A DNA stretch of 46,928 nt from Candidatus Omnitrophota bacterium (lineage in GTDB: Bacteria; Omnitrophota; Gorgyraeia; Gorgyraeales; Gorgyraeaceae): the NCBI GenBank assembly GCA_018902915.1, contig JAHIPS010000066.1:1-46928 (forward strand), given 5' to 3'. Position numbers and translations under genes: made by a program. The notes under the pieces are model-generated. The model was not told where the DNA came from. It worked only from the letters and a program-made list of their open reading frames with translations, and ran no database searches. Positions 1-46,928 of the stretch are shown in pieces (position 1 is the first letter of the stretch; each line of letters begins with the position of its first letter).

Positions 1-453
1 GAGGGCTGGTACGCGGGCGACACTGCGAATCTTTCAATAGGCCAGGGGTATCTGCTGGTCACGCCGCTTCAGGTTGCTCGCATGATGGCGTGCGTGGCAA
101 ATGGCGGGGATCTCCTCGAGCCGCATGTGTTGAAAAAAGATAGCAAAAATAAGAAAGCGCTTAAAATCAGGCAGGAGAATTTAAGGTTTGTAAGGAAGGC
201 CCTGCGGGGCGTGGTTGAAGACGACAGGGGCACGGGGTTCAGGGCGTGGAGCAGCGCTGTTTCTATCGCTGGCAAGACAGGCACGAGCCAGCCAGGCGGC
301 AGCCGCAAGACGCACGCGTGGTTCAGCGGGTTCGCGCCTGCGGAGGAGTCGGAGATCGGCTTCGTGGTTTTTCTGGAGCACGGCGGCTCGGGCGGCGATG
401 CGGCCGCAATCATAGCACGAAAGGCAGTCGAATACTGGCATGAACATCGTTAA
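1..453 (+). CDS. mrdA: Penicillin-binding protein 2 / peptidoglycan D,D-transpeptidase, C-terminal part (5' end outside window)
   Basis: Frame 1 is open from base 1 (EGWYAGDTANLSIGQGYLLVTPLQVARMMA...); KTGTSQPGG transpeptidase KTG motif; followed by rodA. Confidence 0.9.
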   Translation, partial: EGWYAGDTANLSIGQGYLLVTPLQVARMMACVANGGDLLEPHVLKKDSKNKKALKIRQENLRFVRKALRGVVEDDRGTGFRAWSSAVSIAGKTGTSQPGGSRKTHAWFSGFAPAEESEIGFVVFLEHGGSGGDAAAIIARKAVEYWHEHR

Positions 454-1519
454 GTTAAAAAAATACAAGGGTTTTGATTGGCAGCTCGCGGCGAGCGCGA
501 TGGCGATATTTCTTTTAGGACTTTTGCTTTTGTTCAGCTCACGCTACCCACACAACCTTGATTATGTGATGAAACAGCTGTCCTGGTTTTTGCTCGGCGC
601 GCTACTTTTTATTTTTATTGTAAATATGAATTACAGGAAGATCGTGGGCGTGGCAAGCGCGTTTTATTTTTTCACAGTTTTTCTTTTGTTGCTGGTGCTT
701 GTTTTTGGAAGCCGCAGGTTTGGCGCGCAGAGGTGGCTCGCTATAGGCCCATTTAATTTTCAACCGTCGGAGATCGCGAAGATCTTTGTCACGCTTTTTC
801 TCGTGCAATATCTCGCGGCCCACAAACAGTTTCGCGCGCCAAAACATATATTCGCGGCGATTTTAATGACGGTAGTGCCTTTTGTGCTCGTGCTTAAGGA
901 GCCGGATCTCGGGACCGCGCTTATGTTTGTGCCGATATTATTTGTTTTGCTGTACGTGTGGGGCGCGCCTGTCAGGTATCTGGTTTCTTTGATCGCGTGC
1001 GCCGCGCTTGTCTCGCCACTGGGCTGGTTTTTGTTAAAGGATTACCAGAAGGAGCGGCTCATGGTATTTATCGACCCAGGCATAGACCCGCTAGGCGCGG
1101 GTTACACGATCATCCAGTCAAAGATAGCGATCGGCTCGGGCGGGTTGTTTGGAAAAGGGTGGCTTGCCGGCACGCAGAACCAGTTGAATTTTCTCGCAGA
1201 GAGACACACTGATTTTATTTTTTCTGTGGCAGGCGAGGAGTGGGGATTTTTTGGCGGAGCGGTTCTGATCGCGCTCTATTATATTTTAATCAAAAGGGCG
1301 CTGCGCATAGCTGAGAGGACAGACGATCCTTGCGGCAGGCTTCTGGCTGTCGGGCTCGTGGCAATGATAGGTATACAGGTGGTCGTGAATTTGAGCATGA
1401 CAATGGGGTTTATGCCGGTCGTGGGCTTGCCGCTGCCGCTCGTGAGCTACGGCGGCTCGTCGCTTTTAGTGACAATGGTGGCGCTGGGCCTTTTGGAGAG
1501 CATCGCCATCCACCGCTAA
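440..1519 (+). CDS. rodA: Rod shape-determining protein RodA (SEDS glycosyltransferase)
   Basis: Multi-TM SEDS protein, GAQRWLAIGPFNFQPSEIAK and GLPLPLVSYGGSSLL motifs; overlaps the PBP2 gene. Confidence 0.95.
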   Translation: MNIVKLKKYKGFDWQLAASAMAIFLLGLLLLFSSRYPHNLDYVMKQLSWFLLGALLFIFIVNMNYRKIVGVASAFYFFTVFLLLLVLVFGSRRFGAQRWLAIGPFNFQPSEIAKIFVTLFLVQYLAAHKQFRAPKHIFAAILMTVVPFVLVLKEPDLGTALMFVPILFVLLYVWGAPVRYLVSLIACAALVSPLGWFLLKDYQKERLMVFIDPGIDPLGAGYTIIQSKIAIGSGGLFGKGWLAGTQNQLNFLAERHTDFIFSVAGEEWGFFGGAVLIALYYILIKRALRIAERTDDPCGRLLAVGLVAMIGIQVVVNLSMTMGFMPVVGLPLPLVSYGGSSLLVTMVALGLLESIAIHR

Positions 1520-1523
1520 TAAC

Positions 1524-1581
1524 CAATTGTTCAAGGCTAAGCCTTGAACAGGCCTGTTCAAGGCTTAGCCTTGAACAATTG
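1524..1581. repeat. Family A palindromic doublet, locus 1 (58-bp perfect palindrome)
   Basis: CAATTGTTCAAGGCTAAGCCTTGAACAGG/CCTGTTCAAGGCTTAGCCTTGAACAATTG; two inverted 23-mers at 1528-1550 and 1555-1577. Confidence 0.97.
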
Positions 1582-1583
1582 AT

Positions 1584-3155
1584 ATGGAGATATTAAAGCC
1601 AGCAAGGTATATAAACAGGGAGTGGAATGCAGTGCACAAGGAGTGGGCGCCGTCCATGCTAAAGGTGGCACTCTGCTTTCCTGACATTTACGAGATCGGG
1701 ATGAGCCACCTGGGGATGAAAATAATCTACGGGATTTTAAATGAAGAGTGCGATGTTGTCTGCGAAAGGGTTTTTGCGCCGTGGGAGGACAAGGAAAAAG
1801 AAATGCGCTCAAAAGACGAGGCGCTTTTGTCGCTCGAGAGCGGGAGAGAGTTAAAGGATTTTGATATTATTGGATTTTCGCTTCAATATGAGATGAATTT
1901 TGTAGATGCGCTGAATATACTGGATCTGGGCCGCGTGCCTCTGATGGCGAGCGAGAGGGGCGATAACGATCCGCTGGTTATAGCTGGCGGGCCGTGCTGT
2001 TTTAATCCAGGGCCGATGTCAGATTTTGTGGACGCATTCGTGATCGGGGAGGCGGAGGATACAATAATTAAAATAGCGGCCCTGGCCAAAGATTTGAAAG
2101 GCAGGAGAAAAGAAATCATCGAAGAGATTTGTAAGATCGATGGAGTATATGCGCCCCAGATCGAAAAAGACGCGATAAATAAAAACATCGTCAATGACCT
2201 CGACGCCGCGTATTTCCCGACGAGCCCGGTCGTACCGTATATACAGATCGTGCACGACAGGATCGCTATCGAGATAATGAGAGGGTGCCCGCACAGATGC
2301 AATTTCTGCCAGGCGTGCAGGATCTTTCACCCGCTTAGATTGCGATCCGTGAAGCGCATATTGGAAATAGCAGAGCGCTCGGTTAGAAATACAGGTTACG
2401 AGGAGATATCGCTTTTATCCCTTTCCACGAGCGATTACCCGCACCTGGAGGAACTTATTGAAAAATTAGAAGAGAGGTTTAAAGGGCTGGGCGTAAAAAT
2501 ATCCCTGCCTTCTGTAAGGGCCGGGAGTTTCCAGGGCGATAAGGCAGGCAGCGTGCTTAAAAGGGCTGGTCTGACATTTGCGCCAGAGGCAGGCAGCGAC
2601 AGATTGAGAAAAAAGTTGAATAAAAACATGCGGAACGAAGACATAATCCAGAAGTCCCTGCTCGCGCTCAGGTCAGGCTGGAGAAAAGTAAAATTGTATT
2701 TCATGATAGGATTGCCGGGTGAGACGGACGAGGATTTGGATGCAATAACAGAACTCGCGTCGCAGATAAAAAGCGCGAGTCTGAGCATATCCCCGTTTAT
2801 ACCAAAGCCGCATTCGGGGTTTGAGCGCGAGGGCATGGATGGGCTGGAAGCGCTGAAAGAGAAAAAGCAATATTTGGGTTCGAGACTCAGGAACCTGGGT
2901 TCCAGGCGGCACATGAAAGTCGATTTTCACAATCCCGAGATGAGCCGGGTCGAGGCGATTCTGTCCAGGGGGGATAGAAAGATCGGGGCTGTCATAAAAA
3001 AGGCATGGCAGAAAGGCGCCAGGCTCCAGGCATGGACTGATTTTTTTGACCATAATATTTGGGACAGTTCTTTTGAGGAATGCGGGATTGATCCAAAATT
3101 TTATCTGAATAAAAAGTGCGAAAAAGAGGCATTGTCCTGGGGTTTTATCCAGTGA
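1584..3155 (+). CDS. TIGR03960-type B12-binding/radical SAM protein
   Basis: RGCPHRCNFCQACR CxxxCxxC motif; N-terminal ICFPDIYEIGMSHLGMKIIYGILN typical of this family. Confidence 0.88.
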   Translation: MEILKPARYINREWNAVHKEWAPSMLKVALCFPDIYEIGMSHLGMKIIYGILNEECDVVCERVFAPWEDKEKEMRSKDEALLSLESGRELKDFDIIGFSLQYEMNFVDALNILDLGRVPLMASERGDNDPLVIAGGPCCFNPGPMSDFVDAFVIGEAEDTIIKIAALAKDLKGRRKEIIEEICKIDGVYAPQIEKDAINKNIVNDLDAAYFPTSPVVPYIQIVHDRIAIEIMRGCPHRCNFCQACRIFHPLRLRSVKRILEIAERSVRNTGYEEISLLSLSTSDYPHLEELIEKLEERFKGLGVKISLPSVRAGSFQGDKAGSVLKRAGLTFAPEAGSDRLRKKLNKNMRNEDIIQKSLLALRSGWRKVKLYFMIGLPGETDEDLDAITELASQIKSASLSISPFIPKPHSGFEREGMDGLEALKEKKQYLGSRLRNLGSRRHMKVDFHNPEMSRVEAILSRGDRKIGAVIKKAWQKGARLQAWTDFFDHNIWDSSFEECGIDPKFYLNKKCEKEALSWGFIQ

Positions 3156-3160
3156 TCCGC

Positions 3161-3189
3161 TTGAAGTTGGGGGGATTGTAATGTATAAT
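3161..3189 (+). promoter_or_regulatory. Sigma70-like promoter for the GGDEF-family gene
   Basis: TTGAAG, 17 bp, TATAAT; followed by GGAGG SD and ATG at 3236. Confidence 0.6.
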
Positions 3190-3235
3190 GTTAGCGTCTG
3201 AGGCAAGATCTCGGGCGTTAACAATGGAGGCGAAT

Positions 3236-4648
3236 ATGATAAGTTTTCTCAAAAAGATGTCGTTGGTTCCAAAAGGACTAAGGTACAAGACCATGATCGC
3301 CTTTGCCCTGATGTCGCTTATCCCGCTCTTGGTGTGCGTCTGGCTTGTCACGAGCTATATATTTCCGAATATAAATTTATTTCTTGGTTTATCATTGGGC
3401 AATATAAGCTTAATATTGTTTATATCTATTGTTATTTCAATCCTGGGGTTTTATACCACCAAGGAGATGATCGATCCTGTTATAAAGATAGCAGGCGACG
3501 CAAAGGACATAGCCGACGGTGACGTGGACAGGGTGATCAAGGTGGAGCGCGAGGACGAGATAGGCGACCTCTCCATGTCCTTAAACGCCATGACGCAGAA
3601 GATAAAGGAGAACATAGAGGAATTAAAGGCGTATGGCGAAAAGACAAAGCTTATCAATATTGAGATAAACAAAAAGGTGCTCGCGCTTTCAGGGCTTTTG
3701 CAGATAGGGAGCCTTATATCCTCGTCGGCAGACCTCCAGACAGTGCTGGATTTTATAGCGAGAAAATTATCTGACCTGGAAGACGGGGCTGTTTCTTTTG
3801 TGATGCTGGCAGATGAGACCTCAGGGGATTTTCAGGTGGCGTCAGTTTACAATGTTGACGAGACCAGGGCGCAGGGGCTGAAGATAAAGAAGAGCGATAT
3901 GCCGTCTCGCAGCATTGTGATTGACAAGGATTCAGGGGCTAAGCCAGAGATAGTAAGCAGGATACTTGAAAGTTTTGATTTAAAAAATATCGCGATGATC
4001 CCCATAGTCGTTTCTAAAAAGCAGCATGGCCTGCTCGCGATCGGCAACAAGAAGGATGATTACGCGTTTAAGGATGACGAGACAGAGCTTTTAAAGGTCT
4101 TTGCGAAACAGGCCACGATAGCGGTTGAAAATGATCTTCTGATAAAGAAGGCTAAAGAATTGGCGGTCAAGGATGAGCTGACAGGACTTTACAACGAGAG
4201 CTTTATGCGCGGCCGGCTTGACGAGGAAATAAAAAGGGCGTGTTTATATCAGCGGCCGTGCGGGTATCTTCTGGTGGACATAGACGGCTTCAAGGATTTT
4301 CATGAGAGATTTGGAGAAAGAAAAGCAGAGCTGCTTCTAAAGGCGATGGGCGAGATACTTAAAGGCAGCGTGACAGAGGTGGACAGGGTCGGCAGGATGG
4401 CGATAGATTCATTCGGCATGATTCTTGTTGAGAGAAATAAGAAGCAGGCAGCCGGCATTGCAGAGGAGCTGCGGAAAAAGGTGGAGGCAGGCCTGGCAAA
4501 GATTCTGCAGTTGACGGAAAAGATCACGGTAAGTATTGGCGTGAGCGAAAATCCAATAGACGGCTCTACAGCAGATGAGCTGATGGAAAAGGCAGAGAAG
4601 CTGGTTAAGAATGCAAAGTCGCTCGGCAAAAACCGCGTCGCAGTTTAG
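3236..4648 (+). CDS. Membrane HAMP-GAF-degenerate GGDEF protein
   Basis: Two TM segments, HAMP (KDIADGDVDRVIKVEREDEIGDLSMSLNAM), GAF, GGDEF fold (DELTGLYNESFM...YLLVDIDGFKDFHERFG) with the GGDEF signature replaced; start moved from 3188 to 3236 on SD grounds. Confidence 0.85.
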   Translation: MISFLKKMSLVPKGLRYKTMIAFALMSLIPLLVCVWLVTSYIFPNINLFLGLSLGNISLILFISIVISILGFYTTKEMIDPVIKIAGDAKDIADGDVDRVIKVEREDEIGDLSMSLNAMTQKIKENIEELKAYGEKTKLINIEINKKVLALSGLLQIGSLISSSADLQTVLDFIARKLSDLEDGAVSFVMLADETSGDFQVASVYNVDETRAQGLKIKKSDMPSRSIVIDKDSGAKPEIVSRILESFDLKNIAMIPIVVSKKQHGLLAIGNKKDDYAFKDDETELLKVFAKQATIAVENDLLIKKAKELAVKDELTGLYNESFMRGRLDEEIKRACLYQRPCGYLLVDIDGFKDFHERFGERKAELLLKAMGEILKGSVTEVDRVGRMAIDSFGMILVERNKKQAAGIAEELRKKVEAGLAKILQLTEKITVSIGVSENPIDGSTADELMEKAEKLVKNAKSLGKNRVAV

Positions 4649-4650
4649 TG

Positions 4651-4746
4651 CTCTTCTCGACTCCGCCAAAATATTCTTCGAGTGAAATCGAGAAGAATAT
4701 TTTGGCTCCGCTCGAAGAATATTATTGTTCGAGCCTGTCGAGAACG
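4651..4746. repeat. Family E (TTCTCGAC/GTCGAGAA) palindromic repeat with 15-bp inner arms
   Basis: GCCAAAATATTCTTC (4665-4679) / GAAGAATATTTTGGC (4692-4706), flanked by TTCTCGAC... and ...CTGTCGAGAA. Confidence 0.85.
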
Positions 4747-4763
4747 ATAAAAAGGAGAATCGT

Positions 4764-5825
4764 ATGGCAATAGACCTGAATCAATTGTTAAAAGAGATGG
4801 TGCAAAAGGAGGCGTCGGATTTACATATAGGTGTCGGGGCGGCGCCGCATATCAGGGTGCACGAAAGGCTTTTGGCGCTTGGCAAGGATGCGTTGAGCGC
4901 TAATGCGGCAAAGGATCTGGTTTATTCAATTCTCACCAATGAGCAGAAGGCGCGCTTTGAAAGAGAAAAGGAATTAGATTTTGCGTTTACGAGAGAGGGC
5001 ATGGGCAGGTTCAGGGTCAATGTGTTCTGGCAAATGGGATATGTGGGCGCTGCGATCAGGGCATTGCCTTTTAAAATAAAAAATTTCCAGGAATGCGGCT
5101 TGCCCGTGAAAGTGGTCGAGGGGTTTTGCAAAAAGGCCAAAGGCCTCGTGCTGGTTACTGGCGCGACAGGCAGCGGTAAATCCACGACGCTGGCATCGAT
5201 GGTGGATTGGATCAATGAGAGAGAGGATTGCCATATTGTAACAATAGAGGACCCTGTGGAATATGTGCATACGAATAAAAAGGCAATAATAGATCAGCGC
5301 GAGGTTGGAAGCGATACGCATTCGTTTCCAAACGCTCTCAAGCATGTTTTGCGGGAAGACCCTGATGTGATCTTGATCGGCGAGATGCGGGATCTGGAGA
5401 CAGTGGAGTCAGCGCTCGTGATAGCGGAGACAGGGCATCTGGTTTTCGCGACGTTGCACACGTCGGATAGCGCGCAGACGATAAACCGCATTATCGATGT
5501 GTTTCCCGCGAGACAGCAGCCGCAGGTCAAGGCGCAGCTTTCGTTTGTGCTGTTGGGGATTTTGTCGCAGCAGCTGATACCGAGGGTTTCGGGTGACGGC
5601 AGAGTGCTGGCAGTCGAGGTTTTGACAGCGAATCACGCGATAAGGAGCCAGATACGAGAGTCAAAGGTGCACCAGGTTTTTTCAAGCATGCAGACAGGCC
5701 AGAAAGAAGGCATGCAGACCATGAATCAGGCATTGTTTGCATTGGTTGCGAGCGGCGACATTTCAAAAGAGGACGCGCTGTCAAGAACCACCGAACTGCA
5801 GGATCTGGAGCGGATGTTCAAATAG
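4764..5825 (+). CDS. pilT: Type IV pilus retraction ATPase PilT
   Basis: SDLHIGVGAAPHIRV, GATGSGKSTT Walker A, REDPDVILIGEMRDLET; SD aaaaggag and ATG at 4764. Confidence 0.95.
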   Translation: MAIDLNQLLKEMVQKEASDLHIGVGAAPHIRVHERLLALGKDALSANAAKDLVYSILTNEQKARFEREKELDFAFTREGMGRFRVNVFWQMGYVGAAIRALPFKIKNFQECGLPVKVVEGFCKKAKGLVLVTGATGSGKSTTLASMVDWINEREDCHIVTIEDPVEYVHTNKKAIIDQREVGSDTHSFPNALKHVLREDPDVILIGEMRDLETVESALVIAETGHLVFATLHTSDSAQTINRIIDVFPARQQPQVKAQLSFVLLGILSQQLIPRVSGDGRVLAVEVLTANHAIRSQIRESKVHQVFSSMQTGQKEGMQTMNQALFALVASGDISKEDALSRTTELQDLERMFK

Positions 5826-5906
5826 AGCTGTCAGCTTTCAGCTCTCAGCTATCAGCAAAAAGCTGAAAGCTGCTGAAAGCTGAAGGCTGATAGCTGAAAG
5901 CTGAAA
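5826..5906. repeat. Family D (AGCTTTCAGCT / AGCTGAAAGCT) palindromic repeat cluster
   Basis: TCAGCTTTCAGCT...TATCAGC against GCTGATAGCTGAAAGCTGA. Confidence 0.85.
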
Positions 5907-5908
5907 AT

Positions 5909-6346
5909 ATGGCGAAGAGAGTGATCAAGAAACAATTAGGCGAGCTTCTTATTGAGAGAGGCGTTATCACCAAGAAGCAACTCGAGCACGCGCTGGAGAC
6001 GCAGAAGGAAAAGGGCGGACTTATTGGCCAGGTGCTTGTCGGTCTCGGGTATGCGACTGAAGAGGCGATCGCGCAGGCATTGACAGCGCAATACGGTTTT
6101 CCGTATCTGCCGCTCGAGAATTACGAGATAGATTCCGAGATCGTCAAGATCGTGCCTAAAAATGTGGCGTCGCAGTTTTGTCTTATCCCGATTGACAAGA
6201 TAGGCTCTAACCTTACCATTGCAATGTCAAATCCTTTGAACAATCTCGCGATAGAGGATATCGAGCTGGTGTCAGGGTTGTGCGTTCAGATTTTTGTAAG
6301 CACGGCGACAGATGTCAAGAACGCGATAGAAAAATATTACAAATAG
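5909..6346 (+). CDS. Stand-alone MshEN/GspE N-terminal domain protein
   Basis: QLGELLIERGVITKKQLEHALETQKEKGGLIGQVLVGLGYATEEAIAQALTAQYG matches the N-terminal domain of the two following ATPases; no ATPase domain. Confidence 0.85.
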   Translation: MAKRVIKKQLGELLIERGVITKKQLEHALETQKEKGGLIGQVLVGLGYATEEAIAQALTAQYGFPYLPLENYEIDSEIVKIVPKNVASQFCLIPIDKIGSNLTIAMSNPLNNLAIEDIELVSGLCVQIFVSTATDVKNAIEKYYK

Positions 6347-6413
6347 TTCTCGACTTCGCTCGAACAATATTGGACCCCGAGCAGCGTCGAGGGGCTTCGA
6401 GCTTGTCGAGAAG
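6347..6413. repeat. Family E (TTCTCGAC/GTCGAGAA) palindromic repeat, second locus
   Basis: TTCTCGACTTCGCTCGAA...TTCGAGCTTGTCGAGAA; fills the intergenic gap. Confidence 0.8.
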
Positions 6414-6421
6414 AATGGTAT

Positions 6422-8140
6422 ATGTATTCACTCAAAGAGCGGTTGACAGAAATTTTAATAAAGAACAAGATCCTGACTGAAGTGCAGCTCAAGAAGGCGC
6501 TGAAGGTGCAGAAGGAAAAGGGCGGCTCGCTGAAGGACGTTCTGGTCAACCTTGGGTTTGCAAGCGAGAAGGACCTGATGGCTACGCTGAGCCAGGGGCT
6601 CGGCATCCCGCCAATAGTGCTCTCCCGCTTTAAAATAGATCCCGAGATCCTGAAACTCATACCGCGCAATTTTGCAAAAAAATATCAGGTCGTGCCTGTT
6701 TCAAAGGTAGGCAACATCCTCACTGTGGCGACAGCAGACCCGCTGAATGTATTCGCGATAGACGATATCCGCTCGCTCACAGGATTTGATGTCGGCACGA
6801 TAATCGCGTCGGCAAAAGAAGTGCAGGACGTGATAGACCAGTACTACGGGGAGCACACGCACGAGGCGATCGAGGAATTAATGAAGGACATGGAGTCAGG
6901 CGCGATCGAGATTATAAAGGAAGGAAAACTCGAGCAGGAGGTTGATTCCGAGCGGCTTTTTAAACTTGTCGAAGAGGCGCCCGTGGTGAAATTGACAAAC
7001 ACGATTTTGGAAAACGGTGTAAAGACGCACTCGAGCGACATACTTATAGAGCCTATGGAAAATTCGATCAGGGTTCGCTACAGGGTGGACGGCGTATTAA
7101 AGGAAACGGACAACCTGCCGAAAAATATGCACGATTCTATTGTTTCAAGGATAAAGGTCATGTCTGAATTAAATATCGCGGAACGCAGGCTGCCGCAGGA
7201 CGGCAGGTTTAAATTGAGGATAAAATCGAGCTATGTGGATTTCAGGGTTTCGATCTTGCCGTCGTCAAAAGGCGAGAAGGTCGCGCTAAGGGTGCTGGAC
7301 AAGTCGCATGCGACGCTTGATATCGAGAGATTGGGTTTTGAGAAAGAGGCGCTGGATATATTTAGGGAAAACGCGTCGCGGCCGCACGGGATGATATTAG
7401 TTTGCGGTCCGACCGGAAGCGGCAAGACGACCACGCTTTACTCTTTGTTGAAATACGTGCACGCGCCTGAGAAGAACCTGATCACGGTGGAGGACCCGGT
7501 CGAGTACCAGATAGAAGGCGTGAGCCAGGTCACGGTCAGGAGCGAGGTCGGGCTTACGTTCGCGAGCGCGCTGCGGTCGATCTTAAGGCAGGACCCGGAC
7601 GTGATCATGGTGGGTGAGATACGCGATTTTGACACAGTGGATATCGCGATAAAGTCAGCGCTGACAGGGCACCTCGTGCTTTCGACATTGCACACGACAA
7701 CAGCGTGCGGGTCAGTGGTGAGGCTCGTGAATATGGGCGTGGAGCCGTTTTTGATAAGCGCGTCTTTGATATCTATAGTGGCGCAGAGATTGATCCGCAA
7801 ATTGTGCCCGAAATGCAAAGAGGTGTATAAGCCGGGAGAAAAAGTTATTTCTGAACTGGGTGTTGATGTTGACAATGCAAAGGACGTGAATTTTTACAGG
7901 GCAAAGGGATGCAGCCAGTGTTTTAATACCGGTTACAGCGGCAGGGTCGGTATTTGTGAAATATTGACCATGTCGCCGGCAATAAGAAATTTGATTTTGA
8001 ACAAGGCGCGCGAGAGCGAGATAAAAGAGACTGCGCGAAAAGAGGGCATGTGGACGCTCAGGCAGGACGGCATGGTAAAGGTCTTGCAGGGAGTCACGAG
8101 CCTGGAAGAGATATTGCGTGTGACAGTGGCGGACGAGTAA
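6422..8140 (+). CDS. pilB: PilB/GspE-type assembly ATPase, copy 1
   Basis: MshEN domain, GPTGSGKTTTLYSLL, RQDPDVIMVGEIRD, Cys-rich CPKC...GCSQC. Confidence 0.93.
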   Translation: MYSLKERLTEILIKNKILTEVQLKKALKVQKEKGGSLKDVLVNLGFASEKDLMATLSQGLGIPPIVLSRFKIDPEILKLIPRNFAKKYQVVPVSKVGNILTVATADPLNVFAIDDIRSLTGFDVGTIIASAKEVQDVIDQYYGEHTHEAIEELMKDMESGAIEIIKEGKLEQEVDSERLFKLVEEAPVVKLTNTILENGVKTHSSDILIEPMENSIRVRYRVDGVLKETDNLPKNMHDSIVSRIKVMSELNIAERRLPQDGRFKLRIKSSYVDFRVSILPSSKGEKVALRVLDKSHATLDIERLGFEKEALDIFRENASRPHGMILVCGPTGSGKTTTLYSLLKYVHAPEKNLITVEDPVEYQIEGVSQVTVRSEVGLTFASALRSILRQDPDVIMVGEIRDFDTVDIAIKSALTGHLVLSTLHTTTACGSVVRLVNMGVEPFLISASLISIVAQRLIRKLCPKCKEVYKPGEKVISELGVDVDNAKDVNFYRAKGCSQCFNTGYSGRVGICEILTMSPAIRNLILNKARESEIKETARKEGMWTLRQDGMVKVLQGVTSLEEILRVTVADE

Positions 8141-8288
8141 CAGATACTTTAATTGATACCGATGTTGAAAAAAACGTTTGAGGCTGCCGACATTGCAAAG
8201 GGGAACTATAAATATAAGCCTAAGATTGTAGATTGGGACTAAAGGGAAAAATATCGGCATTGGATACCGTCAGCAATTACGGGTTTCA

Positions 8289-9944
8289 ATGTCGGGATTG
8301 AGACGTATGGCAAAGCCAGCGCAGGACAAACTGAGTCAGATCCTGATCAAGAACAAGCTTGTTACGGAAAAGGACTTGAAGCAGGCCAGGGACAAGCAGG
8401 CAAAGCAGGGCGGCAGCCTGGGCGAGGTGCTGGTCAAGGAAGGACTGATAACTGAAAAGGACCTGATGTCTGTTTTAAGCACCACCTTTAATATACCGGC
8501 GATAAATCTTTCAAAATACAAGATAGAAGAGGATTGCGTTAAGATAATACCGGAAAAGATGGCGAGGCAGTATCGCATTATTGCTATTTGCAGACTCGGC
8601 AGCACGCTTGTGGTGGCAATGGCTGACCCGCTCAATGTTTTTGTGGTGGACGATCTGAAGATGCTTACTAAATTCAATATCGAGCAGGTGCTAAGCACTG
8701 AGACGGAAATATTCCAGGCAATAGATAAAATTTACGGCACAGGGGACAAGGCGCTTTCGGATATTGTCAAGGAAAGCGAGGACGGCGGAGACCTGGAAGT
8801 GGTGGGCGCGATAAAAGAGGAATTTGATATATCGAATGCCGCGATCGAGGGCGAAACCCCGCCTATTGTGAAAATGGTGGATCTGATATTGCTCGAGGCG
8901 CTAAAAAAAAGGGCGTCTGACGTGCACATCGAGCCAGGGGAAAGCGACGTGCGAGTGAGATACAGGATCGACGGCAACCTGCAGGATGCGCTTGTGATCC
9001 CGAAGAAGAATCAGAACGCGGTGCTGGCGCGGCTGAAGATCATGTCGGGCATGGATATAACAGAGTCGCGGCTTCCGCAGGACGGCAGATTCAAGATACG
9101 GGCGCAGAAAAAAGAGGTGGACTTCAGGGTGTCTGCGCTGCCGACGTCATTCGGGGCAAAGATGGTATTGAGGGCGCTGGATAAATCGAACCTGTCCATT
9201 GGACTTGATAAATTGGGTTTTTCAAAATACGCGCTCACGAGATTTAATGACGCGGTCAAAAAGCCGTTTGGCATGATACTGGTGACAGGCCCGACAGGCA
9301 GCGGTAAATCCACGACACTTTATTCAGTGTTGAATCAATTGAACACGCCCGAGAGGAGTATAATTACAGTAGAGGACCCGGTCGAGTATCAGGTCGAGGG
9401 CATAACGCAGATACAGGTGAATCCGGATATTGGCTTGAGTTTCGCGAGTGGGCTTCGGTCGCTTTTGAGGCAGAGTCCTGATGTGATAATGGTGGGCGAG
9501 ATCCGCGATTCAGAGACAGCGGACATCGCGATAAAGGCGTCGCTGACAGGCCAGCTGGTTTTGAGCACGCTGCACACGAATGACGCGCCCACTGCAGTGA
9601 GCAGGCTAATGGACATGGGCGTGGAGCCGTTTTTGATCGCGTCGTCGGTGATACTGGTGGCGGCGCAGCGGTTGTGCAGGGTGGTGTGCCCGGTCTGCAA
9701 GGGCAAGGGCGACGGGTGCAGCAGGTGTTCTTCGACAGGGTATCGCGGGAGGCGGGCTGTATTAGAGGTGTTGACTGTGGACGACAAGGTGCGGGAGATG
9801 ATCATAACAAGGACTTCCACTGACGAGATAAGGGACTACGCGATTTCCAAAGGCATGAAGACGCTGAGGGAAGACGCGATGCAAAAATACAAAGACGGCG
9901 TGACCACAATGGAAGAAGTCGCGCGCGTCACTTCGGAGGAGTAA
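8289..9944 (+). CDS. pilB: PilB/GspE-type assembly ATPase, copy 2 (start possibly 8307)
   Basis: MshEN domain, GPTGSGKSTTLYSVL, RQSPDVIMVGEIRDSETADIA, CPVC...GCSRC. Confidence 0.92.
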   Translation: MSGLRRMAKPAQDKLSQILIKNKLVTEKDLKQARDKQAKQGGSLGEVLVKEGLITEKDLMSVLSTTFNIPAINLSKYKIEEDCVKIIPEKMARQYRIIAICRLGSTLVVAMADPLNVFVVDDLKMLTKFNIEQVLSTETEIFQAIDKIYGTGDKALSDIVKESEDGGDLEVVGAIKEEFDISNAAIEGETPPIVKMVDLILLEALKKRASDVHIEPGESDVRVRYRIDGNLQDALVIPKKNQNAVLARLKIMSGMDITESRLPQDGRFKIRAQKKEVDFRVSALPTSFGAKMVLRALDKSNLSIGLDKLGFSKYALTRFNDAVKKPFGMILVTGPTGSGKSTTLYSVLNQLNTPERSIITVEDPVEYQVEGITQIQVNPDIGLSFASGLRSLLRQSPDVIMVGEIRDSETADIAIKASLTGQLVLSTLHTNDAPTAVSRLMDMGVEPFLIASSVILVAAQRLCRVVCPVCKGKGDGCSRCSSTGYRGRRAVLEVLTVDDKVREMIITRTSTDEIRDYAISKGMKTLREDAMQKYKDGVTTMEEVARVTSEE

Positions 9945-10015
9945 GATTGCTTCGGCGCTTCGCGCCTCGCAATGACACGAGTGCTTATGTCATTGCGAGC
10001 GAAGCGAAGCAATCT
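9945..10015. repeat. Family C (GTCATTGCGAGCGAAGCGAAGCAATC) inverted pair
   Basis: GATTGCTTCGGCGCTTCGCGCCTCGCAATGACA ... TGTCATTGCGAGCGAAGCGAAGCAATC. Confidence 0.93.
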
Positions 10016-10029
10016 CAAAAGGGATAATT

Positions 10030-11229
10030 ATGACGACATTCAGGTATGTTGCGAAAGAAAACACGGGCAAGACAGTGAGCGGGGTGCTGGAATATTCTGA
10101 CAAGGCCTCACTGGTGGACGCGCTCAGGAAGCGGGGCCTCGTTATAATCTCTATAAACGAGGCCAGGAAGAAAAAAATGACCGGCGGAGCAAAGGTGAAG
10201 CTCGAGGAAGTTGTAATATTTTCCAGGCAGCTGGCTACCATGGTCGATAGCGGCATACCTCTGGTCCAGGCAATGGATATTTTACATGACCAGATAGAAA
10301 AGTCCGTGTTTAAAAATATCGCGGCGACGATCAGGGATGACATAGAGGGGGGCTTTAATTTTTCAGACGCGCTTTCAAAGCACCCGTCTGTTTTTTCGCC
10401 GCTTTACATAAACATGGTAAGGGCGGGCGAATCCAGCGGCGCGCTCGATGATATACTGGACAGGCTCGCGAGTTATTTGGAAAAGGCAAACAAGCTCCAG
10501 AGAAAGGTAAAATCGAGTTTGGTATATCCTGCCGTGGTGGTGGCGATGGCAGTGCTGATAACGCTGGTCATGCTTTTAAAGGTCATCCCGACATTCAAGG
10601 GAATATTCGGGATGCTGGGCGGCACGCTGCCTTTGCCGACGAGGATTTTGATCCTCGTCAGCGATACGTTGCGCAACATGTTTTTGTATGTGGTTGGCGT
10701 TGTGGTCGTGGCAGGTTTTTTATTGAAAAGATATATTGCAACTAAACAGGGCAGGTCCGTGTTTGACAGCATGACTTTGAGGATGCCTATTATTGGCCAG
10801 CTTTTGAGAAAGGTCGCGGTTGCAAAATTTACCAGGACGCTTGCTACGCTCGTTAAAAGCGGCGTGCCGATTTTGGTTTCGCTTGAGATTGTCGGGAAGA
10901 CATCAGGCAACACAGTGATAGAGAAAGCGGTTGAAAAGGTGCGCACGGGTATAAAGGAGGGCGAGAATATTGCCGGGCCGCTCGGGAAGAGCGGCGCGTT
11001 TCCGCCAATGGTCGTGAGGATGATATATGTCGGCGAGCAGACAGGCGAGCTTGAAAAGATGCTGGGCAAGATCGCGGATTTTTACGATGACCAGGTGGAC
11101 GCTGCTGTGAGCGGGTTGACGAGTCTCATAGAGCCGCTCATAATAGCATTTTTAGGCGTCGTGATAGGCGGCATAGTGATCGCGATGTTTTTGCCTGTAT
11201 TCAAGCTCACAGAGATCCTCTCGCATTAG
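10030..11229 (+). CDS. pilC: Type IV pilus/T2SS inner-membrane protein PilC/GspF
   Basis: FSRQLATMVDSGIPLVQAMDIL, second repeat FTRTLATLVKSGVPILVSLEIV, LIEPLIIAFLGVVIGGIVIAMFLPVF. Confidence 0.95.
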   Translation: MTTFRYVAKENTGKTVSGVLEYSDKASLVDALRKRGLVIISINEARKKKMTGGAKVKLEEVVIFSRQLATMVDSGIPLVQAMDILHDQIEKSVFKNIAATIRDDIEGGFNFSDALSKHPSVFSPLYINMVRAGESSGALDDILDRLASYLEKANKLQRKVKSSLVYPAVVVAMAVLITLVMLLKVIPTFKGIFGMLGGTLPLPTRILILVSDTLRNMFLYVVGVVVVAGFLLKRYIATKQGRSVFDSMTLRMPIIGQLLRKVAVAKFTRTLATLVKSGVPILVSLEIVGKTSGNTVIEKAVEKVRTGIKEGENIAGPLGKSGAFPPMVVRMIYVGEQTGELEKMLGKIADFYDDQVDAAVSGLTSLIEPLIIAFLGVVIGGIVIAMFLPVFKLTEILSH

Positions 11230-11274
11230 CCCCAAGTTGACAATTTTGACATTGTCAGATTTGTCAACTTGGGG
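11230..11274. repeat. Family B palindromic element, locus 1
   Basis: CCCCAAGTTGACAATTTTGACATTGTCAGATTTGTCAACTTGGGG; 14-bp outer arms; shares a 37-bp identical core with 23967-24003. Confidence 0.93.
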
Positions 11275-11321
11275 ATGTGTGGTATACTTGTATCAGAGGC
11301 GAAAGTTATTTCCTGGGCACC

Positions 11322-11350
11322 TTGACAATGTATATTTCATATGATATAAT
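11322..11350 (+). promoter_or_regulatory. Consensus sigma70 promoter upstream of the first pilin
   Basis: TTGACA (11322-11327), 17-bp spacer, TATAAT (11345-11350). Confidence 0.8.
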
Positions 11351-11408
11351 TCTTATGTTTATAATTTGTCAAGTTGTCTAATAATGGAAAGAAAGGGGGG
11401 AAGAAGAC

Positions 11409-11855
11409 ATGCTTAAGTTACGACAGAGACATGGCTTCACGCTCGTAGAGATAATGATCGTAGTCGCAATCATATCTTTATTAGCAGCAATAGCAATACC
11501 GAATTTGCTACGAGCAAGGCATAATGCAAATGAGGCAGCATCCATTGCAGCCTTGAGGACCATCAGCACCGCATGCGAGAGCTTTCGTTCCGCGCAGACG
11601 CCTCCGACATATCCTGCGAACATGGCAGCTCTTAGCACAGCAACTCCTCCGTACATAGACGCGAGTCTTGCTGGCGCGGTTGCATCTGCAAGCGCGAGAC
11701 AGGGTTATTTCTATACCTATGCTCTCACAAACGCGAACCAGTTTGCCTGCACGGCGAGTCCAGGGGTGAGCGGCACAACAGGTACGCGCATTTTCTTTGT
11801 GGATGAGAGCGGCGTTATCAGGCTGACTAATGCATCAGGTTCTCCAATAGAATAA
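11409..11855 (+). CDS. pilA: Type IV pilin-like protein (prepilin)
   Basis: RHGFTLVEIMIVVAIISLLAAIAIPNLLRARHNANEAA class III signal/methylation motif; GTRIFFVDESGVIR. Confidence 0.92.
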   Translation: MLKLRQRHGFTLVEIMIVVAIISLLAAIAIPNLLRARHNANEAASIAALRTISTACESFRSAQTPPTYPANMAALSTATPPYIDASLAGAVASASARQGYFYTYALTNANQFACTASPGVSGTTGTRIFFVDESGVIRLTNASGSPIE

Positions 11856-11880
11856 GGCTGTTTGGTTAGCAGCAATATCT

Positions 11881-11916
11881 AAGTGCCAGGCGCTTAATAG
11901 TGCCTGGCACTTTTTT
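11881..11916 (+). terminator. Rho-independent terminator after the first pilin
   Basis: AAGTGCCAGGC-gcttaatagt-GCCTGGCACTT followed by TTTT. Confidence 0.88.
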
Positions 11917-11922
11917 GCTTTT

Positions 11923-11973
11923 TGTTCAAGGCTAAGCCTTGAACAGCAAGTGTTCAAGGCTAAGCCTTGAACA
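11923..11973. repeat. Family A doublet, locus 2 (direct A/A orientation, 5-nt spacer GCAAG)
   Basis: TGTTCAAGGCTAAGCCTTGAACA at 11923-11945 and 11951-11973. Confidence 0.96.
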
Positions 11974-12028
11974 AACAGGTACTCATTTTTCTTGACTTTT
12001 GGCGCAGAGTAGTATAAATTTGTTATAA

Positions 12029-12472
12029 ATGAAAACAAGGAGAGGATTTACATTAGTCGAAATAATGATAGTGGTCGCGATACTTATGACGCTCGCGACC
12101 CTGGCTATTTCGGGCGTGCTGCGCGCCAGGCACAACGCGAACGAGATGGCGGCAGTGGCTTCGTGCAGGAGCATTGTCACAGCGTGCCAGAACTATTATT
12201 CCGGCGTTTACCCACACACTTACCCGAGTGGCCTTTCAGACCTTGTACCCCCGATTTCAAGTCCAGGGTATATAGACAGCGTGCTTGCCACCGGCACAAA
12301 GCAAGGGTATACCTTTACGTATGCGCGTATAGATCCCGAGAGTTTTACTTTGAATGCGGCACCGACATCCGTGGGCAAGACAGGCACGAGATATTTTTTC
12401 GCTGACGAGACAAGCGTTATAAAGGCAAACCCTAATGGCCCTGCAGGCGCGGGTGATGAGGCAGTGCAGTAG
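12029..12472 (+). CDS. Second type IV pilin-like protein
   Basis: RRGFTLVEIMIVVAILMTLATLAISGVLRARHNANEMAAV; C-terminal TGTRYFFADETSVIK resembles the first pilin. Confidence 0.9.
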   Translation: MKTRRGFTLVEIMIVVAILMTLATLAISGVLRARHNANEMAAVASCRSIVTACQNYYSGVYPHTYPSGLSDLVPPISSPGYIDSVLATGTKQGYTFTYARIDPESFTLNAAPTSVGKTGTRYFFADETSVIKANPNGPAGAGDEAVQ

Positions 12473-12521
12473 AATTAGAATTAACATATAGCATCTATTT
12501 TATATATATGGGAGCTAAATA

Positions 12522-13496
12522 GTGGGACGGGTAATAGGAATTGACATAGGGACTCACAGCATAAAGGCAATAGAGCTCGAGAATAAAATGGGCCACTTTG
12601 ATGTTGTTAAATGCGCGATAAGCCGCGTCAAAGGCAACGATGTCAAAGAGGTGCTGAAGAAGCTGTTGGCCGCGGCAAGGTTTTCTTCCAGGCGCGTGAA
12701 TGTCTCACTCTCAGGACCATCAGTTATTGTGAGATATATAGAGATGCCTTCGATGAGACATGACGAGCTCAGGAGCGCGATAAAATTCGAGGCGGAAAAA
12801 TATATACCGTTTAGTATCAGCGAGTCTGTAATAGACTTTGCCTCTCTTGACAAGACAAGCTCGGGCAGCCAGCGCGTTTTACTGGTCGCCGCGAAAAAGA
12901 GCGTGGTGGCAGGGCTTTTGGAGCTTTTTAAAGGTGTCGGGCTGGAGGTCAACGGCATTGACGTGGATAGCTTTGCTTTCTTGAATGCGTTCCAGCGCGG
13001 CCGGGTAGAGGAAAAAGATGATGCGGCATGCGCGCTCATTAATACAGGCGAGAGATTTTCCAATATGAATATAGCGGAAAAAGGGAATGTCTATTTTACA
13101 AGGGATGTGCTGTGGGGAGGAAGCGATATTACAAAGAGGATCAAGGATGCAATGGCTGTGGGTTTGGACGAGGCAGAGGCAATGAAAAAGAAACCTGGCG
13201 AAAAAAGGGAAGAGGTCGTGGCTGCTATCGCGCCTGTCCTGGATAAACTCGCCTCGCAGGTGAGGATGTCCTTTGATTATTTTGAAAGTCAGTTTGGCAG
13301 GGGAGTTGAAAAGGTCTATGTGAGCGGCGGGTCCTCGTATCTTTTTAACATGGTTGATTTTTTGAAGGATAGCCTGGGCGTTAGCGTGGCGATGTGGAAT
13401 CCGCTGGAAGGCATCAGGACATCAGGCGCTATTGAAGAGATGGATAAAACGCCAGCGCTATTTAGCGTGGCAATGGGCCTGGCCCTGAGGAAATAA
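12522..13496 (+). CDS. pilM: Type IV pilus assembly protein PilM
   Basis: IGIDIGTHSIKAIEL, SGPSVIVRYIEMPSM, actin-like fold; followed by pilN. Confidence 0.9.
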   Translation: MGRVIGIDIGTHSIKAIELENKMGHFDVVKCAISRVKGNDVKEVLKKLLAAARFSSRRVNVSLSGPSVIVRYIEMPSMRHDELRSAIKFEAEKYIPFSISESVIDFASLDKTSSGSQRVLLVAAKKSVVAGLLELFKGVGLEVNGIDVDSFAFLNAFQRGRVEEKDDAACALINTGERFSNMNIAEKGNVYFTRDVLWGGSDITKRIKDAMAVGLDEAEAMKKKPGEKREEVVAAIAPVLDKLASQVRMSFDYFESQFGRGVEKVYVSGGSSYLFNMVDFLKDSLGVSVAMWNPLEGIRTSGAIEEMDKTPALFSVAMGLALRK

Positions 13497-13497
13497 A

Positions 13498-14076
13498 ATG
13501 ATACAGATAAATCTGCTGCCAGAAGAGATGCGCAAGCGAAAAGGGCCGCAGCTAAAGCTGGACCTCCAGAACAGCAAGGTCAAGATGATCGCGGCTGGAG
13601 GCGCTGTAGGGGTCCTGGTATTACTGATACTTTTCCTGTCGCTTGGTTCGTCTATTAGAAAAGGCCAGACGCGAAGACTACTGGCAAGGGAGCAGGCTAT
13701 CGCGGCGCAGAAATCAGAGATCGAGGCTGTGAATAACGAGGTCGAGCTTTTAAAGACAAAGATAGGCACCCTGGGCCAGATCGCGAAACAGGAATTCCTG
13801 TGGGCGGAAAAGCTGAATCGCATCTCAGATCTTGTTTTGCCGGGCATATGGTTTACGCGCATCCGCACGGATTCAGAGAATAGATTGATAATAGAGGGAA
13901 GCGTTATATCGAAAGAGGAAGAGGCGATGGCCTCGGTGGGCAAATTCATGAAGGATATCAGGGGGGATGATAATTTTTTCAAGGATTTCGCCAATATAAA
14001 ACTCGAGTCGGTACAGCGGAAAAATATAGAAGATAGAGACGTGGTGGATTTTAAGATAGTCCTGTATTTTGAGTAA
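13498..14076 (+). CDS. pilN: PilN-like protein
   Basis: IQINLLPEEMRKRK start, one TM, position after pilM. Confidence 0.82.
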   Translation: MIQINLLPEEMRKRKGPQLKLDLQNSKVKMIAAGGAVGVLVLLILFLSLGSSIRKGQTRRLLAREQAIAAQKSEIEAVNNEVELLKTKIGTLGQIAKQEFLWAEKLNRISDLVLPGIWFTRIRTDSENRLIIEGSVISKEEEAMASVGKFMKDIRGDDNFFKDFANIKLESVQRKNIEDRDVVDFKIVLYFE

Positions 14077-14078
14077 GA

Positions 14079-14152
14079 TGTCATTGCGAGGCCGCGAGGC
14101 GGCCGAAGCAATCTCAGGGCTTAGAGATTGCTTCGCTTCGCTCGCAATGACA
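14079..14152. repeat. Family C inverted pair, locus 2
   Basis: TGTCATTGCGAGGCCGCGAGGCGGCCGAAGCAATCTC ... GAGATTGCTTCGCTTCGCTCGCAATGACA. Confidence 0.93.
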
Positions 14153-14162
14153 GGAGATACTT

Positions 14163-14714
14163 ATGGATCCTAAGGAAAAACAAAAACTGTATGTGCTTTT
14201 TGGGATCTTTGCCATTGCAGGTGTCATGTTTTACTACAACCTGCTTTTGAAGCCGCAGTTTTCGAAATTTCTCGTGATCAATAAAGAGTATGGCGCTATA
14301 AAGGCGCGATTAAGGAGCGCCGAGGTTTTGATCGCGAATGAAGCCGGGATAAAAAAGCAGCACGAGAATCTCAGCAGGGAGACAGCTGCGCTCGAACAAA
14401 GACTTCCCGCCCAGGATGAGATCTCTAATCTATTGGGGGATTTTTCAAGGGTTGCAGAGTCCTCAGGCGTTAAGATACTCAAGGTCAAGCCGCTCGAGGA
14501 TGCTGGCGGCGCAGCTGAGGCAAATGGGATCTATGCTGAGTTTCCGATTTTAATCGAGGCAAGGGGCGGCTATCATCAGCTGGGCAGTTTCATCAATAGG
14601 CTTGAAGGCATGGACAGGTTTATAGATATCGAGGATATTGATATCAATGGACGGACAGGTGACCCTCGCCGCCACGATGCAAAATTGCGGGTGATCACCT
14701 ACATTGTAAAATGA
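14163..14714 (+). CDS. pilO: PilO-like protein
   Basis: One TM then coiled coil; YAEFPILIEARGGYHQLGSFINRLEGMDRFI. Confidence 0.85.
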   Translation: MDPKEKQKLYVLFGIFAIAGVMFYYNLLLKPQFSKFLVINKEYGAIKARLRSAEVLIANEAGIKKQHENLSRETAALEQRLPAQDEISNLLGDFSRVAESSGVKILKVKPLEDAGGAAEANGIYAEFPILIEARGGYHQLGSFINRLEGMDRFIDIEDIDINGRTGDPRRHDAKLRVITYIVK

Positions 14715-15061
14715 TGAGAAAAATTTTGAGTTTTACAGCGATACTATTATTGTTTAGCGGATATTCTTTTGCTCAGGAGGTTTTTGAGTATGATGCAAAG
14801 GACAAGCGGGATCCGTTTGTGCCGCTTGTTTCAGAGTCAGGCGCGTATGTTTCTGACGCGTACGGGGTAAGCAGCATAAAGGATATAAGGCTGGAAGGCA
14901 TTGTCTGGGATGAGAGTAAGGGTTCTATTGCGATAATAAATGGCGAGATAGTCGGCGAAGGTCAGAAGGTAGGCATTGCTGAAGTTATAAAGATAGAGAA
15001 GGACGCGGTCTTGTTTGAAATCGATAATCAGGAGATAAGGATAGAGTTGTCAGAAGACTAG
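14711..15061 (+). CDS. pilP: PilP-like pilus assembly protein
   Basis: Signal peptide, RDPFVPLV, IRLEGIVWD; between pilO and the secretin. Confidence 0.72.
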   Translation: MMRKILSFTAILLLFSGYSFAQEVFEYDAKDKRDPFVPLVSESGAYVSDAYGVSSIKDIRLEGIVWDESKGSIAIINGEIVGEGQKVGIAEVIKIEKDAVLFEIDNQEIRIELSED

Positions 15062-15072
15062 AGGAGGGTAAG

Positions 15073-16479
15073 ATGCGCAAGTGGATAATCGTGGGGTTTT
15101 TGGTTTTTGGCGTGGCAGGCGTGGCAGTGGCGCAGGAAAAAGGAGACGGCGAGGCGACTGATGTCGCGTCGGTCGCTGGCATTGCGCAGACGTCAGCAGG
15201 CAATGTGACGCTGGACTTTAAGGACGCTGACATAACTAACGTGCTGCGCATACTCTCGTACAAGAGCGGGATAAACATCGTGGCCGGCAAGGACGTGACA
15301 GGCCCTGTGACAATACGGCTTACAGACGTGCCGTGGCAAAAGGCGCTGGAGGTGATACTCAGGACTTACGGGTACACTTACGAGCGCGAGGAAAATATCA
15401 TCCGTGTCACGACCACTGAGAATCTGGAAAAAGAAGAACTCGTGACAGAGGTGTTTGCTCTCAATTACGCGGACGCGGAAAACATACCCGCGGCAATAGA
15501 AGAGATGCTGAGCGACAGGGGGAGCATCAAATATGATGAGCGCGCGAACCTCGTTATAGTGACTGATATACCCACCAACATTTACAAGATCAAGCAGGTC
15601 ATTGAGAGGCTTGACATGAGGACAAAGCAGGTCAATATCGAGGCCAAGATCGTGGAGACAACTCTTGACAAAGACGACAACCTCGGTATCAGATGGACAA
15701 TGCAGGCAACTGCGAGCATGGCAAAACGGCCCACGACATTCCCTTTTGACAGAAAGGCCGGGGGTGGCTCATGGTATCCCATTAGTGACCCCTCGGGCGC
15801 GTCCAGCACGTCGAGCCCTGTTGTTGGGACTTTTCCTTCTAATGTCGGCACGGGTTTTCCAATGGCATTGCCGACAAATTTTACCCTGGGCACGCTTGAT
15901 TTCAGTGCTTTCCAGGCAGTGCTCGAGATCCTGAAATCGCGCTCAGACACAAAGATCATTTCAAACCCGAGGATCACGACGCTGGATAACCAGGAGGCAA
16001 GGATAGTGGTCGCGACCACGTTCAGTATCCCCACTTACGAGCGCAATGACAGCACGGGTAATATCGAGGTGACAGGGTATTCGGAAAAGGAACTGGGCGT
16101 TACGCTTTCTGTAACGCCGCAGATAAATCCGGAAGGTTTTGTCGTGGTAAAACTGGAACCCGAGGTGTCAACATTTCTGGACTGGGACACGTTTACTTCA
16201 GGGAGCTCTGGCAGTATCCAGGCCCCGAGATTTTCCACGCGCAAGGCATCGACGCAGGTAATGGTGAAAAACGGCGAGACCATAGTGATAGGCGGGCTCA
16301 TAAAGGAAAACATAGTGGATGCAGTATACAAGGTGCCGATACTGGGTGATATACCTATACTAAGTCTGTTTTTTAAGAAAAAGGAAAAGAGCGTCGAGAC
16401 CACTGATCTGATGTTTTTCATAACAGTGAATATCGTGGATCCTGAAGCTAACGCCACAGCGGTTGCTGTGACAAAATGA
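15073..16479 (+). CDS. pilQ: Secretin PilQ/GspD
   Basis: Signal peptide, STN-like LDFKDADITNVLRILS, secretin domain VKNGETIVIGGLIKE...VPILGDIPILSLFFKKKEK. Confidence 0.93.
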   Translation: MRKWIIVGFLVFGVAGVAVAQEKGDGEATDVASVAGIAQTSAGNVTLDFKDADITNVLRILSYKSGINIVAGKDVTGPVTIRLTDVPWQKALEVILRTYGYTYEREENIIRVTTTENLEKEELVTEVFALNYADAENIPAAIEEMLSDRGSIKYDERANLVIVTDIPTNIYKIKQVIERLDMRTKQVNIEAKIVETTLDKDDNLGIRWTMQATASMAKRPTTFPFDRKAGGGSWYPISDPSGASSTSSPVVGTFPSNVGTGFPMALPTNFTLGTLDFSAFQAVLEILKSRSDTKIISNPRITTLDNQEARIVVATTFSIPTYERNDSTGNIEVTGYSEKELGVTLSVTPQINPEGFVVVKLEPEVSTFLDWDTFTSGSSGSIQAPRFSTRKASTQVMVKNGETIVIGGLIKENIVDAVYKVPILGDIPILSLFFKKKEKSVETTDLMFFITVNIVDPEANATAVAVTK

Positions 16480-16775
16480 AAATAGAGGCGAGGTTTTGCA
16501 AGAAAGGGGTTTTAAGGAATATCTCTCACCTGGATATCGTGAGGTTGTTTCAAAGGGCTGTTAGACGGGCAGGCCTTCCTGTTGGTTTGAGCCAGGGGTA
16601 TAACCCACATTATAAAATAAGTTTTGGAAACGCGCTGAAATTAGGCATGGAGAGCGATGGCGAAGAGGTGACTTTCGCGATGAATGAATGGATGGCGCCG
16701 GAAGAATTTGAGAAAAAGATAAATGAAAAATTGCCGGAAGGGATCAAGGTGTTGGAATGCAAAAAGAGATTTTGA
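16476..16775 (+). CDS. DUF2344/TIGR03936-type radical SAM-associated protein, short form
   Basis: KGVLRNISHLDIVRLFQRAVRRAGLPVGLSQGYNPHYKISFGNAL; only 99 aa. Confidence 0.78.
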   Translation: MKIEARFCKKGVLRNISHLDIVRLFQRAVRRAGLPVGLSQGYNPHYKISFGNALKLGMESDGEEVTFAMNEWMAPEEFEKKINEKLPEGIKVLECKKRF

Positions 16776-18268
16776 TAAACGTTGAATCGCAGGAGAAGAG
16801 GGTCGCGGTCGTAGAGGCCGGCGTGCTCCAGGAATATTATATCGAGCGGCCTTCAGAGGTGACGCTGGTCGGGAACATATACAAGGGCATAGTGGAGTCG
16901 GTTGTCTCAGGGATAGGCGCCGCGTTTGTGAGCATAGGCCAGTCAAGGAACGGGTTTTTATACGTATCTGATATGATGTCGTCGGCAAGGGAATTTGACT
17001 TGCTGGACGACGGTTCGCCAGAGGCAGCAAAAGAGGAAGCTGCGAGGCGCCGGACGCCAAGGCCAAGGCCGTCGGATATAAACAAATTGGTAAAAGAAAA
17101 ACAGGAGGTTTTGGTCCAGGTGGTGAAAGAAGGAATAGGCAACAAGGGGCCGCGGCTTACAACGCATGTCGGTATTCCCGGACGATTTATAGTGCTGATG
17201 CCTTTTGATAATCATCTTGGCGTGTCAAAAAAAGTCACGGACAGGCAGGAGAGACAGAGACTGCATAAGATCCTGAAAAAGATAGCGCCCGCTTTTAATG
17301 CAGGATTGATCGTGCGCACGGCCGGCGTCGGCAAGAGCGAGAGGGATATCCAGCGCGAGGCAAAATATCTATATGTGCTCTGGAAAAGGATAAATCGCGA
17401 CGCCGCTAAGGTAAAGGCGCCCGGTGTCGTGCACGAGGAGCACGGGCTGACGTTCAGGATATTGCGCGACATATTCAGCGAGGACGTGTCAAGGGTGCTG
17501 GTGGACAACAGGGACGAGTACAAGAAGCTGCGGAATTTTGCGAACAATATGATGCCGGCAATGAAACGAAAGCTCATGTTTTACAGGGAGAAGGTGAGCG
17601 CTTTTGAGTCGCGCGGCATAGAGAAGGAGATAGAGAAGCTTTACAGGAAAAAGATAGATCTCAAATGCAAGGGATATATTTTTATCGAGGAGACAGAGGG
17701 GCTTATAGCCATTGACGTGAACAGCGGTTCTTTTTCAAGGCGCAATATCGAGGAGACCGCGATCAGGGTCAATTCCGAGGCAGCGGAGGAGATCGCGAGG
17801 CAGATACGGCTGAGGGATATCGGCGGGATCATAGTGATTGATTTTATTGATATGAATCGCGACAGGAACAGGCGCGAGATCTTTAATATATTAGTGAGAT
17901 CTGTTAAGAGGGACAAGGCAAGGATCAAGATTTTGCAGATGTCCGAGTTTGGCATAGTGCAGATGACGCGACAGCGCGTGCGGCGGGGCGTGCGGCGCGT
18001 GTCGTATCAGAAGTGCCCGTATTGCAGCGGCAGAGGGTCGGTGAAATCAGTGACGACCATGGCGATCGAAGTGCTGCGCGCGGTGAAGCGGGAGCTGGAT
18101 AAGGCGCGGCTGAAAGAGGTGCGGGCGTTCGTGCACCCGGGCGTGGCGAATTACCTGCTGAACGAGGACCGGCCGTCCATAACCAAGCTCGAAAGCGAGC
18201 ACAGGGCCAAGATCATCATAATAGCAGAGCCGGAAATGCACATCGAGCGCTTCCGCATCCAACACTAA
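16757..18268 (+). CDS. rng: Ribonuclease G/E family protein
   Basis: GNIYKGIVESVVSGIGAAFVSIG S1-like region, IDVNSGSF, GGIIVIDFIDM, RQRVRRGVRRVSYQKCPYCSGRGSV. Confidence 0.95.
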   Translation: MQKEILINVESQEKRVAVVEAGVLQEYYIERPSEVTLVGNIYKGIVESVVSGIGAAFVSIGQSRNGFLYVSDMMSSAREFDLLDDGSPEAAKEEAARRRTPRPRPSDINKLVKEKQEVLVQVVKEGIGNKGPRLTTHVGIPGRFIVLMPFDNHLGVSKKVTDRQERQRLHKILKKIAPAFNAGLIVRTAGVGKSERDIQREAKYLYVLWKRINRDAAKVKAPGVVHEEHGLTFRILRDIFSEDVSRVLVDNRDEYKKLRNFANNMMPAMKRKLMFYREKVSAFESRGIEKEIEKLYRKKIDLKCKGYIFIEETEGLIAIDVNSGSFSRRNIEETAIRVNSEAAEEIARQIRLRDIGGIIVIDFIDMNRDRNRREIFNILVRSVKRDKARIKILQMSEFGIVQMTRQRVRRGVRRVSYQKCPYCSGRGSVKSVTTMAIEVLRAVKRELDKARLKEVRAFVHPGVANYLLNEDRPSITKLESEHRAKIIIIAEPEMHIERFRIQH

Positions 18269-18272
18269 CAAG

Positions 18273-18295
18273 TGGTCGAGGTTTCGCCTCGACCA
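18273..18295 (+). promoter_or_regulatory. Perfect hairpin in the leader between rng and rplU (possible L21-leader-like element)
   Basis: TGGTCGAGG-tttcg-CCTCGACCA. Confidence 0.45.
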
Positions 18296-18319
18296 GATAA
18301 TGAAGAGGGAGGGGTTACA

Positions 18320-18634
18320 GTGTACGCAATAGTTGAAACAGGCGCAAAGCAGTACAGGGTGTCAAAAGGGGATTTACTGGAAATAGAACGATTGGATTTA
18401 AAAGATAAGAAAGAGGTAAAGCTCGACAAGGTGCTTTTTGTTTCTGACAAAAAAGACCCCTCGGTGGGTAAACCTTATATAAAAGGCGCTTCAGTTGTCT
18501 GCGAGGTCGTGGGAGAGAAGCGCGGCAAAAAGTCCATATCTTTTAAATACAGGCGGCGACTCGGAAATTCCAGAAGAAAAGTCGGACACAGGCAGAATTA
18601 CACAGTTTTGAAAGTCAAGGAAATCGCAGCATAA
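18320..18634 (+). CDS. rplU: 50S ribosomal protein L21
   Basis: [28 protein letters not shown] start at 18320 after an SD-like gagggagggg. Confidence 0.95.
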
Positions 18635-18648
18635 CAGGAGGGAATAAA

Positions 18649-18885
18649 ATGGCGCATACTAAATCACAGGGAAGCTCCAGGAACGGAAGGAACAGCAATT
18701 CGCAGCGGCTCGGGGTCAAGCGATTCGAGGGCCAGTTTGTGAGCGCTGGCTCTATCCTTGTCAGGCAGAAAGGCACAAAGTTTTTTCCTGGCACAGGCGT
18801 GGGCATGGGCAGGGACCGCACGTTGTTCGCGCTAAAGGACGGCGTGGTAAAGTTCGGCACATCGCGTAAGATCAATGTGCTGTAG
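18649..18885 (+). CDS. rpmA: 50S ribosomal protein L27
   Basis: [44 protein letters not shown]. Confidence 0.97.
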
Positions 18886-18893
18886 CGCTTCGC

Positions 18894-19865
18894 ATGTTTA
18901 TTGACCACGCAGAGATCAATGTCAGGGCAGGCGACGGCGGCGACGGTTGTCACAGTTTTTCCAAAGGCAGGATGCAGAGGTACAAGAAGCCTGACGGCGG
19001 AGACGGCGGCAAAGGCGGCGACGTAATAATCATTGCGGACAACAATGTCCAGACCCTCGTCGATTTTTATTACAGAAAGCATTTTAAGGCGGAGTCTGGC
19101 AGCAACGGTTCTAGCAATCATAAAAAAGGCGCTGACGGCAGGGACTCTATAATAAGGGTCAGCATCGGGACGATTTTAAGAGACAGGCACGAGGACATTG
19201 TTTATTGCGATTTGAATGAGGTCGGCCGGTCAGTCGTGATCACGAAGGGCGGGGCTGGCGGCGCTGGAAATTCCAGGCGCAGGGATGCCACGCCCGGGAA
19301 AGACGGCGACGAGAAAAATATTGTTTTAGAATTAAAATTAGTCGCTGACGTCGGCATAATCGGCTATCCAAATGTGGGCAAGTCGAGCCTGATCTGTCGC
19401 GTGTCAAAGGCAAAGTCAAAGATAGCCAGTTATTCGTTTACCACGAAGACGCCGATTTTGGGCGTGGTGAAGCTGGATAGCGAGAGAAGTTTTGTTATTT
19501 GTGATATCCCGGGACTGATAGAAGGCGCGCATTCCGGCAGGGGGCTGGGCGACGAGTTTCTGAGGCACGTTGAAAGGACAAAAGTCCTCGTGCACATGAT
19601 AGACATGGCAGGCGTGGAGCAGAGAGATCCTGTCGAGGATTTGAAAAAAATAAATCATGAGCTTGGCGCGTATGATCCGGGTCTTTTAAAGCGGCCGCAG
19701 ATCCTGGCGGCGAATAAAATGGATCTTCCGGACGCGGCCGAGAATTTAAAGAGTTTTAGAAAAAAGGTAAAGAAAAAGATATATCCAATATCTTGCGTAA
19801 CAGGCGAGGGCATAAAAGAGCTGCTCGAGGCAGCGCATACTGCGCTGTTCAAGGCTAAGCCTTGA
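18894..19865 (+). CDS. obgE: GTPase Obg/CgtA
   Basis: Glycine-rich OBG fold, GYPNVGKSSLI, DIPGLIEGAHSGRGLGDEFLRH. Confidence 0.97.
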   Translation: MFIDHAEINVRAGDGGDGCHSFSKGRMQRYKKPDGGDGGKGGDVIIIADNNVQTLVDFYYRKHFKAESGSNGSSNHKKGADGRDSIIRVSIGTILRDRHEDIVYCDLNEVGRSVVITKGGAGGAGNSRRRDATPGKDGDEKNIVLELKLVADVGIIGYPNVGKSSLICRVSKAKSKIASYSFTTKTPILGVVKLDSERSFVICDIPGLIEGAHSGRGLGDEFLRHVERTKVLVHMIDMAGVEQRDPVEDLKKINHELGAYDPGLLKRPQILAANKMDLPDAAENLKSFRKKVKKKIYPISCVTGEGIKELLEAAHTALFKAKP

Positions 19866-19890
19866 ACAGCGCAAGGCTAAGCCTTGAACA
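19846..19890. repeat. Family A doublet, locus 3 (second copy 5'-truncated), overlapping the obgE 3' end
   Basis: TGTTCAAGGCTAAGCCTTGAACA 19846-19868; CAAGGCTAAGCCTTGAACA 19872-19890. Confidence 0.93.
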
Positions 19891-19898
19891 GTGGGGCG

Positions 19899-20684
19899 AT
19901 GGAAAGACAAGATATAACAAAGGCAAAGCGGATAGTTGTGAAGGTGGGCACGAGCGTGCTTGCATCAAAGGGGTTTGCGCTGGATGAGGCGTGGATGCAG
20001 GGGTTTGCCCGGGAGATCGGAGAACTTTTGAAGCAGGGCCGCGAGGTGGTAATTGTTTCTTCAGGCGCGATCGCTGCAGGCATGCATTTATTGGGCATGA
20101 AAAAAAGGCCGAGCGATCTGCCCGGCAAGCAGGCGTGCGCAGCTGTGGGCCAGGGCAATCTGATAAATAAATATGAGGATATGTTCAGGAACGCAGGTTT
20201 TCATGTCGGCCAGATACTTTTGACATGGGAGGGCTTGAAGGACAGGCGCATGTACCTCAATGCTAAAAACACGATCAACACGCTTTTGTCAAAATCCGTG
20301 GTGCCTATAATCAATGAGAACGACACAGTGGCTGTTGACGAGATAAAATTCGGCGACAATGACACGCTTTCAGCGCTCGTGGCAGAGCTTGTGGGTGCGG
20401 ATCTTTTGGTCATGCTGACAGACGTGGACGGGTTTTGCGCGGGCTCTAAAAAGCAGCGCGTTGATAAGATAACAGAGATATGTCCTGAGATAGAAGCCGC
20501 GGCAGGGGGCACGGAAAAAGAGCATTCGCTCGGCGGCATGAAGACAAAACTCAAGGCCTGCAGGATCGCCATGTCTTCAGGCATCCATTGCGTGATTGCG
20601 AACGGCCGCAAGAAGGACATAATGACAAAGATCATAAAGGGCGAAAACGTGGGCACGCTTTTTGTAGCTGAAAAAGAAAAATAG
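19899..20684 (+). CDS. proB: Glutamate 5-kinase (no PUA domain)
   Basis: RIVVKVGTSVLASKG, VVIVSSGAIAAGM, GGMKTKLKACRIA; ATG at 19899. Confidence 0.93.
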   Translation: MERQDITKAKRIVVKVGTSVLASKGFALDEAWMQGFAREIGELLKQGREVVIVSSGAIAAGMHLLGMKKRPSDLPGKQACAAVGQGNLINKYEDMFRNAGFHVGQILLTWEGLKDRRMYLNAKNTINTLLSKSVVPIINENDTVAVDEIKFGDNDTLSALVAELVGADLLVMLTDVDGFCAGSKKQRVDKITEICPEIEAAAGGTEKEHSLGGMKTKLKACRIAMSSGIHCVIANGRKKDIMTKIIKGENVGTLFVAEKEK

Positions 20685-20702
20685 TTAAAAGGAAGGTGTG
20701 GA

Positions 20703-21959
20703 GTGCAGTTAAAAAATAAGATCTTAAAGATGCTGGAAGAGGCGAAGGCGGCGTCAAGGGCGCTAGCCAGCGTTTCAACCAAGAATAAAAACAAGGCGCT
20801 TTTAGCAATGGCAAAAGCGCTCCTTAGGGATTCGAGATATATATCGCTGCGAAATGCCAGGGATGTTTCCCTTGCCAGGAAAAATGGTCTGTCAAAGGCA
20901 ATGATAGACAGGCTCACGCTTACAGACGAGCGGATAAAGGATATGGCAGATGGTTTGAAGACAGTCGCGTCTTTAAAGGATCCTGTGGGTGGTGTTATCA
21001 GGCAGTGGAAGAGACCCAACGGACTTTTGATAAAAAAGGTGCGCGTGCCAATAGGCGTTGTGGGAATCATATACGAGTCCAGGCCCAATGTCACGAGTGA
21101 TTGCGCAGGGCTGTGTCTTAAATCCGGAAACGCGTGCGTGTTGCGCGGCGGAAGCGAATCCATTAATTCTAATCGCGCGATCCACGAGGTCATTACAAAA
21201 GGTCTGGGTAATTTCGGGATACCAAAGGCAGCGATTAGCATGATCGATACAACAGACAGGAAGGCAGTGGAGATACTTTTGCAGGCGCCCGAGTACGTGG
21301 ACCTTGTAATCCCGAGGGGCGGCGAGGGCCTGATAAAGCATGTTGCAGAGACTTCCAGGATACCGGTGATAAAACATTATAAGGGCGTGTGTCATTTATA
21401 CGTCGATAAATTCGCGGATCTGAAAAAGGCGATAGACATCGCATTCAACGCAAAGGTGCAAAAGCCCGGGGTATGCAACGCCATAGAGACACTGTTGGTG
21501 CACAAGGCCGTGGCCAGCAAATTTTTGCCGCAAGTGGTGCGCAGCCTGGAAGACGCGGATGTGGAGCTGCGCGGCTGCGCGAAGACCAAAAAAATATTAA
21601 GGGGCATAAAAAGCGCCACGGAAAAAGATTGGTATGAAGAATATCTGGATCTGATATTGGCGATCAAGATCGTTGACAGCGCGGACGAGGCGATTGATTT
21701 TATAAATAAGTACGGGTCAGGTCATTCGGACGCGATAGTCACGAAGAATAAAAAAGTGGCCAATGTTTTTTTGAGCAGGGTGGATTCAGCATGTGTTTAT
21801 CTGAACTCCTCCACCAGGTTTACAGACGGGTATCAATTCGGCTTTGGCGCGGAAATAGGCATTTCAACAGACAAGATCCATGCAAGGGGGCCGATGGCAT
21901 TAGAGGAGCTTTGCACGTATAAATATGTCGTGCTCGGCTCTGGCCAAATAAGACAATGA
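20703..21959 (+). CDS. proA: Gamma-glutamyl phosphate reductase
   Basis: VRVPIGVVGIIYESRPNVTSDCAGLCLKSGNACVLRGGSES; adjacent to proB. Confidence 0.96.
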   Translation: MQLKNKILKMLEEAKAASRALASVSTKNKNKALLAMAKALLRDSRYISLRNARDVSLARKNGLSKAMIDRLTLTDERIKDMADGLKTVASLKDPVGGVIRQWKRPNGLLIKKVRVPIGVVGIIYESRPNVTSDCAGLCLKSGNACVLRGGSESINSNRAIHEVITKGLGNFGIPKAAISMIDTTDRKAVEILLQAPEYVDLVIPRGGEGLIKHVAETSRIPVIKHYKGVCHLYVDKFADLKKAIDIAFNAKVQKPGVCNAIETLLVHKAVASKFLPQVVRSLEDADVELRGCAKTKKILRGIKSATEKDWYEEYLDLILAIKIVDSADEAIDFINKYGSGHSDAIVTKNKKVANVFLSRVDSACVYLNSSTRFTDGYQFGFGAEIGISTDKIHARGPMALEELCTYKYVVLGSGQIRQ

Positions 21960-21968
21960 GGCTTGCGG

Positions 21969-22020
21969 ATGTTCAAGGCTAAGCCTTGAACAAGCTTGTT
22001 CAAGGCTTAGCCTTGAACAT
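21969..22020. repeat. Family A doublet, locus 4 (52-bp perfect palindrome)
   Basis: ATGTTCAAGGCTAAGCCTTGAACAAG/CTTGTTCAAGGCTTAGCCTTGAACAT. Confidence 0.97.
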
Positions 22021-22034
22021 TTGAGAGGTGAGGG

Positions 22035-22646
22035 ATGAAGAAGAGGAAGGCAAAGGTAGCGAGGAAGACGAGCGAGACGAATGTTATGCTCGAATTGAAT
22101 ATAGACGGGAAAGGCGCTTCCAGCGTGAAGACAGGCATAGCTTTTCTGGATCACATGCTCGCGCTTTTTGCAAAGCACGGACTTTTTGATTTAAAGATAA
22201 AGGCCAAGGGCGACCTGGACGTGGATTTTCACCACACGAACGAGGATATAGGTATATGCATGGGAGAGGCGTTCAGGAAGGCGCTGGGCGACAAAAAAGG
22301 GATCAGGCGATTCGGCGAAAAGACGATCCCGATGGACGAGACGCTGGTCAATGTCCGCGTGGCAGTGGACGTAAGCGGCAGGCCGTTTTTTAATAATATC
22401 AAATCGGAAAAACCATATGAAGAAAAGGATGTGCAGGGGGGATACAATCTGGAATACACGCGCCAGTTTTTCCATGCGCTCATAAATAATTTTCCTATTA
22501 CAATGCACATCTCCGTTCTAGAGGCGGGTTCTGACGCGCATCATTTAATAGAGGCGATTTTCAAGGCAGCAGCCAAGGCGTTAGATGAGGCAACACAGAT
22601 AGATCCGCGTGTAAAAGGCATTCCTTCCACCAAGGGCCGTCTATGA
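22035..22646 (+). CDS. hisB: Imidazoleglycerol-phosphate dehydratase
   Basis: GIAFLDHMLALFAKHG, DVDFHHTNEDIGICMGEAF, EAGSDAHHLIEAIFKA. Confidence 0.96.
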   Translation: MKKRKAKVARKTSETNVMLELNIDGKGASSVKTGIAFLDHMLALFAKHGLFDLKIKAKGDLDVDFHHTNEDIGICMGEAFRKALGDKKGIRRFGEKTIPMDETLVNVRVAVDVSGRPFFNNIKSEKPYEEKDVQGGYNLEYTRQFFHALINNFPITMHISVLEAGSDAHHLIEAIFKAAAKALDEATQIDPRVKGIPSTKGRL

Positions 22647-23257
22647 TTACAATTGTTGACTATGGCATGGGTAACCTTAGGAGCGTGCAGAAGGCCTTTG
22701 AGTTATTTTGTCCAAAGGTCAGGGTGAGTTCGTCTGCCAGGGATATCGCTGCAGCGAGCAAGGTGGTTTTGCCTGGCGTCGGCGCATTTGGCAAGGCAAT
22801 GGAGGAGCTCGAGAAAAAAGGACTGGTAGACGCGCTCAAGGATGCTATTAAAAGCGGAAGGCCGTTTTTAGGAATATGTCTGGGGATCCAGCTTTTATTT
22901 CCGGAAAGCGAAGAGGCTGGCCGGGTCAAGGGCCTTGGTATATTAAAAGGAAAAGTCAGGAAATTTGACAATTCTCTCGGGCTAAAGATCCCGCACATGG
23001 GGTGGAACAAGATAAAATTCAAAGATCAAGATTCCAGATCCAGAATTTTAGAGGGTGTGCCGGATGGGAGCCACATGTATTTCGTGCACTCTTATTATGT
23101 GGAGCCTGAGGATAAAGATGCGGTGCTTTGCGAAACAGAATACGGCGATATTTTTGCCTCAGCAATACAGAAGGACAATATCTACGCGTTTCAGTTTCAC
23201 CCTGAGAAAAGCCAGAAGATAGGATTAAATATTGTAAAGAATTTTGCAGAGCTATGA
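22643..23257 (+). CDS. hisH: Imidazole glycerol phosphate synthase glutaminase subunit
   Basis: IVDYGMGNLRSVQKAFE, LPGVGAFG, LGICLGIQLL, QFHPEKSQ. Confidence 0.96.
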   Translation: MITIVDYGMGNLRSVQKAFELFCPKVRVSSSARDIAAASKVVLPGVGAFGKAMEELEKKGLVDALKDAIKSGRPFLGICLGIQLLFPESEEAGRVKGLGILKGKVRKFDNSLGLKIPHMGWNKIKFKDQDSRSRILEGVPDGSHMYFVHSYYVEPEDKDAVLCETEYGDIFASAIQKDNIYAFQFHPEKSQKIGLNIVKNFAEL

Positions 23258-23973
23258 TAATTATTCCGGCAATAGATATAATCGGCGGAAGGGTCGTGAG
23301 GCTGCACCAGGGTGATTTCACCAAGGAGAAATTTTATTCAGATGATCCGGTCGAGACAGCGCTTTTGTGGCAGAAAAAAGGCGCGAGGTTTTTGCATGTG
23401 GTGGACCTTGACGGCGCGAAATACGGCGAGGTGAGAAACGGCGAGGTCATAGGACGTATCATAAAAGCCGTGGACATGAAATGCGAGGTCGGCGGCGGGT
23501 TGCGTGACGAAAAAGACATCGCGTATTTTCTGGAACAGGGGGCAGAGCGCGTGGTGCTTGGCACAAAGGCATTCGAGGACCCCGACTATTTAAAGAAGCT
23601 TGTCTCCATGTTTGGCAAAAAGATCGTGGTCAGCATAGATTTTGCAGGCGAAAGAATAGTGAAAAAAGGCTGGCAGGAGGAAATGGACATGTCGCCGGAT
23701 GAGATGATTAAAAAGATACAGCAGGCTGGCGTGAGCACGATTGTTGTAACTGATATTGCGATGGACGGGACATTAAAGGGGCCTAATGTAGAGAAGATGA
23801 AAAAGATCCTTTCCAGCGTGGATATTTCAGTGATAGCGTCAGGCGGGATATCCAGTCTAGCGGACATAAAGAAGCTGAAGGATATTGGAAGTAAAAACTT
23901 AGAGGGCGTTATCATCGGTCGCGCCTTATACGAGGGTAAGATTAACCTCGAGGATGCAATCAAAATAAGTTGA
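23254..23973 (+). CDS. hisA: Phosphoribosylformimino-AICAR ribotide isomerase
   Basis: IIIPAIDIIGGRVVRLHQGDF, EVGGGLRDEKDI, DIAMDGTLKGPN. Confidence 0.96.
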   Translation: MIIIPAIDIIGGRVVRLHQGDFTKEKFYSDDPVETALLWQKKGARFLHVVDLDGAKYGEVRNGEVIGRIIKAVDMKCEVGGGLRDEKDIAYFLEQGAERVVLGTKAFEDPDYLKKLVSMFGKKIVVSIDFAGERIVKKGWQEEMDMSPDEMIKKIQQAGVSTIVVTDIAMDGTLKGPNVEKMKKILSSVDISVIASGGISSLADIKKLKDIGSKNLEGVIIGRALYEGKINLEDAIKIS

Positions 23974-24003
23974 CAATTTTGACATTGTCAGATTTGTCAA
24001 CTT
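23967..24003. repeat. Family B palindromic element, locus 2 (contains the hisA stop codon)
   Basis: AAGTTGACAATTTTGACATTGTCAGATTTGTCAACTT, identical to 11234-11270. Confidence 0.95.
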
Positions 24004-24015
24004 GGTGAGTGGGAT

Positions 24016-24777
24016 ATGCTGGCGAAGAGGATTATTCCATGTCTGGATGTCAAGGACGGTAGGGTCGTGAAGGGAGTAAAATTCCTGAACCTGAAGGACG
24101 CGGGCGACCCTGTTGAGGTGGCGCAGATCTATGACAAGGAAGAGGCGGACGAGATCGTGTTTTTGGATATCACAGCGAGTTATGAAAAAAGACAGATCAT
24201 GCTGGATGTCGTGAGGCGCACAGCCGAGACTGTTTTTATGCCACTCACAGTCGGCGGCGGCATAAGAAATCTCGACGACATCAGGGATCTGTTGAACGCG
24301 GGCACGGACAAGGTCTCGATCAATACAGCTAGCGTGAAGGATCCGGAATTGGTAAAAAGGGCTGCAGAGAGATTCGGCAGTCAATGCATAGTGGTTGCTA
24401 TTGATGCAAAAAGAACGGGAAAGGGTTTGAAATGGGAAGTTTATATAAATGGTGGGAGGACGCCGACAGGTATAGACGCTCTTGAATGGGGCAAAAAGGT
24501 CGAGGCGCTCGGCGCGGGCGAGATACTTTTGACAAGCATGGACAAGGACGGCACCAGGGACGGCTATGATATTGAGCTCACAAAGGCGTTTTCTGAAAAT
24601 TTGAGCATTCCTATAATAGCGTCTGGCGGCGCAGGGAATCTGGAACACCTGCAGGATGTTTTAACTAATGGCAAGGCAGACGCGGCGCTCGCAGCATCTA
24701 TTTTTCATTTCAGGGAATATTCAGTGAAAGATACAAAGGAATTTTTGAAGAAAAAGGGAGTCGAGGTGCGGACGTGA
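24016..24777 (+). CDS. hisF: Imidazole glycerol phosphate synthase cyclase subunit
   Basis: [54 protein letters not shown]. Confidence 0.97.
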
Positions 24778-25094
24778 ATATCGATGATTTAAAATTTGAC
24801 AAAAATGGGTTGGTGCCGGCCATAGTTCAGGATTATAAAAGTGGCGAGGTTTTGATGCTAGCGTATATGAACGCGGAGTCCGTAAAGAGGACGCTTGAAT
24901 CAGGCAAGACTTGTTATTGGTCGCGTTCGAGGAAGGAGTATTGGGTCAAAGGCGAGACCTCTGGGAATTTTCAATTTGTAAAAGATGTGTATTATGACTG
25001 CGACATGGACGCGCTGCTCGTAAAGGTCGAGCAGAAAGGCGTCGCGTGTCACACAGGAAACCGCAGCTGTTTCTATAGGAAGCTCAAAGGCTAA
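24774..25094 (+). CDS. hisI: Phosphoribosyl-AMP cyclohydrolase (HisI domain only)
   Basis: [70 protein letters not shown]. Confidence 0.95.
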
Positions 25095-25133
25095 ATTGGA
25101 CAAAATGAGCATTGCAGGAATTGTCCAATTTAG
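25091..25133. repeat. Inverted repeat with 13-bp perfect arms at the hisI/trpE junction
   Basis: CTAAATTGGACAA (25091-25103) / TTGTCCAATTTAG (25121-25133). Confidence 0.9.
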
Positions 25134-25146
25134 AGGTGGGGGCAGG

Positions 25147-26613
25147 GTGTATTATCCGTCGAAGAAGGAGTTTTTAAAGCTGGCGAGAAGTGCGAACGTG
25201 GTCCCTGTGTATCGCGAGATACTCGCGGATCTGTTGACGCCGGTGTCTACGTTTATGAAGGTGAAGAACGGGCATTCGTATTTGCTGGAGTCTGTTGAGG
25301 GCGAGGAAAAGATAGCCAGGTTTTCCTTTATAGGCATAGAGCCGTCGATAATTTTTAAAAGCAAGGGTAACCGCGTCGAGCTGGAAAGGGACGGCAAGAC
25401 GAGAAAGTTTTTTACAAATTCTCCGCTCGCTGAGATCGCGGAAATCATGGCTGGTTTTAAGGCAGCGCCTGTTAAAGGGCTCCCGAGATTTTCAGGCGGG
25501 CTCGTGGGTTTTATGGGGTATGACATGGTGAAGTTTTTTGAAGAGCTGCCGGACGAGAACGTGGATGACCTGGATATGGCGGATTCTGTTTTTATGATGG
25601 CAGACAGCCATGTGATCTTTGACCATTCAACGCACAAGATAAAGGTAGTGGTGAACGCGTACGACAGGGGAGCACCCGCGTATGATAAGGCAGTGAAAAA
25701 GATCGACGGTATCGTTAAGAAATTAAACGCGCCGGCGAAAAAAGAAAAGCGCAGGGCCGCGAAAAAAACCAAACACAAAATCGAGTCAAATTTTACAAAG
25801 AAGGAATTCGAGGGGGCTGTAAAAAATGCAAAGAAATATATCAGGGCAGGCGATGTCATACAGGTCGTGTTGTCGCAGAGGTTTCACACTACCTTGAATT
25901 GCGATCCCCTGGATGTTTACAGGGAGTTGCGCTCGCTAAACCCTTCACCGTACATGTATTACCTGGATTTCGGGGATATAAAAATGGTGGGTTCTTCGCC
26001 CGAGCTTTTGGTCAGGTGCGAGAATGGCGTCGTGGAGACAAGGCCTATTGCAGGGACGCGGCCGAGAGGCAGGGACGCGGATGAAGACAAACGGCTCGAG
26101 CAGGAACTTTTGCGCGACGCGAAAGAGAGAGCAGAGCACGTGATGCTGGTGGACCTGGGGAGGAATGATATTGGCAGGGTATGCAAGCCTGGCAGCGTAA
26201 AGGTGTCCGAGTTTATGTTTGTTGAAAAATATTCGCATGTAATGCACATTGTGAGCAATTGCAAGGGGCGGCTGGCAAAGGATAAGAACCAGTACGATGT
26301 TTTAAGGGCAGCGTTTCCCGCAGGCACTGTTGCAGGCGCGCCAAAGATACGCGCCATGGAGATAATCGATGAACTGGAAAACACAAAGCGCGGGTCTTAT
26401 GCAGGCGCAGTGGGATATTTCAGTTTTTCAGGCAACATGGACACGTGCATAAATATAAGGACCATACTCGTGAAAGGCAAGGACGCGTTTATACAGGCAG
26501 GCGCCGGCATCGTAGCTGACTCAGTGCCGTCAAGGGAATACCAGGAGACTGTGAATAAGGCAAAGGCAATGATCAGGGCTATTGAAATAGCGGAAGAGGG
26601 GCTCGAGCAATGA
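25147..26613 (+). CDS. trpE: Anthranilate synthase component I
   Basis: NPSPYMYYLDFGDIKMVGSSPELLVR, RPIAGTRPRG, AGTVAGAPKIRAMEIIDELE; GTG start at 25147 after gaggtggggg preferred over 25096. Confidence 0.94.
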   Translation: MYYPSKKEFLKLARSANVVPVYREILADLLTPVSTFMKVKNGHSYLLESVEGEEKIARFSFIGIEPSIIFKSKGNRVELERDGKTRKFFTNSPLAEIAEIMAGFKAAPVKGLPRFSGGLVGFMGYDMVKFFEELPDENVDDLDMADSVFMMADSHVIFDHSTHKIKVVVNAYDRGAPAYDKAVKKIDGIVKKLNAPAKKEKRRAAKKTKHKIESNFTKKEFEGAVKNAKKYIRAGDVIQVVLSQRFHTTLNCDPLDVYRELRSLNPSPYMYYLDFGDIKMVGSSPELLVRCENGVVETRPIAGTRPRGRDADEDKRLEQELLRDAKERAEHVMLVDLGRNDIGRVCKPGSVKVSEFMFVEKYSHVMHIVSNCKGRLAKDKNQYDVLRAAFPAGTVAGAPKIRAMEIIDELENTKRGSYAGAVGYFSFSGNMDTCINIRTILVKGKDAFIQAGAGIVADSVPSREYQETVNKAKAMIRAIEIAEEGLEQ

Positions 26614-27173
26614 TATTAATGATCGATAATTACGATTCCTTTACATACAATCTTGTCCAGTATCTTTCCGAGCTCGGCGAGAAATTGGTTGTGCACAGGA
26701 ATGACAAGATTTCCATAAAAGAGATCGAGAAGTTAAGGCCCAGCCGCATTGTTATTTCTCCAGGGCCAGGCAGGCCGTGTGACGCCGGGATATCAAAGCA
26801 GGTCATAAAAAAGTTTAGCGGCAAGATCCCGATATTGGGCGTGTGCCTGGGACACCAGTGCATTGCAGAGGTGTTTGGCGCCAGGGTGGTGACAGCGCGC
26901 AGGTTGATGCATGGCAAGACCTCCATGATTTACCATAAAAAAAGCGGCTTATTCAAAGGCATTGCCAGTCCTTTTGAGGCAACGCGTTATCATTCGTTGA
27001 TAGTGGAGCGCCGGAGATTGCCTAAAACGCTTCAGCTCACGGCGTGGACAAAAGAGGGCGAGATAATGGGATTAAAGCATAAAAAATTTCCGGTATGGGG
27101 CGTGCAGTTTCATCCGGAATCGATTTTAACAACAAACGGCAAGCGGCTTTTACGCAACTTCATCAAAGCCTAA
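26610..27173 (+). CDS. trpG: Anthranilate/aminodeoxychorismate synthase glutamine amidotransferase
   Basis: [50 protein letters not shown]. Confidence 0.95.
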
Positions 27174-27184
27174 GGGGCAGGGAT

Positions 27185-28195
27185 ATGATAAGAGAGGCTA
27201 TTAGCAAAGTAGTGGATGGTTTTGATCTGGCGCGCGAAGAGATGATCGCGTGCATGAACGAGATAATGACTGGCGCTGCAACGCTGGCGCAGATCGCAAG
27301 TTTTCTTACTGCGCTGAGGATGAAGGGCGAGACAGTGGAGGAGATCACGGGCGCGGCAATGGTGATGCGCGAGAAGGCGACGAGGATCGAGGTGGGCGGA
27401 GGCACAGTGGTGGACACATGCGGCACAGGCGGGAGCGGGGCGAACACATTTAATGTGTCGACGGCCAGCGCGTTTGTGGTAAGCGGCGCCGGGTTAAAGG
27501 TGGCAAAGCATGGCAACAGGGCTGTTTCGAGTGAGTGCGGCAGCGCGGATGTCTTAAAAGCGCTCGGTGTTAATATCGATATCACGCCTGATAAGGTCAA
27601 GGAGTGCATTGAGAAGATCGGTATTGGATTTTTGTTCGCGCCTCTTTTTCACGGCGCGATGAAATACGCGATAGGTCCTCGTCGGGAAATAGGCATCAGG
27701 ACGATCTTCAACGTGCTCGGCCCGCTTACGAATCCTGCTGGCGCGAGCTGTCAGGTCGTGGGTGTGTATCGCAGGGAGCTTACAGAGGTAATCGCAGATG
27801 TTTTGAAAAATCTCGGGACAAAGAGGGCGTTTGTGGTGCACGGCCTTGATTCGCTTGACGAGATTACAATTACTGACAGGACCAAGATCACGGAGTTGAA
27901 AAACAAAAAGACCAGGACCTTTTACATCAAGCCGCAGGATTTTAAAATAAAAAAGGCGCGGCTCGAAGATATAAGAGGCGGCAGTCCTGAGGAGAATGCA
28001 GGCATTGTAAAAGAGGTGTTAAGCGGGAAAAAAGGGCCGCGGCAGGATGTGGTAGTGCTGAATGCAGCGGCGGCATTAGTGGCAGGCGGCCTTGCCCCGG
28101 ATTTTAAAAAAGGCGTTGATTTAGCGAGGGAGTCAATAGAATCTGGAAAGGCCATGGCTAAGCTGAAGGGGCTTATCGATTTTACCAGCAAATAA
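27185..28195 (+). CDS. trpD: Anthranilate phosphoribosyltransferase
   Basis: [42 protein letters not shown] 27185 after GGGGCAGGGAT. Confidence 0.95.
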
Positions 28196-28206
28196 GGAAG
28201 GGGATA

Positions 28207-29001
28207 ATGAAGGGGTTTTTGAATGAAGTCGTCAACGTGAAGAAGAAAGAGGTCGAGGCGCTGAAGGCGAGGACGCCTATAACGCATTTTGTCCACGCAA
28301 AACGGCTTCTTAAAGGTGTGAGAGCTTTTAAGGATGCGGTCTCGGCAGGCGGCCGAGTGAACCTCATCGCGGAAATAAAGAAAAAATCCCCTTCAAATAA
28401 AAAAGGGTTTTTGAAAAAGCTGAATGTCGCCAGCATTGCGAAGATATACGAGGAAAATGGCGCGAAGGCCATATCAGTCCTGACGGATAAAAAATATTTT
28501 GGGGGCGACGGCTTGCATATAGCTGAGGTGCGGCGCGTCGTGAACATCCCTGTTCTAAGAAAGGATTTTATTATAGATGAATACCAGATCTACGAATCCC
28601 GCTATTTAGGCGCGGACGCGATTCTTTTGATCGCGAGGATCCTCACGAAGCAACAGATACAAAGCTTCATGCATCTTGCAAAAAGAATCGGTATGGAATG
28701 CCTGGTGGAGGTCCACTGTGAAAAAGATCTGGAGAAGGCGCTTGTCGCAGGCGCGAAGATAATAGGCATTAACAATAGAGACCTGGACACTTTTAAGGTG
28801 AGTTTGGGAACGACATTCAAATTGGCTTCAAAAATGCCTGATCAGGTAATAAAGGTGAGCGAGAGCGGGATCGGCAGTAATGATGATATTGCGAGAATTA
28901 AAAATGCAGGCGTGAACGCGGTTTTAATAGGGACTTCATTATTGGGGTCCAAAGACATTGGTGCCAAAATAAAGGAAATAATGGGGGAGAATAAGGGATG
29001 A
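28207..29001 (+). CDS. trpC: Indole-3-glycerol phosphate synthase
   Basis: LIAEIKKKSPSNKKGF, VLTDKKYFGGD, LRKDFIIDEYQIYESRYLGADAILLIA, INNRDLDTF. Confidence 0.95.
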   Translation: MKGFLNEVVNVKKKEVEALKARTPITHFVHAKRLLKGVRAFKDAVSAGGRVNLIAEIKKKSPSNKKGFLKKLNVASIAKIYEENGAKAISVLTDKKYFGGDGLHIAEVRRVVNIPVLRKDFIIDEYQIYESRYLGADAILLIARILTKQQIQSFMHLAKRIGMECLVEVHCEKDLEKALVAGAKIIGINNRDLDTFKVSLGTTFKLASKMPDQVIKVSESGIGSNDDIARIKNAGVNAVLIGTSLLGSKDIGAKIKEIMGENKG

Positions 29002-29645
29002 TAAGGGTCAGGGTCAAGTTTTGCGGTATCACGTCAGCGGCTGACGCTGAGAAGGCGGTCGAAGCAGGCGCGGACGCGCTCGGTTTTGTATTTTTTAAAG
29101 AGAGCCCTCGCTACGTTACTCCGGAAGATGCCGAGAGGATAATAAGGGATTTGCCGCCTTTTATCAGCAAGGTGGGCATTTTTGTGAACGACGACCTTGC
29201 TTTTATTGAAGAGTGCGTGACAAGGCGCGGGCTTAATACTGTGCAGCTGCATGGAGATGAGGATACGAGATACTGCGTGGCGTTTAAAGATATGAAGCTC
29301 AAAGGCGTTAGTTTGATAAAGGCCATAAGGGTCAAGGACAGGGAGAGTCTTTCTCTGATAGAAGAATGCCCGGCAGACGCGTTTCTGCTGGACGCGTACA
29401 AGAGCAATGTCTATGGCGGCACAGGCAAGGGGTTTGACAGGACGCTCGCGATTGTGGCAGGGGAATACTGCAGACGCATTATCGTGGCCGGCGGGCTCAC
29501 GCCTGACAACGTGTATGACCTTATAAAAGAGACCCGGCCGTACGCTGTAGATGTCTCGAGCGGCATAGAATCAAGTCCTGGCAGGAAAAACGTGGAACTG
29601 ATGGAAGAATTTATGGGCGAGGTCAGGAGGACAGAGGAAGATTAG
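28998..29645 (+). CDS. trpF: Phosphoribosylanthranilate isomerase
   Basis: VKFCGITSAADAEKAVEAGADALGFVFFKESPRYV, GLNTVQLHGDE, DVSSGIESSPGRKN. Confidence 0.95.
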   Translation: MIRVRVKFCGITSAADAEKAVEAGADALGFVFFKESPRYVTPEDAERIIRDLPPFISKVGIFVNDDLAFIEECVTRRGLNTVQLHGDEDTRYCVAFKDMKLKGVSLIKAIRVKDRESLSLIEECPADAFLLDAYKSNVYGGTGKGFDRTLAIVAGEYCRRIIVAGGLTPDNVYDLIKETRPYAVDVSSGIESSPGRKNVELMEEFMGEVRRTEED

Positions 29646-29698
29646 TGTTCAAGGCTAAGCCTTGAACAAGCTTGTTCAAGGCTTAGCCTTGAACACTA
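29643..29698. repeat. Family A doublet, locus 5 (56-bp perfect palindrome spanning trpF stop to next ATG)
   Basis: TAGTGTTCAAGGCTAAGCCTTGAACAAG/CTTGTTCAAGGCTTAGCCTTGAACACTA. Confidence 0.97.
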
Positions 29699-30627
29699 TG
29701 AAGACGGGGTTAATTTACCATCCAATTTTTCTGCAGCATGATACAGGCGACCACCATCCGGAACGTGCCTCAAGATTACAGGCAATCCTTAGAAAATTAA
29801 AGAAGACAGGGCTTATTGACAAGCTGGACCTTGTTGAGCCAGGCGCAGCGCAGGTAGAAGATGTCGCGCTCGCGCACTCCAGAGATTATATAACAAGCGT
29901 GGAGGAAGCCTGCAAAAACGCGCCAGCTAATCTTGATCCAGATACTGTTGTTTCCCGCGATTCTTACAGGGCTGCGCTTTTTGCTGCCGGGGCTGTGGTA
30001 AAGGCAGCGGACCTTGTGATAAATGGCGAGGCCCGCAATGCGTTTTGCATGGTCAGGCCGCCAGGTCATCATGCAAGGACAGGGCAGGCAATGGGATTTT
30101 GTCTGTTCAATAATGTTGCTATTGGCGCGAAGTATGTTCAGAAAAGGTATGGCATAGGCCGAATAGCGATTATTGACTGGGACGTGCACCACGGCAATGG
30201 CACAGAGGAGATTTTTTATAAAGATCCGAGCGTTTTGTATATAAGTTTGCATCAATATCCCCATTACCCCGGCACAGGCAAAGCAGGAGATACGGGAGAG
30301 GACAGGGGCAAAGGTTTTAATTTAAACATCCCGATGCAGGCTTCTAGCGGCAATGACGAGTATATAAAGGTATTTAAGGATAAAGTTACGCCGAAACTTA
30401 AAGATTTTAATCCAGAGTTTGTGTTCATATCCGCAGGTTTTGATGGGCACAGGGATGATCCATTATCCTCCACAAATCTTACTGAAACCGGTTATCATGA
30501 AATGACTTGCATGATAAAGGAGCTCGCGCCTGGCCGACTGGTTTCAGTCCTCGAAGGCGGCTACAATCTCTTCAGTCTCGCAGATTCAGCACATTCCCAC
30601 ATCAGCGCCCTGACCTTGACAAACTGA
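29698..30627 (+). CDS. Histone deacetylase-family (AcuC/acetylpolyamine aminohydrolase-like) protein
   Basis: DHHPERASRLQAI, RPPGHHARTGQAMGFCLFNNVAIGA, IIDWDVHHGNGTEEIFY, SAGFDGHRDDPL; start after the repeat at ATG 29698. Confidence 0.9.
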   Translation: MKTGLIYHPIFLQHDTGDHHPERASRLQAILRKLKKTGLIDKLDLVEPGAAQVEDVALAHSRDYITSVEEACKNAPANLDPDTVVSRDSYRAALFAAGAVVKAADLVINGEARNAFCMVRPPGHHARTGQAMGFCLFNNVAIGAKYVQKRYGIGRIAIIDWDVHHGNGTEEIFYKDPSVLYISLHQYPHYPGTGKAGDTGEDRGKGFNLNIPMQASSGNDEYIKVFKDKVTPKLKDFNPEFVFISAGFDGHRDDPLSSTNLTETGYHEMTCMIKELAPGRLVSVLEGGYNLFSLADSAHSHISALTLTN

Positions 30628-30643
30628 TTAAAATCATTATACT
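30616..30643 (+). promoter_or_regulatory. Sigma70-like promoter for the HTH-porin pair
   Basis: TTGACA, 16 bp, TATACT; a second TATACT at 30648-30653 within a CATTATACTT/CATTATACTA direct repeat. Confidence 0.6.
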
Positions 30644-30683
30644 TCATTATACTATGACTTAATGGGTTATAAAGGAGCATACC

Positions 30684-30878
30684 GTGGCTAAAGCTAAGCA
30701 GGTTATGACTGTAAAAGATGTGGCAAGCTATCTTGATGTCCACCCTATGACTATATATAAATATGTCAAAGATGGCAGGATTCCAGCATTTAAGATAGGG
30801 GATAGTTGGAGAATACGAAAGGATTCCATGCAGAAGTGGATCAAGGAAAGCGAAGGAAAAAATGGAGGTAAATCATGA
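30684..30878 (+). CDS. Excisionase-family (MerR-like) helix-turn-helix DNA-binding protein
   Basis: MTVKDVASYLDVHPMTIYKYVKDGRIPAFKIGDSWRIRKDSMQKWI; GTG start with AAAGGAG. Confidence 0.88.
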   Translation: MAKAKQVMTVKDVASYLDVHPMTIYKYVKDGRIPAFKIGDSWRIRKDSMQKWIKESEGKNGGKS

Positions 30879-32155
30879 GACATATACTGATGATCACCAT
30901 TTTACTCGCTGCTAGTTGCGGCAATGCGTTCGCGCTGGGCGGCGGAGGTTTCCGAAACGAGGTCGTGGATGCAGAAGCAGCCGGGAAAGGGTATAGCTTT
31001 GTGGCGCAGGCAGACAACCCTTCAGCAGTGCACTACAACCCTGCTGGCATGATACAGCTCGAAGGGCAGCAGGTATCTCTGGGCTACACAGCTGAAGGTC
31101 CGCGAAACGAATGCGATACCTCGCAGACAGGCGACACGGTCCAGATGGAAAAGGATACATTTTTCGTCCCGAACTTTTTCTTCGTGACAGAGCTTCCATG
31201 GGAAAATTTCAGATTCGGCCTGGGCGCCACTTCGCCCTACGGCCTTTCCACTGACTGGGCTGATGATAGTTTTTCCAGGAATGTCAGCACAGAGTCAAAC
31301 CTTAAAATGTTTAACATCAATCCCAGCATTGCCTACAAGGTCAATGATTATTTATCCATGGGAGTCGGTGTGGATTATTTTATAGCTGAGATCTCAAAAC
31401 ACAAAAGGATCACACCTGGGCTTGGCGGTGGAGATTTTCACATGGCAGTCAAAGATGAAGGCTGGGGGTATAATATAGGTCTTTTAATAAAGCCGTTCGA
31501 AGGGCATCGGATAGGAATCTCCTATAGGAGCGAAATTGATTTAGAGTATGAAGGCACGGCAAACCTGGATAATCTAGCAACTGCGCCAATAAATTATGCT
31601 GCTATTTTTGGCGGCGCAAACTATTCAACTGCTTTAAAGTCAGACGGCACGATCCCGCGTTCTGTAGCAGTTGGCTATGCTTATCAGCCAAACGATAGAC
31701 TGACCATTGAGGCAGATATTGAATGGACAGACTGGGCGTGCGTGGAGCAAGAGTTTTTAAGCTTTCCTGACGAAGGCGCTCCTCTCCGCCTTGCTGTATT
31801 AAACGACGGCAATCCTGTTTCCCGCGACTGGAACGATGTATTTGCTTACGGCATTGGCCTGGATTACAAATGGACAGAGGCAACAAACCTGAGGTGCGGG
31901 TTCTTCTATGTAGAAAAAACCATACCGTCAGCCAACCTGGACACAGCTCTGCCTGATTCTAATAAACACGGGGTAACGCTTGGCCTGGGCCATCAATTTT
32001 TAAAGGACGTAAAAATAGACATGGCCTACACCTTTATAAAACTCAGGGACAGGGATATTACGAATGACGTAGGACTCAATACGGGCAGCAACATCGACGG
32101 CACATACAAAGGGCATCTAAACATAGTCGCTGTGGAGTTTACCTATAAGTATTAA
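30875..32155 (+). CDS. FadL/OmpP1/TodX-family outer-membrane transporter
   Basis: Signal peptide; GGGFRNEVVDAEAAGKGYSFVAQADNPSAVHYNPAGMIQLEGQQVSLGY; terminal beta-strand VEFTYKY. Confidence 0.87.
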   Translation: MRHILMITILLAASCGNAFALGGGGFRNEVVDAEAAGKGYSFVAQADNPSAVHYNPAGMIQLEGQQVSLGYTAEGPRNECDTSQTGDTVQMEKDTFFVPNFFFVTELPWENFRFGLGATSPYGLSTDWADDSFSRNVSTESNLKMFNINPSIAYKVNDYLSMGVGVDYFIAEISKHKRITPGLGGGDFHMAVKDEGWGYNIGLLIKPFEGHRIGISYRSEIDLEYEGTANLDNLATAPINYAAIFGGANYSTALKSDGTIPRSVAVGYAYQPNDRLTIEADIEWTDWACVEQEFLSFPDEGAPLRLAVLNDGNPVSRDWNDVFAYGIGLDYKWTEATNLRCGFFYVEKTIPSANLDTALPDSNKHGVTLGLGHQFLKDVKIDMAYTFIKLRDRDITNDVGLNTGSNIDGTYKGHLNIVAVEFTYKY

Positions 32156-32160
32156 AAAAT

Positions 32161-33297
32161 ATGATACATACCGTTTTCTTACTACTTGCAAATATAAGGG
32201 ATTTAGTAATCAGGTTTTTGCCTGGTTTTGCAGGCCGCCTGTTAGTCGGTAAGGGTGAGTTTGCATTTGTCGTTCATCCGCGTGATTTAAGCGATACGAA
32301 GAGAAAATATCCTTTTGCAAGATATCTGCCAAAAGCAGTAATAGAAGTCTGGAGCCGCTACCAGTGGCCCACAGTAGCGTCTAGAATAGAGGGATTAGTA
32401 ACGCGTTCTGGCAGAAAGGTAAATGGCTGGGTCGTGATATGTCCCATGACGACAAAGCTTATGATTAAGAATAGAAACGTGGCAAGAAAAAGAGTTTTAC
32501 AGACAGTTAGGCTTGCTGAGAAATTAGGAGCGAAGATCGTAGGACTCGGAGCTTTTACATCAATAGTTACTAGAGATGGGAGAACTTTGATAGGAAAGAC
32601 AAGAGTCGGTATAACTTCCGGCAATGCCTACTCAGCAGCAGTAGCAATTGAGAATCTGGAGCGCCTAATGTCTTTAACAGGACGCGAGCTTAGAGAATCT
32701 ACTTTAGCAGTTGTTGGAGGTGCAGGTTCTGTTGGCAGCGCATGTTCAAAGATATTAGCAAAAAAAGCAAAAAAATTAATCATAGTAGATAAGAATAAAA
32801 GGGAGTTAAAAGACCTCATGGATTACATAAATATTGACGGCGTAGTTAAAGGAAGAACAGATGTAGCATCTATAAAAGAAGCAGATGGAATAATAGTGGT
32901 TACTAATGCGCCAGGCGCAATTGTAAGGGCCAGCCATTTAAAAAGAGGCGCAGTTGTAGTAGATGCTGCTCAACCAAAGAATGTATCCAGGCATATTCCA
33001 GACCAGAGAGATGATGTTATAGTTGTAGAATCTGCAATAGTTAGAAGTAATGGTATAGAGTGTAATTTTGATTTTGGATTGAATTATGGCGAAGCCCTGG
33101 GATGCCTGGCAGAGGTGATACTTTTAGCATGGATGGAGCACAAAGGAAATTATTCTTTGGGAAAAGTGGATCTGGCACAAGTAGAGGAGGTTTCTAAATT
33201 GGCGAAAGAATTAGGATTTAAATCGGCCGATTTTAGAAATTCTTCCGGTAATATTAAAAAAGAACAGATATTAACCCTCAAAGACATTTCTACATAA
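32161..33297 (+). CDS. Long-chain acyl-ACP reductase (AAR)-like NAD(P)-dependent oxidoreductase
   Basis: LAEKLGAKIVGLGAFTSIV, TSGNAYSAAVAIENLE, STLAVVGGAGSVGSACSKIL, IECNFDFG...CLAEVILLAWMEHKGNYSLGK aligned from memory to cyanobacterial AAR. Confidence 0.72.
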   Translation: MIHTVFLLLANIRDLVIRFLPGFAGRLLVGKGEFAFVVHPRDLSDTKRKYPFARYLPKAVIEVWSRYQWPTVASRIEGLVTRSGRKVNGWVVICPMTTKLMIKNRNVARKRVLQTVRLAEKLGAKIVGLGAFTSIVTRDGRTLIGKTRVGITSGNAYSAAVAIENLERLMSLTGRELRESTLAVVGGAGSVGSACSKILAKKAKKLIIVDKNKRELKDLMDYINIDGVVKGRTDVASIKEADGIIVVTNAPGAIVRASHLKRGAVVVDAAQPKNVSRHIPDQRDDVIVVESAIVRSNGIECNFDFGLNYGEALGCLAEVILLAWMEHKGNYSLGKVDLAQVEEVSKLAKELGFKSADFRNSSGNIKKEQILTLKDIST

Positions 33298-33307
33298 AGG
33301 TAAATCG

Positions 33308-35338
33308 ATGTTTAATTATTTTTCCATTCCAAATTTGATAAGCGTAGTTATTTGCTTTTCAATAGGTTGCCTTACATTATTAAATAATTCTAGAGCTAAA
33401 TTGAATAGAGCTTATTTTACACAAGCCGTAGCAGTAACAATTTGGCAGCTTGGCACTTTTCTTCTTTTAAATTCAAAAGTTCTTGACAGGGTTGATTTTT
33501 GGTCAAGATTTACATATATTGGAGCTATTTTTATTCCTGTTACCACTTTTCATGTAAGTGTGGAGTTTTTACAAAAAGAAAAACTAAGGAGATTAGTTTT
33601 CTTAGGATATTTATTAGGCATATTTGTTTTTTTACCATTGAGCTGGACAAATTTATTTTTATCGGGGTCTTATCATTATTATTGGGGGCATTGGTTTAAA
33701 GCCGGTATTTTACACCCACTTTTTATTTTATTTTTTTCATTTTTTGCAATTTTTGCTTTTACTTCTCTTTATTTAAAATATAAAACTTCTCTTGGAATAG
33801 AGAAGAGTCGTGCAGCATATATTCTTGTTGGAACATTTATTGCCTATTTAGGAGCAGTTGACTTTTTGCCGGATTACGGCATACAGGTTTACCCATCTAG
33901 CACACTTGCTATATGCGTATACGCCTTAATAACTAGTTATGCAATAATAAAATATCGCATTTTAGATATAGAAATTGCTATAAAAAGAACTGTAATATTT
34001 GGCGGACTTTTTGCATTTGTTTCTTTTGTTTTGATAAGTTTTACGTATTTTCTACAAAATTTGCTTCATAATTTAGTTGGTGTTGGCCAGTGGCTGATAT
34101 TGCTTTTCAGCGCACCTGTTATCATATTTACTTTAGACCCATTAAAAAGTTTTTTAACGCATATTACTGACAGATACTTATTTCAGAAAAAATATGATTA
34201 TCAACAGACTTTAAAGGAAGCCAGTGAAGGTATGACTCTTGTGACAGATATGAAGAAATTATTAAATCTTATAGTCAGGATAGTTACTAGGAGTATAAGG
34301 GTTAAAAGCGCGGCTATTTTTCAATTTGACGAAACAAAAAATAAATATATTTTAAAGGTACGAAGAGGTGTAATTCGAAGACATTCTGGATATGCTATTG
34401 ATGAAAATAACGTTTTAATCAAGTGGTTCAAGGAACACAAAGAGACTTTGCTCCTTGATGAAATAGAGGATTGGCTTAAGTCAGAGAAATTTTTATATAA
34501 GGAAGCAGGTTTAAGAGAAAGACTCGTTGCCATAAAAGAAGAGTTATTGAGCATGAATAGTGTGGTATGTGTGCCAAGTTTCATTAAAGGGTATTTGATT
34601 GGTTTTCTGATACTTGGCGAGAAGCTTTCAGGAGACGCATTTACACAGGAAGATATTAGGCTTTTATCTACATTGTCGAGTGAGGTAGCTATTGCGGTTG
34701 AAAATGCAAAGAATTTTATGGAAGTCGAAAAGCTTCGCGAAAAGGAAAGAGAAAGTTATATTCAAACAGTTCTTGCCCTTGCGCAGACTGTTGATGAAAA
34801 AGATTCTTACACGCATGGCCATTTGGAAGATGTGAGTTATTATGGGATTAAGGTTGCAGAAGAGCTGATAGAGTCTTCTGAGTTTAAGGCTGAGATAAAT
34901 AAGGAGGAACTTGAGACCGCCCTGAAACTTCACGATATAGGAAAGATTGGCGTACCTGATGCGATTCTGAATAAAAATGGAAAGCTGACATCAGGGGAAT
35001 GGGCTATTATGAAGCAACATTGCGAGATAGGAGCGAGGATTGTAGAGCCCATTGAAAAATTAAGAAACGTCGGTAATGTTATTAAACATCATCAGGAGAA
35101 ATATGATGGAACCGGTTATCCCGACGGCCTTAAAGGCGAAGAGATTCCGCTCGAATCCCGCATTATTGCGGTTGTGGATTCTTATCACGCCATGACATCA
35201 GACAGGCCTTATAGAAAGGCATTATCTGAGGATGTTGCTATTAAAGAATTGAAGAATAATATAGGAAAGCAATTTGACCCTATAGTTGTGGCTGCTTTTA
35301 TCAGAGCACGGGAGAAGGGTAAGATAGAGAAAATATAG
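33308..35338 (+). CDS. 7TM sensor (HisK_7TM-like) - GAF - HD-GYP putative c-di-GMP phosphodiesterase
   Basis: About 7 N-terminal TM segments; LKLHDIGKIGVPD, HHQEKYDGTGYPDGLKGEEIPLESRIIAVVDSYHAMTSDRPYRKAL. Confidence 0.9.
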   Translation: MFNYFSIPNLISVVICFSIGCLTLLNNSRAKLNRAYFTQAVAVTIWQLGTFLLLNSKVLDRVDFWSRFTYIGAIFIPVTTFHVSVEFLQKEKLRRLVFLGYLLGIFVFLPLSWTNLFLSGSYHYYWGHWFKAGILHPLFILFFSFFAIFAFTSLYLKYKTSLGIEKSRAAYILVGTFIAYLGAVDFLPDYGIQVYPSSTLAICVYALITSYAIIKYRILDIEIAIKRTVIFGGLFAFVSFVLISFTYFLQNLLHNLVGVGQWLILLFSAPVIIFTLDPLKSFLTHITDRYLFQKKYDYQQTLKEASEGMTLVTDMKKLLNLIVRIVTRSIRVKSAAIFQFDETKNKYILKVRRGVIRRHSGYAIDENNVLIKWFKEHKETLLLDEIEDWLKSEKFLYKEAGLRERLVAIKEELLSMNSVVCVPSFIKGYLIGFLILGEKLSGDAFTQEDIRLLSTLSSEVAIAVENAKNFMEVEKLREKERESYIQTVLALAQTVDEKDSYTHGHLEDVSYYGIKVAEELIESSEFKAEINKEELETALKLHDIGKIGVPDAILNKNGKLTSGEWAIMKQHCEIGARIVEPIEKLRNVGNVIKHHQEKYDGTGYPDGLKGEEIPLESRIIAVVDSYHAMTSDRPYRKALSEDVAIKELKNNIGKQFDPIVVAAFIRAREKGKIEKI

Positions 35339-35340
35339 TT

Positions 35341-36861
35341 ATGAACAAGCATAAGTTATTATTAGTGAAACCAGCGCAGATGGTTGGAAGCAGGATAAGA
35401 AAACAATACAAGGCCTATTTTCCTAATATCACCCTTCCTACTTTGGCGGCCTATGTCCCTCATGAATTTGATATAGATATAATAGATGAGACGTTAGAAA
35501 ATATAGATTTTTCAAAACAATATTCGATAATCGCTATTACAGCTCTTCAACAGAATATAGATAGGGGTGTATTGATAGCAAAATATTTTAAGAAGGCATG
35601 GAAGGATAAAGTTTTAATTGTTGGCGGTGGTATTAACTTTTCATTTATCATAGCGGAAGATTATTGCTTGACAAAAGAATATAAAGAAGAAATTCTAAAA
35701 TATTTTGACCATATATTCATAGGCGAAGCAGATTATACATGGCCTCTTTTTCTGGAAGATTTTTTAAAAGGCGTTAAAAGAGAAAAAATAATACAATCAG
35801 AGAAAAGGCCCGATCTTAAAAATATACCTTTCCCACGAATAGATTTAATTAAATGGAAATTATATAGCAAGATGCCTTTGTATAAAACTAATTTTTTGGG
35901 TTTTCCTAAGTTTGGATATCTTGTTCCCGTTGAGACATCAAGGGGTTGTCCTCATGATTGCGCTTACTGCTGTGTTAGTAAATATTGGGGTAAACAAATT
36001 AGGTATAGACCGGCTGCAGAAGTAGTAAAACATATAAAAAAATTACCAAGAGATATGTTGTTAATTTTTACAGATGATAATATAGCATCGATCCCAAAAT
36101 ATACTAAGGAATTATTTCGATTAATGATTCGGGAAAAGGTAGAACAAAACTTTTTTGCCCAGTTTACATTTAGGAGTGCAGATGATGCAGAATTAATAGA
36201 ACTGGCTGCAAAAGCTGGTTGCAAGAATGCTTATTTAGGCATGGAAAGTATTCAGCCGGAGTCTTTGGTTTCCGTAAATAAGTCATCCAATTTACCGGAA
36301 AGAGTTTACGATTTAATAAAAAACAATGAGTTAGATAAAGCAAAAGAATTTCTTAAAGCATATTACTCAGAGGTTTTTTCAAAATTTAAGAGTTGTGGCA
36401 TACATCCTTTTCCAAGTGTTATTGTAGGGTTAAGCGGAGATAATGTTAAAAATATGTATGAAACGGTCAGATTTTTAGTTGATGAAGGAATCATGTTAAT
36501 GACGCAATGGTTTTATACGCCATTTATTGGATCAAGGCACTTTAAAGATTTTGATAAGCATGAAATTATAAGATATAAAAAATTTGGAAGATTTGATGCG
36601 GGTTACCTTGTTTTTAATACAGCGTCTGTATTGGGGATTGTTAATAAAGACTTAGAAGTAGCTTTTTGGGATTCTTATAAAGAATTTTATTCTTTAAATA
36701 ATATACTTAAGAGGATTTCAAAAAATAGAATGCCTTTTAAGGAAAAGGTAATGTTTTTTATAATAAATCTTTTTTATTATCAGGCTGTAGCACAGCGCAT
36801 TGAGCCATTTACACTGTCATGGCGAACAAAGTGGGTTTGTGAAAATAGGCGGAATTTATGA
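35341..36861 (+). CDS. B12-binding-domain radical SAM protein
   Basis: N-terminal Rossmann-like region with LIVGGGINFSF; TSRGCPHDCAYCCVSKYWGKQIRYRPAAEVVKHI (CxxxCxxC). Confidence 0.85.
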   Translation: MNKHKLLLVKPAQMVGSRIRKQYKAYFPNITLPTLAAYVPHEFDIDIIDETLENIDFSKQYSIIAITALQQNIDRGVLIAKYFKKAWKDKVLIVGGGINFSFIIAEDYCLTKEYKEEILKYFDHIFIGEADYTWPLFLEDFLKGVKREKIIQSEKRPDLKNIPFPRIDLIKWKLYSKMPLYKTNFLGFPKFGYLVPVETSRGCPHDCAYCCVSKYWGKQIRYRPAAEVVKHIKKLPRDMLLIFTDDNIASIPKYTKELFRLMIREKVEQNFFAQFTFRSADDAELIELAAKAGCKNAYLGMESIQPESLVSVNKSSNLPERVYDLIKNNELDKAKEFLKAYYSEVFSKFKSCGIHPFPSVIVGLSGDNVKNMYETVRFLVDEGIMLMTQWFYTPFIGSRHFKDFDKHEIIRYKKFGRFDAGYLVFNTASVLGIVNKDLEVAFWDSYKEFYSLNNILKRISKNRMPFKEKVMFFIINLFYYQAVAQRIEPFTLSWRTKWVCENRRNL

Positions 36862-38066
36862 AATACATAGTTCTTGTTGGGGATGGGATGGGTGATCGGC
36901 CGCTCGAGGAGCTGGGCGGGAAGACTCCGCTCGAGGTGGCGCGCATACCGAACATGAATTTTATTGCTGAGAAGGGCAGGGTCGGGCTCACGAATATGAT
37001 ACCGGCGCGCATGGCGCCTGCGAGTGACGTGGCGAACCTGTCTATTTTAGGATACAATCCGCGAAAATATTATACAGGGCGAGGGCCGCTCGAGGCAGCG
37101 AATATCGGCGTGGAGCTGGCAGAGGACGAGGTCGCGTTCAGGTGCAATCTCGTGACTGTAGCGGATGGCAGGATGGCGGATTATAGTGCGGGGCATATAT
37201 CAAATGAAGAGGCGGCCAGGCTTATTGATGTATTGAATGTAAAGTTAGGCACAAAGGATGTGAAGTTTTACGCGGGCATGAGTTACAGGCATCTGATGGT
37301 GATAAAGTGTAGGGACAAGGATGAGCTTAAAGGATTTGTGAAGCTGAAGTGTACGCCGCCGCACGATATCCTTGGCAAAAAAATAAACGGGCATTTGCCG
37401 CGGAAGGGCGATTCTGCCGAGTATTTGAAGAGATTGATGGTTGAATCCAGGGATGCGCTCGCGGGCCACGAGGTGAACAGGGTTAGGGTTGATTTGAAAG
37501 AAAATCCAGCGAACATGATATGGCTGTGGGGGCAGGGCACCAGGCCGTCTATGCCGAAGTTTTCGGAATTGTACAAAGTGGAGGGGGCGATTATTTCGGC
37601 AGTGGATCTTATTAAAGGTATTGGCAAGACGATCGGGCTCAAGGTCGTGGATGTGCCTGGCGCGACCGGGTATTATGATACGAATTACAGGGGCAAGGCA
37701 GAGTATGCGCTGGAGTCGCTTAAAGACAGGGATTTTGTTTTTGTGCACGTGGAGGCGCCGGACGAGGCAGGGCATAATGGCGATTTGAAAGAAAAAATCG
37801 CGGCGATAGAGAAGTTTGACAAGTTAGTGGTCGGGACTGTGCTCGAGCGATTCAAGGGGTCGGGCGAGGAGTTCAGGATAGTGGTGCTGTCTGATCACGC
37901 GACGCCCCTGGCACTGCGCACGCACGCGCGGGACTACGTGTGTTTTGCGATGTACGGGACTGACATCGAGCAGGATGAGATATTGTATTTTAATGAGAAA
38001 GAGGCGAAGCTGAGTAAATTTCGCATTGACCGCGGCCACGAGATGATGGAGTTTTTCATAAGGTAG
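36858..38066 (+). CDS. apgM: ApgM-like 2,3-bisphosphoglycerate-independent phosphoglycerate mutase family (possible alternative homoserine kinase)
   Basis: YIVLVGDGMGDRPLEELGGKTPLEVARIPNMNFIAEKG, MAPASDVANLSILGYNP, VHVEAPDEAGHNGD. Confidence 0.88.
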   Translation: MKYIVLVGDGMGDRPLEELGGKTPLEVARIPNMNFIAEKGRVGLTNMIPARMAPASDVANLSILGYNPRKYYTGRGPLEAANIGVELAEDEVAFRCNLVTVADGRMADYSAGHISNEEAARLIDVLNVKLGTKDVKFYAGMSYRHLMVIKCRDKDELKGFVKLKCTPPHDILGKKINGHLPRKGDSAEYLKRLMVESRDALAGHEVNRVRVDLKENPANMIWLWGQGTRPSMPKFSELYKVEGAIISAVDLIKGIGKTIGLKVVDVPGATGYYDTNYRGKAEYALESLKDRDFVFVHVEAPDEAGHNGDLKEKIAAIEKFDKLVVGTVLERFKGSGEEFRIVVLSDHATPLALRTHARDYVCFAMYGTDIEQDEILYFNEKEAKLSKFRIDRGHEMMEFFIR

Positions 38067-38083
38067 ATTGCCCCTCACCCTAA

Positions 38084-38139
38084 CCCTCTCCCCTCGCTGT
38101 AGGGCAGGTTTAAACCTGCCCTACAGCGAGGGGAGAGGG
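38084..38139. repeat. Family F 56-bp perfect palindrome
   Basis: CCCTCTCCCCTCGCTGTAGGGCAGGTTT/AAACCTGCCCTACAGCGAGGGGAGAGGG. Confidence 0.97.
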
Positions 38140-38157
38140 AATATGTGACTTGGGATA

Positions 38158-39768
38158 ATGAATTCACTGACGATAGTTTTAGGTTCGATTATATTCCTCG
38201 GCGCGGGGTATTTTTTTTATGCGCGGCTGGTGGAGAAAATTTTTGAGGTAGACCCGTCGAATGTGACGCCTGCCAATGAGTTTTTCGACGGCGTGGATTA
38301 TGTGCCTGCCAGGAACTGGTTAATCCTTTTCAGTCACCATTTTGCGAGTATTGCCGGCGCAGGGCCGATAGTAGGGCCTGTGATCGCGGTCGCGCTATGG
38401 GGGTGGTGGCCGGCGCTCGTGTGGATCGTGGTGGGCACGGTTTTTATGGGCGGGGTGCATGATTTCGCGTCGCTGATGATTTCCGTGCGGCACGGCGGCA
38501 GGTCGATCGCGGATGTGGCGGAGAGTGTGATCTCGCGGCGCGCGAAACTGATTTTTCTGGGATTCGTGTGGCTGGCGCTGATCCTGGTGATCGCGGTGTT
38601 CGCGGCGGTGTGTGCAAAGACATTGACGACTGAGCCAAAGACAGTGGTGCCGTGCTTCGGGCTGGTCGGCGTGGCGCTTCTGGTCGGTTTTGTTTTGCAC
38701 AGGTTGAGGTTTAGTATACTTCTAGCGACAGTGATCGGGCTGACGCTTCTTCTAGCGTGTATTTTTTTAGGCGAGATGTTTCCTGTTGAGTTTGCGGGCA
38801 ATGGGTACGCGGTGTGGATAATTGTTTTATTGGCATACGCGTTTATCGCTTCAGTGACGCCGGTGCATGTCTTGCTGCAGCCGCGCGATTATATAGCGAG
38901 CTTTCTTTTGTATTTTGGGATTGCGGCCGGGGTGCTGGGTATTGTGGTGTCGCGGCCTGTGATGGATGTGGCAGGGTTTGGGGGATGGAGGCCGGCGGGC
39001 GGAGGCGGCTGGCTGTGGCCAATGCTTTTCGTGACTGTGGCGTGCGGCGCGAACTCAGGGTTTCACGCGCTGGTTTCGAGCGGCACCACGTCGAAGCAGC
39101 TGGCGAGCGAGCGCGATGCGAAGCGCATCGGGTACGGCGGCATGGTACTCGAGGCAGTGCTGGCTGTGCTCGCGCTGGTGGCAGTGAGCGCGGGACTGGG
39201 CGCGGCCGGGCTGGAGGCGGCGCTGGCAAAGGGCGGGTCCGGGCCCATAGGCGCGTTCGGCGCAGGGTATGGCGCGTTGACGCGATCGATTCTTTTTGGC
39301 AAAGGCAGTATGATCGCGGTGCTGATACTCAACGCCTTTATTTTGACCACATTGGATACAGCCACGAGGATATGCAGGTATTTATCAGAGGAACTTTTTA
39401 AAATTAAGAATAGATTCTTTTCGACATTTGTGGTAGTATTTATAAGCGGCGCACTGGCGCTGAGCGGCAAGTGGAGCGAGATCTGGCCGATGTTCGGGGC
39501 CTCGAACCAGTTGGTCGCGGCGCTGACTTTTGTCGTGGTGTCGAGCTGGCTTTTGTGCAGGGGCAAGAGTTTGAAATTTACTTTTCTGCCAGCTATATTT
39601 ATGCTAATAACATCTATAGGCGCGCTTTTGTACCAGATTGCGGGTTTTGTGAGGGATAAGGAAGTAGTGCTGGCATTGGTTTCAATCGCGCTAATGGTCA
39701 TGGCCGGCATAATGGTGGCGGATGTTTTGTCAGCGGTGAAGAAACGAAGACGGATTGGATTGATATGA
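38158..39768 (+). CDS. cstA: Carbon starvation protein CstA family transporter
   Basis: ILFSHHFASIAGAGPIVGPVIAVALWGWWPALVWIVVGTVFMGGVHDFASL; WPMFGASNQLVAALT. Confidence 0.95.
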   Translation: MNSLTIVLGSIIFLGAGYFFYARLVEKIFEVDPSNVTPANEFFDGVDYVPARNWLILFSHHFASIAGAGPIVGPVIAVALWGWWPALVWIVVGTVFMGGVHDFASLMISVRHGGRSIADVAESVISRRAKLIFLGFVWLALILVIAVFAAVCAKTLTTEPKTVVPCFGLVGVALLVGFVLHRLRFSILLATVIGLTLLLACIFLGEMFPVEFAGNGYAVWIIVLLAYAFIASVTPVHVLLQPRDYIASFLLYFGIAAGVLGIVVSRPVMDVAGFGGWRPAGGGGWLWPMLFVTVACGANSGFHALVSSGTTSKQLASERDAKRIGYGGMVLEAVLAVLALVAVSAGLGAAGLEAALAKGGSGPIGAFGAGYGALTRSILFGKGSMIAVLILNAFILTTLDTATRICRYLSEELFKIKNRFFSTFVVVFISGALALSGKWSEIWPMFGASNQLVAALTFVVVSSWLLCRGKSLKFTFLPAIFMLITSIGALLYQIAGFVRDKEVVLALVSIALMVMAGIMVADVLSAVKKRRRIGLI

Positions 39769-40991
39769 AGAATTCTTTGATTGTTCAAAAATACGGCGGC
39801 AGTTCAGTGGCGAATATTGACAGGATAAAAGCTGTGGCAAAGAGGATCGTCAAGTACAGGCGCAAGGGGCACAGCCTCGTGGTCGTCGTGTCTGCGCTCG
39901 GCGACACAACTGACGAACTCATGGAACTTGCGCATAAACTCACGCCAGTGCCGAGCGAGCGCGAGACCGACATGTTGATATCGACGGGCGAGCAAGTGTC
40001 AGTGGCGCTTCTGGCGATGGCACTGCACGGGATGGGCTGCGACGCGATCTCGTTTACTGGCGCGCAGGTGGGCATTGTCACGGACGGCAGCCACACCAAG
40101 GCGCGCATAATGGATGTGAGCGCGCACAGGATACGGCAGGCGCTGAGGCGCGGCCGCGTGGTCATCGTGGCGGGCTTTCAGGGCATCAACGCTGACCAGG
40201 AGATAACGACGCTGGGCCGCGGCGGCTCAGATATAACCGCGGTGGCGCTGGCAAAGACGCTGGGCGCGCGGGAGTGCGAGATCTATACTGACGTGGACGG
40301 CGTGTACACGGCTGACCCGCGCATCGTGAGAGACGCGCGCAAGCTCTCGCGCATCAGCTACGAGGAGATGCTGGAGCTGGCGTCGCTGGGCGCGCAGGTG
40401 ATGCAGGCACGGTCTATGGAGGTGGCGAAGAAATTTTCAGTCCCATTACATATACGTTCGAGTTTTAACAATAAAAAAGGTACTATTATTTCCGAGGAGG
40501 TTAAGGCAATGGAAGAGGTCCTTGTTAGCGGTGTTACTGTAAATAAAGGCGAGGCAAAGGTCACTGTGTGCGACGTTCCTGACAATCCGGGCATAGCAGC
40601 TGTGATATTTAAGGACCTGGCAATAGCAGACATAAACGTCGACATGATAATCCAGAATATATCAAGGACAGGCTACACAGATGTTTCTTTTACCGTGCCT
40701 GTGGCAGAATTGAACAAGACAAAGCAAGTCGTGGCAAAGATAGTTAAAAATATAAAGGCAAAGGGCGCTATATACAATAAAGATATCGCAAAGGTTTCCA
40801 TAGTGGGCGTTGGCATGAAGAGCCACTCTGGCGTGGCAGCAAAGATGTTTGACACGCTCGCATCCAAAAAGATCAACATAAATATGATATCAACGTCCGA
40901 GATAAAAATATCGTGCGTGATAAACAAGAAGCACGCGAAGATAGCGGTTCGCGCGATTCACAAGGCATTCGGTTTGGGAAGTAAAAAGTAA
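39765..40991 (+). CDS. lysC: Aspartate kinase
   Basis: VQKYGGSSVANIDRIKAVAKRI, GRGGSDITAVALAKTLGARECEIYTDVDGVYTADPRIV; two ACT domains. Confidence 0.97.
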   Translation: MKNSLIVQKYGGSSVANIDRIKAVAKRIVKYRRKGHSLVVVVSALGDTTDELMELAHKLTPVPSERETDMLISTGEQVSVALLAMALHGMGCDAISFTGAQVGIVTDGSHTKARIMDVSAHRIRQALRRGRVVIVAGFQGINADQEITTLGRGGSDITAVALAKTLGARECEIYTDVDGVYTADPRIVRDARKLSRISYEEMLELASLGAQVMQARSMEVAKKFSVPLHIRSSFNNKKGTIISEEVKAMEEVLVSGVTVNKGEAKVTVCDVPDNPGIAAVIFKDLAIADINVDMIIQNISRTGYTDVSFTVPVAELNKTKQVVAKIVKNIKAKGAIYNKDIAKVSIVGVGMKSHSGVAAKMFDTLASKKININMISTSEIKISCVINKKHAKIAVRAIHKAFGLGSKK

Positions 40992-40998
40992 TACAGTG

Positions 40999-41056
40999 CC
41001 TTTGTTCAAGGCTTAGCCTTGAACAGGCCTGTTCAAGGCTAAGCCTTGAACAAAGG
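40999..41056. repeat. Family A doublet, locus 6 (58-bp perfect palindrome)
   Basis: CCTTTGTTCAAGGCTTAGCCTTGAACAGG/CCTGTTCAAGGCTAAGCCTTGAACAAAGG. Confidence 0.97.
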
Positions 41057-41063
41057 AGATAGT

Positions 41064-42635
<1,572 letters not shown>

Positions 42636-42640
42636 TCCCA

Positions 42641-45277
42641 GTGAAAGATATCCCGTCCAGATATAATCCGCAAGAAGTAGAGAAAAAAATATACAGACGA
42701 TGGCAGGATGAAGGTCTGTTTGGCGCTGAGGCGTCAAGCAGGAAAAAACCTTTTACAATCGTGATCCCGCCGCCGAATGTCACGGGTATACTCCACATGG
42801 GCCATGCCCTGAATAACACTCTGCAGGATATCCTGATTCGCTGGAAAAGGATGCAGGGATTCGCGAGCCTGTGGGTGCCTGGCACTGACCACGCGGGAAT
42901 CGCCACGCAGAACGTGGTGGAGAAAAAGCTGGCAACCTCAGGCAAGTCGCGCGATGATCTGGGCCGCGAGAAATTTATCGACGAGGTCTGGAAGTGGCGC
43001 GAAGAGTATGGTTCGACCATAATCGAGCAGCTCAAGCGCCTGGGCTCGTCGTGCGACTGGCAGAGAACGCGCTTCACAATGGATGAAGGGCTTTCGCAGG
43101 CAGTGCTCGAGGCATTTATAAAGCTGCATAAAAAAGGATTGATCTACAGGGGGAATTATATAATCAATTGGTGCCCGAGGTGCCACACAGCACTTTCTGA
43201 CGAGGAAGCGCCGCACGTGGATACCGAGGGGAAATTGTACTATATAAAATATCCGCTTAAAGAAGGTGAAGAGTGCAGGGTGAAGGGTGAAGGCGTTGTG
43301 GTGGCGACGACAAGGCCTGAGACAATGCTGGGCGATGTCGCTGTCGCAGTAAATCCAAAGGACAAGCGCTACAAAAAGCTCGTCGGTAAAACATTGATCC
43401 TGCCAATAATCGGCCGCGAGATAGAGATTGTCGCGGATAGTTTTGTGGACAGAGAATTTGGCACAGGCGCTGTCAAGGTCACGCCTGCGCACGACCCGAA
43501 TGATTTTGAAATGGGCAAGCGTCACTCACTCGACCCTGTTTTAGTAATGAACTCTGACGCTACAATGAACGAGAATGCAGGCGCGTACAAGGGCATGGAT
43601 AGATTTGAGGCAAGGGCCGGCATTTTAAAAGAGCTGGAAGAAAAGGGCTTGCTTGTCAAGACAGAGAAACATCAGCACGCTGTGGGCCATTGTTACAGGT
43701 GTCACACTGCTGTTGAGCCATATCTTTCGCTCCAGTGGTTTGTAAACATGAAGGAGTTGGCAAAACCCGCGATCGAGGCGGTAAAAAAAGGAAAAATAAA
43801 ATTTACGCCAAAGAGATGGACAAAGGTGTATCTCAACTGGATGGAGAACATCCGCGACTGGTGTATTTCGCGCCAGATCTGGTGGGGGCATCGAATTCCG
43901 GTCTATTATTGCGAAATATGCAAAGAGGTCATTGTGGCAAAAGTAAAACCAGAGACGTGTCCTGAGTGCGGCTCGACCAGGATCAGGCAGGACGAGGATG
44001 TTTTGGATACGTGGTTCTCGTCGTGGCTGTGGCCGTTTTCAACGCTCGGGTGGCCGGAGAAGACAAAAGACCTGGAATATTTTTACCCGACAGATGTTTT
44101 GGTCACAGCGCCTGAGATATTATTTTTCTGGGTCGCCCGCATGATAATGGCGGGCCTGGAGTTTACAGGCGAGATCCCTTTCAGCGATGTGTATCTCCAC
44201 GGCACGGTCAGGGACCTCACAGGAAAAAAGATGTCAAAGTCGCTCGGCAATATCATTGACCCGCTCGATATAATAAATGAATTTGGCGCAGACGCGCTGC
44301 GTTACAGCATGATCGTTATTACGGCCACGGGCCAGGACGTGTTTCTTTCCAAGGAAAAATTCGAGATCGGCAGGAATTTTGCCAACAAGATCTGGAACGC
44401 GTCGCGGTTTGTGCTCATGAATGTTCAAGGCTTAGCCTTGAACAAAAGATGTTCAAGGCTAAGCCTTGAACATTTGGCGGACGAGTGGATATTGAGCAGG
44501 CTCAATAGGGCTGTGGAAGCAGTAACAAAATCGCTCGGCCAATACAGGTTTAACGAGGCAGAGGCGCTCGTGTATGACTTTTTCTGGCATGACTTTTGCG
44601 ACTGGTACGTGGAGATGGTCAAGCCAGAGATAGCAGGGGGTGTCAAGGGACAGGTTTTGCTGGATGTCCTGGAGAGCTCATTGAAACTTTTGCATCCGTT
44701 CATGCCGTTTGTGACCGAGGCAGTGTGGCAAAATATCGACGAGAGACACAGCATAATGCAGGAGGCATGGCCAAGGCCGGATAAGAAACTGGTAAAAAAA
44801 GATATAGAGGAGCGCGTAGAGACAATAAAATCAATTATTGTGAGTATAAGAAATATCCGGGCTGACATGAATATCCCGCATTCTAAAAGACTCGTGGTGT
44901 ATCTCGTGCCTTTGAAAAAGGCAAGCGAGGCCAAGCTGAAAGGCGGGATCGATTATATTAAGAATCTTGCTCGGCTGGACGAGCTTGTAATTGATAAAGA
45001 CATGAAAAGGCCTGAGGCGTGCGCTACAGCAGTGCTCGAGGATTTTAATATATTTATTCCTTTAAAGGGCGTTATTGATATTGACGCGGAACGCTCGCGG
45101 CTCACAAAAAAAATGCAGGATGCCAAGGCGCAGCTGAGCTTTAGCGACAGGCGGCTGAAGGACAAGAATTTCACAGCCAGGGCGCCTGAGAAAATAGTGG
45201 CGCAGGAAAAAGACAAGGCTGAAAAACTGGGTGAGCAGATAACCCGCCTAAAATCCACCCTAAACACCCTTATTTGA
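42641..45277 (+). CDS. valS: Valyl-tRNA synthetase
   Basis: PPPNVTGILHMGHALNNT, GTDHAGIATQ, KMSKSLGN, NIWNASRFVLMN; GTG start. Confidence 0.97.
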   Translation: MKDIPSRYNPQEVEKKIYRRWQDEGLFGAEASSRKKPFTIVIPPPNVTGILHMGHALNNTLQDILIRWKRMQGFASLWVPGTDHAGIATQNVVEKKLATSGKSRDDLGREKFIDEVWKWREEYGSTIIEQLKRLGSSCDWQRTRFTMDEGLSQAVLEAFIKLHKKGLIYRGNYIINWCPRCHTALSDEEAPHVDTEGKLYYIKYPLKEGEECRVKGEGVVVATTRPETMLGDVAVAVNPKDKRYKKLVGKTLILPIIGREIEIVADSFVDREFGTGAVKVTPAHDPNDFEMGKRHSLDPVLVMNSDATMNENAGAYKGMDRFEARAGILKELEEKGLLVKTEKHQHAVGHCYRCHTAVEPYLSLQWFVNMKELAKPAIEAVKKGKIKFTPKRWTKVYLNWMENIRDWCISRQIWWGHRIPVYYCEICKEVIVAKVKPETCPECGSTRIRQDEDVLDTWFSSWLWPFSTLGWPEKTKDLEYFYPTDVLVTAPEILFFWVARMIMAGLEFTGEIPFSDVYLHGTVRDLTGKKMSKSLGNIIDPLDIINEFGADALRYSMIVITATGQDVFLSKEKFEIGRNFANKIWNASRFVLMNVQGLALNKRCSRLSLEHLADEWILSRLNRAVEAVTKSLGQYRFNEAEALVYDFFWHDFCDWYVEMVKPEIAGGVKGQVLLDVLESSLKLLHPFMPFVTEAVWQNIDERHSIMQEAWPRPDKKLVKKDIEERVETIKSIIVSIRNIRADMNIPHSKRLVVYLVPLKKASEAKLKGGIDYIKNLARLDELVIDKDMKRPEACATAVLEDFNIFIPLKGVIDIDAERSRLTKKMQDAKAQLSFSDRRLKDKNFTARAPEKIVAQEKDKAEKLGEQITRLKSTLNTLI
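44422..44472. repeat. Family A doublet, locus 7, in frame inside valS (51 bp, 5-nt spacer AAAGA)
   Basis: TGTTCAAGGCTTAGCCTTGAACA at 44422-44444 and TGTTCAAGGCTAAGCCTTGAACA at 44450-44472; translated as VQGLALNKRCSRLSLEH. Confidence 0.97.
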
Positions 45278-45298
45278 CAAGCGGATTTGTCAGATAAG
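45269..45298 (+). repeat. Hairpin over the valS stop codon (TTGACAA/TTGTCA-type)
   Basis: CTTATTTGACAA-gcggat-TTGTCAGATAAG, one mismatch that is G-U in RNA. Confidence 0.6.
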
Positions 45299-45314
45299 CG
45301 GGCTGGAGTAAGAC

Positions 45315-46148
45315 ATGAAGCTGGTCAAAGAAAAGGTGCTCCCAATAATAATGAGCGCGCTGGCTGAGGACATTGGCAGCGGAGACATCACGAGCGCGGT
45401 CGTGTTTGAAAAAGACGTGATTGTTATGGCTGATGTTTTTGCAAAAGAGGCTTGCGTGGTCGCCGGGCTCGATGTCGCGAAGTGGGTCTTTAACACGCTT
45501 GATGAGAGGGTGATCTTCAGACCGCTCGCTAATGACGGCGACAGCGTAAATAAGGGCAAGAAGATCATCTCGCTCAAGGGTTCGGCAAGAAATATCCTGA
45601 CGTGCGAGAGGACCGCGTTGAATTTTTTGGGAAAAATTTCAGGCGTGGCCACGCTGACGAGCAGGTTTGTGGAAAAGACAAAGGGGTCAAAGGCGCGGAT
45701 ATATGACACAAGGAAGACCACGCCAGGCATGAGGGTTTTGGAAAAATACGCTGTGAGAATGGGCGGCGGCCAGAATCACAGGACAGGATTGTGGGATCAG
45801 GTTTTAATTAAAGATAATCATCTTGCCATGACCAGCATTAAAACCGCGGTTGTAACAGCGAAAAATCATCATTACAAAAACATTGAGGTGGAAGTTGATG
45901 ATTTGAAAAAATTCAAAGAGGCGCTGGACGCGGGCGCTGATATTATAATGCTGGACAATATGAAGATAGAGGATGTGAGAAAGGCAGTGAGGATTAGAGG
46001 CAGGAAAAAGGCGGCGCTGGAGGTTTCGGGCGGCGTTGGTCTGGACAATGTAGCGAGGATCGCAAGAACAGGTGTTGACAGGATTTCCATAGGCTCTCTT
46101 ACCCACTCAGCTCCATCAATTGACTTTTCTTTGGAGATTTGTAAGTAG
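45315..46148 (+). CDS. nadC: Nicotinate-nucleotide pyrophosphorylase (carboxylating)
   Basis: LAEDIGSGDITSAVV, TCERTALNFLGKISGVATLT, ARIYDTRKTTPGMRVLEKYAVRMGGGQNHRTGLWD. Confidence 0.96.
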   Translation: MKLVKEKVLPIIMSALAEDIGSGDITSAVVFEKDVIVMADVFAKEACVVAGLDVAKWVFNTLDERVIFRPLANDGDSVNKGKKIISLKGSARNILTCERTALNFLGKISGVATLTSRFVEKTKGSKARIYDTRKTTPGMRVLEKYAVRMGGGQNHRTGLWDQVLIKDNHLAMTSIKTAVVTAKNHHYKNIEVEVDDLKKFKEALDAGADIIMLDNMKIEDVRKAVRIRGRKKAALEVSGGVGLDNVARIARTGVDRISIGSLTHSAPSIDFSLEICK

Positions 46149-46157
46149 AATTGCATA

Positions 46158-46229
46158 TGTCATTGCGAGCGAAGCGAAGCAATCTTTCTAGATCGAGATT
46201 GCTTCGTCGTTTCGCTCCTCGCAATGACA
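46158..46229. repeat. Family C inverted pair, locus 3
   Basis: TGTCATTGCGAGCGAAGCGAAGCAATCT...GAGATTGCTTCGTCGTTTCGCTCCTCGCAATGACA. Confidence 0.93.
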
Positions 46230-46242
46230 CTCTTATCATACT

Positions 46243-46928
46243 ATGTCGGAATTTAAATTAGTAAGCGAATTCAGGCCGCAGGGGGACCAGCCGCAGGCGA
46301 TCGAGAAGATCGCGCAGGGTTTGCGCAAGGGGTTTAAGTCGCAGACGCTACTGGGCGTGACCGGAAGCGGCAAGACATTTACAATGGCGAACGTGATTGC
46401 GCAGGTGCAAAAGCCCACGCTCGTGATCTCGCACAACAAGACCCTGGCCGCGCAGCTCTATTCTGAATTCAAGGAATTTTTCCCGCACAACGCAGTGGAA
46501 TATTTTGTCAGCTACTACGACTACTACCAGCCAGAGGCGTACGTCCCGCAGACTGATACCTATATAGAGAAGGACGCTGCGATCAATGATAATATCGACA
46601 GGCTCCGGCTCTCGGCAACGAGCGCGCTCATGTCAAGGCGCGACGTCATAATAGTGGCGAGCGTGTCGTGCATATACGGCCTGGGTTCGCCGAGCGATTA
46701 CCAGGAGCTTTTGCTGTTCCTGGAAAAAGGGCAGTCAATAAAGAGAAGCGAGATCCTGGCGCGGCTCGTGAACATCCACTACTCGAGGAATGACGTGGAT
46801 TTCAAAAGGGGGTGTTTCAGGGTCAGGGGCGATATTGTCGAGATATTTCCCGCGTATAAAGAGACAGCGTTCAGGGTGTATTCTTTTGGCGACAATGTCG
46901 AGAAGATCTGCGAGATCCACGCGCTGAC
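46243..46928 (+). CDS. uvrB: Excinuclease ABC subunit B, N-terminal part (3' end outside window)
   Basis: [52 protein letters not shown]...[47 protein letters not shown]. Confidence 0.97.

Follow-up and report, generated by a model that had tools for sequence, protein, structure and literature searches.

Palindromic repeats that are translated as part of their host proteins are best known from Rickettsia and Wolbachia. The Rickettsia palindromic elements (RPE; Ogata et al. 2000, 2002) are ~100-150 bp long, lie in frame in many conserved genes and form several families per genome, and the enzyme that mobilises them is not known (PMC2229807, PMC10969869). Palindromic repeats with coding potential have also been described as insertions in genes of Wolbachia and Methanocaldococcus (cited in PMC2229807), and Correia/NEMIS and other MITEs with reading frames occur as an open-frame variant in genes and a stop-bearing variant between genes (PMC2229807). 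REP elements of the GTAG and CGTC superfamilies are short palindromes, often dimers, that lie mostly beside gene ends and in some cases inside ORFs; in two Xanthomonas species, recB is reported to contain different REPs at nearly one and the same position, so that recurrent sites have a precedent, and in the same survey other genes of that category were hit at different sites (PMC3733652). In nematomorph mitochondria, coding palindromes reach 284 bp without being presented as members of a single dispersed family, and template switching was proposed for the forming and correcting of their arms (PMC6649704).

In this work, we analyzed a palindromic doublet inside the valyl-tRNA synthetase gene (valS) of a member of the uncultured phylum Omnitrophota (genome G000), using a contig stretch of 46,928 nucleotides, hereafter the window, together with related genera, which carry translated palindromic repeats as well. 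A literature search on Omnitrophota with palindromic found no report of such repeats. Judged from the sequences, the family would belong to the general kind of protein-coding palindromic repeats, as it is both a dispersed multicopy palindrome and inserted in frame in several unrelated conserved genes. In this, and in the presence of several families per genome, it resembles the RPE, the conserved genes here being six (ValS, ProRS, AlaRS, QueA, Dxs and Lnt). What sets it apart from the RPE descriptions is the phylum, the presence of an own family in each sister genus, the repeated use of the same loops by different families and the small net gain in length; moreover, the in-gene copies are 50-54-bp doublets of a 23-bp palindrome, outside the RPE length range. 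The likeness to the Wolbachia and Methanocaldococcus repeats, coding palindromes in genes, is one of description only. As in Correia/NEMIS and related MITEs, two sequence variants (TGTCC and TGTTC) are split between genic and intergenic positions, and the terminal inverted repeats of MITEs are present, the whole element being an inverted repeat, but it is far shorter and no target-site duplication was found. With REP elements the valS-type family shares short palindromes, often paired, that in some cases lie inside ORFs; unlike them, it has no GTAG or CGTC tag at its ends (a separate GTAG...TTTAAA...CTAC family is present in G000), and four genes share their site across genera. The perfectly matched inverted repeats inside coding genes recall those of nematomorph mitochondria.

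New here are the lineage, the architecture of the element, the convergence of several families on shared loops, and protein sequence that is probably replaced instead of being extended. Within a small set of related genera, numerous families occur, target loops are shared and occupied loops can be compared with empty ones, so that two questions can be tested from sequence alone: whether a repeat lengthens a protein loop or takes its place, and where in essential proteins almost any loop sequence is accepted. The case is also a warning that loop differences among orthologues need not mean gradual evolution.

The palindromic doublet in valS

The ORF at 42641-45277 encodes a valine--tRNA ligase (NCBIfam NF004349, 1255 bits against a cut-off of 704); the gene is intact, and its nearest named matches are ValS of Candidatus Omnitrophota, with 57-58% identity. 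Positions 44422-44472 consist of a 23-bp palindrome, the spacer AAAGA and the reverse complement of the same palindrome (TGTTCAAGGCTTAGCCTTGAACA / AAAGA / TGTTCAAGGCTAAGCCTTGAACA; 51 bp in all), read in the valS frame as V595-H611, VQGLALNKRCSRLSLEH. The perfect inverted repeat is 25 bp long (44420-44444 versus 44450-44474) with a 5-nt loop, and its predicted RNA fold has a free energy of -43.4 kcal/mol (z = -11.3). The sequence, the inverted repeat and the NF004349 match confirm the in-frame palindromic doublet that a preliminary description, made from the letters of the window, had proposed. The order of the units noted there also proved to be needed: at the valS phase and with a 5-nt spacer, only T-centre followed by A-centre is open, while the A-centre copy placed first gives a stop (VQG*ALN). 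The arms of the valS copy are identical to the family consensus, so that it looks young.

Residues 595-611 fall between the Pfam domains tRNA-synt_1 (16-568) and Anticodon_1 (614-754). In a low-confidence AlphaFold model they form a coil, with helices 571-594 and 612-633 on either side; this model was built from 16 sequences and its overall quality is poor (mean pLDDT 62), and it is therefore used for this local statement only. No Rfam families and no tRNAs were found in the window.

Table 1 Features of the valS locus and other elements of the same family in the window
Feature	Position	Strand	Basis or remark
valS, valyl-tRNA synthetase, 878 aa	42641..45277	+	ORF finder call, GTG start; NF004349
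Palindromic unit 1, T-centre TGTTCAAGGCTTAGCCTTGAACA, read VQGLALN	44422..44444	+	sequence match
Spacer AAAGA, 5 nt, hairpin loop	44445..44449	+	sequence
Palindromic unit 2, A-centre TGTTCAAGGCTAAGCCTTGAACA, read CSRLSLEH	44450..44472	+	sequence match
Full hairpin, arms 2 site-specific complementary bp (AA/TT) longer than the doublet	44420..44474		inverted-repeat analysis
Intergenic doublet, A then T centre, spacer GGCC	1528..1577		same family as valS doublet
Intergenic doublet, A and A centres, spacer GCAAG	11923..11973		same family as valS doublet
Perfect unit that overlaps a degenerate one, intergenic	19846..19890		same family as valS doublet
Intergenic doublet, A then T centre, spacer AGCT	21970..22019		same family as valS doublet
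Intergenic doublet directly 3' of a TAG stop, spacer AGCT	29646..29695		same family as valS doublet
Intergenic doublet, T then A centre, spacer GGCC	41003..41052		same family as valS doublet

A dispersed family in G000 and few relatives

The heritable unit is the 23-bp palindrome TGTYCAAGGCTNAGCCTTGRACA, which is nearly always paired with its own reverse complement; the element ends are TGTTC and GAACA. We found 180 units at three mismatches or fewer in the 1.8-Mb G000 genome (a fragmented assembly of 128 contigs, 86% complete) against 0 for the reversed control pattern, and the window contains 14 matches to the unit, the expectation from shuffles being 0.00; both counts rule out chance. The family occupies ~90 places in G000, most of them between genes, and its six other elements in the window are all intergenic (Table 1). 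Within ~520 kb of this genome we catalogued 77 elements, 73 of which are paired units. The doublets measure ~48-57 bp (one, 67 bp), and the spacer is 4 nt long in 39 of 72 doublets, 6 nt in 15 and 5 nt in five. Among 119 genomes the family was present in four, with 178 units at one mismatch in G000, 44 in G001, five in G003 and three in one other.

In-frame copies in other genes

Five further G000 genes contain in-frame doublets: ProRS (51 bp), AlaRS (50 bp), QueA (52 bp), Dxs (52 bp) and Lnt (apolipoprotein N-acyltransferase, 54 bp). The view that translation requires a 51-bp doublet with a 5-nt spacer is therefore not general, as flanking bases restore the frame in copies of 50 to 54 bp. In Dxs, the element sits between Transket_pyr (to 479) and Transketolase_C (from 506).

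The TGTCC/GGACA variant was intragenic in four of its six copies, compared with 2/66 of the remaining copies (P = 2e-4). This variant turns TGA into TGG in one reading frame, and its bias is as expected if stop codons help to keep copies out of genes. Two families that are open in all three frames, TGTCCAACTTCG of G016 and AAAGCCGAGG of G004, are often intragenic; however, some palindrome families with two open frames were seen between genes only, so that open frames are not the whole explanation. The TGTCCAACTTCG family was found in frame in Fmt, DnaE, DprA, GcpE, LpxK, IleRS, KsgA, an IF-2B family protein, ValS and QueA of G016 (loci L197-L216), its DprA copy separating the DNA_processg_A domain from the winged-helix domain.

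Unrelated palindromes in the same loops of related genera

The ValS loop holds palindromes in G000, G003, G004 and G016. That of G004 is an unrelated doublet of the AAAGCCGAGG type, a family with 29 units in G004 and none in five other genomes tested; that of G016 is a third palindrome, of the TGTCCAACTTCG type, which occurs at ~35 sites in G016; and that of G003 is a TGTCC variant with the opposite centre order and in another phase relative to G000. In G014 and G017 the loop contains a longer hairpin. The loop was rightly singled out at the start as a variable site. It takes at least four unrelated peptides in related genera, and in the alignment of sister ValS none shares the 17-residue segment without the palindrome. 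No inverted repeat of such size was found in the ValS loops of 80 named sequences from other lineages. The QueA loop is occupied in G000, G004, G013 and G016, the ProRS loop in G000, G001, G004 and G015, and the Dxs loop in G000 and G004; these three loops were located by alignment, as regex anchors missed most sequences. The ValS, QueA and Dxs loops of G001 are empty.

G000 and G004, sister genera in the tree, have five and four occupied genes, and four of these coincide, with the element in the same loop (P = 1.3e-7 among 177 shared genes); the intragenic counts cover ~520 kb of G000, 336 kb of G004 and 309 kb of G016, and the occupancy rates are inflated because these regions were chosen around repeats. 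The same sampling bias applies to the intergenic comparison, yet no excess was observed there, the overlap in orthologous gaps of G000 and G004 being at chance (8/145, P = 0.30). Inheritance of intergenic sites with turnover between these two genomes was not supported by this overlap. For G004 and G016 the intergenic gaps gave a weak excess (P = 0.008) that fell to P = 0.06 with gap size controlled.

Probable replacement of loop sequence

According to the preliminary description the doublet adds 17 residues to ValS. The loop comparison contradicts this: the loop has 18 residues in G000 and 17-19 in seven sister ValS without palindrome, and a length equal to that of palindrome-free sisters indicates that native residues were trimmed or gave way to the repeat. 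In the four genes, 15 occupied loops had gained 5.0 residues net on average, for an element span of 16.9 codons, and 5.5 native residues were left in them versus 17.4 in empty loops (n = 15, P = 8e-4), the occupied loops including related genomes and thus being incompletely independent. The parallel drawn with in-gene insertion of RPE stands as regards a translated, dispersed palindrome in a variable ValS loop; addition of 17 residues and a required length and spacer are not supported.

Either of two routes may have led to this result: insertion followed by trimming under a length constraint, or an insertion that itself replaces sequence. A young-looking ValS copy at baseline length favours replacing insertion or very rapid trimming, although an old copy could be kept young-looking by gene conversion. 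The loop lengths are also open to another reading, in which the palindrome-free loops would be older palindromes that have decayed.

Origin of the repeated occupancy

The valS-type palindrome forms a genome-wide family limited to G000 and two or three related genomes. Most copies are intergenic, six genes carry it in frame, and other families occupy the same loops in related genera. On this comparative evidence, the ValS segment is probably the translation of one copy of a mobile palindromic repeat, dispersed in the genome and without a product of its own. The repeat would belong to one of several unrelated families that keep inserting and survive in few tolerant loops, with loss of native residues and with the doublet arising by snap-back. 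Many unrelated palindrome families would insert again and again throughout these genomes. Inside genes, their copies would survive only in a few loops, often interdomain linkers, that tolerate any readable sequence, and the same loops would be hit repeatedly because only few of them tolerate insertion. Most native loop residues would be lost during or after insertion, which would account for the near-constant loop length. The ValS peptide most likely has no function beyond being tolerated.

A stronger version, which we put forward tentatively and regard as possible but on the whole doubtful, makes the palindromes loop-replacing agents: insertion would be coupled to loss of the native loop or aimed at existing hairpins, and the same linkers of essential enzymes would be overwritten repeatedly by unrelated palindromes at near-constant length. 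If true, this would constitute a route for the wholesale rewriting of protein loops.

An unlikely alternative is that each loop carried one palindrome in the ancestor of the clade and was overwritten in place by later families, through insertion into or conversion of the existing hairpin, so that position was inherited and sequence replaced. ProRS is occupied in all three members of (G000,G004),G001, and a shared ancestral insertion with later sequence change is thus a possibility for this gene, where the loops of G000 and G001 have the same total of 63 nt; in addition, one of the G004 elements (L085:9062) sits within a longer hairpin specific to its site. However, the emptiness of ValS, QueA and Dxs in G001, the differences in phase and centre order between the ProRS copies of G000 and G001 and between the ValS copies of G000 and G003, the lack of positional inheritance in the intergenic gaps of G000 and G004, and the occupancy of ValS and QueA in G016, which lies outside the clade, all argue against it.

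Retention of the hairpin for a role in the valS message (attenuation, stability or pausing) would agree with the high stability of the RNA hairpin and its perfectly matched arms, but it is improbable given that neither seven sister valS nor the 80 named ValS loops of other lineages have a hairpin there and that the same arms recur at ~90 unrelated, mostly intergenic places. It is hardly credible that an assembly or binning artefact put the repeat inside valS: palindromes are prone to mis-assembly and the assembly is fragmented, but the valS frame is intact, five other G000 genes have in-frame copies, and other genera, assembled independently, have their own palindromes at the same loop. Equally remote is a beneficial, selected addition to ValS, for which nothing speaks beyond the presence of the segment and against which stand the unrelated peptides accepted by the loop in related genera and the coil between two helices in the low-confidence model.

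Doublet formation and other palindromes

The preferred reading, a dispersed repeat tolerated in ValS, includes a proposal for how the doublets arise. In 56 doublets with perfect consensus arms we counted 38 distinct spacers, which implies that block-wise copying of the whole doublet does not account for most of them. In 62 of 72 doublets the two units are exact reverse complements of each other; this holds for 9/16 of those with non-consensus arms. Complementarity also extends into the flanks, at 88, 75, 58 and 42% for positions 1-4 of the 72 doublets and at background beyond, against ~30% for shuffled partners, and the G016 family behaves similarly (76, 67 and 38%). The flanks are inverted, not direct: direct flanking repeats of 5-10 bp, which would indicate target-site duplication, were absent from all 72 doublets, and those of 4 bp numbered three against 0.28 expected. 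A single unit is probably copied on site by snap-back (template switch) to give the doublet. If the spacer came from bases already at the site and copying ran a little way into the flanks, snap-back would explain the site-specific spacers, the matched arms, the complementary flanks and the lack of target-site duplication, whereas selection on the base of the RNA hairpin could account for the flanks only. Three Y1_Tnp matches are present in G000.

The nested G004 element (L085:9062-9137) is a AAAGCCGAGG palindrome within a longer site-specific hairpin with CTCAACTTTACTTGGCA arms, which suggests either that it inserted at the tip of a palindrome already present or that the hairpin was extended by snap-back. 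Other palindromes were observed in the window. A second doublet family, of the TCATTGCGAGCGAAGCGAAGCAATC type, lies at 9945-10030, 14082-14160 and 46157-46230, and a relative of it occupies the QueA loop of G015 (L231:2407), where the loop has 46 residues. The GTAGGSCAGGTTTAAACCTGSCCTAC palindrome, which resembles GTAG-type REP elements, lies at 38084-38139 and was also found at L067:6515, at L179:16810 and in many places in G004; it is common to G000, G004 and G016, often with long site-specific complementary flanks. Finally, the hairpin AAGTTGACA...TGTCAACTT at 11230-11274 represents another intergenic family, with look-alikes in G016.
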